Assembly (NCBI RefSeq): GCF_001597735.1
Contig: NZ_LUTS01000001.1
Location: 310,001-374,000 of the forward strand
Source of the DNA: Neptuniibacter pectenicola
GTDB taxonomy: Bacteria; Pseudomonadota; Gammaproteobacteria; Pseudomonadales; Balneatricaceae
Direction: 5' to 3'
Length of the DNA: 64,000 nucleotides
Numbering within the stretch: position 1 is the stretch's first letter; each line of letters opens with the position of its first letter. Both the position numbers and the translations under genes were made by a program. The notes under the pieces were generated by a model, which was not told where the DNA came from, made no database searches, and saw only the letters and a program-made list of their open reading frames with translations. Shown here one piece after another: positions 1-64,000 of the stretch.

Positions 1-1240
1 TTTCCAGTGCGGCAGTGACCTGGTGGGTATTAGGTAAGCTTACCGCAGGGTTTGTCCCCATGATCCAAACCGCTTTAACTGTACCGGCTTCTATCGCCTG
101 AAACAGCTCAACGGCTTTTAGTCCTTCCGTCTTCGCGATATTCGGCGCCTTCCAAAAACGAGACACAAGATCGATCGATGCCTCTGTAGAAAAATCTAAG
201 TGGGCGGCCAGCTGATTCGCCAACCCGCCGACTTCGCGCCCACCCATCGCGTTAGGCTGACCGGTAATAGAAAAGGGCCCTGCGCCTTCAAAACCTATAC
301 GTCCCGTGGCAAGGTGACAGTTAATGATTGCATTGGAGTTATCGGTGCCACTAAACGACTGATTAACCCCTTGAGAATAGAAGGTCACAACCTTATCGGT
401 TGCAGAAAACCAATGATAAAAAGTACTTAAGCTATCCTCATCTACATCACAGTATTCCGCGACCGACGCAATAGAATCAAACTGCTGCCGTGCGGCCTCT
501 AACGCCCCCTCAAAACCCTCAGTATATTGATCGATATAGGTCTCGTTTAGGACGTCACTGTCTGCCAAAAAGCGCAATAAGCCGGAAAAAAGCTCACTAT
601 CCGTGCTCGGTTTTAAGGCAATATGAAGATCCGCTAAATCACAGGTCGCCGTTCGTCGGGGATCAATCACGACAACGTTAAGGGCAGGGTTCTTTTTCTT
701 GGCCGCGTTCATTCTTTGATATAAAACGGGATGGTTCCACGCCGCATTACTGCCCACTAAAACAAGCAACTCTGCTTTCTCTAAGTCCTCATAAGAGCAA
801 GGCACCGTGTCACTACCAAATGCTCGCTTATAACCCGCAACCGCAGACGACATACACAAGCGAGAGTTGGTATCCACATTAGCACTACCAATAAACCCCT
901 TCATCAGTTTATTAGCCACATAGTAATCTTCTGTTAGTAACTGACCGGACAAATAGAACGCGACAGAATCAGGCCCATGCTCTGATATAGTGCGAAGAAA
1001 CCGGGAAGAGACCTCTTCCAGTGCATGATCCCAACTTACGGGGCGGTGATTAATCAGCGGAGTCAGCAGTCGACCATCCGCACCCAACACCTCGTGAAGC
1101 GCTGATCCTTTAACGCATAACCGACCAAAATTGGAGGGGTGAGATTTATCGCCTTTAACGCCAATTGAACCGGAATCAAGAATATCAGCATCAACACCAC
1201 AGCCCACACCGCAGTATGGACACGTTGTCATTTTGTGCAT
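1..1240 (-). CDS. nasA: Assimilatory nitrate reductase catalytic subunit NasA (5' part, runs off left edge)
   Basis: Reading leftward from ATG at 1240 gives one open frame of about 413 codons that leaves the window. It starts MHKMTTCPYCGVGCGVD and continues to GRLCVKG, the CxxCxxxC...C pattern of the N-terminal [4Fe-4S] cluster of the NapA/NasA group. NSRLCMSSAV carries the Cys expected to ligate molybdenum, and FYSQGVNQS and GRIGFEGAGPFSITGQPNAMGG are typical molybdopterin-binding segments. The protein is the cytoplasmic molybdenum bis-MGD enzyme that reduces nitrate to nitrite; there is no Tat signal, which separates it from periplasmic NapA. A strong GGAGG sits 6 nt before the ATG. It is transcribed divergently from nasT and has its own sigma-54 promoter. 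The C-terminal part is outside the window, so any fused domain there cannot be judged. Confidence 0.95.
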   Translation of the reverse strand, partial: MHKMTTCPYCGVGCGVDADILDSGSIGVKGDKSHPSNFGRLCVKGSALHEVLGADGRLLTPLINHRPVSWDHALEEVSSRFLRTISEHGPDSVAFYLSGQLLTEDYYVANKLMKGFIGSANVDTNSRLCMSSAVAGYKRAFGSDTVPCSYEDLEKAELLVLVGSNAAWNHPVLYQRMNAAKKKNPALNVVVIDPRRTATCDLADLHIALKPSTDSELFSGLLRFLADSDVLNETYIDQYTEGFEGALEAARQQFDSIASVAEYCDVDEDSLSTFYHWFSATDKVVTFYSQGVNQSFSGTDNSNAIINCHLATGRIGFEGAGPFSITGQPNAMGGREVGGLANQLAAHLDFSTEASIDLVSRFWKAPNIAKTEGLKAVELFQAIEAGTVKAVWIMGTNPAVSLPNTHQVTAALE

Positions 1241-1305
1241 CTAAACCTCCACTGCTTTGTAACACACAAATCCAGACGCACTTTCCAGTTCACGGTATAT
1301 ATGGC

Positions 1306-1388
1306 ACGGAGCCACATATCTGCGTATTGCCAGATAAGTGCGCTCCGTTGCGCTACTATAATTTTTTATGTACTAACAATGAGTACAT
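1306..1388 (-). promoter_or_regulatory. nasA 5' leader with two hairpins
   Basis: The predicted nasA leader (about 165 nt between the sigma-54 promoter and the start codon) holds two stems. One at 1368-1388 pairs ATGTACT with AGTACAT around a 7-nt loop. A longer one at 1306-1348 pairs ACGGAGC with GCTCCGT and, inside, TATCTG with CAGATA around an 8-nt loop. Neither is followed by a T-run in the nasA direction, and the AAAGGC loop found in the nrtA, narK and nirB leaders is absent. The structures are seen; their function is unknown. Confidence 0.5.
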
Positions 1389-1416
1389 GGTTGTAAAGAA
1401 AGATTACCCGTGATTG

Positions 1417-1432
1417 AGCAAGCACTGTGCCA
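1417..1432 (-). promoter_or_regulatory. Sigma-54 promoter of nasA
   Basis: Read leftward, the sequence is TGGCACAGTGCTTGCT, an exact match to the TGGCAC-N5-TTGCW core with GG and GC ten bases apart. Transcription would start near 1406. This implies control by RpoN and an enhancer-binding protein, most likely NtrC, although no convincing paired NtrC site was identified. Confidence 0.85.
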
Positions 1433-1542
1433 ATTGGGTATACCGCTAAGACCCAACGCGTGATTACACGCCCTGCACCTGACCCGCTTATACACAGCGA
1501 CGAGCCACCAAACAACAACTAAATAAGCCATCCGCACCACAA

Positions 1543-1558
1543 TGGAACATTTATTGCT
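1543..1558 (+). promoter_or_regulatory. Sigma-54 promoter of nasTS
   Basis: TGGAACATTTATTGCT has the invariant GG-N10-GC of sigma-54 promoters and a full TTGCT -12 element, with one mismatch (A for C) in the -24 element. It would start transcription near 1570, about 30 nt before the GTG of nasT. The overlapping CGCACCACAATGGAAC resembles an NtrC half-site, but this is weak. Confidence 0.65.
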
Positions 1559-1601
1559 TATTTAATCAGTATCCACCTCCGGATATGGATTAATACGTAA
1601 C

Positions 1602-2198
1602 GTGAATCGTTTAAATGTTTTACTGATAGATGACGAACCGGAAAGAGTCCAGGCGCTCAAAGAAGCGCTTCACTCACTAGGCCATCATGTCGTCTGCCAA
1701 CTACCCAATACTACCCATCTCAATAAGCGTGTTGAGGATACCCATCCAGACATCGTTATTATCGATATGGATTCGCCTAATCGAGACACACTCGAAAGTA
1801 TGTCGACGATGAGCAAAAACAATCCAAGACCTATCGTTTTTTTCGCTGAGCAGCAAAATGATCGTAAAACGATGTCTGATGCCATTAATGCGGGCGTCAG
1901 TGCTTACATATCGGACGGGCTACAGCCCGACCGGGTAAAAGCGATTATGGATACCGCTATTGCTCATTTCGATGCCCATAGCTCACTGCGCGCAGAACTC
2001 GAAAAAGCAAAAACCCAACTGGCTGACAGGAAGGTGATCGAAAGAGCCAAAGGCATGTTAATGAAGCATCAAGGGTGCGATGAAAAACAAGCATTTGAAA
2101 CACTTCGTAAGCTCGCCATGGATCGCGGTCAAAAGCTACCCGATGTCGCCCAGAGCGTTATAGATGTTCTGGAACTAACGAACGGCCTGAGCAAGTAG
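1602..2198 (+). CDS. nasT: NasT nitrate-responsive ANTAR antiterminator
   Basis: This is a 198-residue protein starting at GTG. Residues 1-120 form a receiver-like domain with the acidic pair D10/D11 and D55 at the phosphoacceptor position. Residues about 130-195 are an ANTAR RNA-binding domain (LADRKVIERAKGMLMKHQGCDEKQAFETLRKLA, split: LADRKVIERAKGM then KHQGCDEKQAFETLRK). Known NasT proteins bind two-hairpin leader RNAs and prevent intrinsic termination in nitrate assimilation operons, and are held inactive by NasS until nitrate binds. The next gene is nasS, 17 nt downstream, in the usual order. Three leaders of matching structure follow at 3542, 7114 and 10741. The GTG start is the only initiator fitting the receiver N-terminus. 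Confidence 0.93.
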   Translation: MNRLNVLLIDDEPERVQALKEALHSLGHHVVCQLPNTTHLNKRVEDTHPDIVIIDMDSPNRDTLESMSTMSKNNPRPIVFFAEQQNDRKTMSDAINAGVSAYISDGLQPDRVKAIMDTAIAHFDAHSSLRAELEKAKTQLADRKVIERAKGMLMKHQGCDEKQAFETLRKLAMDRGQKLPDVAQSVIDVLELTNGLSK

Positions 2199-2215
2199 AG
2201 AGAAGAGGATAATTT

Positions 2216-3244
2216 ATGTCAGCACCACTGACACTTGAAAAAAACAACCTGAAGCTCGGTTTTGTCGCGCTCTTAGATTGCGCACCTTTAGTTGTCGCCC
2301 GAGAAAAAGGCTTTTTCAAAAAACACGGCCTCAACGTCGTTTTATGCAAAGAATCATCTTGGGCCTCGATACGCGATAAAGTAAGCTTTGGCCTGTACGA
2401 TGGCGCACATATGCTTGCCCCGATGCCACTGGCATCTACGCTTGGCTTAAACGGCAACAAAACACCGATGCTAACAGCCCTTGCACTGAGCCAAAACGGC
2501 ACCGCCATCACCCTGTCCCTCGAGTTTTACACCCTCTTATCTAAATCAATCGCTGACTGGAAAGACACGAGCAGTGTCGGTGCAGAGTTTAAAAAGCAGG
2601 TAAAAAACAGCAAGGTAAAACCGGTTATCGCAACCGTCTACCCCTATTCAAATCACCACTACCTGCTTCGCTATTGGTTAGAACAACAGGGTATTAATGC
2701 CGAAACGGATGTCCAACTGATCGCTGCGCCTCCCACACACATGATTCCTAGCTTATCTAATGGCGCGATTGATGGTTACTGCGTAGGCGAACCTTGGAAC
2801 AGCCTAGCCTTAATTCAACAAATAGGCGGCTTACTAACCACAGGGCATGAAATATGGGGAGCCCATATGGAGAAAGTCCTTGGGGTCACTCAAGAATGGG
2901 CCAACGCCCACCCGAATAGCCATAAAGCACTGGTTAACGCCCTATACGAAGCATGCCAATGGGCTGAAGATAGTGCGAATAAGGAGGAACTATTCCAACT
3001 CCTCGCACTTCCACCTTATCTCGATCAAGCAGCCACACAGCTCGCCAATTACACTCCACCTCTTGCGATGGAACAACATTTCGCGGGCAAGCACGTGAAT
3101 GTTCCCGACCCGAAGCAGGGCGAGTTTCTTCTGGGACAGATGTTAGACTGCGGGCAACTCTCAGACACAGACAACCCTGCCGATTTTGCAACCATTAGCC
3201 GTACAGTTTACCGCCAAGACCTCTTTCAAAAATGGGTTAGCTAA
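2216..3244 (+). CDS. nasS: NasS nitrate sensor
   Basis: The 342-residue protein belongs to the NrtA/CmpA nitrate-binding family and resembles the nrtA product encoded just downstream (shared LKLGFVALLDCAPLVVA-type start, [19 protein letters not shown]). Unlike NrtA it has no signal peptide and is over 100 residues shorter, so it should stay in the cytoplasm. In characterised systems NasS sequesters NasT without nitrate and releases it when nitrate binds. It lies 17 nt after nasT with AGAGAAGAGGA as ribosome-binding site, so the pair is one transcription unit. The mechanism is taken from the family; the lack of a secretion signal is seen directly. Confidence 0.93.
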   Translation: MSAPLTLEKNNLKLGFVALLDCAPLVVAREKGFFKKHGLNVVLCKESSWASIRDKVSFGLYDGAHMLAPMPLASTLGLNGNKTPMLTALALSQNGTAITLSLEFYTLLSKSIADWKDTSSVGAEFKKQVKNSKVKPVIATVYPYSNHHYLLRYWLEQQGINAETDVQLIAAPPTHMIPSLSNGAIDGYCVGEPWNSLALIQQIGGLLTTGHEIWGAHMEKVLGVTQEWANAHPNSHKALVNALYEACQWAEDSANKEELFQLLALPPYLDQAATQLANYTPPLAMEQHFAGKHVNVPDPKQGEFLLGQMLDCGQLSDTDNPADFATISRTVYRQDLFQKWVS

Positions 3245-3472
3245 ACGCCGAGGCAGGAGCGCAGCTTCTGCCTTTCTTCTCCCCGAACTAATCAGTTTGC
3301 CTACAGTTCTATCATCGGCATCCACTTACCCCATCCGTTTAATTTTGTGCATCAATACGCACCCTGCTAGAACAAACACGCACTATTGTGCAGCGCACCC
3401 CTGCATAGACAGCGCAAGCAAACCTATCAAAGACAAATATAACCAATTGTATATAAAGGGAATTTTATTTTT

Positions 3473-3488
3473 TGGCATAGGTAGTGCT
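3473..3488 (+). promoter_or_regulatory. Sigma-54 promoter of the nrtABD operon
   Basis: TGGCATAGGTAGTGCT has GG and GC separated by ten bases and differs from the consensus at the last base of the -24 box and first of the -12 box. It closely resembles the promoter before nirB (TGGCATACTACGTGCT). Predicted start is near 3500, giving a 150-nt leader. The preceding stretch from 3245 contains several GTGC/GCAC half-sites that might bind an activator, but no gene. Confidence 0.75.
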
Positions 3489-3541
3489 TTATAAATAACA
3501 AATGAGTCATTCAACGAAGAGTGCTCGATAAATATTAAAAG

Positions 3542-3630
3542 GGGCAGAAAAGCCCACCCGTTTATTTTATGGCAAAGGCGCCTTAACGAATCACAAGACT
3601 GTGATCACGTTAGGCGCCTTTTTTATTTTT
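3542..3630 (+). promoter_or_regulatory. NasT (ANTAR) antitermination leader with intrinsic terminator, before nrtA
   Basis: A first hairpin at 3542-3555 pairs GGGC with GCCC around a six-base loop AGAAAA. A second at 3568-3585 pairs GGC with GCC (flanked by TTA/TAA) around the six-base loop AAAGGC. This second loop lies inside the 5' arm of a strong terminator: AAGGCGCC at 3575 pairs with GGCGCCTT ending at 3620, with an inner stem ATCACA/TGTGAT, followed by TTTTTTATTTTT. Two hexaloop hairpins, the second excluding a terminator, is the known ANTAR target layout. The A at loop position 1 and G at position 4 of AAAGGC also fit that family. Confidence 0.85.
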
Positions 3631-3650
3631 CAAGATTGGAGAAGCCAACC

Positions 3651-5030
3651 ATGCTTAAAAAGAAAACTGCTCTACTAAGCAAAATTATCAGTAGTACGGT
3701 GTTAGCCGCCGCTCTCATTACAGCCCCTGCATGGGCAGCCATCGGCGAGCCTGAAAAGGAAGATTTAAAATTCGGCTTTATTAAACTAACTGATATGGCC
3801 CCTCTCGCAATTGCTTACGAAAAAGGTTTTTTCGAGGATGAAGGCCTCTACGTCACTTTAGAAGCCCAAGCCAACTGGAAGGTACTTTTAGATCGCGTTA
3901 TTGACGGTCAGCTAGATGGCGCTCATATGCTTGCAGGTCAACCTTTAGGCGCAACCATTGGATTTGGTACTCAGTCCCACATTATCACGGCGTTTAGTAT
4001 GGACCTTAATGGTAACGCCATCACCGTTTCCAATGACATTTGGGATCAGATGAAGCCGTACGTACCAAAAGGTCCCGACGGTAAACCCGTTCACCCCATT
4101 AAAGCGGACGCGTTAAAGCCTATTGTCGATAAATATAAAGATGAAGGTAAGCCTTTTAATATGGGCATGGTATTCCCTGTATCCACCCATAACTATGAAC
4201 TCCGTTATTGGTTAGCGGCAGGTGGTATTCACCCGGGTTATTATGCGCCTCATAACGGCGATACATCTGGCACAATCAATGCCGATGCACTCTTATCCGT
4301 TACACCACCACCTCAGATGCCCGCCACAATGGAGGCCGGCACGATCTACGGCTATTGTGTAGGTGAACCGTGGAACCAGCAGGCTGTTTTTAAAGGGATC
4401 GGCGTACCTGTTGTTACCGATTATGAGATCTGGAAAAACAACCCCGAGAAAGTGTTTGGTGTCTCTAAAGGCTGGGCTGACGAAAACCCCAATACTCACT
4501 TGCGTGTAGTCAAGGCGATGATCCGTGCTGCTAAATGGTTAGATGACAACAACAATGCCAACCGTCCCGAAGCGGTGAAGATCTTATCCAAATCCGATTA
4601 TGTGGGTGCCGATTATGATGTTATCGCTAACTCCATGACAGGTACCTTTGAATATGAGAAAGGTGATAAACGCCAAGTACCTGATTTCAACGTATTCTTC
4701 CGCTATAACGCAACATACCCATACTACTCAGATGCAATCTGGTACCTAACCCAGATGCGCCGTTGGGGACAAATTGCTGAGCCTAAATCAGATAAGTGGT
4801 TTATGGATATCGCTAAGAAAGTTTACCGCCCAGATATCTACGCGATTGCCGCGAAAGAACTCATCGAGGAAGGCAAAATGACCGCGGATATGTTCCCTGA
4901 TTTTGTGACTGAAGATGGCTACAAAGCACCGCAAACGCACTTTATCGATAACATCACGTTTGATGGCAAACAACCTAACGCCTACCTAGAAAAATTCTCA
5001 ATCGGTCTGAAGCCAGATCAAACACTTTGA
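3651..5030 (+). CDS. nrtA: NrtA periplasmic nitrate-binding protein of ABC transporter
   Basis: The 459-residue protein starts at ATG 3651, 9 nt after GGAG; an upstream in-frame TTG at 3636 overlaps that ribosome-binding site and is rejected. The first 30 residues are a Sec signal peptide (KKK, hydrophobic core, APAWA-A). The rest matches the NrtA/CmpA solute-binding family, with [18 protein letters not shown], the nitrate-pocket segment [19 protein letters not shown] and [13 protein letters not shown]. It delivers nitrate (possibly nitrite) to NrtB. It is the first gene after the sigma-54 promoter and the NasT leader. An intercistronic hairpin separates it from nrtB, which would favour higher expression of the binding protein. 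Confidence 0.95.
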
Positions 5031-5042
5031 TCTAACAACAAA

Positions 5043-5063
5043 GCCCCTCTGCACCAGAGGGGC
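5043..5063 (+). repeat. Intercistronic hairpin between nrtA and nrtB
   Basis: GCCCCTCTG pairs perfectly with CAGAGGGGC around a 3-nt loop. No T-run follows, so it is unlikely to end transcription fully. Such stems after the first gene of binding-protein operons often stabilise the upstream message; that role is inferred here. Confidence 0.6.
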
Positions 5064-5089
5064 AACAGATCAACGGAAGGTAATACGTC

Positions 5090-6076
5090 ATGAGTAATAT
5101 TTTAGCCACAATGGGCCTAAGCCGCTTTATTGAAAACCCTAAAGCAAACTTCAGTCAGCTGGGAAAGTCTTTACTGATACCGCTAATTGGTTTGTTAATT
5201 TTCTTATTCATTTGGGAGATCGGGGCCAAAAGCGTCCACACTTCGCTAGGCACCTTCCCCGGTCCTGCGGCGGTTTATCAACAATCGATTACCTTAATAG
5301 AGGAACATAAAGCGGAGCGAGCGAAAGAGGTTAAATTCCACGAGCGCCAAGAGCTACGCAATGCAAAGAAACTCGAAAAAAATCCTGACGCTACAGTAAA
5401 AGTGCGTCCATACACCGGTAAACCAACCTTTTTTGATCAGATTTTAACAAGCCTGATCACCGTGCTTGCAGGCTTCATTATCGCCTCACTGATTGCTATT
5501 CCGGCGGGAATACTCATCGGTTTAAATGGCACGCTCTACTCCGCCTTTAACCCACTGATTCAGCTGTTTAAACCCGTCTCACCACTGGCCTGGTTGCCCT
5601 TAGTAACAATGGTTGTCAGTGCGGTATACGTCAGTAAAGACCCGATGTTTGCGAAGTCATTTATCACCTCATTGATCACTGTATCCCTGTGTAGCTTATG
5701 GCCAACACTCCTTAATACAGCGGTCGGCGTGTCGTCAATCAGTAAAGATCTACAAAACGTCTCTCAAGTACTTCGCCTTAATTGGCTTACCCATATCATC
5801 AAGATCGTTCTGCCATCCGCCATCCCAATGATGTTTACCGGCCTACGTTTATCACTCGGTATCGCATGGATGGTCCTTATTGCAGCAGAGATGCTGGCCC
5901 AAAACCCTGGCCTTGGTAAGTTTGTTTGGGATGAGTTCCAAAACGGTAGCTCCAACTCCCTTGGCCGAATCATGGTGGCCGTACTCATTATTGGACTGAT
6001 CGGATTTTTACTGGACCGTTGCATGCTGTTTTTACAGCGCAAAATGTCTTGGGATAAAACAGTAATACTTCGCTAA
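5090..6076 (+). CDS. nrtB: NrtB nitrate ABC transporter permease
   Basis: A 328-residue inner-membrane protein of the NitT/TauT/NrtB permease family. It has one N-terminal membrane segment (about 27-47), then a highly charged stretch (about residues 65-115, rich in Lys and Glu) and the binding-protein-dependent transport domain with five membrane helices from about 120. The coupling-helix region reads EMLAQNPGLGKFVWDEF. The charged extramembrane insertion between the first and second helices is longer than in short members of the family. Its stop codon is followed at once by the next gene. It forms the nitrate channel for NrtA and NrtD. Confidence 0.92.
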   Translation: MSNILATMGLSRFIENPKANFSQLGKSLLIPLIGLLIFLFIWEIGAKSVHTSLGTFPGPAAVYQQSITLIEEHKAERAKEVKFHERQELRNAKKLEKNPDATVKVRPYTGKPTFFDQILTSLITVLAGFIIASLIAIPAGILIGLNGTLYSAFNPLIQLFKPVSPLAWLPLVTMVVSAVYVSKDPMFAKSFITSLITVSLCSLWPTLLNTAVGVSSISKDLQNVSQVLRLNWLTHIIKIVLPSAIPMMFTGLRLSLGIAWMVLIAAEMLAQNPGLGKFVWDEFQNGSSNSLGRIMVAVLIIGLIGFLLDRCMLFLQRKMSWDKTVILR

Positions 6077-6105
6077 TGAGCGACGTTAGAGAAAGGATAA
6101 TTATT

Positions 6106-6954
6106 ATGACTCAGCCTCCTAAACATTTAGAGTTAACAAAAGTTGATATCGATTTCCCAACCCCTAACGGCCCTTTTAAAGCGCTTCAGGATATCAACCT
6201 CACCATTAACAAAGGGGAGTTTGTCTCGTTAATTGGTCACTCCGGTTGCGGTAAGTCCACAGTTCTGAATATTGTAGCGGGCCTTTATCAAGCCACCAGC
6301 GGCGGCTGTTTATTGGACGGAAAAGAGGTAAATGCCCCCGGCCCAGAACGCGCTGTTGTTTTTCAAAACCACTCCTTACTGCCGTGGTTAAGCGCCTATG
6401 AAAACGTAGAACTTGCCGTAAAACAGGTCTTTGGCCGCTCAAAAAGCAAAGCTGAGATGCGAGAATGGATAGAACATAACTTAGCCCTCGTCCATATGGA
6501 TCATGCCATGGATAAGCGCCCTGATGAGATATCAGGGGGGATGAAGCAGCGTGTCGGTATCGCACGCGCCCTTGCAATGGAACCCACTGTTATGTTGATG
6601 GATGAACCTTTTGGTGCCTTAGATGCGCTCACACGTGCCCATCTACAGGACTCACTTATGGAGATCCAAAAAGATCTAAATAACACCGTTATTATGATCA
6701 CCCATGATGTGGATGAAGCGGTACTCCTATCCGATCGCATTGTGATGATGACTAATGGCCCTGCCGCCACCGTCGGCGAGATACTAAATATTGACCTCCC
6801 CCGCCCACGCAACCGTATTGCGTTAGCGGACGATCCTAAATATAACCACTACCGCCATGAAGTGCTGACCTTCCTGTATGAAAAACAGCGCACCCCCGAC
6901 AGCATCCCTAAAAAAAAGGAGGCTAAGTTAAAGGTGGCACAAGATATGCAATAG
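6106..6954 (+). CDS. nrtD: Nitrate ABC transporter ATP-binding protein
   Basis: The 282-residue ATPase has Walker A GHSGCGKST, signature ISGGMKQRVGIARAL, Walker B VMLMDEPFGALDA and the switch His in MITHDVDEAV. It is closest to the NrtD/NasD/TauB-type ATPases; there is no fused binding-protein domain like that of cyanobacterial NrtC. ATG 6106 is chosen because AAAGGA lies upstream at a workable distance; ATG 6076, directly after the nrtB stop, lacks a ribosome-binding site, though translational coupling could make it usable (292 residues). It powers NrtB. The last 20 residues are Lys-rich and unlike the core family. Confidence 0.92.
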   Translation: MTQPPKHLELTKVDIDFPTPNGPFKALQDINLTINKGEFVSLIGHSGCGKSTVLNIVAGLYQATSGGCLLDGKEVNAPGPERAVVFQNHSLLPWLSAYENVELAVKQVFGRSKSKAEMREWIEHNLALVHMDHAMDKRPDEISGGMKQRVGIARALAMEPTVMLMDEPFGALDALTRAHLQDSLMEIQKDLNNTVIMITHDVDEAVLLSDRIVMMTNGPAATVGEILNIDLPRPRNRIALADDPKYNHYRHEVLTFLYEKQRTPDSIPKKKEAKLKVAQDMQ

Positions 6955-7113
6955 GATTCACCAGCAAAAGGAAAACGCGAGGAAAAAGCAGCCTAAGGTC
7001 CGTATATCTCTATTCAAAGGCGAATAAAGGTAAATCGGCGGACCAAATAAGTGCGCAACTCTGCACTCAGGCTCAATCGACGCACCAATAGATAGCAAAA
7101 AACATAAACAGCT

Positions 7114-7180
7114 TGAACAAAGGCGTTCATACCGTCCCCCTACACTATCAGAGGGGACGTGTAGAACGCCTTTTTTGTTT
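7114..7180 (+). promoter_or_regulatory. NasT (ANTAR) antitermination leader with intrinsic terminator, before narK
   Basis: TGAAC pairs with GTTCA around the hexaloop AAAGGC (7119-7124). The same bases start the terminator arm AAGGCGTTC, which pairs with GAACGCCTT (7164-7172) and continues inside as CGTCCCC/GGGGACG, followed by TTTTTTGTTTT. The two folds exclude each other. An upstream hairpin near 7050 (AGTGC/GCACT) could be the first hairpin but does not show a clean A1/G4 loop. No sigma-54 promoter is visible between nrtD and narK, so this appears to be an attenuator inside the operon. Confidence 0.82.
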
Positions 7181-7212
7181 TAACACCTATAACGATAATT
7201 GAGGCCTATAAT

Positions 7213-8682
7213 ATGAGTGATAGTGGCAAGCTAACTCTCTTCTCCTTCAGCGGAAAAATGAAGATTCTACATTTAAGCTGGATGGCGTTTTTCATCACCT
7301 TTTTTGTGTGGTTTAACCATGCCCCTTTACTTGGCGCTATCGCGGGATCTTTAGGGCTAACGAACGCAGAAATTAAAACCTTACTGATTTTAAACGTTGC
7401 ACTGACCATCCCCGCTCGAATTATTATCGGCATGCTCACAGACAAGTATGGCCCACGGATTACATACACCGCCCTCCTCTCCATTGCCAGTATCCCCTGC
7501 TTCATGTTTGCCCTATCAACTGATTTCGCGCAAGCCGCCGTATCCCGTTTTTTACTCGGCTTTATCGGCGCAGGGTTTGTTATCGGTATTCGTATGGTGA
7601 GTGAGTGGTTCCCTGCGAACGAACTCGGCACAGCTGAAGGCTTATACGGCGGTTGGGGTAACTTTGGCTCCGCTGCAGCAGCTATGCTACTACCCACCTT
7701 AGTCGTGATCTTTGGGGGCGACGATGGCTGGCGCTATGCGGTCGGCCTAACCGGCTTAATGAGCTTGCTCTTTAGTGTGATCTGGTACAAAAATGTAACC
7801 GATACGCCAAAAGGCTCAACCTATTTTAAACCTAAGAAAATAGGCGGCATGGAGGTTACTAGCACCAGTGATTTCATCTTAATGATCATCATGAAGATCC
7901 CACTCTATGCGGCTCTCTCTTTGCTCACATGGAAGCTTTCACCAGCAGGGGTATCGATCTTAACGGATACGGCCGCACTCGCTATATACCTCACCTTAGC
8001 CGCTATTTTTATCTATGACTGCTACAGTGCTTATCGTATTAACAAAACCATCTTTACCCAGCCCGTTCCCGAATTAGAGCGCTACAAATTTAAGCAAGTC
8101 GCAGTATTAAATATCTTGTACTTTGCCACCTTTGGTTCAGAACTTGCGGTTATCTCTATGCTGCCCCTCTTCTTTGCCGACGTATTTTCATTAGATATGG
8201 TGTATGCCGGTTTGCTTGCGTCCGCTTATGCGTTCATGAACCTGATGTCACGCCCTGGAGGCGGTTGGATCAGTGACCGTTTCGGCCGTAGAAAAACACT
8301 ATTAATTTTAACCGCAGGTTTAGCCGCAGGTTATGCGGTAATGTCGTTAATCGATAGCAGCTGGCCACTCTTCCTCGCCGTTGCCGCTGCCATGGCGTGC
8401 TCCTTCTTCGTTCAAGCAGGTGAAGGCGCAGTCTTTGCGGTCGTACCTTTAATAAAGCGCCGTCTAACGGGGCAAATTGCGGGTATGACAGGGGCTTACG
8501 GAAATGTTGGCGCCGTCTTCTATCTAACCGTGTTATCTTTAGTTGAGTACTCAACCTTTTTTACCGTGATTGCGGTAACAGCGGTCATTGGCTTTATCAC
8601 CCTGCTTTTCTTAGAAGAGCCGAAAGGGCATATGGCTGAGGTCAATGAAGATGGTACGGTAGAACTCATTAAAGTAAGTTAA
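7213..8682 (+). CDS. narK: NarK-type major facilitator nitrate/nitrite transporter
   Basis: This 489-residue polytopic protein has about 12 membrane helices and the nitrate-porter signatures GGWGNFGSAAAAM in helix 5 and GMTGAYGNVGAVFY in helix 11. The family's substrate-contacting Arg is in GIRMVSEWFPA, and the MFS loop motif DKYGPR lies between helices 2 and 3. It would import nitrate or exchange it for nitrite across the inner membrane. GAGG sits 8 nt before the ATG. It follows the ABC transporter genes but has its own NasT attenuator, so the cell encodes two uptake routes under the same nitrate signal. Which route is dominant cannot be told from sequence. Confidence 0.93.
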   Translation: MSDSGKLTLFSFSGKMKILHLSWMAFFITFFVWFNHAPLLGAIAGSLGLTNAEIKTLLILNVALTIPARIIIGMLTDKYGPRITYTALLSIASIPCFMFALSTDFAQAAVSRFLLGFIGAGFVIGIRMVSEWFPANELGTAEGLYGGWGNFGSAAAAMLLPTLVVIFGGDDGWRYAVGLTGLMSLLFSVIWYKNVTDTPKGSTYFKPKKIGGMEVTSTSDFILMIIMKIPLYAALSLLTWKLSPAGVSILTDTAALAIYLTLAAIFIYDCYSAYRINKTIFTQPVPELERYKFKQVAVLNILYFATFGSELAVISMLPLFFADVFSLDMVYAGLLASAYAFMNLMSRPGGGWISDRFGRRKTLLILTAGLAAGYAVMSLIDSSWPLFLAVAAAMACSFFVQAGEGAVFAVVPLIKRRLTGQIAGMTGAYGNVGAVFYLTVLSLVEYSTFFTVIAVTAVIGFITLLFLEEPKGHMAEVNEDGTVELIKVS

Positions 8683-8746
8683 CCATGTTAAGGCCTAACG
8701 CGTTATCAACACTCACTTCAGTGCACAGGCCTGACCCTCAGCAAGC

Positions 8747-8772
8747 GGTGAACAATGGATCCATTGTTCACC
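8747..8772 (+). repeat. 26-bp perfect palindrome between narK and the kinase gene
   Basis: The arm GGTGAACAATGGA is followed directly by its reverse complement, making a perfect 26-bp palindrome 16 nt before the first possible start codon of the kinase gene. In RNA it would form a very tight stem. No T-run follows. It could be a processing stem, a partial terminator or a protein-binding site. Confidence 0.7.
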
Positions 8773-8794
8773 CTACGTTTAGGTAAGAGTGAAC

Positions 8795-10513
8795 ATGAGT
8801 AAGAAAACGCTAGCCTTACGTTTTGGTGGAAAATCCAGTGCGGGCAGAAAGAAAAAAAACCAAGATGCCTTTGCCGCCCATCTACCAAGCCATGCTGAGC
8901 TTGACTTTAAAGGCGGTGCGGCAGCTATTGCCGACGGCGTGAGCAGCTGCGAAGACTCTCATATTGCAAGCCAAACCAGCGTCACCAGTTTTATGCAGGA
9001 CTACTTCAGCACCCCCCATAGCTGGAGCGTAAAGAATTCCGTCTCCCGTGTATTAACCGCCTTGAACAGCTGGTTACACAAAGAAAACATTCAAAATAGC
9101 CGCGAAAAAGATAGCTTACTCTGCACCTTTTCCGCCTTAATTATCAAATCCAACACCCTGCATTGGTTCCACGTTGGCGATTCGCGGATTTACCATTTTC
9201 AAGCGGGTCAACTAGAGCAACTTACACAAGACCATGTCCGCAAAACAGGTGGAAAACACTACTTGTCTCGCGCCTTAGGGGGCGATCAACATTTAGACGT
9301 GGATTACGCAACCAGCGGTGTAAAAGAGGGCGACATGCTCTTAATGACCACCGATGGTATCCATGAGTTCCTCTCGAATCGCGACCTGCAAGCCATCCTT
9401 GCAGAACATTTCGACTCACCTGAAACCGCGGCACAACAATGCATTGATCTTGCCCTTGAGCGCGGTAGTGATGACAACCTGACTGCACTCATTACCTGCA
9501 TAGATCACCTGCCTTCAGAAACATTAGATGAAAGCCATGCGCGGCTGGCCCAATTGCCTATTCCTCCGGTCATGGCCATTGGTAACAAAATTGATGATTA
9601 CGAAGTGCTCGACATTATTTTTAGTGGCACCCGCAGCCATATGTACCTTGTTAAAGATACCGCTTCAGGGCAGCAATATGTGTTAAAAGCACCCTCGCTT
9701 CAATTCGCGGAAGACCCTCTCTACCTTGATGGTTTTATCCGAGAGGAGTGGGTAGGACAACGGATTGACCACCCCAATGTGATGAAAACCTTCCCTCCCC
9801 TGCGCGAAAAGCAGTACCTCTACTACTTAGGGGAACATATTCAGGGCATGAACCTACGCGAATGGATGAACGATAATCCAGCACCAAAGCTTGATGAAGT
9901 GCGGGATCTAACCAAACAGGTCATCCAAGGGCTACGAGCCTTCCAACGGGCCGACATGGTGCATCAAGACCTCAAGCCCGAAAACATCATGATCAACCAA
10001 GATGGGCGCATCAAGATTCTTGATTTTGGTACCGTGAAAATTGCGGGTATTGAGGAGATGAACTCCCCTCTCGATAAATCAATTCCCCAAGGTTCAATCA
10101 ACTATGTCGCCCCTGAGTACCTACTTGGCGAGGCCGGTAGTTTTCGCTCGGACCTGTTCTCTCTCGCGGTCATTGTGTATGAGATGATCACAGGTCATCT
10201 GCCTTACAAAGAGATGAAAACCAATAATATAACGCTTAAAAACTATGGCCAAATGCACTACACGCCGACACTCCATTACCGTAAAGGCGTGCCTTTATGG
10301 GTCGAAGGCTGCTTAAAAAAGGCGTTACAGCCAAACCCCCGCTTTAGATATGAAGCCCTATCTGAATTTTTACAAGATCTCACCCAGCCCAACCAAAGCC
10401 TTGAAGCCAAAATAAAACATCAGCCGATGCTAGAGAAAAACCCTATTCTCACGTGGCAGATGATCGCAGCACTGATGCTGATCCTTAACCTGATTCAACT
10501 CTTACTTAAATAG
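8795..10513 (+). CDS. Bifunctional PP2C-type phosphatase / Ser-Thr protein kinase, membrane anchored
   Basis: The protein has 572 residues from ATG 8795; GTG 8789 is equally near AGG and would add two. Residues about 5-240 are a PP2C phosphatase with the metal-binding Asp motifs ADGVSS, GDSRIYHF, TTDGIHEF and GSDDNLTA. Residues about 265-535 are a Hanks-type kinase with YVLKAPS (catalytic Lys), VHQDLKPENIMI, ILDFGTVK and YVAPEYLLGE. The usual HRD is HQD, so it is a non-RD kinase. A hydrophobic helix (WQMIAALMLILNLIQLLL) ends the protein. Similar fused proteins sit beside nirBD/nasA in pseudomonads; their target is unknown. It may tune the nitrate transporter or reductase by reversible phosphorylation, which is inference from position. 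Confidence 0.9.
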   Translation: MSKKTLALRFGGKSSAGRKKKNQDAFAAHLPSHAELDFKGGAAAIADGVSSCEDSHIASQTSVTSFMQDYFSTPHSWSVKNSVSRVLTALNSWLHKENIQNSREKDSLLCTFSALIIKSNTLHWFHVGDSRIYHFQAGQLEQLTQDHVRKTGGKHYLSRALGGDQHLDVDYATSGVKEGDMLLMTTDGIHEFLSNRDLQAILAEHFDSPETAAQQCIDLALERGSDDNLTALITCIDHLPSETLDESHARLAQLPIPPVMAIGNKIDDYEVLDIIFSGTRSHMYLVKDTASGQQYVLKAPSLQFAEDPLYLDGFIREEWVGQRIDHPNVMKTFPPLREKQYLYYLGEHIQGMNLREWMNDNPAPKLDEVRDLTKQVIQGLRAFQRADMVHQDLKPENIMINQDGRIKILDFGTVKIAGIEEMNSPLDKSIPQGSINYVAPEYLLGEAGSFRSDLFSLAVIVYEMITGHLPYKEMKTNNITLKNYGQMHYTPTLHYRKGVPLWVEGCLKKALQPNPRFRYEALSEFLQDLTQPNQSLEAKIKHQPMLEKNPILTWQMIAALMLILNLIQLLLK

Positions 10514-10667
10514 ACCGCGCGGCATACGCTGCCGCTCTTCAATCGCACCAAAACAGTTCGCATCAATGGGTACTTGCATCAAAACAAAGCCAAAACCCAT
10601 CAAAATACCACGTAACAACACCCCCAAAAACACAGCAACTCACTGAAATATAATAGATTTCAATAAA

Positions 10668-10683
10668 TGGCATACTACGTGCT
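10668..10683 (+). promoter_or_regulatory. Sigma-54 promoter of nirBD
   Basis: TGGCATACTACGTGCT shows GG-N10-GC and is nearly the twin of the nrtA promoter. Start near 10695 gives a leader that contains the NasT terminator. The gap from 10514 also holds a small stem after the kinase gene (GCGGCA/TGCCGC, 10519-10535) and otherwise no gene. Confidence 0.75.
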
Positions 10684-10740
10684 TATTAAAAACAATAACC
10701 ACTGTTATTTGTTTAATAGTCGTTATCACAACAAGCTCTG

Positions 10741-10805
10741 AGAACAAAGGCGTTCTACATCAACATGCTCATACATGTTGAATGTGAACGCCTTTTTTTA
10801 TTTTT
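10741..10805 (+). promoter_or_regulatory. NasT (ANTAR) antitermination leader with intrinsic terminator, before nirB
   Basis: AGAAC pairs with GTTCT around the hexaloop AAAGGC (10746-10751), the same loop as in the nrtA and narK leaders. Its 3' part is the start of a terminator stem, AAGGCGTTC with GAACGCCTT (10786-10794) and an inner CAACATG/CATGTTG stem, followed by TTTTTTTATTTTT. Upstream at about 10690-10712 AACAATAAC pairs with GTTATTTGTT (one bulged base), a candidate first hairpin. The ATG at 10765 lies inside the terminator stem and is not the nirB start. Confidence 0.85.
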
Positions 10806-10821
10806 GGGATTTAGGATCGTT

Positions 10822-13800
10822 ATGAAAAAACGTTTGGTCATCATTGGAAACGGAATGGCAACAGGTCGGTTACTGCAACGCCTTTTTGAGCGTGCGGACC
10901 ACTCACTTGATGTCACTGTTTTTAGCGAAGAGCCAGGCGGCAGTTATAACCGTGTCCTTTTATCAAACCTACTCAGTGGCGAGCTCGATCAGGATAAGGT
11001 CATAACCCTTCCTCCTGAATGGTACACAGAGCACGGGGTGACACTACACAGCCAAGACCCTGCGGTACAGATTGATCGTGCTAACAAAGTCATTATCAGC
11101 GCAGCCGGTGTCCACGTACATTACGACCTACTGGTTATTGCAACGGGTTCTTACCCTACGCCATTACCCGTAGATGGCGCTCAGTTAGACGGAGTGATGA
11201 GCTTTAGAACATTGAAAGATGTCGAGCGGATGAAACAGATCGCCAAAGAGAAAAAACAGGCGGTGGTGATTGGCGGTGGTTTCTTGGGCTTAGAAGCCGC
11301 AGAGGGGCTTCGCGCTCAAGGCATGGATGTCACCTTACTTCATCGCGGCAGCTACCTTCTCGACCATCAGTTAGATGACACCGCAGGCGAACTGTTACTT
11401 AACGCCCTTGAAGCACGCGGCCTTAAATTCCGTATAAAAGCGAACACACAAACCCTTCAAGGGAGCGACAGGGTTACATCCGTTCGCCTAACAACAGGTG
11501 AAATCCTACCGGCCGACCTTGTTGTAGCCGCCATCGGCGTAACACCAAATAAAGCACTCGCCAGCGATTCTGGACTCAAGTGCGAACGCGGCATTTTAGT
11601 CGATGCACAGATGAACACCAGTGATCCCGCGATCTACTCATTAGGGGAGTGCTGTCAGTTCGAATCATTTACTTATGGTTTAGTCGCCCCCATTTGGCAA
11701 CAGGCAGAGATTCTCGTTTCAAGTCTGCTTAACGAAGCCAACACATATAAAGAGGAAGCGGTCGCCACCCAGTTAAAAATCAGTGGTGTAGCGCTTTTTT
11801 CATGCGGTTCTCTACAGGATTCACCTGAAACAGAGACCATGATTTATCACGATATTCAACACAATGAATACAGAAAACTTTGGCTGAAAGATAACCGATT
11901 AGTCGGCGCCGTTTTATACGGTGATGTCCGTGAGGGACAGTGGTATTTCGATCAGCTAAAACAAAAAACTGATTTGAGTGCGAACAGACAACAACTGCTA
12001 TTTGGCAGTCCGTTCTGCTCTCAAGACACTCAAACACAAGACATGGGTATATCTTCTATGACTACTTCAACGGACTCTCAAAAAAAGCAGTTGGTCGTTA
12101 TTGGCAACGGTATGGTGGGTCACCACTTTATTGAAAATTTTGTTGCAAGCGAGACCTCTGACGAATATGACATTCATATTCTCGCCGAAGAATCGCGCGC
12201 CGCATACGACCGTGTTCACCTATCAGAATACTTTGGTGACTCAACCTATCAAGACCTTTGCCTTGTAGAAGATAACTTTTATGAAACACATGGCGTGCAA
12301 CTTCACTTGAGTGAAGGAGCGACGCAGATCGATCGCGATACAAAGCAGGTGATCACCGAGCAAACTAGCTACCCCTATGACAAGTTAGTCCTTGCTACCG
12401 GTTCATACCCTTTTGTCCCCCCCATTCCGGGAAATGACGGTGACGCCTGCTTTGTTTATCGCACCTTAGAGGATCTAGATAAAATTCAAGCCTGTGCGAA
12501 AGACGCAACCACCGGTGTCGTTGTTGGTGGTGGTTTATTAGGCTTAGAAGCCGCTAACGCGCTCAAATCTTTAGGGTTAAAAGCACATGTTGTAGAGTTT
12601 GCACCGCGCTTAATGCCCGTGCAATTAGATGAAGATGGCGGCGAACTTTTAAAGAAAAAAATAGAAGCCTTGGACGTAGATGTTCATTGCAACAAAGCCA
12701 CTTCAGAGATCGTCCCAGGTGAAGAGCATACCTACCGTATGAACTTCAGCGATGGCACGTTCTTAGAAACCGACCTAATCCTATTCTCTGCCGGTATCCG
12801 CCCTCAAGATGCCCTAGCGCGTAGCAGTGCTCTCACCATTGGCGAGCGCGGCGGCATTGTTGTTAACGATCACTGCCAAACCTCTGACGAAGATATTTTT
12901 GCCATCGGCGAATGTGCATTATGGAACAATCAAATTTTTGGTTTAGTGGCCCCCGGTTACACGATGGCAAAGACAGCCGTTGCAGCCATTATCGGTAACT
13001 TAGAAAACGATACCGCCTTTACCGGCGCGGATATGAGTACAAAACTGAAACTACTTGGTGTTGATGTAGGTTCGATTGGCGACGCTCATGGCAAAAACCC
13101 TGGCAGCCTAAGTTACCGTTACCTTGATGAAGATGAGCAAATTTATTCTCGCATTGTCGTATCTGAAGACCGAACAAAACTACTCGGTGCCGTACTGGTT
13201 GGAGATAACAGTAAATACGATACGCTCCTTCAATACGCGCTCAACGGCATTGATCTGCCCGAAAAGCCACAAACCTTAATTTTACCTTCATTCGATGGTG
13301 CTTCCGCACCCACATTAGGACCTGATGCACTGCCAGACGACGCCACAATTTGCTCTTGTTTAAACGTAACTAAAGGCCAAATCTGTTGCTCAATCGACGA
13401 AGGTGCGGCCTCTGTCGCTGATGTAAAAGAGGTCACTAAAGCCGCATCTGGCTGTGGTGGTTGTGCCGCTATGTTAAAAAACCTAGTTGACCATGAGCTT
13501 GAAAAACGAGGGGTTGAAGTCTGTAAAGATATCTGTGAACACTTTGCTTACACCCGTGAAGAGCTTTACCACATTGTCCGTGTCGAAGGGATTCGTAGCT
13601 TCTCTGATCTGCTTACTAAACATGGTAAAGGCTTAGGTTGTGAGATTTGTAAGCCTGCAGCGGGCTCTATTCTTGCTTCGTGCTGGAACGAGCATGTATT
13701 AGATGAGCCCCATGTCGGCTTACAAGATACCAACGATCGTTTTATGGCCAATATGCAAAAAGATGGCACTTACTCTATTGTCCCGCGTATTGCCGGTGGT

Positions 13801-14580
13801 GAAATCACCCCTGACAAACTAATCGTCTTAGGTCAGGTAGGTAAAAAATACAACTTATACACCAAGATTACCGGTGGCCAACGTGTCGATCTATTTGGCG
13901 CAAAACTACATGAGCTGCCACTGATCTGGAAAGAACTGATTGATGCGGGTTTTGAAACCGGTCATGCCTACGGCAAGTCACTTCGTACCGTTAAATCATG
14001 TGTCGGCAGTACCTGGTGCCGCTTCGGCGTGAAGGACAGCGCAAGCATGGCAATCGAGCTTGAGAATCGCTATAAGGGTCTACGCTCTCCTCACAAAATA
14101 AAATTTGCCGTATCCGGTTGTACCCGCGAATGTGCAGAAGCACAAAGTAAAGATATTGGTGTGATCGCCACCGAAAATGGCTGGAACCTTTATGTGTGCG
14201 GTAATGGCGGTATGAAACCTCGCCACGGAGATCTATTTGCTACTGACCTAGATGACGAGATGTTGGTTAAATATATCGACCGCGTACTGATGTTCTACGT
14301 AAAAACAGCCGACCGCCTACAGCGTACCTCTGTCTGGATGGAAAATTTGGAAGGCGGTTTAGACTACCTCAAAGAGGTGGTGCTAAATGACAAATTAAAT
14401 ATTGCGGCAGAACTGGAAGCACAAATGCAGCATGTTGTTGATACCTACCAATGTGAGTGGAAGACAACGCTGGGGGATGAAGACAAGTTGAAACAGTTCC
14501 GCAGCCTTGTAAATACGGAAGAACAAACAGATCCACAAATTGTACATATTATCGAACGCAATCAGGTTCGCCCTGTTTAA
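10822..14580 (+). CDS. nirB: Nitrite reductase large subunit NirB with an extra N-terminal flavoprotein module
   Basis: The 1252-residue protein is about 400 residues longer than typical NirB (E. coli, about 850). Residues 1-405 form a complete FAD/NAD(P)H oxidoreductase module (VIIGNGMATGR, VVIGGGFLGLEAAEGL). Residues 413-840 repeat it (VVIGNGMVGHHF, VVVGGGLLGLEAANAL). Then come a BFD-like [2Fe-2S] domain (C844, C846, C878, C881), a second Cys-rich segment (GLGCEICKP), and the siroheme/[4Fe-4S] domain with C1060, C1066, C1100 and C1104. The C-terminal part reduces nitrite to ammonium with NAD(P)H. The extra module resembles the NAD(P)H dehydrogenase that feeds assimilatory nitrate reductase, so it might serve NasA. 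No ribosome-binding site precedes the internal ATG 12058, which supports a true fusion. Start 10822 follows AGGA. Confidence 0.93.
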   Translation: MKKRLVIIGNGMATGRLLQRLFERADHSLDVTVFSEEPGGSYNRVLLSNLLSGELDQDKVITLPPEWYTEHGVTLHSQDPAVQIDRANKVIISAAGVHVHYDLLVIATGSYPTPLPVDGAQLDGVMSFRTLKDVERMKQIAKEKKQAVVIGGGFLGLEAAEGLRAQGMDVTLLHRGSYLLDHQLDDTAGELLLNALEARGLKFRIKANTQTLQGSDRVTSVRLTTGEILPADLVVAAIGVTPNKALASDSGLKCERGILVDAQMNTSDPAIYSLGECCQFESFTYGLVAPIWQQAEILVSSLLNEANTYKEEAVATQLKISGVALFSCGSLQDSPETETMIYHDIQHNEYRKLWLKDNRLVGAVLYGDVREGQWYFDQLKQKTDLSANRQQLLFGSPFCSQDTQTQDMGISSMTTSTDSQKKQLVVIGNGMVGHHFIENFVASETSDEYDIHILAEESRAAYDRVHLSEYFGDSTYQDLCLVEDNFYETHGVQLHLSEGATQIDRDTKQVITEQTSYPYDKLVLATGSYPFVPPIPGNDGDACFVYRTLEDLDKIQACAKDATTGVVVGGGLLGLEAANALKSLGLKAHVVEFAPRLMPVQLDEDGGELLKKKIEALDVDVHCNKATSEIVPGEEHTYRMNFSDGTFLETDLILFSAGIRPQDALARSSALTIGERGGIVVNDHCQTSDEDIFAIGECALWNNQIFGLVAPGYTMAKTAVAAIIGNLENDTAFTGADMSTKLKLLGVDVGSIGDAHGKNPGSLSYRYLDEDEQIYSRIVVSEDRTKLLGAVLVGDNSKYDTLLQYALNGIDLPEKPQTLILPSFDGASAPTLGPDALPDDATICSCLNVTKGQICCSIDEGAASVADVKEVTKAASGCGGCAAMLKNLVDHELEKRGVEVCKDICEHFAYTREELYHIVRVEGIRSFSDLLTKHGKGLGCEICKPAAGSILASCWNEHVLDEPHVGLQDTNDRFMANMQKDGTYSIVPRIAGGEITPDKLIVLGQVGKKYNLYTKITGGQRVDLFGAKLHELPLIWKELIDAGFETGHAYGKSLRTVKSCVGSTWCRFGVKDSASMAIELENRYKGLRSPHKIKFAVSGCTRECAEAQSKDIGVIATENGWNLYVCGNGGMKPRHGDLFATDLDDEMLVKYIDRVLMFYVKTADRLQRTSVWMENLEGGLDYLKEVVLNDKLNIAAELEAQMQHVVDTYQCEWKTTLGDEDKLKQFRSLVNTEEQTDPQIVHIIERNQVRPV

Positions 14581-14611
14581 TTAAGTACGCTGACAAAAAG
14601 AGGACAATGTT

Positions 14612-14959
14612 ATGACAATTAATCCAAATGCAGACTGGCTTAAACTCTGTAATAAAAGCGACTTAGTACCTAACACAGGTGTTGCTGCATTATACCAAGA
14701 TCAGCAAATCGCCATCTTTTATATTCCTGAATATAAAGATGAAGTTTTTGCGATCGGCAACCAAGATCCCTTTAGCGGCGCAAATATATTAGCCCGTGGT
14801 TTAATCGGCGATATCAAAGGTGAACCTATGGTGGCATCACCTTTATATAAACAGCACTTCTCCTTAAATACAGGAAGCTGCTTTGAGGATTCAAACATTA
14901 AAGTACCGGTATGGCCCGTACGTTTGAAAGGTGAAAACGTCGAGATCATAGCCGCATAA
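14612..14959 (+). CDS. nirD: Nitrite reductase small subunit NirD
   Basis: A 115-residue Rieske-fold protein of the NirD family, starting 31 nt after nirB with AAGAGGA upstream. The sequence DWLKLCNKSDLVPNTGVAALYQDQQIAIFY and the ending YKQHFSLNTGSCFEDSNIKVPVWPVRLKGENVEI are typical. As in NirD generally, the Cys and His ligands of a true Rieske [2Fe-2S] cluster are not all present: the usual CxH box is missing. It is required with NirB for NADH-dependent nitrite reduction. Tandem terminators follow, so it is the last gene of the nirB unit. Confidence 0.93.
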   Translation: MTINPNADWLKLCNKSDLVPNTGVAALYQDQQIAIFYIPEYKDEVFAIGNQDPFSGANILARGLIGDIKGEPMVASPLYKQHFSLNTGSCFEDSNIKVPVWPVRLKGENVEIIAA

Positions 14960-15008
14960 TGAGGACCGACTTCCGCGAGGAATAACTTACACAGCGATGT
15001 GTAAGTAC

Positions 15009-15099
15009 GCTCTAAAATGACGTATACCCATACTTTTAGAGCACTCACCCAATGTGATGACATTGGTTTTTTACCGCAGGCAGCCCCTGCGGTTTTTTT
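15009..15099 (+). terminator. Hairpin plus two tandem intrinsic terminators after nirD
   Basis: Three stems follow each other. GCTCTAAAA/TTTTAGAGC (15009-15042) has no T-run. CCAATGT/ACATTGG with a 4-nt loop is followed by TTTTTT (15049-15072). ACCGCAGG/CCTGCGGT is followed by TTTTTTT (15073-15099). The double terminator should stop transcription firmly before the leftward gene that ends at 15112. Confidence 0.85.
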
Positions 15100-15111
15100 A
15101 TAGCCATCGGA

Positions 15112-16281
15112 TCAAGATTTCTCAGCCGCGAGCTTTATCGCGTCTAAGTTATGCCCCATTTTAAAGAGCAACATATCTTTATCCAACGGTTTCAGCATCA
15201 CTTCATGTACGCCCTGCTTCATCGCCTCTTTCGCGTTTTGGCTGTCGCCGGGCTTTGCTAATACCATTATCCGCGTATGGCTCATTTCAGGGTCTTGTTT
15301 AATCTGATCAATCACAAATAACGCACTCATATCTGGCAGCGTTAAATCAAGCAGTATGATGTCTGGCTTCCAGTTTTTTAATAACTTCATAGTATGAACT
15401 GCGCTACCCGATATTTGCGCTTTATAACCCGCGCCATCCAATATGCTCTTAATCTCATCTCGCTGCTCAATCTCATCCTCTAGAAGTAAGATATTGCTAT
15501 CATCAAAAACAATGGGGTTTTCACTCTCGGCCTGCAGTTTTGTTTTTTTCTGTTGAGCCGTGCTCGCAACCGTATTTAACTTAGCTTGTACTTGGCCATT
15601 CGCGCCTTTCTGATGCACGCCTACTTCTTGCATATGCTTTTGCGCATGGGTATCAATAAGACTACTGATATTTTTACGCGACCGTTCAGTAATGTCGCCA
15701 CCGTCGATAATTTTTTCTTTCATATGCTTCATTGAAAAAGAGACAAGATCCATCAATTTTTCATAGTTATCTTCGTTAAGGTCAGTGATCTCATTGTCGC
15801 AATTAATGATCTGATCAAAATACTCACACAAATTTTCGACACTGCACTCTCCCGCCGCCAGAATGTTTTTATCTGCCCGTTCCGTAATTTCACGACGTAT
15901 AAAGCGTAGACGCAGTAACAGGTGGTAAGGGTCATAGAGGGGACAAATGATAAAATAATCATCAAACACATCTTTATTACAAATCCCGAAGGCTTCTTTA
16001 AGCTCTTCTCTGCTGCAAAAAACAATCCGTTTGAACACAATTTTTTCTACATTTTTCTTTGCACTGAGGAGATGAAGGTAAAACACCTCATTATTTTTAA
16101 TGCCATCCAGACCAAGCAGAAGCACATCAATTTGATGCTCCACAATCAGCTTGACCGCCTCCTCTTCAGTAGACGCTGTATAAAAACGTGGAAAATGCCT
16201 TTTAATCATATTGCAAAGAGACTCGATCTCTTTTGTCGATTTAATGACTAAAAGAACAGAAAACCGTTTGCTGGAACTCAT
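15112..16281 (-). CDS. Double-receiver response regulator, N-terminal receiver degenerate
   Basis: The 389-residue protein has an N-terminal receiver-like domain (about 5-125), a linker with predicted helix (about 130-260), and a C-terminal receiver (about 268-385). The C-terminal domain is complete: ILLLEDEIEQ, phosphoacceptor in IILLDLTLPD and the conserved Lys in VMLKPLDK. In the N-terminal domain the acceptor region reads VLLLGLDGI, with Gly where Asp is expected, and the acidic pair is missing (LLVIKSTKE). There is no output domain. It therefore looks like a phosphorylation-dependent interaction protein. No kinase is adjacent, and its partner is unknown. It converges on nirD. Confidence 0.8.
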   Translation of the reverse strand: MSSSKRFSVLLVIKSTKEIESLCNMIKRHFPRFYTASTEEEAVKLIVEHQIDVLLLGLDGIKNNEVFYLHLLSAKKNVEKIVFKRIVFCSREELKEAFGICNKDVFDDYFIICPLYDPYHLLLRLRFIRREITERADKNILAAGECSVENLCEYFDQIINCDNEITDLNEDNYEKLMDLVSFSMKHMKEKIIDGGDITERSRKNISSLIDTHAQKHMQEVGVHQKGANGQVQAKLNTVASTAQQKKTKLQAESENPIVFDDSNILLLEDEIEQRDEIKSILDGAGYKAQISGSAVHTMKLLKNWKPDIILLDLTLPDMSALFVIDQIKQDPEMSHTRIMVLAKPGDSQNAKEAMKQGVHEVMLKPLDKDMLLFKMGHNLDAIKLAAEKS

Positions 16282-16389
16282 CTACCTATACCTCTGGCGA
16301 TGCTTACTTCGCATTGATCCTCTAAGTTTAATCCACTCTGCAAAAATTGCTTTAAAATCACTAAATTAAGTTCTCTTTTAACGAATAAA

Positions 16390-16956
16390 TCAGGCCAAAG
16401 TGCCTAAAACAAACTCAACACCTTGGCTAACAATAATGAATGTTGCTTTGCCCTGCCGTTCCACCTCTTTAGCCATTGCAACCAATTCATAAAACACATT
16501 GCGATGGAGTAAACCTTTCATACCATATCGAACATTAATATAGGGTGAAGGTTCACCGGTTTCAGGACAGTGCTCAACCCAAAGTCGGTGCTCTGGCCCC
16601 AGTGTCACCCTATCCCCTGTAAGACTGGTAAAGGTCAGTTCAACGCCCTTTTCGCCCTCATTATGACAAACCGAAATAAATAAGAAAGGCGCGTCCTCTA
16701 CTTCTATACCGATTTTTTCTACCGGCGTTTTAAGAAAGTATTTATCCCCTTCCATCCACAACACCGTTGAAAACAGCGTTACCATCGCAGGGCGCCCAAT
16801 AGGGGTACCCATATAATACCAACGACCGTCACGGGCAATACGCATATCAATATCACCACAGAACGGAGGGTTCCAACTCGCCAGTGGAGGTTGGCCATCC
16901 GTCGCGCCTTTAATTTCCTTGCTCACTTTCATTAAATCAAAATCACTATTGGACAA
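16390..16956 (-). CDS. DUF1285 family protein
   Basis: The 188-residue protein matches the DUF1285 family, with PPLASWNPPFCGDIDMRIA, DGRWYYMGTPIGRPAMV and YFLKTPVEKIGIEVEDAPF. The family is common in Proteobacteria and its function is unknown; it is predicted cytoplasmic. I choose the TTG at 16956 because GGAG lies 7 nt before it; the ATG at 16932 has no ribosome-binding site, though it would remove only eight residues. It is divergent from the MTHFR-like gene. Confidence 0.85.
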   Translation of the reverse strand: MSNSDFDLMKVSKEIKGATDGQPPLASWNPPFCGDIDMRIARDGRWYYMGTPIGRPAMVTLFSTVLWMEGDKYFLKTPVEKIGIEVEDAPFLFISVCHNEGEKGVELTFTSLTGDRVTLGPEHRLWVEHCPETGEPSPYINVRYGMKGLLHRNVFYELVAMAKEVERQGKATFIIVSQGVEFVLGTLA

Positions 16957-17045
16957 CGACCCGCTCCACTTAACTCACTTGCTATTAAATTTACTCAACA
17001 CCATTGGAAAAACTTTCATGCGCTCAGCTAACTACATGAAAATCA

Positions 17046-17072
17046 TTAATTGTTAGAATGGCCAACAATTAA
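17046..17072. promoter_or_regulatory. Inverted repeat in the DUF1285/MTHFR-like intergenic region
   Basis: TTAATTGTT and AACAATTAA are perfect inverted 9-base arms around a 9-base spacer, 28 bp before the MTHFR-like start codon. The spacing of the arm centres (18 bp) suits a dimeric DNA-binding protein, but the arms are AT-rich and the regulator is unknown. Confidence 0.45.
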
Positions 17073-17099
17073 AGCTTAGCGATAAAAGTAAAAAATACC

Positions 17100-18053
17100 A
17101 TGAAACAGGATCTAAGAACCAAGTTTGCAGACAGCAGTCGCGGCGTTTACCTTTTTGGTACCACGCCACCTAAAGCGACAACCAGCGATGAGGCAACCTC
17201 AGAGATCGCAGACAAGTTGCTTGATCGCCTTAAACATGTAGAGTTTGATGGCCTCATTGTTTATGACATTCAGGACGAAAGCAGCCGAATTGACATGCCT
17301 CGGCCGTTTCCCTATATGCGTACCTTAGATCCACTTGTCTATTCTAAGCTACTGCGTGAAAAATCAGAAAAGCCGATCATCACGTATAAAAGTGTCTCCC
17401 AACGGGATAAAGAGGCTTTTATTGAGTGGCTCGACACCGCGTGGAATACCTATGATGTGCGCGATACTGTGCTTGTGGGTAGCCCCTCATCCGAAGGGGA
17501 GATAAAACTCAGCCTTAATGATGCCTATGCAGCGATTGCTGACCACCCCGCCAACTTCCAGCTGGGCGGCGTGACCATTGCTGAGCGTCATGCGGTTAAA
17601 CGTAATGAACATGAGCGGCTCATTAGCAAATCAGCGAATGGCTGTGAGTTCTTTGTTTCACAAGCGGTTTACAATGCCCAAGCAACTATTGATATGCTAA
17701 GTAGCTACGCACGCCAATGTCGCAAAGAGGGGATAACGCCGAAACGTGTCATTCTCACCTTTACCCCTTGTGGAAGTGCGAAAACACTGGAATTTATGGA
17801 ATGGCTAGGTATCTCAGTACCTGAAGCGACTAAATTCCGCATTATTGATGCGGAAAACCCACTGCAAGAATCAACGCAAATTTGTCGCAATAACTTAGAG
17901 CAGATATTAGAAGCGGTCATGCCGCTAAATATCCCCATTGGTTTAAACATTGAGAGTTTAACAAACCGTAAAGAGGAGATTGATGCCTCTATTCGTTTAT
18001 TTAAACTTCTCAAGTCCATCGTGGATCTCAAGCTCGCTGAAGCCAATATATAG
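17100..18053 (+). CDS. Methylenetetrahydrofolate reductase-like protein
   Basis: The 317-residue protein resembles the TIM-barrel methylenetetrahydrofolate reductase family (YLFGTTPPKA, GLIVYDIQDESSR, FQLGGVTIAERH, CEFFVSQAVYNAQATIDML, RVILTFTPCGS). In true MetF the flavin-binding barrel reduces methylene-THF to methyl-THF. Here the N-terminal segment and several barrel motifs are divergent, so it is better called MTHFR-like than MetF. It stands alone between DUF1285 and a TetR regulator. No clear ribosome-binding site precedes the ATG. A role in one-carbon metabolism is inferred from the family only. Confidence 0.7.
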   Translation: MKQDLRTKFADSSRGVYLFGTTPPKATTSDEATSEIADKLLDRLKHVEFDGLIVYDIQDESSRIDMPRPFPYMRTLDPLVYSKLLREKSEKPIITYKSVSQRDKEAFIEWLDTAWNTYDVRDTVLVGSPSSEGEIKLSLNDAYAAIADHPANFQLGGVTIAERHAVKRNEHERLISKSANGCEFFVSQAVYNAQATIDMLSSYARQCRKEGITPKRVILTFTPCGSAKTLEFMEWLGISVPEATKFRIIDAENPLQESTQICRNNLEQILEAVMPLNIPIGLNIESLTNRKEEIDASIRLFKLLKSIVDLKLAEANI

Positions 18054-18076
18054 TCCCGTCAAAACTCGTCAACATC

Positions 18077-18112
18077 GCGGCTCGTTTATCAAAAAACGAT
18101 AAATAGAGCCGC
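18077..18112 (+). terminator. Hairpin after the MTHFR-like gene
   Basis: GCGGCTC pairs with GAGCCGC, and inside it TTTATC pairs with GATAAA. There is no T-run after it (CTCCCCCCT), so it is a likely 3'-end stem rather than a canonical terminator. Confidence 0.45.
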
Positions 18113-18207
18113 TCCCCCCTAGATATTTCCTTGTGCGTTTTAGCCTACACCCCTTGACCTATTCGCCTTTCACATAAGTTCAGGATAGTTTGTTGTATTT
18201 TTAATCC

Positions 18208-18248
18208 TTGATTAACGACTAAAGCTACGTTATTTTGACGAATCGTCA
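18208..18248 (+). promoter_or_regulatory. Promoter and operator of the TetR gene
   Basis: TTGATT and TTATTT are spaced 16 bp (18208-18235) and directly followed by TGACGAATCGTCA (18236-18248), a 13-bp palindrome. A matching palindrome precedes the RND operon. The position just after the -10 box fits autorepression. Confidence 0.7.
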
Positions 18249-18268
18249 CTTATAAAAAGTTAGTTGAA

Positions 18269-19012
18269 ATGCCTCCTGAAACGATTAACCGCTGCCCGCT
18301 AAAGACACGCGAAGAAGAGATAATGGATAAAGCCTTAGAGATGATGACTGCTCAAGGTGTTGCAGGGCTGACCATCGATAAACTTGTCGCCAACGTGCCC
18401 TATTCCAAAGGCACCATCTACAACCACTTTACTTGCAAAGAAGATATCCTTACGGGGTTATGTAACCGAAGCGTACAAAACCTATATGATCTTTTTTGTC
18501 ACGCCGCCTCATTCAATGGCTCTAGCCGCGAGAAGATTCTCGCCATAGGCTATGCCTACATGCTTTATTCTCTACTGCACCCCACCGAATTTATGCTCGT
18601 TATTTCAGCGAAGACCCCTTCAATTTTTGAAAAAGCATCGGATAAACGTCGAGAGCAACACCTCGCACTTGAACACAAACTGCTCGATAGTATTTTACAT
18701 GTAATATCTGAAGGGCTTACCGAGGGCGACTTTAAGCTACAAAATCATTTAAGCCCTGCCCAAGTCGCCTTTGCGCTCTGGTCGATGTGCTTTGGAACGA
18801 TTTTGCTACTGCATGAATCTTTGGATCGGTGTAGCGTTAGAACCGAAATGAAACTCGAGAGGGAGCTAATTAATCACGCTAACTTAATGTTAGATGGCTT
18901 AAACTGGCAGCCTTATACACAAGCACATGATTGGAATGAGACCATTAAGCAATATAAAACCGACCTCTTTCCAAATGAGATACGGCAGTTAAAACAACTG
19001 CAGACAACCTAA
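18269..19012 (+). CDS. TetR/AcrR family transcriptional regulator
   Basis: The 247-residue protein has an N-terminal TetR helix-turn-helix (about 13-60; MTAQGVAGLTIDKLVANVPYS then KGTIYNHFTCKEDILTGL) and an all-helical ligand domain. It is longer than the usual 190-220 residues because of a C-terminal tail. It precedes the RND/LolA-like/beta-barrel operon in the same direction, separated by a terminator. The same palindrome lies before both units, so it most likely represses itself and the transport genes until an unknown hydrophobic ligand binds. Confidence 0.9.
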   Translation: MPPETINRCPLKTREEEIMDKALEMMTAQGVAGLTIDKLVANVPYSKGTIYNHFTCKEDILTGLCNRSVQNLYDLFCHAASFNGSSREKILAIGYAYMLYSLLHPTEFMLVISAKTPSIFEKASDKRREQHLALEHKLLDSILHVISEGLTEGDFKLQNHLSPAQVAFALWSMCFGTILLLHESLDRCSVRTEMKLERELINHANLMLDGLNWQPYTQAHDWNETIKQYKTDLFPNEIRQLKQLQTT

Positions 19013-19032
19013 GTAACACTAAAACAACAGAA

Positions 19033-19055
19033 AACGATGAGCGCATCGTTTTTTT
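19033..19055 (+). terminator. Intrinsic terminator of the TetR gene
   Basis: AACGATG pairs with CATCGTT around a 4-nt AGCG loop and runs into TTTTTTT. Confidence 0.85.
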
Positions 19056-19067
19056 AAAACGCCGTAA

Positions 19068-19080
19068 TGACGAAACGTCA
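19068..19080 (+). promoter_or_regulatory. TetR operator before the RND operon
   Basis: TGACGAAACGTCA is a palindrome that differs at one central base from TGACGAATCGTCA before the TetR gene. It lies 75 bp before the RND start codon. No strong -35/-10 pair is obvious around it. Confidence 0.7.
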
Positions 19081-19154
19081 TTGCTTATTATTTAAACAAC
19101 CCCAAGTTGCCATTAGAGCAACCCAATCCTTATAAGGGACACTGGAGAAGGAAA

Positions 19155-21506
19155 ATGAAAGAACGTCTTTTCCGATTTGTGCTTGATCACCCAATATGGG
19201 TCATCCTGCTCACTGTGCTGTTTGTGCTGGGCTCTGCCTATGGTGCCAAAAATCTGGTCTTTAAAAGCGATTACCGCGTGTTTTTTAGTGAGGAAAACCC
19301 TCAACTAACCGCATTCGAATCGATGCAAAAGATCTACAGTAAAAGTGATAATGTTGCGTTTATCCTTTCACCTAAAGACGGTGATGTCTTTACGCCAAAA
19401 ACACTTAAAGCGATTCAGGCATTAACCACTGAATCATGGCAAGTCCCCTTCTCTACCCGCGTTGATTCCATCACAAACTTCCAACACTCATGGTCCGAAG
19501 AGGACGATATGTTTGTGGAAGATTTAGTATTAGATGCTGACACGTTGACCGACGCTGATATGCCGCGTTTAAAAGAGATCGCCATCAATGAACCGCTCCT
19601 TGTTCATAAAATAATCTCGCCCCAAGCCCATGTCACTGTCGTGAATGTCACGGTACAACTACCAGGAGTCAATCCGGTAGAAGAGATCCCACACGTCGTT
19701 TCAAAAATACGGCAGATGAAAGCTCAATTTATCGAGCAAAATCCAGAGATCTCGGTGCGCTTATCCGGCATGGTCATGATGAACAACAGTTTCGCAGAAT
19801 CCTCCTTAAGCGATAATGCGACCCTAGTACCCATTATGTTTGGCGTTGTGCTTCTGGGTATGATTCTTCTACTACGGACCTTTAGTGGTACCTTCGCAAC
19901 CGTTATCATCATTATCTTTACCATTGTCTCAACGATGGGTTTGGCGGGGCATACAGGCTTCTTCTTAACAGGCCCCTCCTCCACAACACCCATCATGGTT
20001 CTTACACTCGCGGTGGCAGATTGCATCCATATTTTAACCACTATGTTCTATGAGATGCGCCAAGGGGTAGAGAAGAAAAAAGCGATTCAAGACAGTTTAC
20101 GTATCAATTTCCAGCCCATTTTTCTAACCAGTGTGACCACCGCTATCGGTTTCTTAAGTTTAAACTTTTCTGACTCCCCGCCCTTTAGGGATTTAGGTAA
20201 TATGGTCGCGGCCGGTGTCATGCTCGCGTTTATTTTTTCGATCACCCTATTTCCTGCCATGTTGAGCCTATTACCGCTGCGGGTTAAAGCAACCCATGAA
20301 GGTAAGCATGATGTCATGCATAAGTTAGCGGGATTTGTTGTCCGCAACCGGAAGGTTTTGCTGCCCGGTATGTCTGCCATTATGGTCAGCGTCATCGTCT
20401 TCATGCCGCAAAACACACTCAATGATGACTTTGTTAAGTACTTTGATACCAGCGTACCTTTTAGACAGGCCACCGATTATATGCAGGAAAACTTATCCGG
20501 CATGTCGACCATGGAAATATCCATCGAAACCGGTGAGGCCAGTGGTATCAACGATCCTAAGTTCCTTCAATCTGTTGGCAACTTAACCGAATGGCTCCGC
20601 GCACAACCAGAAACAGACCACGTAAGCTCCTTGTCAGACATTATTAAACGTCTCAATAAGAACATGCATGGTGATGACCCCAGTTACTACACGCTGCCCG
20701 ACGATCGTGAACTCGCCGCACAATATTTATTATTGTACGAGATGTCTTTGCCTTACGGACTCGATCTCAACAACCAACTCAATGTGGATAAGTCATCTGC
20801 GCGCGTTATCGCGACCTTTCGTAACTTAACCAGTACCGAGCAAATTGAAATTGAAGAGCGGATCTATGCGTGGTTCGCCGCTAATGCTTCAACCTATGAA
20901 GTGGATATTGCCAGCCCTAACTTAATGTTTGCCCATATTGGACAACGTAATATTAAGAGCATGTTATTAGGCACAACCGTTGCGCTAATCTTAATATCAC
21001 TCATTTTGGGCTTTGCCTTAAAATCACTTAAATTTGGCCTGATCAGTCTCATTCCCAATATCGCGCCAGCGGCTATGGGCTTTGGTGTCTGGTACTTTAT
21101 TGATGGTCAGATCGGCCTAGCTTTATCTGTGGTTGCAGGCATGACCTTAGGGATCATTGTTGATGATACCGTTCACTTCCTAAGTAAATACCTACATGCC
21201 CGTCGGGACCGTAATAAGGACCCTAAAGCCGCCGTAGAATATGCCTTTGCCAGTGTGGGCAAAGCCTTATGGATCACAACCTTTGTCCTCGTTGCCGGCT
21301 TTATGGTACTGGCGCAATCTAGCTTCAAATTAAATGCGGATATGGGTTTACTCACAGCGATCACGATTCTTATCGCCCTGATTGTAGATTTCTTATTCCT
21401 ACCCGCGCTCTTAATGAAACTGGACAAAAACAACCTTTCAACCACCGAAGACAATAGCAATTCAGCTGAAGGAGACAACAATGACTGTGTTAAAAAAATC
21501 GCTTAA
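19155..21506 (+). CDS. RND superfamily (MMPL-type) transporter
   Basis: The 783-residue inner-membrane protein has the two-fold RND plan. Helix 1 is at about 10-32, then a periplasmic domain, helices 2-6 at about 215-375 (with ADCIHILTTM in the position of the proton-relay helix), helix 7 at about 400, a second periplasmic domain, and helices 8-12 at about 610-755 (DDTVHFLSKY). The Asp residues in both relay helices are kept. ATG 19155 follows GGAGAAGGA; an upstream TTG (19107) is rejected. It belongs to the MMPL/HpnN-like branch that moves lipids or other hydrophobic molecules, here with a LolA-like carrier and a barrel protein. The substrate is unknown. Confidence 0.9.
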   Translation: MKERLFRFVLDHPIWVILLTVLFVLGSAYGAKNLVFKSDYRVFFSEENPQLTAFESMQKIYSKSDNVAFILSPKDGDVFTPKTLKAIQALTTESWQVPFSTRVDSITNFQHSWSEEDDMFVEDLVLDADTLTDADMPRLKEIAINEPLLVHKIISPQAHVTVVNVTVQLPGVNPVEEIPHVVSKIRQMKAQFIEQNPEISVRLSGMVMMNNSFAESSLSDNATLVPIMFGVVLLGMILLLRTFSGTFATVIIIIFTIVSTMGLAGHTGFFLTGPSSTTPIMVLTLAVADCIHILTTMFYEMRQGVEKKKAIQDSLRINFQPIFLTSVTTAIGFLSLNFSDSPPFRDLGNMVAAGVMLAFIFSITLFPAMLSLLPLRVKATHEGKHDVMHKLAGFVVRNRKVLLPGMSAIMVSVIVFMPQNTLNDDFVKYFDTSVPFRQATDYMQENLSGMSTMEISIETGEASGINDPKFLQSVGNLTEWLRAQPETDHVSSLSDIIKRLNKNMHGDDPSYYTLPDDRELAAQYLLLYEMSLPYGLDLNNQLNVDKSSARVIATFRNLTSTEQIEIEERIYAWFAANASTYEVDIASPNLMFAHIGQRNIKSMLLGTTVALILISLILGFALKSLKFGLISLIPNIAPAAMGFGVWYFIDGQIGLALSVVAGMTLGIIVDDTVHFLSKYLHARRDRNKDPKAAVEYAFASVGKALWITTFVLVAGFMVLAQSSFKLNADMGLLTAITILIALIVDFLFLPALLMKLDKNNLSTTEDNSNSAEGDNNDCVKKIA

Positions 21507-22278
21507 TTCGTTAGTCGTTTTAGGCCTAATGACGGCACCATTGATCGCTTCAGCAGAAACTGCTGAAGAGAAAGGCACTCGCATTGCAATAGAAGCCAAA
21601 GCCAGTGACAAAGGCTGGCAAGATATGCAAACCAGCATGAATATGATCCTACGCAACAAAGAAGGACAGGAAAGTATCCGTGATATTCGCCTGAAATCGC
21701 TCGAAATTGAAAACGACGGTGATAAAAGCTTATCGGTTTTTGATAAACCAAAAGATGTAAAAGGCACGGCGTTTCTCAGCTTCTCCCATGCGGTCGGGGC
21801 TGATGATCAGTGGCTATACCTACCAAAATTAAAACGCGTTAAACGTATTGCATCCCGTAACAAATCAGGCCCATTTATGGGGTCCGAATTCTCCTATGAG
21901 GACTTATCCTCATTTGAAGTGGAAAAGTACACCTACAAATTTTTACGTGACGAGCCCTGTGAAGGAGGCACCTGTTATGTTGTTGAACAATACCCTGTGG
22001 ACAAAAACTCAGGGTATACGCGCCGCGTGGCTTGGCTCGACCAAGCAGAGTATCGCCCATGGAAGATTGAGTTTTTTGACCGTAAAAATACACCCTTAAA
22101 AACGCTAACCTACCATGAATACAATGAGTATGAAGGTAAACACTGGCGGCCAAACTTAATGAAGATGGTTAATCACCAGTCTGGCAAAAGCACCGATCTA
22201 ACGTATAGCGACTACCAGTTTAAAACCGGGCTAGACGATAACGACTTTAATAAAAACACCCTTAAACGGGCACGTTAA
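21481..22278 (+). CDS. LolA-like outer-membrane lipoprotein-sorting protein
   Basis: The 265-residue protein begins with a Sec signal peptide (MTVLKKSLNSLVVLGLMTAPLIASAETAEEK) and matches the LolA-like family (PF17131-type), with a half-barrel pattern including VGADDQWLYLPKLKRVKRIAS and FMGSEFSYEDLSSFE. Its start lies inside the end of the RND gene (26-bp overlap), with AAGGAGACAAC as ribosome-binding site. Members encoded with MMPL transporters are thought to carry lipid across the periplasm; here it would pass cargo between the RND pump and the outer membrane. The two Cys (CEGGTC) could form a disulfide. Confidence 0.85.
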   Translation: MTVLKKSLNSLVVLGLMTAPLIASAETAEEKGTRIAIEAKASDKGWQDMQTSMNMILRNKEGQESIRDIRLKSLEIENDGDKSLSVFDKPKDVKGTAFLSFSHAVGADDQWLYLPKLKRVKRIASRNKSGPFMGSEFSYEDLSSFEVEKYTYKFLRDEPCEGGTCYVVEQYPVDKNSGYTRRVAWLDQAEYRPWKIEFFDRKNTPLKTLTYHEYNEYEGKHWRPNLMKMVNHQSGKSTDLTYSDYQFKTGLDDNDFNKNTLKRAR

Positions 22279-22279
22279 T

Positions 22280-23476
22280 ATGAGCAGAAAAAAACTACTG
22301 CTCGCAGCAGGGCTATCTTTAGCCCTGCCTGCCCAAGCAGAAACACTCTATGAACTCTCAGGCAAAGTGACGGCAGAAGCTCGTTACTTCACCCAAGATG
22401 CTCAGTTTCCACAACAGGACTACAGCTCAAACCTATCCTTCACGGTGGAGCCCGAGTTCTATTGGGAGTGGAATGAGGGTATTGATAGCCTAACCTTCAC
22501 CCCCTATCTCCGCGTGGATGAAAATGACAATGAGCGTACACACGGTGATATTCGTGAGCTTAGTTGGATTCACATTGGTGAAGATTGGGAGTTACGCGCA
22601 GGTCTGCGTAAAGTATTTTGGGGCGTAACCGAGTTCCAGCACCTCGTGGACGTGATCAACCAAACCGATAGCGTTGAAGACTTTGACGGTGAAGATAAAC
22701 TAGGCCAACAGATGATCAACCTATCCTTAGTCAGGGATTGGGGGATTGTTGACCTCTATCTGCTACCGGGGTTTCGGGAGAGAACCACGATCGGTAAAAA
22801 TGGCCGCCTGCGTTCCGGCCTCGTTGTGAATAACGATCTTGCTAGTTACGAATCCTCTGCCGGTGAAAATCATATTGATACAGCCCTGCGCTGGAGCCAT
22901 ACCCTTGGGGATTTTGACTTAGGCGCTTATTGGTTTCATGGTACCAACCGAGATCCAAAGCTGTTGCTCAAAAACAGCAACGGTACCACCTACTTAGCCC
23001 CCTACTATGAGCAGATGGATCAAATTGGATTTGATCTACAAGCCACCATTGATAGCTGGCTATGGAAATTAGAAACCATTAACCGTGATACCCAGAGCGA
23101 AAACTACTGGGCCGCACAGGGCGGCGTTGAATACACTTTCTACGGTATCCGCAATAGCTCAGCAGACGTAGGTGTGCTGCTGGAATATGGTTGGGATGAG
23201 CGCGGCGAAAACGCTGATGCCGCCATACAAAACGATCTGTTTATTGGCGCGCGATTAACTTTAAATGATGTCGATAGCACTGAGATGCTCGCGGGCATGA
23301 GTCATGATCTCGACTATGACAGTGAGAGTTTTATCATAGAGGCAAGCCGCCGTTATGGTAATAATTGGAAACTCAGTCTGGATGGCCGTTTTTTTAGTAG
23401 CGACAATCCTGCCGATTTAAGCTACAACATCAAGCAAGATGATCATCTGCAAATCACGGTAGAACGCTACTTCTAA
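22280..23476 (+). CDS. Outer-membrane beta-barrel protein of the RND operon
   Basis: The 398-residue protein has a signal peptide (LLLAAGLSLALPAQA-E), alternating beta strands throughout and ends LQITVERYF, with the terminal Phe of outer-membrane barrels. It starts one base after the LolA-like stop codon, so the three genes are one operon. Long acidic loops (EDFDGEDKLG) are present. It is likely the outer-membrane partner of the pump; no characterised homologue is recognised with confidence. Confidence 0.8.
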   Translation: MSRKKLLLAAGLSLALPAQAETLYELSGKVTAEARYFTQDAQFPQQDYSSNLSFTVEPEFYWEWNEGIDSLTFTPYLRVDENDNERTHGDIRELSWIHIGEDWELRAGLRKVFWGVTEFQHLVDVINQTDSVEDFDGEDKLGQQMINLSLVRDWGIVDLYLLPGFRERTTIGKNGRLRSGLVVNNDLASYESSAGENHIDTALRWSHTLGDFDLGAYWFHGTNRDPKLLLKNSNGTTYLAPYYEQMDQIGFDLQATIDSWLWKLETINRDTQSENYWAAQGGVEYTFYGIRNSSADVGVLLEYGWDERGENADAAIQNDLFIGARLTLNDVDSTEMLAGMSHDLDYDSESFIIEASRRYGNNWKLSLDGRFFSSDNPADLSYNIKQDDHLQITVERYF

Positions 23477-23490
23477 TAAGCAGCGCCTCA

Positions 23491-24249
23491 TCACCGCTCT
23501 GGAGACGCGGTTTCATCAAGAAGCCGTTGCTCCAGCTTATCGAGTTCCAGCAGATCACCTTGTAACTTTTTATAGTGAGCCGGTGCCCAAATAATCTGCT
23601 GCTTCTCCCTATCCAGCTCATATTGAGCATTATATAAAAAATCCATACCCAGTAATCCCTGACTACCGCCAGACTCACCTTGATAATCAATAACCGCAGC
23701 CGACACATGGGGGATTTTATAGGGACCTATCTCAACACGATCAAAGTTGACCCGTTGCGTTTGTACAATCCCACCGTTCGCTACTCTAGCTGCGCCAGCA
23801 TCAAGTAGCTGTGCACCTAATGAAGCAATAGCGGACTGATGGACAACCGTAAACGATGCTCCCGTATCCATAACCAAATTCAACCTCACAGAGCGAGCAC
23901 CATAAACCACCTTAATGGGCAGCTGGATACGGTTAGCGTGGAAGGTAAAAGGCGTGATCCACTTTTTCATCGCCGCTTGTAACTTAGAACGTTCCGTCTT
24001 TATTTTACGCCGAAGCTGATTGATATCTCGCTCTTTAGCAAGGGCATCAAGTGCTTCAGTAGAGAGTCGATCTTTACTCTCCTCCCGTGCATCCAATTGA
24101 TCCCTATATTGCGCAGGCACTTTCGACAACCGATCCACATAGACATTGCGTCCACTCGCATCAGTATATTGGTATATTTTAGCCTCGCTAAAAGTAGAAA
24201 CGAGTAACAGTAACGGCAGTAATAACAGCGTATGCAACGGGCTAAACAT
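23491..24249 (-). CDS. Periplasmic retropepsin-like aspartic protease with DUF4124 domain
   Basis: The 252-residue protein starts at ATG 24249, 7 nt after GGAG; upstream in-frame ATGs at 24315 and 24273 lack a ribosome-binding site. It has a signal peptide (LLLLPLLLLVSTFSEA), a DUF4124 segment (KIYQYTDASGRNVYVDRLS), a Lys/Arg-rich helix and a single-domain aspartic protease fold with catalytic Asp in NLVMDTGASFTVVHQ and the second signature GSQGLLGMDFL. Such proteins act as dimers. The substrate is unknown. It follows the small membrane ORF and the SUI1-like gene in the same direction. Confidence 0.85.
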   Translation of the reverse strand: MFSPLHTLLLLPLLLLVSTFSEAKIYQYTDASGRNVYVDRLSKVPAQYRDQLDAREESKDRLSTEALDALAKERDINQLRRKIKTERSKLQAAMKKWITPFTFHANRIQLPIKVVYGARSVRLNLVMDTGASFTVVHQSAIASLGAQLLDAGAARVANGGIVQTQRVNFDRVEIGPYKIPHVSAAVIDYQGESGGSQGLLGMDFLYNAQYELDREKQQIIWAPAHYKKLQGDLLELDKLEQRLLDETASPER

Positions 24250-24289
24250 TCCATTACTCCTTATCGATTCCATGATCCAGCCATAGGGG

Positions 24290-24400
24290 TTATGCAAAAA
24301 AGTGCGAAAGCCCATTCAGCATAAACAACACCACTACGGCCATAAAAAGCAACGCAAAACGCATCGCTATACAGCGCGTACACATTTTCTTTTTTGCCAT
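24290..24400 (-). CDS. Small 36-residue membrane protein with CxxC
   Basis: A short frame too small for many gene finders reads MAKKKMCTRCIAMRFALLFM followed by a continuing hydrophobic helix ending NGLSHFFA. GGAGG stands 5 nt before its ATG, which directly follows the stop of the SUI1-like gene (2-nt gap), and it ends 40 nt before the protease start. A basic N-terminus, a Cys pair (C7, C10) and one membrane helix are seen. Function unknown; the spacing and ribosome-binding site are the main support. Confidence 0.7.
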   Translation of the reverse strand: MAKKKMCTRCIAMRFALLFMAVVVLFMLNGLSHFFA

Positions 24401-24401
24401 T

Positions 24402-24776
24402 TCAGCCTCCGGCCAACTTAACCGTAAATCCCTCTTTTTCTAACACGGTTTTCAGTTTTTCTCGATGATCCCCCTGAATCTCAATCACACCCGCTTTTAA
24501 CGCACCACCAGTACCGCACACTTTTTTTAGCTTTTTAGCTAAGCTTTTAAGCTCCGCATCAGCCAAAGGCACGCCAGAGATGGTTGTCACCCCTTTTCCT
24601 TTTCGGCCCGAGGTTTCACGTCTAAGCCGCACAATACCGTCCAGCTCATCTAAACGCTGCTGATCATCTAATGAGGCGCAAATACACGCATCCACCGATT
24701 CTGAACACCTAGGGCACAACGCCCCCTTTTCGGTTGAATACACTAAACCGCTCAACTGATCTTTTAACGATGCCAC
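24402..24776 (-). CDS. yciH: SUI1/eIF1-like translation factor (YciH family)
   Basis: The protein is 124 residues from GTG 24776, chosen because AAGGGA lies 6 nt upstream; ATG 24791 would add five residues but has no ribosome-binding site. It begins with a short segment carrying a Cys cluster (CPRC...CIC) and has the SUI1 core (VRLRRETSGRKGKGVTTISG, KKLKKVCGTGGALKAGVIEI, GDHREKL). Bacterial YciH is thought to bind the 30S subunit and affect initiation fidelity. It heads the SUI1-small ORF-protease unit. Confidence 0.9.
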   Translation of the reverse strand: MASLKDQLSGLVYSTEKGALCPRCSESVDACICASLDDQQRLDELDGIVRLRRETSGRKGKGVTTISGVPLADAELKSLAKKLKKVCGTGGALKAGVIEIQGDHREKLKTVLEKEGFTVKLAGG

Positions 24777-24854
24777 ACCCGTTCCCTTCATCAATAATAA
24801 AAGCCTATTATAAGGCAGTTGCAGGCCCCACACTAACCCGCAGAGAGATCTATA

Positions 24855-26174
24855 CTAACTTAACCCGCCAATCTGACGCGCTAAATAGGTCGCATAGTTA
24901 TCGGTCATACCACTAATAAAATCTAACGCACGCATATAGGCGTTATAAAGCGGTAGATCCGGTTTTGGCGCGTGTATTCCCATCAGGCTAATAATGCGTT
25001 CACTGCGATAGCTTAGCTTTTCGCCATCAAGATAATGGTTGTCATAAACCGCATGGCAAAACGCCTCAAGCAGAATACCTAAGGTCGTGTAAGCACCCAC
25101 TTCAAGCTCTGCTTTGCGTGTATCAGGAAACACCCGCTCTTTCGCTAAGGTTTTAGCTGCATACAGACCATCACGCACATCAGGATCACCATCACTCAAC
25201 AGTTCCCCTTGATACTCACCTCGCATAATGGCCGTCTGGTTCGCCATATAAGCCTGTACTGCCGAAGAGACCATAAACTCCATCGCCTTACCTCTTAAGG
25301 CCGAAATTTTACGCCGCGATGAAGCCTGAGATGTAAAGATCTCGTCATCAAAACTACTATCCCCACAGAGCTGTAATAAGATCGGTTTCACTTCATCAAA
25401 ACTAAGGATGTTAAGTTCAATCGCATCCTCTAAATCTACAATCGCATAACAAATATCGTCAGCAGCCTCCATCAAGAACGTAAGAGGATGACGACACCAA
25501 CGATTTTCCCCCAAAGGCACTAACCCGAGCTCACGGCCTAATTTATTCAGGATCTCTAACTCGGTTTTATACGCACTAAACTTCCCTTTAGCGCCCGCAT
25601 ATTCTGCGCTCCATGGATATTTCAATAACGCACCTAAGGTGGGGTACGTTAAGCGCAAACCGCCATCAAATAAATGGTTTTCTATCCGCGTGACCACGCG
25701 AAAACCTTGAGCGTTGCCCTCGAAGGTCATGAGATCTAAGCGTTCATCTGGGCTCAGATCAGCCAACAACCTATCGTCACCCCGACGTTTAAACCAATCC
25801 CTTATGGCATACTCACCCGCATGACCAAACGGGGGGTTTCCAATATCATGGGCTAAACAGGCTGACTGTACGATCATGCCGATATCATAAGCCGTCGCCC
25901 ACTCTGGCAGTTGATCTTGAATCTGCTCACCGACGCGAATACCTAAACTACGCCCTAAACTACCCACTTCAACCGAGTGGGTTAAACGGGTATGTATATG
26001 ATCATTTAACGCCATTGGGTGGACTTGCGTTTTCCGACCTAAACGGCGAAAAGCACTGGAAAAGATAATCCGATCTTGATCCTTATGAAAATGACTCCGG
26101 CCGATCTCCTCATCTGTAAGCTCAGTATGTCCATAACGCTTAGTCGTTAATAAACGCGGCCACTGCATCTCCAT
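24855..26174 (-). CDS. dgt: Deoxyguanosinetriphosphate triphosphohydrolase (dGTPase-like HD hydrolase)
   Basis: The 439-residue protein has the HD-domain pattern TRLTHSVEV, ACLAHDIGNPPFGHAGE and the following MEAADDICYAIVDLEDAIE, with a C-terminal helical region typical of dGTPase-family enzymes. They convert dNTP (dGTP best) to nucleoside and triphosphate, affecting dNTP pools and phage defence. ATG 26174 is preceded by AGGAGAG; the in-frame extension to 26324 is rejected because it overlaps the divergent gene and lacks a signal. It is divergent from the spermidine-synthase-like gene. Confidence 0.92.
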   Translation of the reverse strand: MEMQWPRLLTTKRYGHTELTDEEIGRSHFHKDQDRIIFSSAFRRLGRKTQVHPMALNDHIHTRLTHSVEVGSLGRSLGIRVGEQIQDQLPEWATAYDIGMIVQSACLAHDIGNPPFGHAGEYAIRDWFKRRGDDRLLADLSPDERLDLMTFEGNAQGFRVVTRIENHLFDGGLRLTYPTLGALLKYPWSAEYAGAKGKFSAYKTELEILNKLGRELGLVPLGENRWCRHPLTFLMEAADDICYAIVDLEDAIELNILSFDEVKPILLQLCGDSSFDDEIFTSQASSRRKISALRGKAMEFMVSSAVQAYMANQTAIMRGEYQGELLSDGDPDVRDGLYAAKTLAKERVFPDTRKAELEVGAYTTLGILLEAFCHAVYDNHYLDGEKLSYRSERIISLMGIHAPKPDLPLYNAYMRALDFISGMTDNYATYLARQIGGLS

Positions 26175-26316
26175 TGACAACTCTCCTAAAGGGGGTTCAT
26201 ATACTTTTTTTAGAGTGAGCCCATGCTGTCGACTCTGAAAGCTAAAACTGAAGTAGCATAATAGTATGAGACCGCTATAGAATGCCCGCTCTACACTCAT
26301 CAAGCAAGGTACCCAC

Positions 26317-27057
26317 ATGTCCATACCCGGGAAAGAGATACATCGCAGTTATGACGAATATGGCGCGATACGTGTAATTGACGACGGCAATAAACGTTAC
26401 CTTGCGTTTGGCGACACCGACGAGCAAAGCTGCTGGCTTAAAAGTGAGCCGCTTGTACCCCAACATGAGTATTCACGTGCGATGTTAATGGCATTGCTCA
26501 TGAGAGAACCTAAACGCTGTATCACCTTAGGTTTAGGCGCGGGTGCTCTCAATAGCTGTTTACATCACCACTACCCTGAGCTCAAACAGCAGATTGTTGA
26601 ACTCAGAGCAGATGTTATCCAAACCGCTTATAAATACTTCCACCTCCCCCGAAGTAAGCGCATGGAAATGATCAATATGGACGCCTATGACTTTCTACAT
26701 GATGAGCATAAACGCAAAGCTGACATTATCTTTAGCGACATCTATAGCGAAGAGGGATTAGATGTAAAACAACTCTCCCCCGAGTTTTTAACCGCGGCCC
26801 ATGGCCTCTTAAAAGAAAATGGCTGGTTAGTCCTTAACTGCTGGCGGGAGCACCAATCCGGAGATTGCCTTGATATTCTACGGGGCTTATTTACCGATAT
26901 AAGAGGCTGTACCACCAGCTGCGGTAACTGGGTTATTTTTGCGGGTAAGCAAGAAAACACGCTCACCAGCAAACAACTAAAACAGCATGCAAAGGAGCTC
27001 AACCTAAAGCTAGGCTTCTCCCTCTCCTCATCGCTCAGCCGCTTAAAACAGTACTAA
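26317..27057 (+). CDS. Spermidine-synthase-like methyltransferase-fold protein
   Basis: The 246-residue protein has the Rossmann nucleotide-binding pattern of the spermidine synthase/SAM methyltransferase fold (CITLGLGAGALNSCLHHHYP, VELRADVIQTAYKYFHLP, DAYDFLHDEHKRKADIIFSDIYSEEGL). The N-terminal domain is shorter than in true SpeE, so polyamine synthesis is doubtful. AAGG precedes the ATG. It sits between the divergent dgt and the convergent MocR gene, whose end is 28 nt away. Confidence 0.8.
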   Translation: MSIPGKEIHRSYDEYGAIRVIDDGNKRYLAFGDTDEQSCWLKSEPLVPQHEYSRAMLMALLMREPKRCITLGLGAGALNSCLHHHYPELKQQIVELRADVIQTAYKYFHLPRSKRMEMINMDAYDFLHDEHKRKADIIFSDIYSEEGLDVKQLSPEFLTAAHGLLKENGWLVLNCWREHQSGDCLDILRGLFTDIRGCTTSCGNWVIFAGKQENTLTSKQLKQHAKELNLKLGFSLSSSLSRLKQY

Positions 27058-27085
27058 ACCTACCGTTCATCATGACAATCGCAGA

Positions 27086-28504
27086 TCATGCCTCGTTTAA
27101 GAGGCTCTGAATCTGCGCTGCCATGAGTTCTATCGCCTGTTTTACCGCAGCATCCGGTTTTTTAGCAAAGCTTAAACGCATGCAGTTTCTATATTTGCCG
27201 GATGCAGAAAAGATCACCCCCGGCGCGATACTGATATTATGCCTCTCTAACGCTTTATTCAGTTTAATCGTATCCACTTCGACAGGCAGCTCAATCCACA
27301 ACAGATAGCCGCCCCCAGGATAACTAATACGCGTCCCCTGCGGAAAATTCCGCTCAACCAGATCGATCATAAGATCACGGGCTTGCTGATACTGTGCTCG
27401 CATAATTCTCATATGGCGCTCATAACCCCCTTGCGCGATAAATTCAGCCACGGCGGCTTGCTGAATAGGTGGGTTACTCACCGTCGATACAAACTTCTTA
27501 TGCAGTACCCGCTCAGTGCATTGCCCTGGCGCAACCCATCCCAAACGTAACCCATAAGCAAGGGTCTTAGAGAACGAGGAACATAGCAGTACCCGCCCTT
27601 CATCATCAAACGATTTAATCGTCCGAGGCCGGGGGGATTTATAAAAAAGATCACCGTAAATATCATCTTCAATAATAGGTACATCAAACTGCTGTGCTAA
27701 GCGTAAAAGCGCCTTACGCCGCTCCTCCGGCATCGTGTATCCCAACGGGTTATTACAGGTAGGTGTCACTTGAATCGCTTTAATCGGCCATTGATCTAAG
27801 GCTAACTCCAACGCTTCAAGACTTATTCCCGTTTCCGGGTGGGTCGGAATCTCTAAGGCCTTTAAGCCCAAAGCTTTAATCGCTTGTGTGGAACCATAAA
27901 AACTAGGGGAGTCAGTTGCGACAACATCCCCTGGATTTGTTGTCGCCCGTAAACTGCACACCAACGCCTCTTGGCAACCACTGGTAATAATGATCTCATC
28001 TGGATGAAGGTTACACCCCGAATCTAACGCAAGACGGGCGATCTGCCGTCTGAGCTTTTCCGAACCACGAATGTCACAGTAGTTAATAAAGCTATCGTCC
28101 ACTCGCTTGGCCGCATCAGCTAACGATTTTTTTAATAGCTTAAGGGTTGGCGAACTAATATCAGGCATGGCTGTGCCTAATGACAGATGCCCTTCACCCT
28201 TTTCAGTATTTAAAAGATGGTAAACCTGCTCCCAATGGGAGACCTCAAGTGGCCGTTGCGCGGGTCGGCTAACCTCAGGCAGTGTCGGAGCAACTAAACG
28301 GCCTTGTACGTAATAACCAGATTTAGGCCTAACCTCAACCAGCCCTCGCTCTTCTAACCGCTGATAGGCTTCCTGTACCGTTGAAATGCTCACACCGCGC
28401 TCTTTACTCAACGTACGAATCGACGGCATCTTGCTGCCAACAGGGTAATAGCCCTGCTCAATACGCACACTCAGCTCTTCTAGCAATCGTTCATACAGTT
28501 TCAT
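27086..28504 (-). CDS. MocR-type GntR regulator with aminotransferase domain
   Basis: The 472-residue protein starts at ATG 28504 (no clear ribosome-binding site). Residues 1-75 are a GntR winged helix (GSKMPSIRTLSKERGVSISTVQEAYQRLEERGLV). Residues about 110-465 are a fold-type I PLP aminotransferase with TPTCNNPLGYTMP, EDDIYGDL and the PLP-binding Lys in CSSFSKTLAYGLRLGW. MocR proteins use PLP or amino-acid derivatives to control transport or metabolic genes. The target is unclear; the nearby divergent gene is the lipoprotein at 28714. Confidence 0.93.
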   Translation of the reverse strand: MKLYERLLEELSVRIEQGYYPVGSKMPSIRTLSKERGVSISTVQEAYQRLEERGLVEVRPKSGYYVQGRLVAPTLPEVSRPAQRPLEVSHWEQVYHLLNTEKGEGHLSLGTAMPDISSPTLKLLKKSLADAAKRVDDSFINYCDIRGSEKLRRQIARLALDSGCNLHPDEIIITSGCQEALVCSLRATTNPGDVVATDSPSFYGSTQAIKALGLKALEIPTHPETGISLEALELALDQWPIKAIQVTPTCNNPLGYTMPEERRKALLRLAQQFDVPIIEDDIYGDLFYKSPRPRTIKSFDDEGRVLLCSSFSKTLAYGLRLGWVAPGQCTERVLHKKFVSTVSNPPIQQAAVAEFIAQGGYERHMRIMRAQYQQARDLMIDLVERNFPQGTRISYPGGGYLLWIELPVEVDTIKLNKALERHNISIAPGVIFSASGKYRNCMRLSFAKKPDAAVKQAIELMAAQIQSLLNEA

Positions 28505-28713
28505 AAAAAAACACCATGACACCTTAACTAAATAATACAGATTTATAAAATTTGTACATAACAGTTGAAAAAAAGCCAATCTGTATATGAACAATATACA
28601 TAATTCTAGATCTGTAACCAAAAATCAACCTGATTTATCCTAATTACCAAGATCTACTTTATATCTGTAATGCAAAAGAGAACTTATTAAAGGTCAATTT
28701 AGGGAGCACGCAC

Positions 28714-29121
28714 ATGCTGACACTCAACAAAGGTATCCTACTCATATTAGGAAGCTGTTTATTAAATGGTTGTGATAGCAGTTACCACTTATTTGATGGT
28801 CTATCAGGGTATAAATTTGCAACGATCACGCCTGATCGCTTTTCAATTCAATACTACGGTAATGAGAAAAGCAGCTTAAGCGATGTCAACGCCATGTGGC
28901 ACCACAAAGCACGAGAACTCTGCAAAGGTGGCGCCTATGAACATAATCTTTTACCGGTAGAGCAACGGGAAAACACCGATAAACAAGGTATCGATGCGAG
29001 TTTTCTACCCAAAGATAATAACTACCTCTTAAAAGGTGAAGTTACCTGTTTAGCCCCCACCTACGCGGCCAAAAATCAGCCAGAGCACAATGCTTTACTG
29101 AGCAATCGTAGCACGCCTTAG
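28714..29121 (+). CDS. Predicted lipoprotein of unknown function
   Basis: The 135-residue protein begins with a lipoprotein signal (KGILLILGSCLLNGC, lipobox LLNGC with Cys at 20), so it should be lipid-anchored. The mature part contains Cys 70 and Cys 112, perhaps a disulfide, and no recognised domain. AGGGAGC is the ribosome-binding site. It stands alone, divergent from the MocR gene, and a strong stem follows. Confidence 0.75.
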   Translation: MLTLNKGILLILGSCLLNGCDSSYHLFDGLSGYKFATITPDRFSIQYYGNEKSSLSDVNAMWHHKARELCKGGAYEHNLLPVEQRENTDKQGIDASFLPKDNNYLLKGEVTCLAPTYAAKNQPEHNALLSNRSTP

Positions 29122-29139
29122 CACGACCTAATGCGTAAG

Positions 29140-29174
29140 AGACAAGGGGGCTAACTATCAGCCCCCTATTGTCT
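29140..29174 (+). terminator. Terminator-like hairpin after the lipoprotein gene
   Basis: AGACAAGGGGGCT pairs with AGCCCCC and TTGTCT across a small bulge; the loop is 7 nt. No run of T follows, so it may be a weak terminator. Confidence 0.55.
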
Positions 29175-29557
29175 ATTCCTTAGTATCAGGAACCACGCAA
29201 TATGACAAAAAAAACACAGTAACAACCCTCTTCCTATACCCCCATAGTGAAAGCGTCAAAACGCCATAGCCAACCGCCACTCATGTTTTTCGAGCCATCA
29301 TAGAAGCGCCTCTTTTTCTTAACTAAAACGCTCAGGTGCTACGTCCACACAAAGCGGAGGTTAAGGCTGCATAAAGAATGAAATACTTATTGTTAAGATA
29401 GCGTTTATTAAGTGATACTCACTTTGTTTTCTTTGACCGCTTAGCCTATTCTTACCTTAAACATAAATAAAAATAAAAATAAAAAACGTAATAGGTGCAT
29501 TTTGTACGCCACAAAAAAAGCACAATAGTGATCACTGCCAGTTAACACGGAGAGTTC
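29175..29557 (+). other. Intergenic region before the c-di-GMP operon
   Basis: No ORF with coding character is visible. The region holds an A-rich tract with TAAAAA repeats (about 29463-29486), which may bend DNA, and ends with GGAGAG before the next gene. A TTGACC at 29442 has no good -10 partner. The promoter is not identified. Confidence 0.5.
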
Positions 29558-31639
29558 ATGTTTTCACGCACAAACACACAGTCTAGAATTCTATTAGTTG
29601 ACGATGATGCAAATCAAATTACACTCTTGAATAACGTGCTAAAGAACATCGGTCAGGTTTTCTTTGAGCAAAAGGGTTGTTCCGCTGTCGAGCAAGCGAT
29701 AAAAACGCGTGCCGATATTATCTTGTTAGACATAGAGATGCCGGATTTGAATGGCCATCAAGTTCTAGCGCAATTAAAAGAGCATCCAAAAACCTGCGAT
29801 ATCCCGATCATATTTATCACCTCCCATGACTCCGCAGAAGATCAGCTACGCTGCTTAGAAGAAGGCGCCGTCGACTTTATCGCTAAGCCATTACAACCCA
29901 ACATTGTCGCCGCCCGTGTAAATACACATTTAACGTTACGCAACAAAGAACGAGAATTACTTGAGGTTTATCGACATGCTCAAGTCACACTCAACTCAAT
30001 CGGGGATGCGGTGATTACAACCGATCAAGATTGCAATGTAACGTTTATGAACCCAACGGCAGAGTTAATGACGGGGATTACACTACATGATGCCCAGGGA
30101 CGCCCTATTGAAGAGATAATGCCATTAAGAATAGGTGATGACGGTCCCATACATATCAACCCGATGCGTATTTGTATAAAAGAAAATAGAGTGGCGGGTA
30201 TGGCGCTGAATTGCCAGATGATGAAACAAAATGGCCGTTGGATTGCGGTCGAAGATAGCGCCGCACCTCTTATTTCAGAAAGTGGCCAGGTAACCGGGGC
30301 GGTCATCGTCTTTGATGATATAAATGAGTCCCGTGCGATGGCACTTAAAATGTCGCACACCCTTCAATATGATCAATTAACGAGCCTTCCAAATCGATTT
30401 TTACTGATGGAGCGCCTTAATGCAGAAATGGCACGCAGCCAAAAGAACAGCACACACTTGGGTTTAATCTTATTCAACATTGATCGTTTTAAGCTGATCA
30501 ACGAAGAGTTTGGGTTCGAGTTTGGTGACGCCCTACTTAAAAAAATAGCCCAACGTATCAAAGCTCAGTTACCGAATAATGAAACATTGAGCCGACATAA
30601 TGCAGATGAGTTCATGTTGCTGGTGCCAGATTTAGAGCACCCGAGCGATTTAGCCAATTTAGCGGTTACTATTAAAGAACAGGTCATGCAACTTACCGCG
30701 CTTTGGCCTGAAATTCATAACTTCTCGATGAGTATGGGACTCAGCGTTTACCCCAATGATTCACTCGACGCTCAGTCTCTCATGCTGCACGCGGATGCGG
30801 CTTTACTTAGAGCAAAAACGGACTCAAGTCATGAGGGCCTTTGTTTTTATTCAGAAGAGATGGAGCTGCATTTTCTATCAAGGCGTCAGCGCTATACGCA
30901 ACTAACATCGGCTATTGCTAATCAAAATATCGTTGCGCTATACCAACCCATGATCAACCCGAATACCGGTGACTTAGAGGCCGTTGAAGCATTAATGCGC
31001 ATCAAGGACGAAGACGGGAGCCTCATTCCTCCCATTGAGTTCATCCCGCTGGCTGAAGAAACACGTTTAATTATTCCTCTGGGAGAGAGAATGATACAAC
31101 TCGCCTTTACCGAGTTGAAACACTGGAGCGACCGCGGGCGTCATATTCGAATGTGCCTTAATGTGTCTCCAGTCCAGTTCCTGGACCCGCATTTTATGCC
31201 CTTTTTACTGGATGCCATTGACCAGTATAAGGTAAACCCGGCACTGGTTGAGTTAGAAGTAACAGAAAGCCTAATGCTGCAAAATTTAGAGCAAGTCACC
31301 CGCGATATGCAACAGCTTAGAGCGCTGGGCATCTCGATCTCCATAGATGACTTTGGCACCGGATTTTCCTGCCTAGGTTATCTAAAGGACCTGCCTGTCG
31401 ACGCTTTAAAAATTGATAAATCCTTTATCGCCCAACTGAATACCCAAAAACCTGATGCCATACTCGTTAAGACAATCACCACATTAGCACAAAGCATGAA
31501 ATTAAAATCGGTGGCCGAAGGTATTGAATCACTCGATCAAGTACAGCAACTACAAGGCCTTGGTGTATCTCTGCTGCAAGGCTATTACTTTTCACGCCCC
31601 ATTCCGGCTAATGAGATAAAAGAAAACTACCCCCTATGA
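29558..31639 (+). CDS. Response regulator with PAS, degenerate GGDEF and intact EAL (c-di-GMP phosphodiesterase)
   Basis: The 693-residue protein has a receiver (about 10-125; VDDDANQ, phosphoacceptor in ILLDIEMPD, Lys in IAKPLQP), a PAS domain (about 145-265), a GGDEF domain (about 275-425) and an EAL domain (about 435-690). The GGDEF signature is NADEF, so cyclase activity is unlikely. The EAL domain keeps its key residues: EALMR, CLNVSPVQF, LEVTESL, SIDDFGTG, LKIDKSF, VAEGIES and QGYYFSRP. It should therefore degrade c-di-GMP when phosphorylated. GGAGAG precedes the ATG. Its stop overlaps the next start as ATGA. Confidence 0.92.
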   Translation: MFSRTNTQSRILLVDDDANQITLLNNVLKNIGQVFFEQKGCSAVEQAIKTRADIILLDIEMPDLNGHQVLAQLKEHPKTCDIPIIFITSHDSAEDQLRCLEEGAVDFIAKPLQPNIVAARVNTHLTLRNKERELLEVYRHAQVTLNSIGDAVITTDQDCNVTFMNPTAELMTGITLHDAQGRPIEEIMPLRIGDDGPIHINPMRICIKENRVAGMALNCQMMKQNGRWIAVEDSAAPLISESGQVTGAVIVFDDINESRAMALKMSHTLQYDQLTSLPNRFLLMERLNAEMARSQKNSTHLGLILFNIDRFKLINEEFGFEFGDALLKKIAQRIKAQLPNNETLSRHNADEFMLLVPDLEHPSDLANLAVTIKEQVMQLTALWPEIHNFSMSMGLSVYPNDSLDAQSLMLHADAALLRAKTDSSHEGLCFYSEEMELHFLSRRQRYTQLTSAIANQNIVALYQPMINPNTGDLEAVEALMRIKDEDGSLIPPIEFIPLAEETRLIIPLGERMIQLAFTELKHWSDRGRHIRMCLNVSPVQFLDPHFMPFLLDAIDQYKVNPALVELEVTESLMLQNLEQVTRDMQQLRALGISISIDDFGTGFSCLGYLKDLPVDALKIDKSFIAQLNTQKPDAILVKTITTLAQSMKLKSVAEGIESLDQVQQLQGLGVSLLQGYYFSRPIPANEIKENYPL

Positions 31640-34600
31640 GTTTAAAAAAGATAGCCAAAATTGATTTCATTAGCTGCTGGCTTCCATTATTAGTTGGCCT
31701 ATTGCTGACCGTAGTGGTAACCCTTGCCCTCAACTATGAAAATGAATACCGCTTAAATGCATATTCGCACGATCTTGCGACTAAAACAGAAAACCTGATA
31801 GAACAGCGCTTTGAGCACTTCGAATACGGATTACGCAGCACACGAGGCGCGATAGTCACCGCTGGCGTAAACAGCATCACGCGACAACAGTTTGAGAACT
31901 ACATCAATAGTCGTGACTTAGCACACGAGTTCTCCGCTGCCCTAGGGTTTGGTTTTATAAGGCGTGTGCCGGTTGATCAGGAAGCTCAGTTTCTTGCTCA
32001 AGCACGCAAAGATGGCGCCCCTAACTTTACGATCCGCACATTGACACCCCATGACCGTGATCGCTTTGTCATAGAATACATCTACCCCATCGACAAGAAT
32101 GCAAAAGCCATGGGCCTAGATATAGGCTCGGAAGAAAACCGACGTACCGCCGCCATCTCAGCGGCTAGAGATGATAAAACCTACTTAACTGCGCCTATCA
32201 CCTTGGTTCAAGCCAATAAAAAAAGCCGTCAGGGCGCACTTATCTTGCTCCCTGTTTACGCTAACAATACACCTCAAAACACCTCAGATGCCCGAGAAAA
32301 GCTCGTCGCTGGCTGGGTCTATGCCCCCTTAGTGATTGATGATGTACTCGCGAACCTTCACGACTTAACAGACCAAGCCTTTATAACACTAACCAATCTT
32401 AAAGAAAGTGAACCTTTTTATCGTTCACATGATCAAGAAACACCGCCAAACCAACGTAAACATAGCGTCACTCAAACCATCTATTTGTATGGTCAGGAAT
32501 GGAAATTACAGCTAACCCCCTCTGCTGAGGAAGCGAGCCGAATACAGCCATGGAATCTAGGCTGGATAATCATCCTAGGTTTAAGCTTAACCTTCTGCGT
32601 CTTAGTTGTGATCAATGTACTGCGCACTGACTCAGCAGCAGAAGATGATAAAAATACAACATACCGTGTTGACCTTCAGAGCGTACGTGCTTTTTTTAAA
32701 ATCGATCGTTTTAAGCGCTCCTACCCATTCATCTTATTTACCATTGCGCTGATAGGCATAGTCTCAGGCGGATTAATTGTACAAAACCAGCTTCAAGAAG
32801 CACGTAATGACCTTTTACAAGCAAATGAATCGGCCCTTTCATACCTGACTAAAGAAGTAAGCCAATATCGCCGTGATGTTCTCTTTCTTGCTAACACTCC
32901 CGCAACGGAAATATTGAAAACCCTCCATACAAACATTACCAGCCCAGAAGAGTTTAATGCAGCTATACAACGCTGGCACGAGCAGCTAGAAGAAACCTTT
33001 AAAGCCTATATGCTGTCCAAAAAAGATGTCTTTCAAGTACGTTTTATTAAAGCGACGGATGATTGGCAAGAAAGTGTCAAAGTTCAACGCCTTAACGATG
33101 AACTTATCGTGCTCGATCAGGCATTACTTCAATCGAAGATAAATGAGCCATATATAGAAAAAACCCTGCAAGTAGGGGCGAATAACGTCTACAACTCAGA
33201 CATCAATCTCAATCGTGAACATGGAAAAATAGAACAACCTGAACAGCCGGTTTGGCGTTTTTCTACCCCCTTATTCCATGCGGATGGTAGCATTCTTGGC
33301 ATTTTCATTATCAATGTCACCGCTGACCACCTACTAAAAATGGCTGCCAGCAACCTTCCCGCCGAAACAGAGGCCTATATTACCAATACACAGGGCGAGT
33401 TTTTATATCACCCAAACGCATCAAAATCATTTACCTTTGAACATGGTTTCTCTCATCGCTGGCAAGACGAATTTACCCCCTCAGCGTCTGATTATGGCTT
33501 AGACCGGTTGAACTTAGAGACCTGGCAAGGGGCGATAGGCGATGTGTTAGGCGAGCACAGTCAATTAATGCTTAGTGATAGTCCGAATCACCGTGTTTTG
33601 AATATTTACAGCACAAAGCCCCTCCACTCAATCTTCAACAGTATCGCTTGGCAATTTGGCGGCGTTATTACTCTTCTTCTAATCGCCGTATTGGTCAGTG
33701 TCATTATCCAATATTGGATATGGTTGACGGAAAAAATGCGTCAAAAAGATATATGGAACGCACAGGTAGAGGCTCAACGACAGAAAGAAACGGCGAGATT
33801 CAAGGCGCTCTTAGAATCAGCCCCCGATGCCACCTTTGTGATGAATGAGGCTTGCATCATTCAGCTGGTCAATGCCCAAGCCGTTAAAATGTTTGGCTAC
33901 TCACCGCTTGAATTGGAAGGGCAATCAATAGAAAAATTATTACCGAATAGCTTTAGCGACACCTATAAAGCCCAAATAATGGATAACCTACAACAATCTA
34001 AAGCCATCTGTATTGGTAATAATGAAGAGCTCTTTGCCCTGACATCGGATGGAAAAGAGTTCCCAATAGAAGTCAGCTTAAGCGCCATGCAACTGGATGA
34101 AAAAGTACTGATATCGGCCTCCGTACGTGATATCACTGAAAGGCTGGCGAATGAGCAAAAGCTACGTACCGCGTTACGCCATGCAGAAATGGCAACCGAT
34201 GCTAAAAGTGCGTTTTTAGCCAACATCAGTCATGAAATTCGTACACCACTCAATGCCATTATCGGGCTTAGCTACCTATTAGCCGAAGACCAATTGACAG
34301 ACGCGCAACACCAGTTAGTTTCAAAGGTCCAAGTGTCTGGAAAATCATTACTGGGTATTGTTAATGACGTGTTGGACTTATCAAAAATAGAAGCAAATTC
34401 GATGGAGCTAGATACACATCCAACCGAACTGCGAGCGTTGATTGAAGAGATCTCTAGCGTATTCGTACTACAGGCTGACGCCAAAGGCTTAGCCTTCAAT
34501 ATAGAACTTTCCCCTGACCTGCCCGATTGGGTGGTGACAGACAGCCTAAGGCTACGTCAAATTTTAGTTAACCTACTCAGCAATGCACTCAAGTTTACAA

Positions 34601-36444
34601 CAACGGGCCACATCTCTATTTCCGCTGACGTAAACACCGAAACAGAAGGAACATTGCTAAAAGATGTTACGAACGTTCGCTTCAGAGTCACTGATACGGG
34701 AATAGGTATTCCACAAGACAAACATGCACACCTGTTTACCCCGTTCACTCAAGCGGACTCAAGCACGACTCGTCAATTTGGCGGCACAGGCTTAGGCTTA
34801 TCTATTGTGCATCAGCTCGCTCACTTAATGGGGGGAACGGTGGGTGTCGAAAGCACCGAGCATGTGGGCAGTACATTCTGGGTAGACCTGCCCTTTAATG
34901 TCCAAACCCCCGAAGAAACCGCTTTACAGGAAAACCAAAGCCAAACACTTTTTGTCCTCATTGCCGAAGATGACCCTGCCGATGCTAAACAACTACAGGG
35001 CATGGCACACGCGCTCGGCTGGCGTACTAAAATAGTAAAGGATGGCACCGAGCTTGTTGAAACCTACCTAAAACGTAAAGAGAGTCAGCTGCGACCACCT
35101 GATGTGATCATTACCGACTGGCAGATGCCTATCATGGATGGCATTAGTGCGATTAGTACATTAGCGAATCAAATTGGAGACGATAAGACTCCCGCTGTAC
35201 TGATGGTATCTGCGCACGATAAAGACAGTATTACACCCCTCGATGTAGACAATGTGATACACAACTTCTTACTCAAACCAGTCAATGCATCCACCTTATT
35301 CAATGCCGTAAATGATGTTGTGATAGAGCATACTGGCAACATGGAGCGTGTATTTGACTCTTCGAGTATCGAAGCCGTAAACGCTAAATGGTTAGGCGGT
35401 ACACATATACTCGTCGTCGATGATAGTGAGACGAACCTCGTGGTGGTTAGTCATATATTGGAGCACAACGGCGCCCTAGTACAAACCGCACACAATGGAG
35501 AAGAGGCGCTAAGCCTATTAAAAACCTCCGCTAAAGACTATGACGCCGTATTGATGGATATCCAAATGCCCGGCATCGACGGCCTTGAAACGACACAGCA
35601 AGCACGTCAGGATTTAGGTCTAAACGCCTTACCGATCATCGCATTGACGGCTGGCGCGTTATTAGAAGAAAAAAATCGAGCACTGCAAGCCGGTATGAAT
35701 GACTTTCTGACTAAACCGATCGATCCCACAAAACTCATTAATGTTTTACGCACCTTAATAGCCGCCTATCGAGGTACAACAATAAGGGTGCATCCGATCG
35801 ATGAGTTTACAGCTGAAAACGATCATGCATGGCCCGTTATTGCCGGACTGAATATTGATAAAGCGAAAAACCTATTACTCAATGATAGGCAACTGTTTTT
35901 CACCACATTAGATACGTTGCTAACCGAGCATAACAACCTAACCAAACCACCTAAAGCAGATCTAGACGCACACCAATCCAGTGATGTACGCCTTAAGGTC
36001 GCCTCTCAAGTGCATAAACTAAGAAGTGCGTCAGGCATGGTCGGAGCCGAGGAGGTACACCAACTTTCAGCCAAAGTAGAAACAGCGTTACGAACAGAAG
36101 ATGAACCGGCAAATGATTTATTAACAAAGCTTGCGGACGCACTACTCAACTTAAAAACAGACAGTGCCGAAGCAGTAGCGCAATGGCGGAAAGAAAAGCT
36201 TGACGCTTCGGCCATAAAAACCGATGCTCCCCCTCTCAAGCAAGAAACCGTACAACATATTTTAAGGCTACTAGCAGAGCAAGATCTAAACGCCTTAGAT
36301 AAAATAGACACACACAGTGCATCAATTCGTGAAGCACTAGGTGATGAACGCTTTATACAGCTGCAAGAGAGCCTGACACAGCTCAATTATAAACACGCTA
36401 TCACCTTGCTTGAATCTCTTATCCAAACACGTGGAACGCGATAA
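31636..36444 (+). CDS. Hybrid sensor histidine kinase: CHASE, second periplasmic sensor, PAS, HK, two receivers, HPt
   Basis: The 1602-residue protein has membrane helices at about 15-35 and 305-330 flanking a CHASE domain (FGFIRRVP, DRFVIEYIYPI). A second pair (about 365-385 and 675-700) flanks a Cache-like domain. PAS (about 725-840), HisKA with phospho-His 866 (ANISHEIRTPLNA), HATPase (FGGTGLGLSIV) and two receivers follow, with Asp 1161 (ITDWQMPIMDG) and Asp 1308 (LMDIQMPGIDG). A C-terminal HPt has His 1460 (VHKLRSASG). Two separate periplasmic sensors suggest two inputs. The full His-Asp-His relay could pass phosphate to the receivers of the flanking PDE and cyclase. It overlaps the upstream gene by 4 bp (ATGA). 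Confidence 0.93.
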   Translation: MSLKKIAKIDFISCWLPLLVGLLLTVVVTLALNYENEYRLNAYSHDLATKTENLIEQRFEHFEYGLRSTRGAIVTAGVNSITRQQFENYINSRDLAHEFSAALGFGFIRRVPVDQEAQFLAQARKDGAPNFTIRTLTPHDRDRFVIEYIYPIDKNAKAMGLDIGSEENRRTAAISAARDDKTYLTAPITLVQANKKSRQGALILLPVYANNTPQNTSDAREKLVAGWVYAPLVIDDVLANLHDLTDQAFITLTNLKESEPFYRSHDQETPPNQRKHSVTQTIYLYGQEWKLQLTPSAEEASRIQPWNLGWIIILGLSLTFCVLVVINVLRTDSAAEDDKNTTYRVDLQSVRAFFKIDRFKRSYPFILFTIALIGIVSGGLIVQNQLQEARNDLLQANESALSYLTKEVSQYRRDVLFLANTPATEILKTLHTNITSPEEFNAAIQRWHEQLEETFKAYMLSKKDVFQVRFIKATDDWQESVKVQRLNDELIVLDQALLQSKINEPYIEKTLQVGANNVYNSDINLNREHGKIEQPEQPVWRFSTPLFHADGSILGIFIINVTADHLLKMAASNLPAETEAYITNTQGEFLYHPNASKSFTFEHGFSHRWQDEFTPSASDYGLDRLNLETWQGAIGDVLGEHSQLMLSDSPNHRVLNIYSTKPLHSIFNSIAWQFGGVITLLLIAVLVSVIIQYWIWLTEKMRQKDIWNAQVEAQRQKETARFKALLESAPDATFVMNEACIIQLVNAQAVKMFGYSPLELEGQSIEKLLPNSFSDTYKAQIMDNLQQSKAICIGNNEELFALTSDGKEFPIEVSLSAMQLDEKVLISASVRDITERLANEQKLRTALRHAEMATDAKSAFLANISHEIRTPLNAIIGLSYLLAEDQLTDAQHQLVSKVQVSGKSLLGIVNDVLDLSKIEANSMELDTHPTELRALIEEISSVFVLQADAKGLAFNIELSPDLPDWVVTDSLRLRQILVNLLSNALKFTTTGHISISADVNTETEGTLLKDVTNVRFRVTDTGIGIPQDKHAHLFTPFTQADSSTTRQFGGTGLGLSIVHQLAHLMGGTVGVESTEHVGSTFWVDLPFNVQTPEETALQENQSQTLFVLIAEDDPADAKQLQGMAHALGWRTKIVKDGTELVETYLKRKESQLRPPDVIITDWQMPIMDGISAISTLANQIGDDKTPAVLMVSAHDKDSITPLDVDNVIHNFLLKPVNASTLFNAVNDVVIEHTGNMERVFDSSSIEAVNAKWLGGTHILVVDDSETNLVVVSHILEHNGALVQTAHNGEEALSLLKTSAKDYDAVLMDIQMPGIDGLETTQQARQDLGLNALPIIALTAGALLEEKNRALQAGMNDFLTKPIDPTKLINVLRTLIAAYRGTTIRVHPIDEFTAENDHAWPVIAGLNIDKAKNLLLNDRQLFFTTLDTLLTEHNNLTKPPKADLDAHQSSDVRLKVASQVHKLRSASGMVGAEEVHQLSAKVETALRTEDEPANDLLTKLADALLNLKTDSAEAVAQWRKEKLDASAIKTDAPPLKQETVQHILRLLAEQDLNALDKIDTHSASIREALGDERFIQLQESLTQLNYKHAITLLESLIQTRGTR

Positions 36445-36447
36445 ACT

Positions 36448-37398
36448 ATGCTAAGTGCATACACTGAATGTCCTGATATATTAATTGTTGATGATGACAG
36501 CACGGTCGTCATCGCATTAAAGAAAACCCTAGAAGAATTTGGGCGGATCCGTTTTGCACTGAATGCTGAACAAGCCTTAATAATGATCAATGAAACTCCA
36601 CCCAACCTGATTTTATTGGACATGGGGTTGCCTGACATCAATGGCTTAGATATCTGCGCACGCCTAAAGCAGAACCCAGAAACGGCGGAGATCCCCATCC
36701 TCTTTATTACCAGCAACATTGAGGCGGGTTTTGAAGAAAAAGTATTTGATGTCGGTGCTGCCGACTATATTCTTAAACCACTCAATCCAAGAGTAGTGTC
36801 TGCGCGAGTCAAAACCCATTTAGCTTATCACCGAGCCATTCAATTGCTCGATACGCAAGCCCACACCGATAGTCTGACAAACCTTGCCAACCGGCGTGCA
36901 TTTGATAAGCAGATCGTCATCGAATTTAAACGTGCGCTAAGAGTACAAGACCCGCTAACCGTCGCCTTGATCGATATTGACGAGTTTAAAAAATACAACG
37001 ACCATTTTGGCCACATTGCTGGGGATGAGTGTTTAAAAAGTATCGCTACGGTGTTAGGTGAAAGCGTTAAACGCCCAACGGATATGGCCGCAAGGTATGG
37101 AGGGGAGGAGTTTGCCTTTATCCTTCCCCACACAGGTACCAATGGTGCACGAAAGCTTTTATATAAGCTGCTGACAACGATAGAGCAACTGAACCTAACT
37201 CACGCACCCGACGCCACCTACCAAGCCGTTACTGTATCGATTGGATACAGTACGCTTAACCCTGAAAATGTAACGTCCATTGAGCATGATTACGCTGCAA
37301 TTATTGAAGCGGCAGACACCGCACTCTATGAATCTAAACAGAAAGGGCGAAACTGCCTTCACTATAACCCCTTAGCATTGGCCGCACCGTCTAAGTAA
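36448..37398 (+). CDS. Response regulator diguanylate cyclase (REC-GGDEF)
   Basis: The 316-residue protein has a receiver (about 8-125; VDDDST, LLDMGLPDING, LKPLNP) and an intact GGDEF domain (about 140-310; RYGGEEFAFILP, LIDIDEFKKYND). It should make c-di-GMP when phosphorylated, as in the PleD/WspR type. It starts 3 nt after the kinase gene, so the three genes form one unit with opposing outputs. Confidence 0.95.
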   Translation: MLSAYTECPDILIVDDDSTVVIALKKTLEEFGRIRFALNAEQALIMINETPPNLILLDMGLPDINGLDICARLKQNPETAEIPILFITSNIEAGFEEKVFDVGAADYILKPLNPRVVSARVKTHLAYHRAIQLLDTQAHTDSLTNLANRRAFDKQIVIEFKRALRVQDPLTVALIDIDEFKKYNDHFGHIAGDECLKSIATVLGESVKRPTDMAARYGGEEFAFILPHTGTNGARKLLYKLLTTIEQLNLTHAPDATYQAVTVSIGYSTLNPENVTSIEHDYAAIIEAADTALYESKQKGRNCLHYNPLALAAPSK

Positions 37399-37429
37399 TA
37401 ATCAAGCAATTGCTCAAGCTAAAACGCAC

Positions 37430-37464
37430 AAAAAAGCCGCTGTTAGAACCGGTCCAACAGCGGC
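37430..37464 (-). terminator. Intrinsic terminator of the chemoreceptor gene
   Basis: Read leftward, GCCGCTGTT pairs with AACAGCGGC around an 11-nt loop and is followed by TTTTTTGTG. The stem could also act on the convergent cyclase transcript, but no T-run follows on that strand. Confidence 0.85.
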
Positions 37465-37569
37465 GTTGGCTTAGGCAATTCCCCTTAAAAAGAACAGCCT
37501 AAACGGGGCTTATCTTGTACTTAAAAGCCTGATAAGGCCGTTGGTATCTTCCCCATGCGTTAATCCCGC

Positions 37570-39258
37570 CTACACTTTATATTGATTAACCAAAGTGCTT
37601 AAACGCATCTCCAACTGGGATACCTCGCTTGTGGTAGCGGCCAACTGATCGGCTGTGCCACTGGCTCTTTCTGAGATATCAGCAATGTGCTGGATACTAC
37701 GACTGAGCTCATCCGCCACCGCCGTTTGCTCTTCTGTCGCCGTCGCGATCTGCGTGCTCATTGCACTAATATCCCCAACAGAGGCGGTAATATGATCCAG
37801 TTTTGAGCCGGTATGGCCCGCCTTCTCGACAGTTTTCTCTGTCTGAACGCGACTTTTCTCCATCTCATGGACCGCTTTACGTGCGCCCGCCTGTAATTTT
37901 TCGATCATCGACTGTATCTCATCCGTACTCTGCTGAGTCCGTGTCGCCAATGTACGTACTTCATCGGCAACCACCGAGAAACCTCGCCCTTGCTCTCCCG
38001 CTCGCGCCGCTTCAATCGCTGCGTTTAAGGCTAACAGATTCGTTTGATCTGCTATTTCTTTAATCACATTAATCACAGTACCGATATGTTCAGAATCACG
38101 ATCAAGTTGTGCGATAACATCAGATGCGGCATTAACACTGCCTTGTAACAACTCAATGGACGCGATGGTCTCATTAACCTCTTGCTGCCCCCCCTGCGCT
38201 GACTCATCCGCTACCTGAGCTGAGTGGGACGCATTGGTTGCATTCGTCGACACCTCTTGTACCGCCGCTGCCATTTCATGAATAGCGGCCGCCACTTGTT
38301 CTGTTTCTCGGCGCTGATCATTCACTTCGGTCCGGGTCTCATCAACAACACCGGTCATACGCTGAGAGGTGCGGGACAGCTCATCAATCACACTTTTAAC
38401 TTCACTCACTAAGGTTTGAATTTTAGCCGCAAAGGTATTAAAGCCATACGCAACATCAGCGACCTCACCTTTAGCTGTAGTATCCAGCCGCTTACTTAAA
38501 TCACCCCCTCCTTCTGCAATCTCAGTTAGGGCTGCGGCCGCTTTCGCCAAAGGGTTAGCAATCCCATTCGCAAACATAACGGCCAATAGACCAAACACAA
38601 CCAAAAAGCCTCCGCCTACCAACGCAAACACCATCAAAGTATGGTCAATTTCATCTTCTAGTTTTTTGTTAGCCGCCAATATCTGATTATCAATATCATC
38701 AATATAGAACCCAGTGCCAACCATCCACTGCCATTTATCTAAGCCCTCTGCATAACTCAACTTAGGGGCGTCCTTATTTTGAGAAGGCTGAACCCACATA
38801 TAGCGAACAAAACCACCATCACCTTTCGCATGATCAATCAGGTCTTTAACAATCAAAACGCCATCTTTATCTTTAAGGTCGATTAAGTTTTTACCTTTCA
38901 GCTCAGGTTTAGGCCGCGTGGCTAAGTTCGTACCATCATATTGATAAACAAATATATAACCGTCCCCCCCTTTGCCGTAACTTAACTCGGTCAAAATTTC
39001 TAGTGCTTTCTCTTGTCCTGCTTGATCACCCGCATACGAATGATCATAAATATGCTCTATTGAAGAAAGCGCAAGCTCAACATAACTTTTTACCTCATTA
39101 TGTTTACTCTCTAGCAGTTCCGCACGAAACGCTTCAATTTGATGCTCACCCACCACTCTTAATTGCATATTCGCAACAAACATAACAATACCCAAAATAG
39201 CAATGAGCGGTATGAGTGTTAACAAAAGCACTTTCTGCTTTAACGTCAGATTCACCAT
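37570..39258 (-). CDS. Methyl-accepting chemotaxis protein with single Cache domain
   Basis: The 562-residue receptor has helix 1 (about 10-30), a periplasmic sCache_2 domain ([36 protein letters not shown]), helix 2 (about 205-228), HAMP (about 229-283), and a cytoplasmic signalling domain with the hairpin tip [20 protein letters not shown]. No C-terminal CheR pentapeptide is present (ends VNQYKV). sCache_2 receptors often bind carboxylates or amino acids; the ligand is not known here. It converges on the diguanylate cyclase gene. Confidence 0.93.
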
Positions 39259-39750
39259 TATTCAATCGACTCCAGTTCTACTACTGCGTACTGCAGGACA
39301 TACTCAAGCTACGTAAGAGATGAACACCACAAGATACTCAGAATTTTATAGTTTTAATTATCAAAGAAGTCCTTTCGTCTTGCTTCCTTTACAACCTCTG
39401 CACTTAATTCTAGATCAAATGCCTGTACCTGCCCTTAAAAATCACAATACGAGCATATAAACGTGGCCACCTCCTCACATCAGCCACCTTAAACTAAGCC
39501 CTCCACTACGTCCGTAAAATAAAGCACACAACCATAGTAACAAGATCGAACTAAATAACATTGATAATAAATATCTACAGTAACCCAGCACCTATCCCTT
39601 AGCACCCAAAAAACAGATATGACAACAAAACCTTACCGTCTACACGGGCATAAGACCCGAATCACTGACGCAAAATTTACCTACCCAGACACAAGAATAA
39701 ACGGTAAATTTAGTGCCTATACGTCTTAAATAAAAACTAACGGACCTCTC
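39259..39750. other. Intergenic region between the chemoreceptor and cyclophilin
   Basis: About 490 bp without a gene. It includes an inverted repeat AAATTTACC / GGTAAATTT (39673-39711, 21-bp spacer), 40 bp before the cyclophilin start, which could be an operator. The rest is AT-rich and holds no ORF with a ribosome-binding site that I would support. Confidence 0.5.
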
Positions 39751-40317
39751 ATGTTTAAAAAGATTCTATTAACTATCCTTTTACCTGTTTTACTCACCTC
39801 AACGGCCTTTGCCGAAGAGGCTAACCCTAAAGTGACGCTGCAAACGAATTTAGGCAACATCACCCTTGAGCTATTCCCTAATGAGTCTCCGGAAACGGTC
39901 GCTAATTTCCTTAAGTATGTAGACAGTGGCTACTACGAGGGCACCATTTTTCACCGTGTAATCGCAGGGTTTATGATTCAAGGCGGTGGGTTTACCGCAG
40001 ATATGAAAAAGAAAGATACCTTAGAGGCGATAAAAAATGAGTCGCAAAACGGCCTAAGCAATACCGAAGGCACTATTGCTATGGCACGGACAAATTATCC
40101 ACACAGCGCCACATCGCAATTTTTTATCAATACCGTTAATAATAGAAACTTAGATGCACGCGGTAACCGTTTTGGCTACGCCGTCTTTGGCCGTGTCACT
40201 GATGGTATGGAATTAGCGGTAGAAATAAGCCGTGTACCTAGAGCTGAAAAAGGTGGTCATAGGGACGTACCAAAATCACCGATCATTATAGAAAAAGTCG
40301 TACGTGTAAGCGAATAA
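39751..40317 (+). CDS. ppiA: Periplasmic cyclophilin peptidyl-prolyl cis-trans isomerase
   Basis: The 188-residue protein has a Sec signal (MFKKILLTILLPVLLTSTAFA-E) and the cyclophilin core FHRVIAGFMIQGGGF, MARTNYPHSATSQFFINT and FGYAVFGRVTDGM. The catalytic Arg is in FHRVI. It catalyses proline isomerisation during folding of exported proteins. A symmetrical hairpin follows, and the CopA gene converges on it. Confidence 0.93.
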   Translation: MFKKILLTILLPVLLTSTAFAEEANPKVTLQTNLGNITLELFPNESPETVANFLKYVDSGYYEGTIFHRVIAGFMIQGGGFTADMKKKDTLEAIKNESQNGLSNTEGTIAMARTNYPHSATSQFFINTVNNRNLDARGNRFGYAVFGRVTDGMELAVEISRVPRAEKGGHRDVPKSPIIIEKVVRVSE

Positions 40318-40331
40318 AGCGCCCCCTGCAT

Positions 40332-40366
40332 GAGCCTTACCTAAGATTATCGATGAGGTAAGGCTC
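40332..40366. terminator. Bidirectional hairpin between ppiA and copA
   Basis: GAGCCTTACCT pairs perfectly with AGGTAAGGCTC around a 13-nt loop, between two convergent genes. No long T-run is present on either strand, so it is terminator-like. Confidence 0.5.
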
Positions 40367-40372
40367 ACCCTA

Positions 40373-42610
40373 TTAACGATCAATTCTCAGCCATCTAAGC
40401 CGATTAGCGTTACTTACAACCGTAATAGACGACATTGCCATAACGGCACCCGCGATCGCTGGGTTGAGGAGAACCCCGATAAAGGGAAAGAGTACGCCGG
40501 CCGCAACAGGAATCGCAACCGCATTGTAGATAAACGCACCAAACAGGTTTTGCTTAATATTTTTGACTGTCGCTTTCGAGATCGCCATCGCTTTAGACAC
40601 ACGCGTAATCGATCCAGAGATAAGGGTGACATCCGCACTGGCAATTGCAATATCCGATCCCGTTCCAATCGCATAACCTAAGTCCGCCTGAGCTAACGCT
40701 GGGGCATCGTTGATACCATCACCCACCATTGCGACCACATCACCCTGCGCTTGTAGATCTTGAATCACTTTCTGCTTCTGTTCAGGTTTAACATCCGCAA
40801 TCACCCGCTCAATGCCCACCTCACGGGCAATCGCTTCGGCGGTAAGCTGGTTATCTCCAGACAACAAAATAATCTCCAGTCCCGCCTTTTTTAAGGTCTC
40901 GATTGCAGATTTTGAATCACTTTTTACCCGATCAGCAATCGCAAATAGCGCCACAACCTGTTTAGCACGCGCGATATACACTAAAGAGCGAGCCTCTGAC
41001 GCCCACTGCTTGGCTTGAGGTAATACCGCGTCACAATCAACGCCATGCTCAGCCATCAATGCCGCATTCCCGATAAGCCAGTCTGCCCCCGCCACAGTGG
41101 CTGACACACCTAGCCCAGACATGCTTTCAAAGGCATCGACCGCTACTTTGTCATCTTTATTTACACCTTCGGCTAGCATGCTGGCGCATAGCGCTGATGC
41201 CAGCGGGTGTTCCGAGCGAGATTGTATCGTTAACACCGCTTGGGTCACGTACCCGATACTGTCACGGCCGCACACATAGACCTGATTAGTCACCGCGGGC
41301 TTACCTTCCGTCACTGTACCTGTTTTATCAAACACAACCGTTGTGACCCGTTCGGCCACTTGTAAGGCATCGGCATTGCGAATCAATATGCCTTCACTGG
41401 CTGCGCGTCCTACAGCCACCATCACCGACATCGGAGTGGCCAACCCTAATGCACAGGGGCAGGCAATAATTAATACCGTCATCATCGTGATTACCGCATA
41501 GGTGAGCTGCGGTTCGGGGCCTAAGTTAAACCAGATAAGGCCCGTTAAGGCTGAAAAGAACATCACCAAAGGCACAAAAAATGATGCTATTTTATCGGCG
41601 AGTTTTCCCAGTTCAGGCTTACAATTTTGCGCCTCCCGAACCGATTCAATAATTTGCGCAAGTACCGTTTGGGAGCCGATCTGCTCTACCCGCATTAATA
41701 GACTACCCGAACCGTTGAGCGTACCCCCAACAAGGTTATCGCCTTGTACCTTATGCACAGGCTCAGACTCCCCCGTCAGCATAGACTCATCAATATAGGT
41801 TTCACCAGAGACCACAGCGCCATCAACAGGAATACTTTCACCGGGACGCACACGGACGAAATCCTGTAACGACAGTAATTCAATGGCGACCTCTTTCTCT
41901 TCGCTACCCCGTACCCGCAGCGCAGTGCTCGGCTGTAGTTGCATTAAACTACGCACGGCATCACCGGTTTTCTTTCTCGCTTTCGCCTCTAAGGCCTGCC
42001 CTAACAAGATAAAGCCAAGGATCATCACGGACGCTTCGTAATACAGATGTGTTGCCGGTTCTGGTAGGGTAACACCCGCAGATGAGACCACTAGAATGCC
42101 CGTAGAGTAGATCCAAGCAGCCCCCGTCCCGAGGGCAATTAAGCTATCCATATTAAAGTTTAATTTACGCGCAGAACGCCAAGCGCCTTGATAGATGTGA
42201 CGCGCACAGATGTACATAATAAGAAGTGTTAACAGGCCCGTAATAGCCCCGACCAGAATACCATTGATATGATTAATACTCGGCATCCAACCGAGCCACA
42301 TCTGAAGCATCAAAACCGCACCCAAGCCCAAGGCTAAAAGACTACGGCTCAATGTTTTTTGATAATGCTGCTGCTCTGCACGTTGTACCTGTGCTAAGCC
42401 CGCACTGTCTGTGATTTCAATCGCCCCATAACCCGCCGCCTCAACGACAGCAATCACTTGTGCAACAGTACCGGAGGAGGACACACTCAAACTTCGATCA
42501 GCAAAATTAACTGAAAAGTCATCGATAATGGCGTTCGAGGCTAAGCCCTTCTCCAACGAACGTACGCAACCTGCGCATTTAACACCTTGTAAGGAAAATC
42601 GATAGAGCAT
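40373..42610 (-). CDS. copA: Copper-exporting P1B-type ATPase CopA
   Basis: The 745-residue protein starts at ATG 42610; TTG 42622 is not supported by a ribosome-binding site. It has one N-terminal metal-binding domain ([13 protein letters not shown]12 and C15), eight membrane helices, the ion-binding CPC in [13 protein letters not shown], the phosphorylation motif [19 protein letters not shown] and [14 protein letters not shown]. The CPC and the MxxSS-type motif near the end ([15 protein letters not shown]) are of the Cu(I) group. It pumps Cu(I) from the cytoplasm. No CueR site or chaperone gene is adjacent. Confidence 0.94.
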
Positions 42611-42702
42611 GCTGTTACCCAATCAGTAGAAACACAATAGATAAGCGGGGGCCTAACCCATAAGCGCAGCTGAGTCGGCATCTAGATCAAACATAATAAG
42701 TA

Positions 42703-43167
42703 TTAACGCTGTTTTTCTAACGCTACATAGCTACCCGTCAAGCGCATAGCGACCTTATCACCCTGTTTTATTTCGATAACAAGATCGATTCTAGCCCGAC
42801 CTTTTTCTAACATTTTCTGGTAAAACGCCGTTAATAGCGCAGGTTCAGGTAACGATGTTTTAGCGGTAAAGTCCGAGGTAACCGGTAGAAAGTATTCTAA
42901 ATGGCTATCCCGAATGACCACATCATCATCGCGCCCTTTAGCCCTGAGGTAGAGCATGACAATACTCCAACCACATAACGTAGCAATTGTCGCCAATGAA
43001 CCCCCAAACCCTGTGCCTTTATCATTCACATTAGGCGCCAGTGCTGCTGTCATTGCCAGCGTTTGACCATCCCATTGTAACGGGGATAACCCCAAATGGT
43101 TAACCAATGGGATTTCGCCTTTTAAGCGAACAAGGAACGCATCTGCAATTCGATTATAGTCGATCAA
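42703..43167 (-). CDS. YiiD C-terminal-type thioesterase-fold protein
   Basis: The 154-residue protein matches the hotdog-fold YiiD_C family, with NDKGTGFGGSLATIATLCGW and SHLEYFLPVTSDFTA. Members are putative thioesterases; the substrate is unknown. It lies 26 bp after the nitroreductase gene in the same direction. Confidence 0.8.
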   Translation of the reverse strand: MIDYNRIADAFLVRLKGEIPLVNHLGLSPLQWDGQTLAMTAALAPNVNDKGTGFGGSLATIATLCGWSIVMLYLRAKGRDDDVVIRDSHLEYFLPVTSDFTAKTSLPEPALLTAFYQKMLEKGRARIDLVIEIKQGDKVAMRLTGSYVALEKQR

Positions 43168-43192
43168 AATTGCTTACCCTCTCCATCTCACC

Positions 43193-43744
43193 TTACCACT
43201 CAGTAACATAAGCCTCGTGCTCATGCTGAGGGGCAGTGCGTAATTTTTTAGCGCTACCTAAGTAGATGTAACCAATAATGGTTTCTGTCGCTTCGACACC
43301 GAGACCTGACTTTACAACCGGATGATAGGCCATATCACCTGTGCGCCACATAGCACCTAGACCCTGGGCATGTGCCGCTAAAATAATATTTTGCGCGGCG
43401 CACCCTGCAGAGATCTCTTGCTCTAAAGGTGGCACTTTAGGATGGTCACACACCGCGGCAATCACAACGATCAGCGTCGGTGCACGTAGCGGCATATTAC
43501 GTGTTTTCTCTTGCCGCTCCGGTGCAAGCTCGGGATTATCAGTTAAGGCGGCCTTTAGAAACAACTCGCCTAAACGCTCACGGGACGCACCCGATACGGT
43601 TAGAAATCGCCACGGCCTAATGGCACCATGATCCGGCGCCCTTAGGGCCGCTTGATAGATATTCTGTAACTGTTCACTTGTCGGCCCCGGCTCCATGAGT
43701 GCAGGACAAGATACACGATGATGCAGCAGTTCTAGCGCATCCAT
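43193..43744 (-). CDS. YdjA-type nitroreductase family protein
   Basis: The 183-residue flavoprotein has the YdjA pattern: LLHHRVSCPALMEPGPTSEQL, ALRAPDHGAIRPWRFLTV (FMN-binding), and AHAQGLGAMWRTGDMAYHPVV. It would use FMN and NAD(P)H to reduce nitro or other compounds; the native substrate is unknown. It follows queF by 12 bp and is probably cotranscribed. Confidence 0.87.
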   Translation of the reverse strand: MDALELLHHRVSCPALMEPGPTSEQLQNIYQAALRAPDHGAIRPWRFLTVSGASRERLGELFLKAALTDNPELAPERQEKTRNMPLRAPTLIVVIAAVCDHPKVPPLEQEISAGCAAQNIILAAHAQGLGAMWRTGDMAYHPVVKSGLGVEATETIIGYIYLGSAKKLRTAPQHEHEAYVTEW

Positions 43745-43756
43745 AAATTCTCTCCC

Positions 43757-44581
43757 CTACTGTCGACTAAGACGAAGATTATCAATATCGTCCATCTCAC
43801 TACTACGGAACGGATTAATATCTAACCCACCACGACGCACATAACGCGCATAAACATTTAAGCTATCGGGCTTACAACGCTCCCAGATATGCATAAAGAT
43901 ATTTTCTACACACTGCTCATGGAAATCACCGTGTTCACGGTAAGAGATTATATATTTAAGTAACCCCTCTCGATCGATCTCCTTGCCGCTATAGCTAATC
44001 CCTAACGTCGCCCAATCGGGTTGCCCTGTAACCGGACAATTAGACTTTAATAGATGGCTATAAAGCACCTCTTCGACCTCATCTTCACCGGTAAACAGTA
44101 AATCAGGCGCGGGGGTATAGGCCGTAATATCAACGTCCTGATTATCAATACAGAAACCTGTAAATTGACCAAATTCAGGGGCTTGATCTGGGTGATAGAT
44201 CCTGACGGTAACACGCCCTTCTGCGGCCTCAGATAGATCTTTAATCAGTAACGCTTCGACCTCTTTTTGAGACGCAAACTTACTTAAATTAAAGGAGTTT
44301 AGATAAAGCTTAAATGACTTAGACTCTATAATATTTTTGCTATCAGCAAACACACGAAACTCAGCAAGGCGCACCTCAGGTTTGCCCCGATGGTTTATCC
44401 AAGAAAGCTCATACGCATTCCAAATATCAACCCCTTTAAAAGGCAACGTTTCACGATCAATCCCTTGGGCCTGCCAATTAGTATCACGCGCGATAGGGTA
44501 GAGTAACGATGGATCGTAACTATTAATATACTCTGTGTCTTTACCCAGCGGTGACTGTGTTACTACGTCGTTTGTGTCCAT
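43757..44581 (-). CDS. queF: NADPH-dependent 7-cyano-7-deazaguanine reductase QueF (type II)
   Basis: The 274-residue protein is the long, two-domain QueF type. The catalytic Cys lies in LLKSNCPVTGQPDW, and the C-terminal HGDFHEQCVENIF and ARYVRRGGLDINPFRS bind substrate and NADPH. It reduces preQ0 to preQ1 in queuosine synthesis for tRNA wobble modification. It starts inside the stop codon of the ABC permease gene (TAATG), so it is translationally coupled to it. Confidence 0.95.
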   Translation of the reverse strand: MDTNDVVTQSPLGKDTEYINSYDPSLLYPIARDTNWQAQGIDRETLPFKGVDIWNAYELSWINHRGKPEVRLAEFRVFADSKNIIESKSFKLYLNSFNLSKFASQKEVEALLIKDLSEAAEGRVTVRIYHPDQAPEFGQFTGFCIDNQDVDITAYTPAPDLLFTGEDEVEEVLYSHLLKSNCPVTGQPDWATLGISYSGKEIDREGLLKYIISYREHGDFHEQCVENIFMHIWERCKPDSLNVYARYVRRGGLDINPFRSSEMDDIDNLRLSRQ

Positions 44582-45354
44582 TAACTACGAATTCCTTTGC
44601 CATGTTTAAGCAGATAAAGCGCATAAGAGAAGAGCCCACCAATAAACAGTAGGATCATCATAAAGGCGAACCCTACATTGATATCACTCACCCCTAAGAT
44701 ACCGTAACGGAAGGTATTCACCATATAAAGAATCGGGTTCAACTGCGATACACCCTGCCAAAACTCTGGCAACAACTGAATCGAGTAAAAAACACCGCCT
44801 AGATATGTCAGTGGCGTTAACACAAAGGTAGGGATAATACTGATATCGTCGAACGAATTAGCAAAGACCGCATTAATAAAGCCGCCCAACGCAAAAAGAA
44901 CCGCTGTTAAAAACACAATCGCTACGGTAACGAATAAATGCTGCACTTGCAGGTCAGTAAAGAACAGCGATAGCAGTGTGACAATCAGTCCCACACCTAA
45001 GCCGCGGGCAACTCCCCCCAACACAAACCCACTTAAAATGATCCAATTGGGTACAGGTGAGACCAGCAACTCTTCAATACTGCGCTGAAACTTAGTGCTA
45101 TAAAATGAGGACACCACATTACTATACGAGTTAGTGATAACCGACATCATGATTAAACCTGGAACAATATATTCCATATAATCAAAACCGCCCATTTCAC
45201 CGATACGGCTACCGATCAGGTTACCAAAAATAATAAAATACAGCGTCATTGTTATTGCGGGGGGTAGCAAGGTTTGCGCCCAAATGCGCGTAAAGCGACG
45301 TATTTCACGGCGTAAAATGGTCCAAAAAGCGATGAAAAGATCGTGGCTGTTCAT
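44581..45354 (-). CDS. ABC-2 type transporter permease (YadH-like)
   Basis: The 257-residue protein has six predicted membrane helices and the ABC-2 signature region LTPLTYLGGVFYSIQLLPEFWQ. It begins inside the end of the ATPase gene (ATGA overlap) and ends at the queF start. With the ATPase it forms an exporter like E. coli YadGH; the substrate is unknown. Confidence 0.9.
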   Translation of the reverse strand: MNSHDLFIAFWTILRREIRRFTRIWAQTLLPPAITMTLYFIIFGNLIGSRIGEMGGFDYMEYIVPGLIMMSVITNSYSNVVSSFYSTKFQRSIEELLVSPVPNWIILSGFVLGGVARGLGVGLIVTLLSLFFTDLQVQHLFVTVAIVFLTAVLFALGGFINAVFANSFDDISIIPTFVLTPLTYLGGVFYSIQLLPEFWQGVSQLNPILYMVNTFRYGILGVSDINVGFAFMMILLFIGGLFSYALYLLKHGKGIRS

Positions 45355-46283
45355 GCATTATCCTGATTAAGAGTTTTATCAACAAGAGACACAAATAACT
45401 CCTCTAGCCTGTTTGATTTGTTGCGCATGCTTCGAACTAAGATATTGTTATCCTGTAAAAGTTCAAACAGACCATTTAAGCCCTGCTCTTTTTCCACATC
45501 GACCTCTAAAACATTCTCTGCAATTAAACGCACCCCATAACCTTCCAAGTGCGGCGCCTGAGTCAACGCATCTTCGATATCTAAAATAAAGGTCTCAGTG
45601 GTGAGCTGCTGCAGCAACGCGTTCATACTGGTATTTTTAATAATTTTACCGCGATCAATAATAGCGATATTGCGGCATAAACTTTCAGCTTCTTCAAGGT
45701 AGTGTGTCGTTAAAATGATGGTCGTCCCTGCGGCATTGAGTTCTCGCAGAAACTCCCACATAGAGCGGCGTAACTCAATATCAACACCCGCTGTAGGTTC
45801 ATCTAAAATCAGTAATTTAGGATCGTGCATTAAAGCGCGAGCAATCATAAGGCGACGCTTCATACCACCGGACAACATACGGGCAGCCCCGTGGCGCTTT
45901 TCCCATAGCCCTAATTTTTTCATGTAGTAATCAGCACGCTCTGACGCTCTTTTGCGCTCGATGCCATAGTAGCCCGCTTGCGTCACTAATATGTCTTTAA
46001 CATTTTCGAACATATTAAAATTAAACTCTTGTGGCACCACGCCTAAGTTTAACTTTGCACCGATTAAATCTTTATCAATATCTACACCAAAAATAGAGAC
46101 CTTACCGGAGGTTTTATTCACTAATGAAGAGACGATACCTAACGTGGTCGACTTACCGGCGCCATTAGGACCAAGCAAAGCAAAAAAGTCGCCCTGCTTA
46201 ACCTCAAAAGAGATCTCTTTTAAGGCCTCAAAACCGTTGCCATACACTTTATGTAAATTTTCAACTGTTAACGCTAATGTCAT
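45351..46283 (-). CDS. ABC transporter ATP-binding protein (YadG-like)
   Basis: The 310-residue ATPase has Walker A LGPNGAGKSTT, signature LSGGMKRRLMIARAL, Walker B LLILDEPTAGVD and switch LTTHYLEEAE. It overlaps the permease gene by 4 bp. It powers the exporter; the operon continues into queF. Confidence 0.92.
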   Translation of the reverse strand: MTLALTVENLHKVYGNGFEALKEISFEVKQGDFFALLGPNGAGKSTTLGIVSSLVNKTSGKVSIFGVDIDKDLIGAKLNLGVVPQEFNFNMFENVKDILVTQAGYYGIERKRASERADYYMKKLGLWEKRHGAARMLSGGMKRRLMIARALMHDPKLLILDEPTAGVDIELRRSMWEFLRELNAAGTTIILTTHYLEEAESLCRNIAIIDRGKIIKNTSMNALLQQLTTETFILDIEDALTQAPHLEGYGVRLIAENVLEVDVEKEQGLNGLFELLQDNNILVRSMRNKSNRLEELFVSLVDKTLNQDNA

Positions 46284-46518
46284 CTAGCTATCCCGACTTA
46301 AATAAGGGGGTGATTTCAAGTTTGTAAACATACGTTTTCGACTACAACCGCTTGATAGAGAGTCTGGCGCTAAAATGCCCAGCTCACCTATCAACTAAAA
46401 GTCGCCGCACATTTTAAGTGACTCAGCTAAGCATTCAATGAACTATTTGTTCATATCCACCTAGCTAGCTTGTGTTTCACCTTATAAAATAAGCGCCATC
46501 ATGATATTGGAGCTCGAA

Positions 46519-46914
46519 ATGACATCTTACCAAATTCATCACCTTAATTTCCTGAAAATTGCATATAACAATTTGATCAAGTGCGAGCCCTTCACCCATG
46601 AGGAGATCACCCATGAAGATGAAGCCTTTATCCTTAGCCTTAAAGAACTGATCGAAGCATTCGAGGCCGGTAGCGAAGAGATTTATACCACCGGAGAACA
46701 TGTAATAGAACGTGCGTTTAGAATGTACCCTGCCCTTGCTCACTTAATTGCTAGAGACCTGCTATGGTTTTTTGGCGGCAGCTGCCTGCATAATATGGCC
46801 GATGAAGAGATCGAACGATTCCAACAATTAGACGAGATGCGTTTCAGCGCAGAAGAAAGCGGTGAAACGTTCGACTACCTAAACCAGCGGGCAAAGGTAT
46901 TTGAGCAGCACTAA
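46519..46914 (+). CDS. PA2817-like conserved protein
   Basis: The 131-residue acidic protein starts at ATG 46519, 6 nt after TTGGAG; ATG 46501 is upstream of that site and rejected. It resembles a small conserved family of pseudomonads and marine relatives with no known function (SYQIHHLNFLKIAYNNLIKC, DLLWFFGGSCLHNMADEEI). No signal peptide or membrane helix. A small inverted repeat (ATGAAC/GTTCAT) lies at 46438-46454 upstream. Confidence 0.75.
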   Translation: MTSYQIHHLNFLKIAYNNLIKCEPFTHEEITHEDEAFILSLKELIEAFEAGSEEIYTTGEHVIERAFRMYPALAHLIARDLLWFFGGSCLHNMADEEIERFQQLDEMRFSAEESGETFDYLNQRAKVFEQH

Positions 46915-46934
46915 GACTCACGCCTGCACGCTAT

Positions 46935-49787
46935 TTAGTCTGCACTGATATCCACTGCCTGATTAGCAACAAAATCAACAAACGCTTCCACAGGCAGTGG
47001 ACGGCTAAAATAATAACCCTGAATAAGATGGCAACCGTGCGCACGTAAATAAGCCAACTGTTCAGTGGTTTCGACCCCTTCAGCCAACACGCCTAACCCT
47101 AAACTTTTAGCCAACACAATAATGGCCTTAACAATCGCCTCCCCTTCTGGGTCGTTCCCGATATCACATACAAAGCTCTGATCAATTTTGAGTGTATTCA
47201 AAGGCAGTTTCTTTAAGTAACTCAGGGATGAGTAACCGGTGCCAAAATCATCCATCGAAAGCGACATGCCCATTTGACGGAATGTGTGAAGCTTAGGAAT
47301 CGTGATCTCAGGCTGGCGTAGTAAAAAGCTCTCCGTTACCTCCAAATCCACCAGCTTCGGATCTATACCGGTTTCGCTAATCACCCGCTGCACGCTGGAC
47401 AATAAACTTTCATGCATGATCTGCTGACCCGCCACATTCACGCCCATACGGACATAAAAGCCCTGATCATGTAATATTTTTCCTTGCTTACAGGCTTCGC
47501 GTAATACCCATTCGCCAATAGGAATAATCAGCCCTTGCTCCTCTGCCAAAGGAATAAACTTAGCAGGCGAGATCATACCTAACTCTTTATGCTGCCAGCG
47601 TAAAAGTGCCTCAGCCCCCATCACGCTACCGGAGCGCGTATCAATTTGAGGTTGAAAATACACTTTGAGTTCATCATGCTCCAACGCCCGTCTAAGGTCA
47701 TTCACTAAGGAGAAACGTTCATAACGCTCACTGCCCCGCTCATCATGATAGAAACGTAACTGGTTTTTACCTCGCTCCTTCGCATCAAACATCGCCACAT
47801 CGGCATACTGCACCAAGGTTGTGACGTCTGTAGCATTTTCAGGGTACATAGCGATACCTATGCTCAACGTGCTAAATATCTCATACCCATCAATAAAGAA
47901 AGATTCCCTAAACGCTTTTAACAGCTGTGTAGCCACATCCTCGATCTCTTGAATAGAGGAACGGGACTCTAACAGTACGGTAAACTCATCTCCGCCTAAA
48001 CGCGCTAAAAGGCCATCATGACAGATGACGCTTTGGATACGTTCAGCCGCTTGCTGAAGCAACTCATCACCTACAGGGTGACCTAAGGAGTCATTAACAT
48101 CTTTAAAAGAATCAAGGTCACAAAACAGTACAGCGATAATGTCCTTGTTACCTGAGTGCTGTTTAAGTGCTCGCGCCACTTCATCATTAAACATTAACCG
48201 GTTAGGCAGTGCCGTAAGTGGATCATGGTTAGCAATCCAAACCAGTTGTTTTTCGGCTTGCTGACGTTCGGTAAAATCAAGGCCTATCGATAAAACCTGC
48301 GCCTCTGAATCTGGAATATTTAACACTGAATGTAACCATGAAACCTGCAACATCTGACCATTTTTAGATCTAATGGCCGTTTCAACTTGTACCTTAGTTT
48401 CTTGCTTATTAAACAAACGCTGCATCAACCTTTGATGTTCGTCCAACCCTACTTTGTCATGGCTGAGATCAAAGAAACTGAGTAGTTTTACTTCATCCGC
48501 GCTAAGCCCAAGGGCCTCTAAACCAAAGCGATTAAGCGTCACTATATTGCCGTTATGGTCTAACGTCATAATGATCGTTTCAGCGGTATCTAATAGGCTC
48601 GTCACAAAATCACGTTCTGCTTCAAGCTGATCCGACCGCTCAGACAGATGCAGGGCACGCTCAAGTAAGGATTGCTCTAACCGCTCAAGCTGTTCCGTAA
48701 GGTCTAGGGTACTGTGCTTGAGCAGGTCAAGTTCATCTTCAAACAGATTGCTGCGTTTAATAGAATGTATGCCTAAACGAATCTCTTCGTAGGCGCTTTT
48801 GGCAAGTAGAGGCAGCAGAGCAGATATTCTAGCAAGTGCGCTCAACGGTGAGCGCAAAACCGTCAACAAAAACAGGGCGGCTAAAAACAGACCGGCACCC
48901 GATACCAACAAACGCTGAATCAAATCATCCCTCGCATCAATATAGGAGCGAGTATGATCCTCAATTAAAATCCAAAAGGCTCGGCCTGACGCAGCCCCTT
49001 CTGGCGGTTTTAAAATAACCTGATAACGACGCCCTTCTACATTGACTTCATATGCCCCACCGCCTAAAGAGATACTCTGCTCACTCACAAGGCGGTTTAA
49101 AAGTGCGGTATTTTCAGCTTTTTTCGTTAAATACTTTAACTCTAATGTCCACAAACGGGCCGCAGCTGCACTACCGGACGGTTGCAACGCAAGTCCAATG
49201 TCGCGCCCTGTTTGGTGATTAAATTCCAGAATAATGTCACGCATCTCGCGACCCACCACCACCACACCAGTTTTATTGCCCACAAGCGTGACTGGCATCG
49301 CGACAAAACGTAAACATTGGCCAAAACAGTGGAAGAACTTAACCGGTTCCTCCTCTTCAATCACCGTTGTAATGACCGACGAGGGAAAATCAACAACAAT
49401 ACCCTGCTCCGTCGTTAGCTCACCCGCTCCATCATAAAAATAGATCGCATCCATTGAGCCGTTTATAGCAAGACTGGGAAACAAGGTCTCTAACGCATCA
49501 ATATAGGCACTCGGCGTCGCTGCGCCTTTAGCGTTGTGATCAACAACCAAGGGGATTATTTCAGACAATTCGAGGAGACGGTCATAAGAGGTGGCGACTA
49601 AGCCTTCCAGCACGCTGAAATCACGTTCCGCTAATTCTAAACGCTCCTCTGCGCTGTCCTGCTTTAAGCTGTGGTAGGAGTAATAACCATAAATAAGGTG
49701 CACCATCGCCAGCGCGAACACCAAGTAGATAAAGACCTTCCAACGCAAACTCAAAAACGTACGAGGGTCAACATTTGAGTAAGGCAT
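46935..49787 (-). CDS. Membrane sensor with PAS, GGDEF and EAL (dual c-di-GMP enzyme)
   Basis: The 950-residue protein has helices at about 13-33 and 290-310 around a periplasmic sensor, then a coiled-coil-like stretch (about 340-395), PAS (about 400-520), GGDEF (about 530-690) and EAL (about 700-945). Both catalytic motifs are intact: LARLGGDEFTVLL and MGAEALLRW, with VNVAGQQ, LEVTESFL, SMDDFGTGYSS and QGYYFSRP. It may make or break c-di-GMP depending on the signal. It is the last gene of an operon with a porin and a PstS-like protein, which could supply the signal. Confidence 0.92.
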   Translation of the reverse strand: MPYSNVDPRTFLSLRWKVFIYLVFALAMVHLIYGYYSYHSLKQDSAEERLELAERDFSVLEGLVATSYDRLLELSEIIPLVVDHNAKGAATPSAYIDALETLFPSLAINGSMDAIYFYDGAGELTTEQGIVVDFPSSVITTVIEEEEPVKFFHCFGQCLRFVAMPVTLVGNKTGVVVVGREMRDIILEFNHQTGRDIGLALQPSGSAAAARLWTLELKYLTKKAENTALLNRLVSEQSISLGGGAYEVNVEGRRYQVILKPPEGAASGRAFWILIEDHTRSYIDARDDLIQRLLVSGAGLFLAALFLLTVLRSPLSALARISALLPLLAKSAYEEIRLGIHSIKRSNLFEDELDLLKHSTLDLTEQLERLEQSLLERALHLSERSDQLEAERDFVTSLLDTAETIIMTLDHNGNIVTLNRFGLEALGLSADEVKLLSFFDLSHDKVGLDEHQRLMQRLFNKQETKVQVETAIRSKNGQMLQVSWLHSVLNIPDSEAQVLSIGLDFTERQQAEKQLVWIANHDPLTALPNRLMFNDEVARALKQHSGNKDIIAVLFCDLDSFKDVNDSLGHPVGDELLQQAAERIQSVICHDGLLARLGGDEFTVLLESRSSIQEIEDVATQLLKAFRESFFIDGYEIFSTLSIGIAMYPENATDVTTLVQYADVAMFDAKERGKNQLRFYHDERGSERYERFSLVNDLRRALEHDELKVYFQPQIDTRSGSVMGAEALLRWQHKELGMISPAKFIPLAEEQGLIIPIGEWVLREACKQGKILHDQGFYVRMGVNVAGQQIMHESLLSSVQRVISETGIDPKLVDLEVTESFLLRQPEITIPKLHTFRQMGMSLSMDDFGTGYSSLSYLKKLPLNTLKIDQSFVCDIGNDPEGEAIVKAIIVLAKSLGLGVLAEGVETTEQLAYLRAHGCHLIQGYYFSRPLPVEAFVDFVANQAVDISAD

Positions 49788-49792
49788 ATAGA

Positions 49793-50989
49793 TTAAAACC
49801 TATAAGTTGCTTGCAGTAAGAACATATTCCAGTTTTTTTCTTTCTCAACGCCAACGGGGTTATCCTGAGTTGCTAGCCACGCGGTACCTTCCACTTTGTG
49901 CAACTCTGCCCGAAGCAACCAATTAGGAGTCGCCTCCCATCCCACACCCACCGTCCAATCAAAGGCATAGTGAGTATAAGGCGGCTGACCATCAAGCAGC
50001 TGCCCTTTGGTCCCATCTTTATCATCTTTATCCATATAAAAGATATCGCGCCGTACAAACATAGATATATCAGAGGTTAGCCTATGCTCTAACTGTACAT
50101 AGAACGATTCACTAGATGTCTGAGGCTTAATAGAAAAAATGCCACCGATGTCTCCCCAGTCTATATTTTGTCTAAAATATTCGCCCGTTAAACTCCAACG
50201 ATCCCAGTTATACTGAAGTGAGATAGCCGCAATATCGAGATCAAGCACCCCATCACCTGGCGCTCCAGGTGCAGGGGTACCGGGATGTTCAAAGTCTAAT
50301 TTAAAATTGCCGTAGGTAATCGCCGCAATAAAACTATAATCGTTAGAGCTATATTCATTACGCCACAGGTAACCTTCACTGTCTTCAAACGAGCCGGGCC
50401 AATCAGCGTTCAGATAAGCATATTCAACGTTGGCATCCTTACGCGGAGCCCCCGCAAACAACTCTGATTTAATCCGCCCTGATGAGAACATTTTTGTTCC
50501 ATAAAGAACAAAACCATCGGATGAAAGCTCTAAGTTTCGCGCGCGGTCAAAATAGATAGATTGCGGTAGCATAATAGACGGCCGAGTAAAGGCCACATCG
50601 CGGGTCGAATTATAAAAACCAAAAGGATTTTTAATACGCCCCAACTGTACCCCTGCATTCCCCCACTGTTGTTCTAAAAAGCGATAATCCACCAAGGCAT
50701 AATCGACACTCAGATCACCGTCATCTACCTTACCGGCTTTTCGAGAAACTAACTGGCCCGATACTAGTAAACGCTCACTTAACCGCGCTGACGTGCTCAG
50801 CCCTAGCTCCCTAAAATCGAAGCTACCTGACTCACTATCACCATAGAAATTATTATCATCGCTCAGGGCAAACCCTTGAGTAACGAAGCCATTTACCTCC
50901 CAGTTGATCTCATCAGCAGTAGCATGCATCCACGGAAGACTAAAAAGAAATAAGCCAAGCCATTTAATCAACCTGTAATTTTTTAGCAT
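49793..50989 (-). CDS. Outer-membrane porin-like protein
   Basis: The 398-residue protein has a signal peptide (WLGLFLFSLPWMHATA-D), repeated amphipathic strands and a C-terminal Phe (LLQATYRF). The pattern (NWEVNGFVTQGFALSDDN, GRIKNPFGFYNSTRDVAFTRPSI) resembles outer-membrane porins of the phosphate-selective/alginate type. It starts inside the end of the PstS-like gene and ends 5 bp before the GGDEF/EAL gene. The transported solute is unknown. Confidence 0.82.
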   Translation of the reverse strand: MLKNYRLIKWLGLFLFSLPWMHATADEINWEVNGFVTQGFALSDDNNFYGDSESGSFDFRELGLSTSARLSERLLVSGQLVSRKAGKVDDGDLSVDYALVDYRFLEQQWGNAGVQLGRIKNPFGFYNSTRDVAFTRPSIMLPQSIYFDRARNLELSSDGFVLYGTKMFSSGRIKSELFAGAPRKDANVEYAYLNADWPGSFEDSEGYLWRNEYSSNDYSFIAAITYGNFKLDFEHPGTPAPGAPGDGVLDLDIAAISLQYNWDRWSLTGEYFRQNIDWGDIGGIFSIKPQTSSESFYVQLEHRLTSDISMFVRRDIFYMDKDDKDGTKGQLLDGQPPYTHYAFDWTVGVGWEATPNWLLRAELHKVEGTAWLATQDNPVGVEKEKNWNMFLLQATYRF

Positions 50990-51374
50990 CGCTGCCTACC
51001 TCCATACCCGTGGACATATATCCTATGGCTCCTTTATGACTAGATACTTTGTCCAGCATCTCTTGATAAGACCCAACAACCATCGGTGATTGTCCCGCAC
51101 CAGAGAAAACAGCTCTATCCCAAATTTTTACTAATCGATAGGGAAAGACTTTTAACTCTGTCTTAACAAACGCTTGGTGTTCTGATTGATGAGGAGGAAG
51201 AATGTAGACCCGAACAGATTGGCCATCGGGCCAAACACGGGTTTGCATTGAGAAAATAGAAAGAAGGTACTGCCGACTAACATGCTCAAGCGATACGCTC
51301 GAATTGACGATCACCTCAGATAAGCCTATCCGAGAAAACGTTAACAACAGTAAAAATAGCAGAAGTCGGATCAT
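50964..51374 (-). CDS. Short PstS-like periplasmic protein
   Basis: The 136-residue protein from ATG 51374 has a signal peptide (LLLFLLLLTFSRIGLSE) and a single PstS-like lobe (SVSLEHVSRQYLLSIFSMQ, AGQSPMVVGSYQEMLDKVSSH, GAIGYM). Full phosphate-binding proteins have about 330 residues and two lobes, so this is a reduced form. It overlaps the porin gene by 26 bp. Such small proteins are often found with sensory genes; the ligand is unknown. Confidence 0.75.
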   Translation of the reverse strand: MIRLLLFLLLLTFSRIGLSEVIVNSSVSLEHVSRQYLLSIFSMQTRVWPDGQSVRVYILPPHQSEHQAFVKTELKVFPYRLVKIWDRAVFSGAGQSPMVVGSYQEMLDKVSSHKGAIGYMSTGMEVGSDAKKLQVD

Positions 51375-51536
51375 ACAATGAAGACAACCACATCCTATGT
51401 GAAACAACCTTTACTTGGAATAAAACGAGATTACTCCAAACCAAACAAGGTATAACTTTAGCTAGTTTAGTCCAAAGGAAGCAATATTACCTTCAACTGA
51501 GGTAAAAAATTAGATAATGAGTAAAAAGAAAGGAAG

Positions 51537-51612
51537 TGGCGTCCCATAGGGGGTTCGAACCCCTGTTACCGCCGTGAAAGGGCGGTGTCCTAGACCTCTA
51601 GACGAATGGGAC
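51537..51612 (-). tRNA. tRNA-Glu (UUC)
   Basis: A 76-nt cloverleaf with encoded CCA. The anticodon loop is CTTTCAC, giving UUC. The acceptor stem is GTCCCAT with ATGGGAC, and the T loop is TTCGAAC. Confidence 0.97.
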
Positions 51613-51639
51613 ACTAAATTGTAAATTCATTGCTGAATT

Positions 51640-51714
51640 TGGAGCGGGAAACGAGGTTCGAACTCGCGACCCCAACCTTGGCAAGGTTGTGCTCTACCAC
51701 TGAGCTATTCCCGC
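51640..51714 (-). tRNA. tRNA-Gly (GCC)
   Basis: A 75-nt cloverleaf with encoded CCA. The anticodon loop TTGCCAA gives GCC. The acceptor stem is GCGGGAA with TTCCCGC. Confidence 0.97.
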
Positions 51715-51732
51715 TAATCTCTTTAAAGAGAA

Positions 51733-51808
51733 TGGCGTCCCATAGGGGGTTCGAACCCCTGTTACCGCCGTGAAAGGGCGGTGTCCTAGACCTCTAGACG
51801 AATGGGAC
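51733..51808 (-). tRNA. tRNA-Glu (UUC)
   Basis: Identical in sequence to the tRNA-Glu at 51537; first gene of the second tRNA unit, with a near-consensus promoter upstream. Confidence 0.97.
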
Positions 51809-51850
51809 GCTACATCCCTACAAGCAGCGTTGCCTTGTAAGGAGGCGCGT

Positions 51851-51879
51851 ATATTAAAGAACTGATTCTTGAGGGTCAA
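51851..51879 (-). promoter_or_regulatory. Promoter of the Glu-Gly-Glu tRNA unit
   Basis: Leftward TTGACC and TAATAT are spaced 17 bp, followed by a GC-rich discriminator (ACGCGCC), the stable-RNA form that responds to ppGpp. The rest of 51880-52117 shows no gene. Confidence 0.85.
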
Positions 51880-52117
51880 CCCTATTTTTAAGAAAAAAGA
51901 ACACTTTGTTTTCTTGATAGTGGTTGCAAATACAACAAACAGCATTAACGCCGTTTTTACGCTAACCCTTTGGTAATATTAAGGAACTTTTTAGAGGAAT
52001 AAATTAGAGATCTCTTATGCTGAATCAAGCCTACTTTTCAGGCACAGTACATAATTAAAACGCTAAGGTTTCAGCAGAAGAAAGAAACAAAATGAGAAAA
52101 AACGAAGATTTAGGCGC

Positions 52118-52138
52118 AAAAAAACCAGCAAAAGCTGG
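52118..52138 (-). terminator. Terminator after the first Glu-Gly tRNA unit
   Basis: Leftward CCAGC pairs with GCTGG around TTTT and runs into TTTTTTT, ending the tRNA-Glu/tRNA-Gly unit. Confidence 0.8.
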
Positions 52139-52163
52139 CCGATAGAATACTCAATATAGACTA

Positions 52164-52238
52164 TGGAGCGGGAAACGAGGTTCGAACTCGCGACCCCAAC
52201 CTTGGCAAGGTTGTGCTCTACCACTGAGCTATTCCCGC
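52164..52238 (-). tRNA. tRNA-Gly (GCC)
   Basis: Identical to the tRNA-Gly at 51640; 75 nt with encoded CCA and anticodon GCC. Confidence 0.97.
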
Positions 52239-52254
52239 AATACTTTAAAGAGAA

Positions 52255-52330
52255 TGGCGTCCCATAGGGGGTTCGAACCCCTGTTACCGCCGTGAAAGGG
52301 CGGTGTCCTAGACCTCTAGACGAATGGGAC
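52255..52330 (-). tRNA. tRNA-Glu (UUC)
   Basis: Identical to the other two tRNA-Glu genes; first gene of the upstream unit. The spacer TTTAAAGAGAATGGCG beside it also occurs beside the copy at 51733. Confidence 0.97.
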
Positions 52331-52365
52331 GCTGCAAGCTGTAACAGCTCTTTAAAGCGGGGCAA

Positions 52366-52394
52366 ATAATACTGACCCAACATTCAAAATACAA
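52366..52394 (-). promoter_or_regulatory. Promoter of the Glu-Gly tRNA unit
   Basis: Leftward TTGTAT and TATTAT are spaced 17 bp with a GC-rich stretch (GCCCCGC) after the -10 box, typical of stable RNA promoters. Confidence 0.8.
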
Positions 52395-52471
52395 GTGTTT
52401 TATTTAATTATTTAACTATAAAATCTGTGTTTTTTTCGATAGTGTAAAGTTATTAGGAATAGGAACCTTTC

Positions 52472-53212
52472 ATGAGCCCAACTTACATAGCAGTAATTAT
52501 TCTTTGTGGCGTTGCGCTCATGTCCTGCATTGCATTTATCATACAAGATATCGAAAACAAAAAGCGTGAACGTAACCTCCGCCTGATCAGCTTAAAATCA
52601 GGCATACGCAGAGCAACCCACCTACTCGACGCCTTTCCCCCGATCTTACTAACAACCGACATTCGCGCCCTGCTCTGCAAATACTTAGAAGCCCGTTGGA
52701 ACGCCGTTGTTGAACTTGACCCAAGCGATAGCAACAAACAACAAAGAAGCGCGCTCCAAGCACAAGCCGCCATATTGCCTGAACCGATTCCCCATCCGGT
52801 CGGATCAATGTCTATATTTAACAGTCACACCGAAGCCGCAAGAGCCATGGGGATTATCAAGGAACTGGCTCAGTTCATTATCGATATCAAAAACAAGGGC
52901 GATCTCAACAGTGATTCAGCAGACAACCTAACAAAAGCCGCCAAACGTATCTATGCACGTGTTGAGGTTGATCTTGATCTATTAAATGCGCTCGAAACGG
53001 AAAAATCGAGAGGACCAGAAGTCGTTATACATCATTACCGCAGCTGTTTTAGCAAACTACAGAACCTCAATAGCCACCAAACCTTAGACCGACAGTTATA
53101 TGAGATACGGACACATGTAACCCAACTGGCGGAAAAGATCGACGCCGCAGCAGAAGAGAAAGCTAAAGAAAAAGAACTAGAAAAAGATTCAGGCAAAAAG
53201 TTTAACTTCTAA
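52472..53212 (+). CDS. Membrane-anchored coiled-coil protein of unknown function
   Basis: The 246-residue protein has one N-terminal membrane helix (about 5-24), then a largely helical cytoplasmic part ending in a Lys/Glu-rich tail (KAKEKELEKDSGKK). No catalytic motif is recognised, though related proteins appear to be conserved in marine Gammaproteobacteria. Its last 11 bp overlap the end of the convergent YeeE/YedE gene. Confidence 0.75.
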   Translation: MSPTYIAVIILCGVALMSCIAFIIQDIENKKRERNLRLISLKSGIRRATHLLDAFPPILLTTDIRALLCKYLEARWNAVVELDPSDSNKQQRSALQAQAAILPEPIPHPVGSMSIFNSHTEAARAMGIIKELAQFIIDIKNKGDLNSDSADNLTKAAKRIYARVEVDLDLLNALETEKSRGPEVVIHHYRSCFSKLQNLNSHQTLDRQLYEIRTHVTQLAEKIDAAAEEKAKEKELEKDSGKKFNF

Positions 53213-54272
53213 CCGCCGCCATCTCGCGCTTCCGGTCCACAAACGTGTCAGTAAGACCTGCGCCTGCCCACATAGATGCCAAGGCGATCCAAGCCGTAAT
53301 AGAAAACGCCGACCCGCCCGTTAAGCCTGCTCCTACAGCACACCCCCCTGCTAACATGCCACCCATCCCCATCAAGCAAGCACCTAAGATGTAACGCACC
53401 ATGCTATTACCATCTTTAAACCCTTCAAGCTTTAAGCTACGGGAAAATAAAGCGGCTAAAAACGACCCCACAAAAACACCCGGAACAAGCCCCACATCAA
53501 AGTCCATAGGCGCACCACCTGGCGTCAGAAAATACATTAACGTATCTGCAGACGGCCCTGTAAATGTCATGCTCTCAACCTGAGTTGACTCAAATGTTTG
53601 ATACGACATGTGGTACGTAAACCACCAGCCACCCACAATTATAGAGCCGACTCCCACCGAACCAACCCACGCCCAAGGTGTCAGTTTATTCTTAATACCA
53701 TAGATAACCGCAACCACCGCACAGGCAACACTAATATAAAGACCGGCATAATCGCCCAACCCTAAAAAGCTAAGCAGCTCCAAGCCACCATCTTCATGCA
53801 GTAAAACGGAGTGGGCCACCGCATCCCTTGCGGGCGCAAAAACACCTCGTAAACTCGCCTGCGCGATGGCCGCAAATAGCAACCCCGAAAACAAAGCTCG
53901 TAAATTTCCTGTCGCCGCTAAGACAAGCAAACGCGCACCACAGCCCCGCGCCAAGATCATACCCGCACCAAACATCAACCCACCGATAACCGCACCGGAT
54001 AAACTACCGTAGGACGCTAACATGCGAGAATCAGTGATATCCAACTCACCGAGTAGAATAAGGGCCTGCGTCCCCCCCACAGCCGCAGAAAAGGTGAGCA
54101 ACCATATCGCCACTTTAGGCCCCATCCTGCCACGCACAAATTCAACAACAGCGGCACGCAAACAGAATTGACTTCGTTGAGCAAACACACCAAACAAAAG
54201 CCCTAACACCAATCCACCCACGGCCGTCGCACCGTCTTCACCTAAACGGTCAATTAAAAAATCGAAATCCAT
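53202..54272 (-). CDS. YeeE/YedE family sulfur-compound transporter
   Basis: The 356-residue membrane protein has about ten helices and two family repeats: QRSQFCLRAAV and GMILARGCGARLL in the first half, MGMGGMLAGGCAVGAGLTGG in the second. The conserved Cys residues lie where TsuA/YeeE passes thiosulfate. ATG 54272 is chosen; 11 upstream residues are not family-like. It probably imports thiosulfate or a related sulfur compound. No partner TusA-like gene (YeeD) is adjacent. Confidence 0.88.
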   Translation of the reverse strand: MDFDFLIDRLGEDGATAVGGLVLGLLFGVFAQRSQFCLRAAVVEFVRGRMGPKVAIWLLTFSAAVGGTQALILLGELDITDSRMLASYGSLSGAVIGGLMFGAGMILARGCGARLLVLAATGNLRALFSGLLFAAIAQASLRGVFAPARDAVAHSVLLHEDGGLELLSFLGLGDYAGLYISVACAVVAVIYGIKNKLTPWAWVGSVGVGSIIVGGWWFTYHMSYQTFESTQVESMTFTGPSADTLMYFLTPGGAPMDFDVGLVPGVFVGSFLAALFSRSLKLEGFKDGNSMVRYILGACLMGMGGMLAGGCAVGAGLTGGSAFSITAWIALASMWAGAGLTDTFVDRKREMAAVRS

Positions 54273-54546
54273 AATGACTAAACCTACAAAGGTAATAGAC
54301 ACCACTCAGCTAAAGGAAGATCACAACTAAGCCCTCTCTACTGAGTCAACGCTCGATAAAGGGACACATCACCACTGACGGGCTATTAGATTATTTCTTA
54401 ATGGAATAATAACAAAACAAATATGTATATAAATTGACCTACACCAACAGGCAATGAGCTTTATTAATAAAAACTAATAAAGGAAGTACGTCTATATAGC
54501 CCACATAGGTTTTTGAAGGGAAAACGCAATAAAAGAAGGCACAGCC

Positions 54547-55140
54547 TTACGACAGGTCTTGCACGGTATTCATGTTTTTTAGTGTGGGCGATTGCGCCCC
54601 CACCTCAACAAAATACATAGGGAATTGTTTGTACCATTTGTACACTGCCCTCTCCCCCGTCTCGAGCCACAGGCCCAGTGCTTGAGTGAGTTTAAGGGGT
54701 ATCACTGCGTGAAGAAACTGCGGTTGGTCATCCGTTTTTAACAACACGATCTCTTCTGTATGCACACGCACGGCCTGCAATAAACACTGGATAACGTCTT
54801 CATCTAGTAATGGGGTATCACAAGGAAGTACCAGTACATGGGTATAACCCTCCAACTGCTGCATCGCTGCATGCACCCCCGCCAACGGCCCTTGATAGCC
54901 CCCAATCTGATCTTTCACCAAGGTATAGCCATAGGACTCATATTGTTCGAAGTTACGATTACAACTAATCACAACCTTGTCCAACAACGGTGTTAACCGA
55001 TCTAATGTCCAACACACCATCGGCACACCCTGATACAGCACTAAGCCTTTATCTTGGCGCCCCATCCTCTCCCCCTGCCCACCCGCGAGTACTACAGCGG
55101 CAATTTTTATCGGCGAAGAGGCAGGTAATGAATGGGACAT
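54547..55140 (-). CDS. mobA: Molybdenum cofactor guanylyltransferase MobA
   Basis: The 197-residue protein has the nucleotidyltransferase start AAVVLAGGQGERMGRQDKGL, LPCDTPLLDEDVI for metal binding and a C-terminal FFVEVG-like segment. It adds GMP to molybdopterin to make the guanine dinucleotide form that NasA needs. No ordinary moa or mob partner is beside it. Confidence 0.93.
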   Translation of the reverse strand: MSHSLPASSPIKIAAVVLAGGQGERMGRQDKGLVLYQGVPMVCWTLDRLTPLLDKVVISCNRNFEQYESYGYTLVKDQIGGYQGPLAGVHAAMQQLEGYTHVLVLPCDTPLLDEDVIQCLLQAVRVHTEEIVLLKTDDQPQFLHAVIPLKLTQALGLWLETGERAVYKWYKQFPMYFVEVGAQSPTLKNMNTVQDLS

Positions 55141-55200
55141 AAATGACCTAACAGATAAAGATGATAAAAGACGAGCGGCAGCGTATAAAGGGATACAGGG

Positions 55201-55572
55201 TTATTCAGTCACTGCAATATTGTCTAACGCGGTGACCAGTGCTTCAAAATCAATCGGTTTCCAAATAACCTCTTTAACATTACCCGCATCCATAATATGT
55301 CTAATTTCACGTTTTTCTGCTTGCCCCGTAATCACGATACAAGGCTGTTCAGGGTACTTTTTACTAATGTAATTAACCACCTGATCCCCCGTAAGGTGGG
55401 GCATCTTCACATCGGTAATAAAGGCATAACAGTCGCCCTTGTCTAATTCAGCCAACGCAAGTTTGATTGAACTAAAACAGTGGGGCTCATAAGCTAAATT
55501 TTCAGATTTAATACGACGCTCTAAACTGCTGAGCATCATCACTTCATCATCAAGAATGATAATTTTACGCAT
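55201..55572 (-). CDS. Single-domain response regulator
   Basis: The 123-residue protein is only a receiver: IILDDEVMM (acidic pair), ITDVKMPHLTG (phosphoacceptor), IVITGQA and IWKPIDFEAL (Lys). With no output domain it likely works in a relay or by binding another protein. It has no kinase partner here. Confidence 0.9.
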   Translation of the reverse strand: MRKIIILDDEVMMLSSLERRIKSENLAYEPHCFSSIKLALAELDKGDCYAFITDVKMPHLTGDQVVNYISKKYPEQPCIVITGQAEKREIRHIMDAGNVKEVIWKPIDFEALVTALDNIAVTE

Positions 55573-55749
55573 CTAAACACCGTTAACCTTTCTACTAAGT
55601 ACACGAGGCCTATTAAATTGGCATTGTTTCTTGTCGCTATTAATTCACAGTCGCTATATAAAGGGTAGATCTATTTACCCCTGCTGCCAACCCGCTTTAC
55701 GCCAATAATTACGTTAATCCAGCGCCTCAATCCGCACCATAATGATGCT

Positions 55750-56382
55750 CTAGGTGCGCTTCACACTCACCATCGCTAACCACGGCTGTTGTTGACGCGG
55801 CATCCCCTCAGGACGGTAATAATGATGCAGCACATCAAATCCCGCGTCATGCCAAAAGCGCTGGCACACATCAAACTCCATATAGTGACCATAACGCTCA
55901 CCACTCCACCCCTCATCACTCCCCCGAGGGTTCGAGCTAAATAGAACCCCTCCCTCTCTCAAAGCATGATGACAGGCTTTAAGTACACTCGGTAACAGTT
56001 CACTAGGGACATGAAACAACGAGGCGTTGGCAAAAATACCATCAAAACACGCTTCACCTAGATCCAACTGCGCAAAATTTTGATTCAATACTTTACAACC
56101 ACTATGAGCCCTCGCCATATCACAAAAAGTTTGACTCCCATCCAAACCAACGGGCTTATGGCCCAGCTGTTTGAAATAGTGCAAATCTCGTCCTGGGCCA
56201 CAGCCTAAATCCAAAATATCTAGCCCTGAACGTTGGGGAAGCGCCTGCAACAATGCTTCAATATTTTGGCTAACATCATGATCGCGCGTACCCTGCCAAA
56301 ATGATTCAGCATTAGCCTCATAATGACCCAAGGTGATCCGCTCAATATCCTCAACCCCGTCACGACTCTGTCTATCTGTCAT
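55750..56382 (-). CDS. SAM-dependent class I methyltransferase
   Basis: The 210-residue protein from ATG 56382 (GGGGTG upstream) has the SAM-binding motif ILDLGCGPGRDLHYFK, then PVGLDGS, FDGIFANASLFHVP and a C-terminal strand. Its substrate is unknown. The upstream extension to 56418 begins with a TTG inside a tetranucleotide repeat and is rejected. The promoter region holds that repeat. Confidence 0.87.
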   Translation of the reverse strand: MTDRQSRDGVEDIERITLGHYEANAESFWQGTRDHDVSQNIEALLQALPQRSGLDILDLGCGPGRDLHYFKQLGHKPVGLDGSQTFCDMARAHSGCKVLNQNFAQLDLGEACFDGIFANASLFHVPSELLPSVLKACHHALREGGVLFSSNPRGSDEGWSGERYGHYMEFDVCQRFWHDAGFDVLHHYYRPEGMPRQQQPWLAMVSVKRT

Positions 56383-56414
56383 ATACACCCCACGCTTATC
56401 GCTTACCCACCCAC

Positions 56415-56457
<43 letters not shown>

Positions 56458-56541
56458 AGATTGAAACCATTTCTTGATTTACATCCAAGCTTAAAACTAA
56501 ATGGCAGAGTAAAGTAGCTTTTTTCAACGGGAGAAAGCGTT

Positions 56542-57861
56542 ATGCAAGAACACTATGATGTCGTTATTATTGGTGCGGGCCCTGCGGGGTTAAGCTTTGC
56601 TCGATCACTAGCCGACCTCCCTCTCAACGTGGCCATCATAGAACGCTCCTCCCGAGCAACCTTAGCGAACCCTCCTGAGGATGGACGTGAAATTGCGCTC
56701 ACCCATCAATCGGTCGAAATTATGAAAGCCTGCGGCGCATGGCAAAGGCTGCCCGACAAAGACATTTCACCTATAGAAGCCGCTAAAGTATTCGATGGTG
56801 AATCTAGCTACAGCTTAAATTTTGATAACACGACAGAAGCGTTGAGTGCCCTCGGCTATTTAGTACCGAATCACCAGATCCGCAAAGCATATTATGAAGA
56901 GCTGATATCCCACCCCCAGATAGAGGTATTGACTGAAACCGTTGTTAAAACCATCACCTCCGATGACAACAGCGGACAGATCACCCTCAACAATGGCACC
57001 CGATTAACCGCCGAACTCATTATCGCCGCCGACACCCGTTTTTCTGAAATGCGCCGTCAGATGGGACTTTCTGCCAGCCTTAAAGACTTCTCACGTAGCG
57101 CAATTGTCTGTCGCATGGTCCATGAAAAGCCCCATAATCAAACCGCCTTTGAGTGCTTTCACTACGGACGCACCACCGCCATACTGCCAATGAATGGAAA
57201 CCGCTCCTCCATTGTTGTCACCGTCAATAGCCGTGAAGCTCAGCACTATGCAGAGATGAGCGATACCGCGTTCAATCAAAATATAGAGCAAAAGCTCGGT
57301 GGGTTATTAGGCGAGATGGCATTATTGGGCAAACGCCACACTTACCCACTGGTTGCAGTACATGCGCATCAATTTATCGGACGGCGGTTCGCCTTAATTG
57401 GCGATGCCGCTGTGGGCATGCACCCGGTCACCGCCCACGGGTTTAACCTTGGGCTTAAAGGCCAAGCAACCTTAGCTAAGCTCATCGCCCACGCCCTTGC
57501 TGATGGAGAAGCCATCGCCAACGAGGCACTTTTAAAACAGTACGAATCAGAGATGATGACAACAACGCGTATCCTTTATCACGGTACCAACGTGGTGGTC
57601 GGCCTATTTACAAACGAAACCTTAGCGGCAAAAGTAGCGCGTAAAGCCACCTTACGCTTGGCCAATAACATAACTCCCTTCAAACAGCTGATCACCCAAT
57701 CACTCACCGAAAAAGCACTTGATAAAGCAGGGCCGCTACACACCTTAAAAAATTACCTACCACCGCTACCGGTCGGCCTACCCACTGACACGCTTAAACT
57801 ACGCTTAGAAAATAGCCCCCTCGCTAAATATAACCCGACCCGTTTCTTTCGTTCCTACTAA
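56542..57861 (+). CDS. ubiM: UbiH/UbiF/UbiM-like FAD monooxygenase
   Basis: The 439-residue flavoprotein has the FAD-binding start YDVVIIGAGPAGLSFARSLA, the hydroxylase motif DGREIALTHQSVEIMK, and RFALIGDAAVGMHPVTAHGFNLGL. It belongs to the ubiquinone ring hydroxylases; the DGREIALTH and whole-length pattern fit UbiM (demethoxyubiquinol C5-type) best, but UbiH or UbiF cannot be excluded. Related enzymes hydroxylate the ring in ubiquinone synthesis. It is monocistronic and divergent from the methyltransferase, with GGGAGAAAG upstream of the ATG. Confidence 0.8.
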   Translation: MQEHYDVVIIGAGPAGLSFARSLADLPLNVAIIERSSRATLANPPEDGREIALTHQSVEIMKACGAWQRLPDKDISPIEAAKVFDGESSYSLNFDNTTEALSALGYLVPNHQIRKAYYEELISHPQIEVLTETVVKTITSDDNSGQITLNNGTRLTAELIIAADTRFSEMRRQMGLSASLKDFSRSAIVCRMVHEKPHNQTAFECFHYGRTTAILPMNGNRSSIVVTVNSREAQHYAEMSDTAFNQNIEQKLGGLLGEMALLGKRHTYPLVAVHAHQFIGRRFALIGDAAVGMHPVTAHGFNLGLKGQATLAKLIAHALADGEAIANEALLKQYESEMMTTTRILYHGTNVVVGLFTNETLAAKVARKATLRLANNITPFKQLITQSLTEKALDKAGPLHTLKNYLPPLPVGLPTDTLKLRLENSPLAKYNPTRFFRSY

Positions 57862-57878
57862 GCTTTTATTCATTTCAC

Positions 57879-57908
57879 AGCCTCCAACAAGAAGAGATGT
57901 TGGAGGCT
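57879..57908 (+). terminator. Hairpin after the UbiM-like gene
   Basis: AGCCTCCAACA pairs perfectly with TGTTGGAGGCT around an 8-nt loop. No T-run follows, so it is a terminator-like stem. The stretch 57909-58165 before the PQQ dehydrogenase holds no supported gene; the promoter was not identified. Confidence 0.55.
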
Positions 57909-58165
57909 AACCCTTGGCCGAAATAAAAACATAAGTCGTTCCCTCACAGGCGGGCCTCCTACCTACAAAAGCGCCGACAAACCTAAAATTTAGATAAAAC
58001 ACAATGTCGCACCATGACACAAACAGTTCCACCAGATAACGACAAATAACGCCAAATAAAAGAAATAAGCCCCATTTACCCTTGTTTTTGCATGGCACGG
58101 ATAATGCTGAACAGCTAGTGCGCACGTATATATAAAAATTAAAAAAAAAATAAGTGAGAGCAAAG

Positions 58166-59884
58166 ATGATGCATAAAAAAATGGCAGGCATAGTCGCCTG
58201 CACGGCTTTGTTAGGCTTAAGCCTGTCTATCAACACCCACGCACTAGGCGTCAATGTATTAGAAGGCAAGCATCTTAATAACTTCGTTACGGACGACATG
58301 CTGCTCAATGCAGATAAAGACCCAAATAACTGGCTACATTACGGTCGAGATTACGAAGGTACACGTTACTCGCCCCTAACACAGATCAACAAAGACAATG
58401 TCAGCGATCTGGTACCTAAATGGAATCTTTCCTTTGGTGTAATTGGCGCACAAGACAGCCAAGTCATGGCCGTCAATGGTCGACTCTATGTTACCTCTAG
58501 CCAAAACCTAGCCTTTGGCCTTGACGGCACGACAGGCGACATCCTATGGAAATACCAACGCGCACTACCGGGCGATCTAGGTTCAAAGCTTTGCTGTGGT
58601 TCAGTTAACCGTGGTGTCGCGGTCTATAAAGATAAAGTTTATATGGCCACACTCGACACCCATATGGTTGCTTTAGACAACAATACCGGCGAAGTGGTTT
58701 GGGAAAAGAAACTCGGTGACTACAAAACAGGTGAGATCCTAACGTCTATGCCAATGGTTATTAATGGCATGATCGTAATAGGCAACTCCGGTGGTGACCT
58801 CGGCGCAAACCCAGGCACCGTGTATGCGTTGGATGCTGATACAGGCGAGCTGATCTGGAAAACCTACACGGTCCCAATGACCGGCAAAGAAAAAATTGCC
58901 AAATCATGGGCAGGAGATTCCTGGAAAACCGCCGGTGGCACACCGTGGTTGCCACCGACTTATGACAAAAAAACAGGTTACATCCTTTATGGTGTAGGTA
59001 ACCCGACCCCTGACTTTGATGGTAGTTCACGTAAAGGTGACAACTTATATACAGGCTCCACCGTCGCAATCGATCCGAAAGACGGCAAAATCGTTAACCA
59101 CTTCCAATACACGCCCCATGACGTTTGGGACTATGACGGTACCAACGAAGCGATCCTGATCAAAGATAAGCAAAACAGAGACACCTACCTACATGCTGAC
59201 CGTAACGGCCACTTATATTCTATCAACAGCAAAACGATGAAATGTAACTGGGTTGTTCCTATGCAGCGGGCCAACTGGGTTAAAAGCTTTGATGACAACT
59301 GCCGACCAACGGTTAACCCAGACAAAGTACCAACCGAAGGCAAAATCACAACCGATATCGCGCCGACGCTAGGTGGCGGTAAAGAGTGGCACCCAGCCGC
59401 GTACAGTAAACGTACCGGTATGGTTTATGTGCCTGTCATTGATATGTCGATGGACCTAGAAGCCAAAAAACAGGAGTTTAAACCTGGGCAATGGTTCTTA
59501 GGCACCAACACCCTTCGTTTACACCCAGGTGCAGGTTACCTAAAAGCATTTAACGCGACCACCGGCGAACTTGAATGGATGCGTTCACAAAACGTACCGG
59601 CAACAGGCGGTGTACTCGCCACGGCAGGCGGACTTGTTTTTAACGGTGATGCTGAAGGCTTCTTCCGCGCCATTAAAGATGATACTGGCGAAACCCTATT
59701 TGAATACAACGTAGGTACGGGTATCCACAGCAACCCAACCACCTACATGGTAGGCGACACTCAATATGTTGCCGTACTTGTAGGCCCTGGTGGCGGTAGC
59801 TTATGGCCACTCGTGTATGGCGAGTTTTTCAAACATAACACTAAGGGCGGCGGTCTCTTCGTGTTTGCACTCCATAAAAAATAA
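58166..59884 (+). CDS. PQQ-dependent alcohol dehydrogenase, methanol/ethanol family, lanthanide type
   Basis: The 572-residue protein starts at ATG 58166 after GAGAG and has a signal peptide (AGIVACTALLGLSLSINTHA-L). It has the eight-blade propeller motifs (TGEVVWEKKLGDYKTGE, LDADTGELIWKTY) and the vicinal Cys pair C143-C144 (LCCGSVNRG) that contacts PQQ. The active-site segment TPHDVWDYDG (316-325) has Asp 322 and an additional Asp 324 two residues later. That second Asp coordinates a lanthanide in XoxF and ExaF/PedH and is Ala in calcium-dependent MxaF. So it is probably a periplasmic rare-earth dehydrogenase for methanol or other alcohols, passing electrons to the cytochrome c encoded next. 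Confidence 0.88.
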   Translation: MMHKKMAGIVACTALLGLSLSINTHALGVNVLEGKHLNNFVTDDMLLNADKDPNNWLHYGRDYEGTRYSPLTQINKDNVSDLVPKWNLSFGVIGAQDSQVMAVNGRLYVTSSQNLAFGLDGTTGDILWKYQRALPGDLGSKLCCGSVNRGVAVYKDKVYMATLDTHMVALDNNTGEVVWEKKLGDYKTGEILTSMPMVINGMIVIGNSGGDLGANPGTVYALDADTGELIWKTYTVPMTGKEKIAKSWAGDSWKTAGGTPWLPPTYDKKTGYILYGVGNPTPDFDGSSRKGDNLYTGSTVAIDPKDGKIVNHFQYTPHDVWDYDGTNEAILIKDKQNRDTYLHADRNGHLYSINSKTMKCNWVVPMQRANWVKSFDDNCRPTVNPDKVPTEGKITTDIAPTLGGGKEWHPAAYSKRTGMVYVPVIDMSMDLEAKKQEFKPGQWFLGTNTLRLHPGAGYLKAFNATTGELEWMRSQNVPATGGVLATAGGLVFNGDAEGFFRAIKDDTGETLFEYNVGTGIHSNPTTYMVGDTQYVAVLVGPGGGSLWPLVYGEFFKHNTKGGGLFVFALHKK

Positions 59885-59951
59885 CCACCTGAATCATTTT
59901 TAACCTTTACGAGGGGGCGCTTGCTCCCTCTATTATCTTCAAAGGTGTTCC

Positions 59952-60374
59952 ATGCAAAAATTACTAAAAACCAAACTCGCAATTTTGATTCTGATGAGCA
60001 TCGTCTCAACCGCATGGGGGTTTGGTGTAGAAGGCCTCCAACAACAAGAAGGCACAAGCGAAGAGGATCTAGCGGCACTTGCTGAAAAACACATCGGCAA
60101 CCCCGACTCTATCGCCACAGGCAGACAACTTTTTGGTAATACGTGCCTATTTTGCCACGGTCCCGATGGTAAAGGCGCTCGCGCCCCATCCCTAGTAACA
60201 GGTCCTTATCGGCCCGGTGGCGGTAACACGCCTGAATATATGTATTCCGTTGTTATGCAAGGTCGCCCAGGCACCATTATGGCGTCATTTAAAGAAAGCC
60301 ATACAGATGATGAGATTTGGCAGATTTTAGCCTTTCTGCGAGATCGCTCTGCCGCTATTGCAGCAGAAAAATAG
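59952..60374 (+). CDS. Cytochrome c, electron acceptor of the PQQ dehydrogenase
   Basis: The 140-residue protein has a signal peptide (LAILILMSIVSTAWG) and one c-type haem site, CLFCH, preceded by GRQLFGNT, with the distal Met likely in MASFKESH. It lies 67 nt after the dehydrogenase gene in the same direction and a terminator follows, so the pair forms a unit. It would take electrons from PQQ to the respiratory chain. Confidence 0.9.
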   Translation: MQKLLKTKLAILILMSIVSTAWGFGVEGLQQQEGTSEEDLAALAEKHIGNPDSIATGRQLFGNTCLFCHGPDGKGARAPSLVTGPYRPGGGNTPEYMYSVVMQGRPGTIMASFKESHTDDEIWQILAFLRDRSAAIAAEK

Positions 60375-60404
60375 TTTTAAACCCCAAGTAATAACCCGGC
60401 GTTT

Positions 60405-60432
60405 GGCACGTCTACTTAGACGTGCCCTTTTT
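60405..60432 (+). terminator. Intrinsic terminator of the PQQ dehydrogenase-cytochrome unit
   Basis: GGCACGTCT pairs perfectly with AGACGTGCC around ACTT, followed by CTTTTT. Confidence 0.85.
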
Positions 60433-60466
60433 ACCGTCCAAGGGCGACGGGTCCTACCAGCTCAAC

Positions 60467-61102
60467 CTAGTTCAACCTTACCGCTAAGTAATGAACGCCT
60501 CTGCCGGATGATTGCGGAAGAAAATAAACATCACGGTATTTAAAATACTGTTGACCATTAACCGTTACAGACTTTGCACCTTGAGGTATAGAACCATAAG
60601 TGCTGCCAAGCTGAAACCCAGCGCTACGCGCCCCCCTCCCTTTCTTCTCAGCAACCGCTGACGTATGGCTACTATAAATTAGATCGTTACGGGGCTCATT
60701 GATAACCCGGTAGTACCCATTATCATGCATATAATAAATGCCCTGAGAAACATAATAGCCACGGCCTTTAATCACAACTTTTTCACGCCCTTTGGGTAGG
60801 GATCGAACCTTTAACCCCACCGGCGGGCGAACAACCGCATAACCTTGGCTGACAGGGCGATAATACACCCCCTCATTAAAGATAAAAGACACATTCCCAA
60901 AACGAAGACTGATGCCACTGGACGGCACCTTATGTACCACCGCACCTGTTTTATAAACCACCCGTTTATGCGTAATCTGCCCTTTGTGGGGCGCGCTATA
61001 ATATGACGTACTTTGGTATGAGCTCTCTTTACTATGCGCAGCACTGATAGTTGGCAACACGCTCAAGCTCATGACTATAGGTAAGAGTATGGTTAATTTC
61101 AT
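60467..61102 (-). CDS. DUF6515 family exported protein
   Basis: The 211-residue protein has a signal peptide (LTILLPIVMSLSVLPTISA) and a Tyr- and Gly-rich mature part with repeated short strands (FIFNEGVYYRPVSQGYAVV, GRGYYVSQGIYYMHDNGYY, NGQQYFKYRDVYFLPQ). ATG 61102 is preceded by GGAG; an ATG at 61114 overlaps that site. Function unknown. It converges on the cytochrome gene. Confidence 0.78.
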   Translation of the reverse strand: MKLTILLPIVMSLSVLPTISAAHSKESSYQSTSYYSAPHKGQITHKRVVYKTGAVVHKVPSSGISLRFGNVSFIFNEGVYYRPVSQGYAVVRPPVGLKVRSLPKGREKVVIKGRGYYVSQGIYYMHDNGYYRVINEPRNDLIYSSHTSAVAEKKGRGARSAGFQLGSTYGSIPQGAKSVTVNGQQYFKYRDVYFLPQSSGRGVHYLAVRLN

Positions 61103-61367
61103 CGTGTTCTCCATCTAATCCGACTGAATTCACAATCGATACTACGCGGAAAAAACAACAAAAAACGCGACTTAGCGAACCTTTACACAACCTTTTCACT
61201 TCTTGACACGCCTTAACCTTTGGCTGCGCCTTAATGCAAATTTTCCGGGTGTTTAGTGCGTTTGAACAGAAAAAATAATTGCCAAAAATGGAACGAAAAT
61301 AGTACGCATACTAGCTCTCGCTAGAAGCTACGTTTCTACTGGATCATTTAGACTTTTTAATGATAAT

Positions 61368-61444
61368 TGGTCGGGATGAGAGGATTTGAACCTCCGACCC
61401 CTTGCACCCCATGCAAGTGCGCTACCAAGCTGCGCTACATCCCG
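61368..61444 (-). tRNA. tRNA-Pro (GGG)
   Basis: A 77-nt cloverleaf with encoded CCA. The anticodon stem CTTGC/GCAAG holds loop ATGGGGT, giving anticodon GGG, as in E. coli proL. T loop TTCAAAT. Confidence 0.95.
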
Positions 61445-61483
61445 ACTCTGAACTTGGGAACGAGCGTTCCTCAAGAGGGCGCT

Positions 61484-61512
61484 ATATTAACTTAACCGTA
61501 TGAATCTGTGAA
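61484..61512 (-). promoter_or_regulatory. Promoter of tRNA-Pro
   Basis: Leftward TTCACA and TAATAT are spaced 17 bp, followed by a GC-rich AGCGCCC discriminator. Confidence 0.75.
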
Positions 61513-61525
61513 GATTTTTTAACAA

Positions 61526-62761
61526 TTATTGCGTGATAACTTCTTCTGCAATAACCATAACGGTTGCGGTTTGGTTATAGTGCCCAATGGAACCACCCTG
61601 AGTAGCCCCCTGCTCCCCTAAAGTGTTAAATCCGATCAATGGTACATCATCACCACAAACCTCCTTAAGCAAGCTTAGGTCATCAACCTGGAGGCGGCAT
61701 TTAAGCTGGTGGCGAAGGATACAGTTAAAGACAATAACTGCGGCAATCTTCTTAGGACTGCCGGCATCAATGATCGCTTTTTCTAAGGTTTCCTTAAAAC
61801 GCTTTTTAGCGGTGTCCGCATCGGTTTTCATTTCACGTAAAAAAGCACCTTTAGGGATCTCCGCATAAAAGCTTACGCTACCATCATCATGCACCTGCTG
61901 TGCACTTTTGATGGTGTATTCGGCAAACACATCTGAAGATTTAATACCGAACGGATTTTGTATAAAAAGCTCCGGTGTGAGCTCGTCACTTTCTAGCAGT
62001 TTTTTCAGGACCTCCGTCGCGGGTTTGCCATTAAGACTAATGACCCGTCGACCGTCGGATTTTGTCACAACCGCACCTTTATTCGCAGGAATATAAGGAT
62101 GCCCCATGGCGGTACCGATTTTTAAACCACTACTAAAGCTGGCCACAGCTGCTGCATCTTGGTAGACCCCGTTACAGATCTGATAACTTTTACTATCCCC
62201 TAAGCCCGTGGCAGTTGAGCCACCAATAATTTGCGATACGGTGCCCGTTTCAAGAATAAGGCTACGTAAAAACGCTTCCTCTTGTGCCGATGTACCATCC
62301 GGTAACACCATGTTGATGCAAGGCTTGATACGGGATACCTCGTTAGCCCCCTTACTGTCTAGCGCAATCGCCATAAGGGACATAACAGCAGGGTTTGATA
62401 ATAAATTTGAGTAAGCGTTTCTAATGGCATCTCTGGCCGCTTGTTCTGGCTGTGCCGTTAAGTTTTCGCCGATCCCTAAGCCCACACTAAAATAGGAGCT
62501 TTGCAGGGTAAGAATAACAACTGTATCGGTTTGAGGGCCGTCAACTAAACTCGAAAATTCACCCCACGCACTACCGCCTACGATCGGTGCCTTTTCTCCC
62601 ACAACAGCCCTTATGTCAGCATAGGCTTGGTGAATATCTAATGAGAAGTTAACGAAGCAGATCACTAGATCCGGTTTTGGAGTTTTCTCCATTGCTTGAT
62701 TAGCAGCGGTTGTCGCCTCAGTCGCGTGACCTAGCCCGACTCTTACAATAGCCATATCCAT
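61526..62761 (-). CDS. FIST domain sensor protein
   Basis: The 411-residue cytoplasmic protein has a FIST_N domain (about 30-235; VGGSAWGEFSSLVDGPQTDT, GGSTATGLG) and a FIST_C domain (about 240-385; GNPFGIKS-like region IQNPFGIKSSD). FIST proteins are ligand sensors often linked to signalling; here no kinase or cyclase is fused. Start may be ATG 62761 or ATG 62755, both with a weak ribosome-binding site. Confidence 0.85.
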   Translation of the reverse strand: MDMAIVRVGLGHATEATTAANQAMEKTPKPDLVICFVNFSLDIHQAYADIRAVVGEKAPIVGGSAWGEFSSLVDGPQTDTVVILTLQSSYFSVGLGIGENLTAQPEQAARDAIRNAYSNLLSNPAVMSLMAIALDSKGANEVSRIKPCINMVLPDGTSAQEEAFLRSLILETGTVSQIIGGSTATGLGDSKSYQICNGVYQDAAAVASFSSGLKIGTAMGHPYIPANKGAVVTKSDGRRVISLNGKPATEVLKKLLESDELTPELFIQNPFGIKSSDVFAEYTIKSAQQVHDDGSVSFYAEIPKGAFLREMKTDADTAKKRFKETLEKAIIDAGSPKKIAAVIVFNCILRHQLKCRLQVDDLSLLKEVCGDDVPLIGFNTLGEQGATQGGSIGHYNQTATVMVIAEEVITQ

Positions 62762-62919
62762 ATCTCGCCGTTATTATTTTTGTTACTTGATGCTAATCAA
62801 GAGCGAGATCTAAGCCAATAGTTTAAGAGGGAAACAGTGCCAAAGGGGGATAAGATAGGAACTATATGTGTAAAACGGTTGTTCGAAGATAGCAAGATAA
62901 GTACGACTAAAGATGTAAT

Positions 62920-62947
62920 CTAAGCCAAATTCATCTATTTGGCTTAG
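62920..62947 (-). terminator. Hairpin at the 3' end of the MerR gene
   Basis: CTAAGCCAAAT pairs perfectly with ATTTGGCTTAG around a 6-nt loop. It overlaps the stop codon of the merR gene; no T-run follows, so it is terminator-like. Confidence 0.55.
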
Positions 62948-63300
62948 GGCCGCTTAGTCGCAGCCAAAATAGCTTCTAACTCGGTAATGGTTTGTCTTAG
63001 CAGTTGTTTGTATTGGCTTTGGTCGTCTTCGTTATTCTCGCCAGACAGGTACTGTTTAGCCCCACTCAATGTATAGCCTTGATCATGCAGTAGGCTTTTA
63101 ATTTGGCGAATTAACAAAACATCCTGACGCTGGTAATAACGTCGATTGTTACGTTTTACAGGCGATATTTGGCTAAACTCTTTCTCCCAGTAACGCAGTA
63201 CATGCGCTTTGAGGTCACAAAGTTTAGCCACTTCACCAATAGTAAAATAACGCTTACCCGGGATAGGGTTAGGGTCGTTACTCTGCTCCATCTCCAGCAT
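62944..63300 (-). CDS. MerR family regulator downstream of ihfA
   Basis: The 118-residue protein has the MerR helix-turn-helix ([26 protein letters not shown]) and a short helical tail without metal-binding Cys. The same gene order pheT-ihfA-merR-tRNA-Pro is found in pseudomonads and relatives; its target is unknown. ATG 63300 is chosen by comparison with the typical [12 protein letters not shown] start of relatives. The ATG codons 63291 and 63312 are alternatives. It overlaps ihfA by 23 bp. Confidence 0.88.
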
Positions 63301-63583
63301 AAGTTTCGACACGATCCTTCAATTTTTGACCAGGTCGGAAAGTCACTACGCGACGAGCCGCTATAGGTACTTCTTCCCCTGTTTTGGGATTGCGGCCCGG
63401 TCTTTGACGCTTATCGCGCAGATCAAAGTTACCAAAGCCGGACAATTTAACCTGCTCGTTATCAGCCAGACATGCACGGATTTCATCAAAAAACGATTCA
63501 ACCATCTCTTTGGCTTCACGTTTATTTAACCCAAGCTCTTCATTTAGGCGTTCCGCCATTTCAGCTTTTGTTAACGAACTCAT
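63278..63583 (-). CDS. ihfA: Integration host factor alpha subunit
   Basis: The 101-residue protein is a clear IhfA ([46 protein letters not shown]), with the DNA-bending proline in the arm ([15 protein letters not shown]). It forms a heterodimer with IhfB and bends DNA, including at sigma-54 promoters. It is 20 bp after pheT in the usual operon. Confidence 0.97.
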
Positions 63584-63603
63584 GATAAATCACCTTTCGC
63601 TGC

Positions 63604-64000
63604 TTACTCTCGCAATGTGGCACTCAACTTAGAAGCCAGTGCTGAAACAACCGCGTCAATTGCGCTGTTTATTTCTTCGTCATTAAGAGTGCGCGAAGGA
63701 TGCTGCCACGTCAAGCCCACAGCAAGACTTTTTCGTCCTGTTTCAATACCTTGGCCCTGATAAACATCGAAAAGCGTGACTTCTTTAATAAATTCACCCG
63801 CTTGTTTCTCAGTAATCTGACGAATTGATTCAAATGCTACAGACTCATCAACAATTAAGGCTAAGTCACGACGGGACTCTGGAAACTTAGAAATTTCCTC
63901 GTAACGGGGTAGTTTGCCTTGGCATAGGGCCGCTTGATTAATCTCAAACAAATAAACCGTGCTATTTAGGCCGAGGTCTTTAATAAGATTCGGATGCAAA
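63604..64000 (-). CDS. pheT: Phenylalanyl-tRNA synthetase beta subunit (C-terminal part, runs off right edge)
   Basis: The visible 132 codons match the C-terminal end of PheT: YEEISKFPESRRDLALIVDE and the anticodon-binding FDX-ACB domain (LFDVYQGQGIETGRKSLAVGL, TLNDEEINSAIDAVV). The frame is open to the right edge, so the start lies outside. It charges tRNA-Phe with PheS. ihfA follows directly. Confidence 0.95.
   Translation of the reverse strand, partial: LHPNLIKDLGLNSTVYLFEINQAALCQGKLPRYEEISKFPESRRDLALIVDESVAFESIRQITEKQAGEFIKEVTLFDVYQGQGIETGRKSLAVGLTWQHPSRTLNDEEINSAIDAVVSALASKLSATLRE

Follow-up and report, generated by a model that had tools for sequence, protein, structure and literature searches.

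Why does the same six-base loop, AAAGGC, recur in three leaders of one gene cluster, and do these leaders act as switches? The leaders of nrtA, narK and nirB in Neptuniibacter pectenicola were analyzed as three candidate RNA switches within a window of 64,000 nt (NZ_LUTS01000001.1, 310,001-374,000, forward strand). Judged from sequence, they are very probably NasT-dependent transcription attenuators.

Regulator pair

Two regulatory genes were identified in the window:

1602..2198, plus strand: nasT, receiver plus ANTAR protein (Pfam PF03861, 5.4e-23; PF00072, 5.6e-14)
2216..3244, plus strand: nasS, NMT1-like nitrate/nitrite sensor (PF13379, 4e-78), adjoining nasT

By gene order and Pfam matches the two lie side by side at nitrate assimilation genes; we take the NMT1-like protein beside nasT to be NasS from knowledge of the family. 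An ANTAR protein at 1602 had been claimed in an earlier note on this DNA and was confirmed by the PF03861 match. A search of the whole genome returned this one match (4.0e-23) and no other ANTAR protein. Among the residues by which EutV contacts RNA, R142, K143, K149, E160 and M172 are kept in NasT, K147 is replaced by R and Y164 by F.

Leader structures

The following elements were determined; promoters were assigned by sequence pattern, and the three P2 hairpins were obtained by hairpin and terminator-foot searches.

nrtA leader
3473..3487, plus strand: sigma-54-like promoter TGGCATAGGTAGTGC
3508..3523, plus strand: upstream P1-like A1/G4 hexaloop CAUUC-AACGAA-GAGUG, 47 nt before P2
3542..3555, plus strand: middle hairpin GGGC-AGAAAA-GCCC, without G4, 15 nt before P2
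3571..3582, plus strand: P2 hairpin GGC-AAAGGC-GCC, stem of just 3 bp
3574..3631, plus strand: intrinsic terminator with U tract, mutually exclusive with P2

narK leader
6935..6949, plus strand: sigma-54-like promoter within the 3' end of nrtC
7011..7026, plus strand: upstream hexaloop UAUUC-AAAGGC-GAAUA, a fourth AAAGGC hairpin, 87 nt before P2
7114..7129, plus strand: P2 hairpin UGAAC-AAAGGC-GUUCA
7119..7175, plus strand: intrinsic terminator, mutually exclusive with P2

nirB leader
10668..10682, plus strand: sigma-54-like promoter
10695..10726, plus strand: upstream hairpin with loop UUUGUU (G4, no A1), 14 nt before P2
10741..10756, plus strand: P2 hairpin AGAAC-AAAGGC-GUUCU
10746..10797, plus strand: intrinsic terminator, mutually exclusive with P2

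nasA leader
1418..1432, minus strand: sigma-54-like promoter TGGCACAGTGCTTGC
1340..1353, minus strand: A1/G4 hexaloop GCGC-AACGGA-GCGC; it overlaps a strong hairpin that has no U tract

The earlier note had placed AAAGGC hairpins at nrtA, narK and nirB, each loop starting the 5' arm of a terminator, and this was found in all three leaders (3/3). In the 64 kb, searched on both strands, a C:G-closed A1/G4 hexaloop on a terminator 5' foot occurred at exactly these three sites, compared to one site altogether, and none with AAAGGC, in 60 dinucleotide shuffles of the window. P2 and terminator exclude each other because they use common bases, as the note had also stated, and the MFE fold, which contains the terminator, was better than the P2-enforced fold by 9.2-12.6 kcal/mol. 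Across the genome, the pattern CAANGGCG..CGCCNTTTT matched the three leaders and one other place. The window's nasA leader failed the P2-plus-terminator test, showing no clear terminator.

The note located the three P2 loops correctly, but it overlooked the additional AAAGGC hairpin of narK (7011-7026) and the second A1/G4 loop of nrtA, AACGAA (3508-3523). Sigma-54 patterns were found in the window at chance level (12 vs 10.2), so the putative promoters are argued from position and from relatives; in the family set, the site [TC]GG[CT]N8TGC is present in 32/33 nrtA leaders.

Conservation in relatives

Ordinary terminators with an A-rich, GC-rich foot, AAAGGCG..CGCCUUU, could resemble the hexaloop by chance, NasT being uninvolved. 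The foot alone is not rare, since the genome contains two further AAAGGCG..CGCCTTTTT matches and, among 274 genomes sampled across the class, 43 carried the looser pattern CAAAGGCG..CGCCTTTTT and 11 its reversed control; the loop foot by itself is thus not specific. However, the two further matches have no P2 stem and were rejected, one resembling a plain terminator and the other, by eye, coding sequence, whereas the stem is present at all three leaders, and all three lie at nitrate genes. P2 arms also track terminator arms: they match in 97 of 128 leaders, which were selected without requiring P2, versus 44.7 after permutation (maximum 56 in 2000 permutations). Of the 31 rows scored as having no P2, about 19 are one base out of register by eye (e.g. 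ATGGCG for AATGGC), and five of the 97 counted rows have the shifted loop ATGGCA. Strict P2-terminator patterns were confined to ANTAR-bearing genomes of the family (38/78, versus 0/38 without ANTAR; reversed-pattern control 0), related genomes being non-independent samples. A chance resemblance is therefore regarded as highly improbable.

By gene, P2 plus terminator was found in 30/33 nrtA, 20/21 narK, 10/29 nirB and 20/35 nasA leaders (40 family loci plus the window); many of the nirB rows without it may be operon-internal. Loop position 3 and the terminator 3' arm form A-U in 51, U-A in 6 (one a doubtful nasT row), G-C in 3 and C-G in 1 of 81 rows, and position 3 is unpaired in 20, 16 being nasA. 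The constancy of A1 and G4 is not independent evidence, because both were built into the searches.

The earlier note had concluded that the loop is a local, copied element in three unrelated stems. Recent copying within the cluster is favoured by a 14-nt core, GAACAAAGGCGTTC, common to the P2 hairpins of narK and nirB, so not all three stems are unrelated; outside this core, however, the narK and nirB leaders show no likeness by eye. In relatives, AAAGGC is the commonest among many A1/G4 loops at the P2 place (67/156 leaders), with AAUGGC, AACGGC and AAGGGC as substitutes, the strict narK/nirB pattern occurs in 9/16 genera of the family, and other genera carry this loop at the corresponding genes, as does the Rfam P11 consensus within its own sequence. 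The conservation of each leader is tied to its own gene. Local copying of the loop is rejected in view of this conservation in other genera, and three recent copies are given next to no probability; going by the relatives, the AAAGGC loop is widespread.

The note's proposal of NasT-type antitermination is well supported by the A1/G4 hexaloop, the C:G closure, the terminator overlap and the sole ANTAR protein next door, and likewise by stem and terminator changing together in relatives, as well as by the co-occurrence with ANTAR genes.

Comparison with known systems

EutV/eutP, NasR/nasF and AmiR/amiE are described as ANTAR dual-hexaloop antiterminators in the available parts of Ramesh 2012 (PMC3369931) and Walshe 2022 (PMC8934654). 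The window's leaders have in common with such RNAs the A1/G4 hexaloop, the C:G closing pair and P2 on the terminator 5' arm, besides an ANTAR regulator and nitrogen genes. C:G closure plus A1/G4 was also obtained by NasR SELEX, according to the accessible text of PMC7496416. Published P1-P2 linkers, as far as the source excerpts go, are 5-12 nt in eut leaders and 2-25 nt in an actinobacterial ANTAR survey (PMC8164766). In contrast, a P1 within 2-25 nt upstream of P2 was found in 0/3 window leaders (47 nt at nrtA, 87 nt at narK, no partner at nirB), so none qualifies under a dual-hexaloop definition with this linker.

The NasS-NasT leaders of Paracoccus nasA (PMC3795266) and Bradyrhizobium (PMC6759348) have, in the excerpts available, the same regulator pair, target genes and proposed mechanism; in Paracoccus, NasT is held by NasS without nitrate (PMC3795266). 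Unlike known NasS-NasT leaders, the window has several putatively attenuated units within one cluster, each with a sigma-54-like promoter, an anatomy derived by comparison alone. Leaders regulated by NasS-NasT reportedly occur also at Pseudomonas aeruginosa nirB and in Azotobacter.

The Rfam scan gave four matches, the ANTAR RNA family not among them. The nearest model was RF00625 (Pseudomonas sRNA P11) at nrtA with 34.2 bits (E 1.3e-5), not reaching the gathering cut-off of 70; among the matches listed this is the genome's only P11 hit, and the narK and nirB leaders were unmatched by the model. The weak matches to sok, mir-299 and mir-971 were far under gathering and taken as chance. At the gathering cut-off, an Rfam scan of 16 loci gave 0 matches. 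The P11 consensus, with a sigma-54-like site, an AACGAU loop and GGAC-AAAGGC-GUCC, parallels the nrtA leader. In Rfam, P11 is entered among sRNA genes rather than attenuators; the present work suggests that it represents a family of NasT leaders, a change that would tidy the annotation.

Proposed mechanism

Computation shows the hairpins, the terminators, the covariation and the co-occurrence with ANTAR; for promoter use, NasT binding and readthrough we infer the following course. Under nitrogen limitation, the sigma-54 promoters predicted from sequence would start each transcript. Without nitrate, NasS would keep NasT bound and the leader would adopt the terminator fold. With nitrate, freed NasT would grip the AAAGGC hexaloop of the emerging P2; the terminator could then not close, because P2 occupies its 5' foot, and the polymerase would continue into nrtABC, narK or nirB. 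The loop would be used doubly: NasT would read A1 and G4, while AAAGGC|G as a whole would form the part of the terminator foot that pairs with CGCCUUU. The recurrence of one and the same hexaloop is best accounted for by this double use rather than by local copying.

The second hexaloop

P2 is the constant part of these leaders. The second hexaloop varies and sets them apart from the published ANTAR motif, being distant at nrtA and narK and absent at nirB: a search of the nirB leader for C:G-closed A1/G4 hexaloops returned P2 alone. The EutV model requires a pair of closely spaced hexaloops, and bioinformatics on single-hexaloop sites is called for by its authors (PMC8934654, in the parts available). 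Relatives have one to three hexaloops per leader, and leaders without a second one were seen repeatedly; short linkers occur in leaders of Vibrio and Marinomonas.

A folded linker may keep the two-loop rule in the dual-hexaloop leaders, a stem enclosing the nrtA middle hairpin placing the distant P1 beside P2. When the nrtA region was folded in isolation, such a stem formed around the middle hairpin and closed beside P2; it was absent from the full-length fold of the window's leader. Upstream A1/G4 hexaloops are enriched at nrtA (34 loops vs 0.8 shuffled) and narK (13 vs 0.63), counted in 128/156 leaders after exclusion of 28 with no recognised sigma-54-like site or a leader >200 nt. Among genus nrtA leaders the loop was found in 8/11 by a looser and 5/11 by a stricter criterion. 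The nrtA P1 stem covaries in the nine leaders of the genus that were aligned; the other two of the 11, L043 and L044, have an upstream hairpin without an A1/G4 loop and were omitted for that reason. In the alignment, cells changed on both sides numbered 9 vs 2.9 shuffled, and cells paired and the covariation score were likewise above (0/500 shuffles), whereas pairs changed on both sides numbered 2, a value reached by 165/500 shuffles. However, a folded linker leaves out nirB, where the upstream A1/G4 loop is missing from 8/9 genus leaders, and nasA, with 0 such loops in 29 leaders. We give this arrangement somewhat less than an even chance.

Alternatively, the nirB upstream hairpin could be a P1 of relaxed sequence (UUUGUU; UGUGUU in the near relative L037), read by NasT via G4 alone, which is the sole base-specific contact in the EutV structure as far as the accessible part of PMC8934654 shows. 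The hairpin is predicted in 9/9 folded genus leaders (weak in L039) and drawable with the A1/G4 loop AGCGUU in L042, and G4 loops without A1 number 7 in 18 nirB leaders vs 1.75 shuffled (largest of 60 shuffles, 4). However, just two of the seven, from the window and L037, lie in this hairpin, the rest being in L044, L051 and L106, and no six-base G4 loop was found in the nirB leaders of L038, L039, L040, L041 and L043, making a relaxed P1 unlikely. Both the folded linker and the relaxed P1 are variants of the attenuator explanation, so their probabilities do not compete with that given to it.

Tentatively, and with more doubt than confidence, nirB (and nasA in relatives) may represent natural single-hexaloop antiterminators, NasT acting on the terminator loop without a recruiting P1, while the upstream loops of nrtA and narK would be add-ons that tune strength.

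In this genome one NasT faces apparent single-loop leaders and widely spaced two-loop leaders alike, a natural set for testing whether the second loop and its spacing are needed. If true, single-hexaloop action would work under the time limit of the polymerase, where the EutV model predicts failure, and the number of hexaloops per leader would be an evolvable dial on the nitrate response.

Gene cluster and promoter sites

The genome carrying the window has 3.63 Mb, and the genes of the cluster follow in the order nasA (minus strand, cut), nasT, nasS, nrtA, nrtB, nrtC, narK, a PP2C-kinase fusion and nirB. The genus is probably Neptuniibacter, to which all of the top three named NrtA matches belong. 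The fusion of a PP2C phosphatase with a Ser/Thr kinase (window 8789-10513, between narK and nirB) keeps its position after narK in many relatives. NirB (window 10822-14580) comprises 1252 aa; standard NirB begins at about residue 420, the N-terminal half is a rubredoxin-reductase-like flavoprotein, and the NirB match is restricted to residues 416 onward in many relatives. Promoter-like sites were located by sequence match to the sigma-54 consensus, and such a site was present in 32 of 33 family nrtA leaders.

Sigma-54-like promoter sites in the window (sequence match)
1418-1432, minus strand, site of nasA
start at 3473, plus strand, site of nrtA
start at 6935, plus strand, site of narK
start at 10668, plus strand, site of nirB

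Hexaloop hairpins and terminators in the window

Three AAAGGC hairpins with loop-sharing terminators, claimed in an earlier note, were recovered where it had placed them (nrtA 3571-3582, narK 7114-7129, nirB 10741-10756). Its description of the stems as unrelated failed, since those of narK and nirB have GAACAAAGGCGTTC in common. Both strands of the 64 kb were searched for P2, a C:G-closed hexaloop with A at loop position 1 and G at position 4 (A1/G4) located at a terminator's 5' foot. Three sites were found, all AAAGGC; 60 dinucleotide shuffles gave one such site overall, and AAAGGC in none. Genome-wide, AAAGGCG..CGCCTTTTT was matched five times in forward orientation, against none forward and one reverse for the reversed control, and the P2 stem was absent at both matches outside the cluster. 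The pattern with any third loop base and a closing C matched the three leaders and one other genome site.

The two mutually exclusive folds, also part of the claim, were confirmed in the predicted structures of all three leaders. The MFE fold contained the terminator (nrtA -45.3, narK -68.6, nirB -37.0 kcal/mol), and enforcing P2 gave -35.1, -59.4 and -24.4 kcal/mol, respectively. The greater stability of the terminator-bearing fold makes termination the likely default state of the three leaders, in which case P2 would need something holding it open.

In the region 1241-1400, the window's nasA leader has a P2-like GCGC-AACGGA-GCGC (1340-1353, minus strand) overlapping a strong hairpin without a U tract; it is possibly a degraded or Rho-type attenuator. 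The tail of the nasA leader appears more terminator-like by eye in three genus relatives (L039, L040, L042).

P2-terminator pairs in relatives

NasT was present in 51 of 116 family genomes, the window's genome counted, and NasT loci were fetched from 40 other genomes for the family comparison set. P2 with a terminator was found in 30/33 nrtA, 20/21 narK, 10/29 nirB and 20/35 nasA leaders of this set, and in 1/41 nasT upstream regions, where the lone match is probably spurious. Loop position 2, left free in the search, was A in 81/81 family rows. Position 3 paired with the terminator 3' arm as A-U in 51 rows, U-A in 6 (one being the nasT row), G-C in 3 and C-G in 1, and was unpaired in 20, of which nasA accounts for 16. 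For a permutation test, terminators were selected solely by an A..G.. foot and P2 was counted at 3 bp or more: it occurred in 97 of 128 leaders vs 44.7 with permuted 5' arms (largest of 2000 permutations: 56). Among 80 named loci, the pair was found for nrtA in 54/78, nirB in 17/43, nasA in 12/38 and narK in 2/11.

Loop identity and Rfam P11

AAAGGC had been regarded as a local, copied element. It was the commonest loop in 156 non-redundant P2 leaders (67; AAUGGC 20, AACGAA 14, AACGGC 13), and GGAC-AAAGGC-GUCC is part of the consensus of Rfam P11 (RF00625, filed as a Pseudomonas sRNA); the loop is therefore widespread, not local. The simplest reason for its recurrence is a double duty, in which A1 and G4 would serve the protein while AAAGGC followed by G would form a good terminator foot opposite CGCCUUU.

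Across 274 sampled class genomes, 13 had a P11 match at E ≤ 0.01, the window's genome among them, and one match was above the model's cut-off. Using tblastn, a nitrate-assimilation gene or relative was found beside the match at 12 of the 13 loci, namely nirB, nrtA/nasS-like or nasA, several at 31-45% identity only; the remaining locus gave no such tblastn match. The P11 consensus also includes a sigma-54-like promoter. Given these neighbours, P11 is probably a NasT-type leader family and not a free sRNA. No relevant paper naming P11 and NasT together turned up in a search of the open-access literature.

The upstream hexaloop

Published ANTAR targets have paired hexaloops with short linkers. 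Linkers between the two hexaloops measure 5-12 nt in eut targets (PMC3369931) and 2-25 nt in an actinobacterial survey (PMC8164766), and the action of EutV, the ANTAR protein of the eut system, was lost after lengthening the linker by 20 nt (PMC8934654). In the window, by contrast, the partner loop (P1) is distant or absent: an A1/G4 hexaloop lies 47 nt 5' of P2 at nrtA (3508-3523) and 87 nt at narK (7011-7026), and none was found 5' of P2 in the nirB leader.

The nrtA upstream loop, C[AAxGxx]G, was invariant in the aligned genus leaders (9/11; the two left out both lack the loop). Two of three stem pairs had changes on both sides in these nine, a number that taken alone is not above shuffles; both-side-changed cells amounted to 9 vs 2.9 shuffled (0/500 shuffles). 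Upstream A1/G4 loops were strongly enriched in nrtA leaders, with 34 in 64 (0.8 expected; none in 35), and in narK leaders, with 13 in 17 (0.63 expected; none in 6). They were few in nirB leaders, with 3 in 18 (0.16 expected; none in 15), and numbered 0 in 29 nasA leaders (0.32 expected). At least two upstream loops were present in 5/64 nrtA leaders. In genus g6 of the comparison set, the distance from the inferred nrtA start to P2 was 21-24 nt, with no upstream loop, in 6/6 leaders. Short linkers occurred in Vibrio (6 nt in three loci; 20, 43 or none in other Vibrio) and Marinomonas (10-11 nt in 4/6 loci; 28 and 46 in the remaining two).

Under looser criteria, A1/G4 loops numbered 3 vs 0.68 at nirB and 4 vs 1.43 at nasA, which reached but did not exceed the largest shuffle (3 and 4, respectively). 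As nirB leaders had a surplus of G4 loops without A1 (7 vs 1.75 shuffled), a relaxed P1 may exist there.

Locus L090 has three A1/G4 hexaloops 5' of nrtA. In the L060 narK leader, an upstream hexaloop (about -178 to -133) has its own terminator, giving tandem attenuators.

Association with ANTAR proteins

Of the 116 family genomes, 33 had the strict narK/nirB pattern and 23 had the strict nrtA one. Either occurred in 38 genomes, all within the 78 ANTAR-domain genomes and in 0/38 ANTAR-less ones (reversed-pattern controls 0), a co-occurrence confounded by common ancestry and by nitrate gene presence. The looser CAAAGGCG..CGCCTTTTT matched 43 of 274 sampled class genomes vs 11 for the reversed control and is therefore only weakly specific outside the family. 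Among the RNA-contacting residues of EutV listed in PMC8934654, R142, K143, K149, E160 and M172 are retained in NasT, with K147 replaced by R and Y164 by F.

Five genomes (G029, G041, G042, G044, G103) in which no NasT was matched at E 1e-15 combine the P2-terminator pattern and an ANTAR domain. In all of them except G044, the domain belongs to a longer frame of 438-506 aa, perhaps NasR-type. The RNA element may serve more than one kind of ANTAR regulator.

Interpretation

The best supported reading is NasT-dependent antitermination via P2, on transcripts that would start from the sigma-54-like promoters. P2 is the constant part, and the distant or absent partner hexaloop is the unusual feature. 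Among the passages of open-access ANTAR papers covered, a description of a single-hexaloop terminator leader was not found. Leaders of the nirB kind would be a direct test case for antitermination with a single hexaloop.
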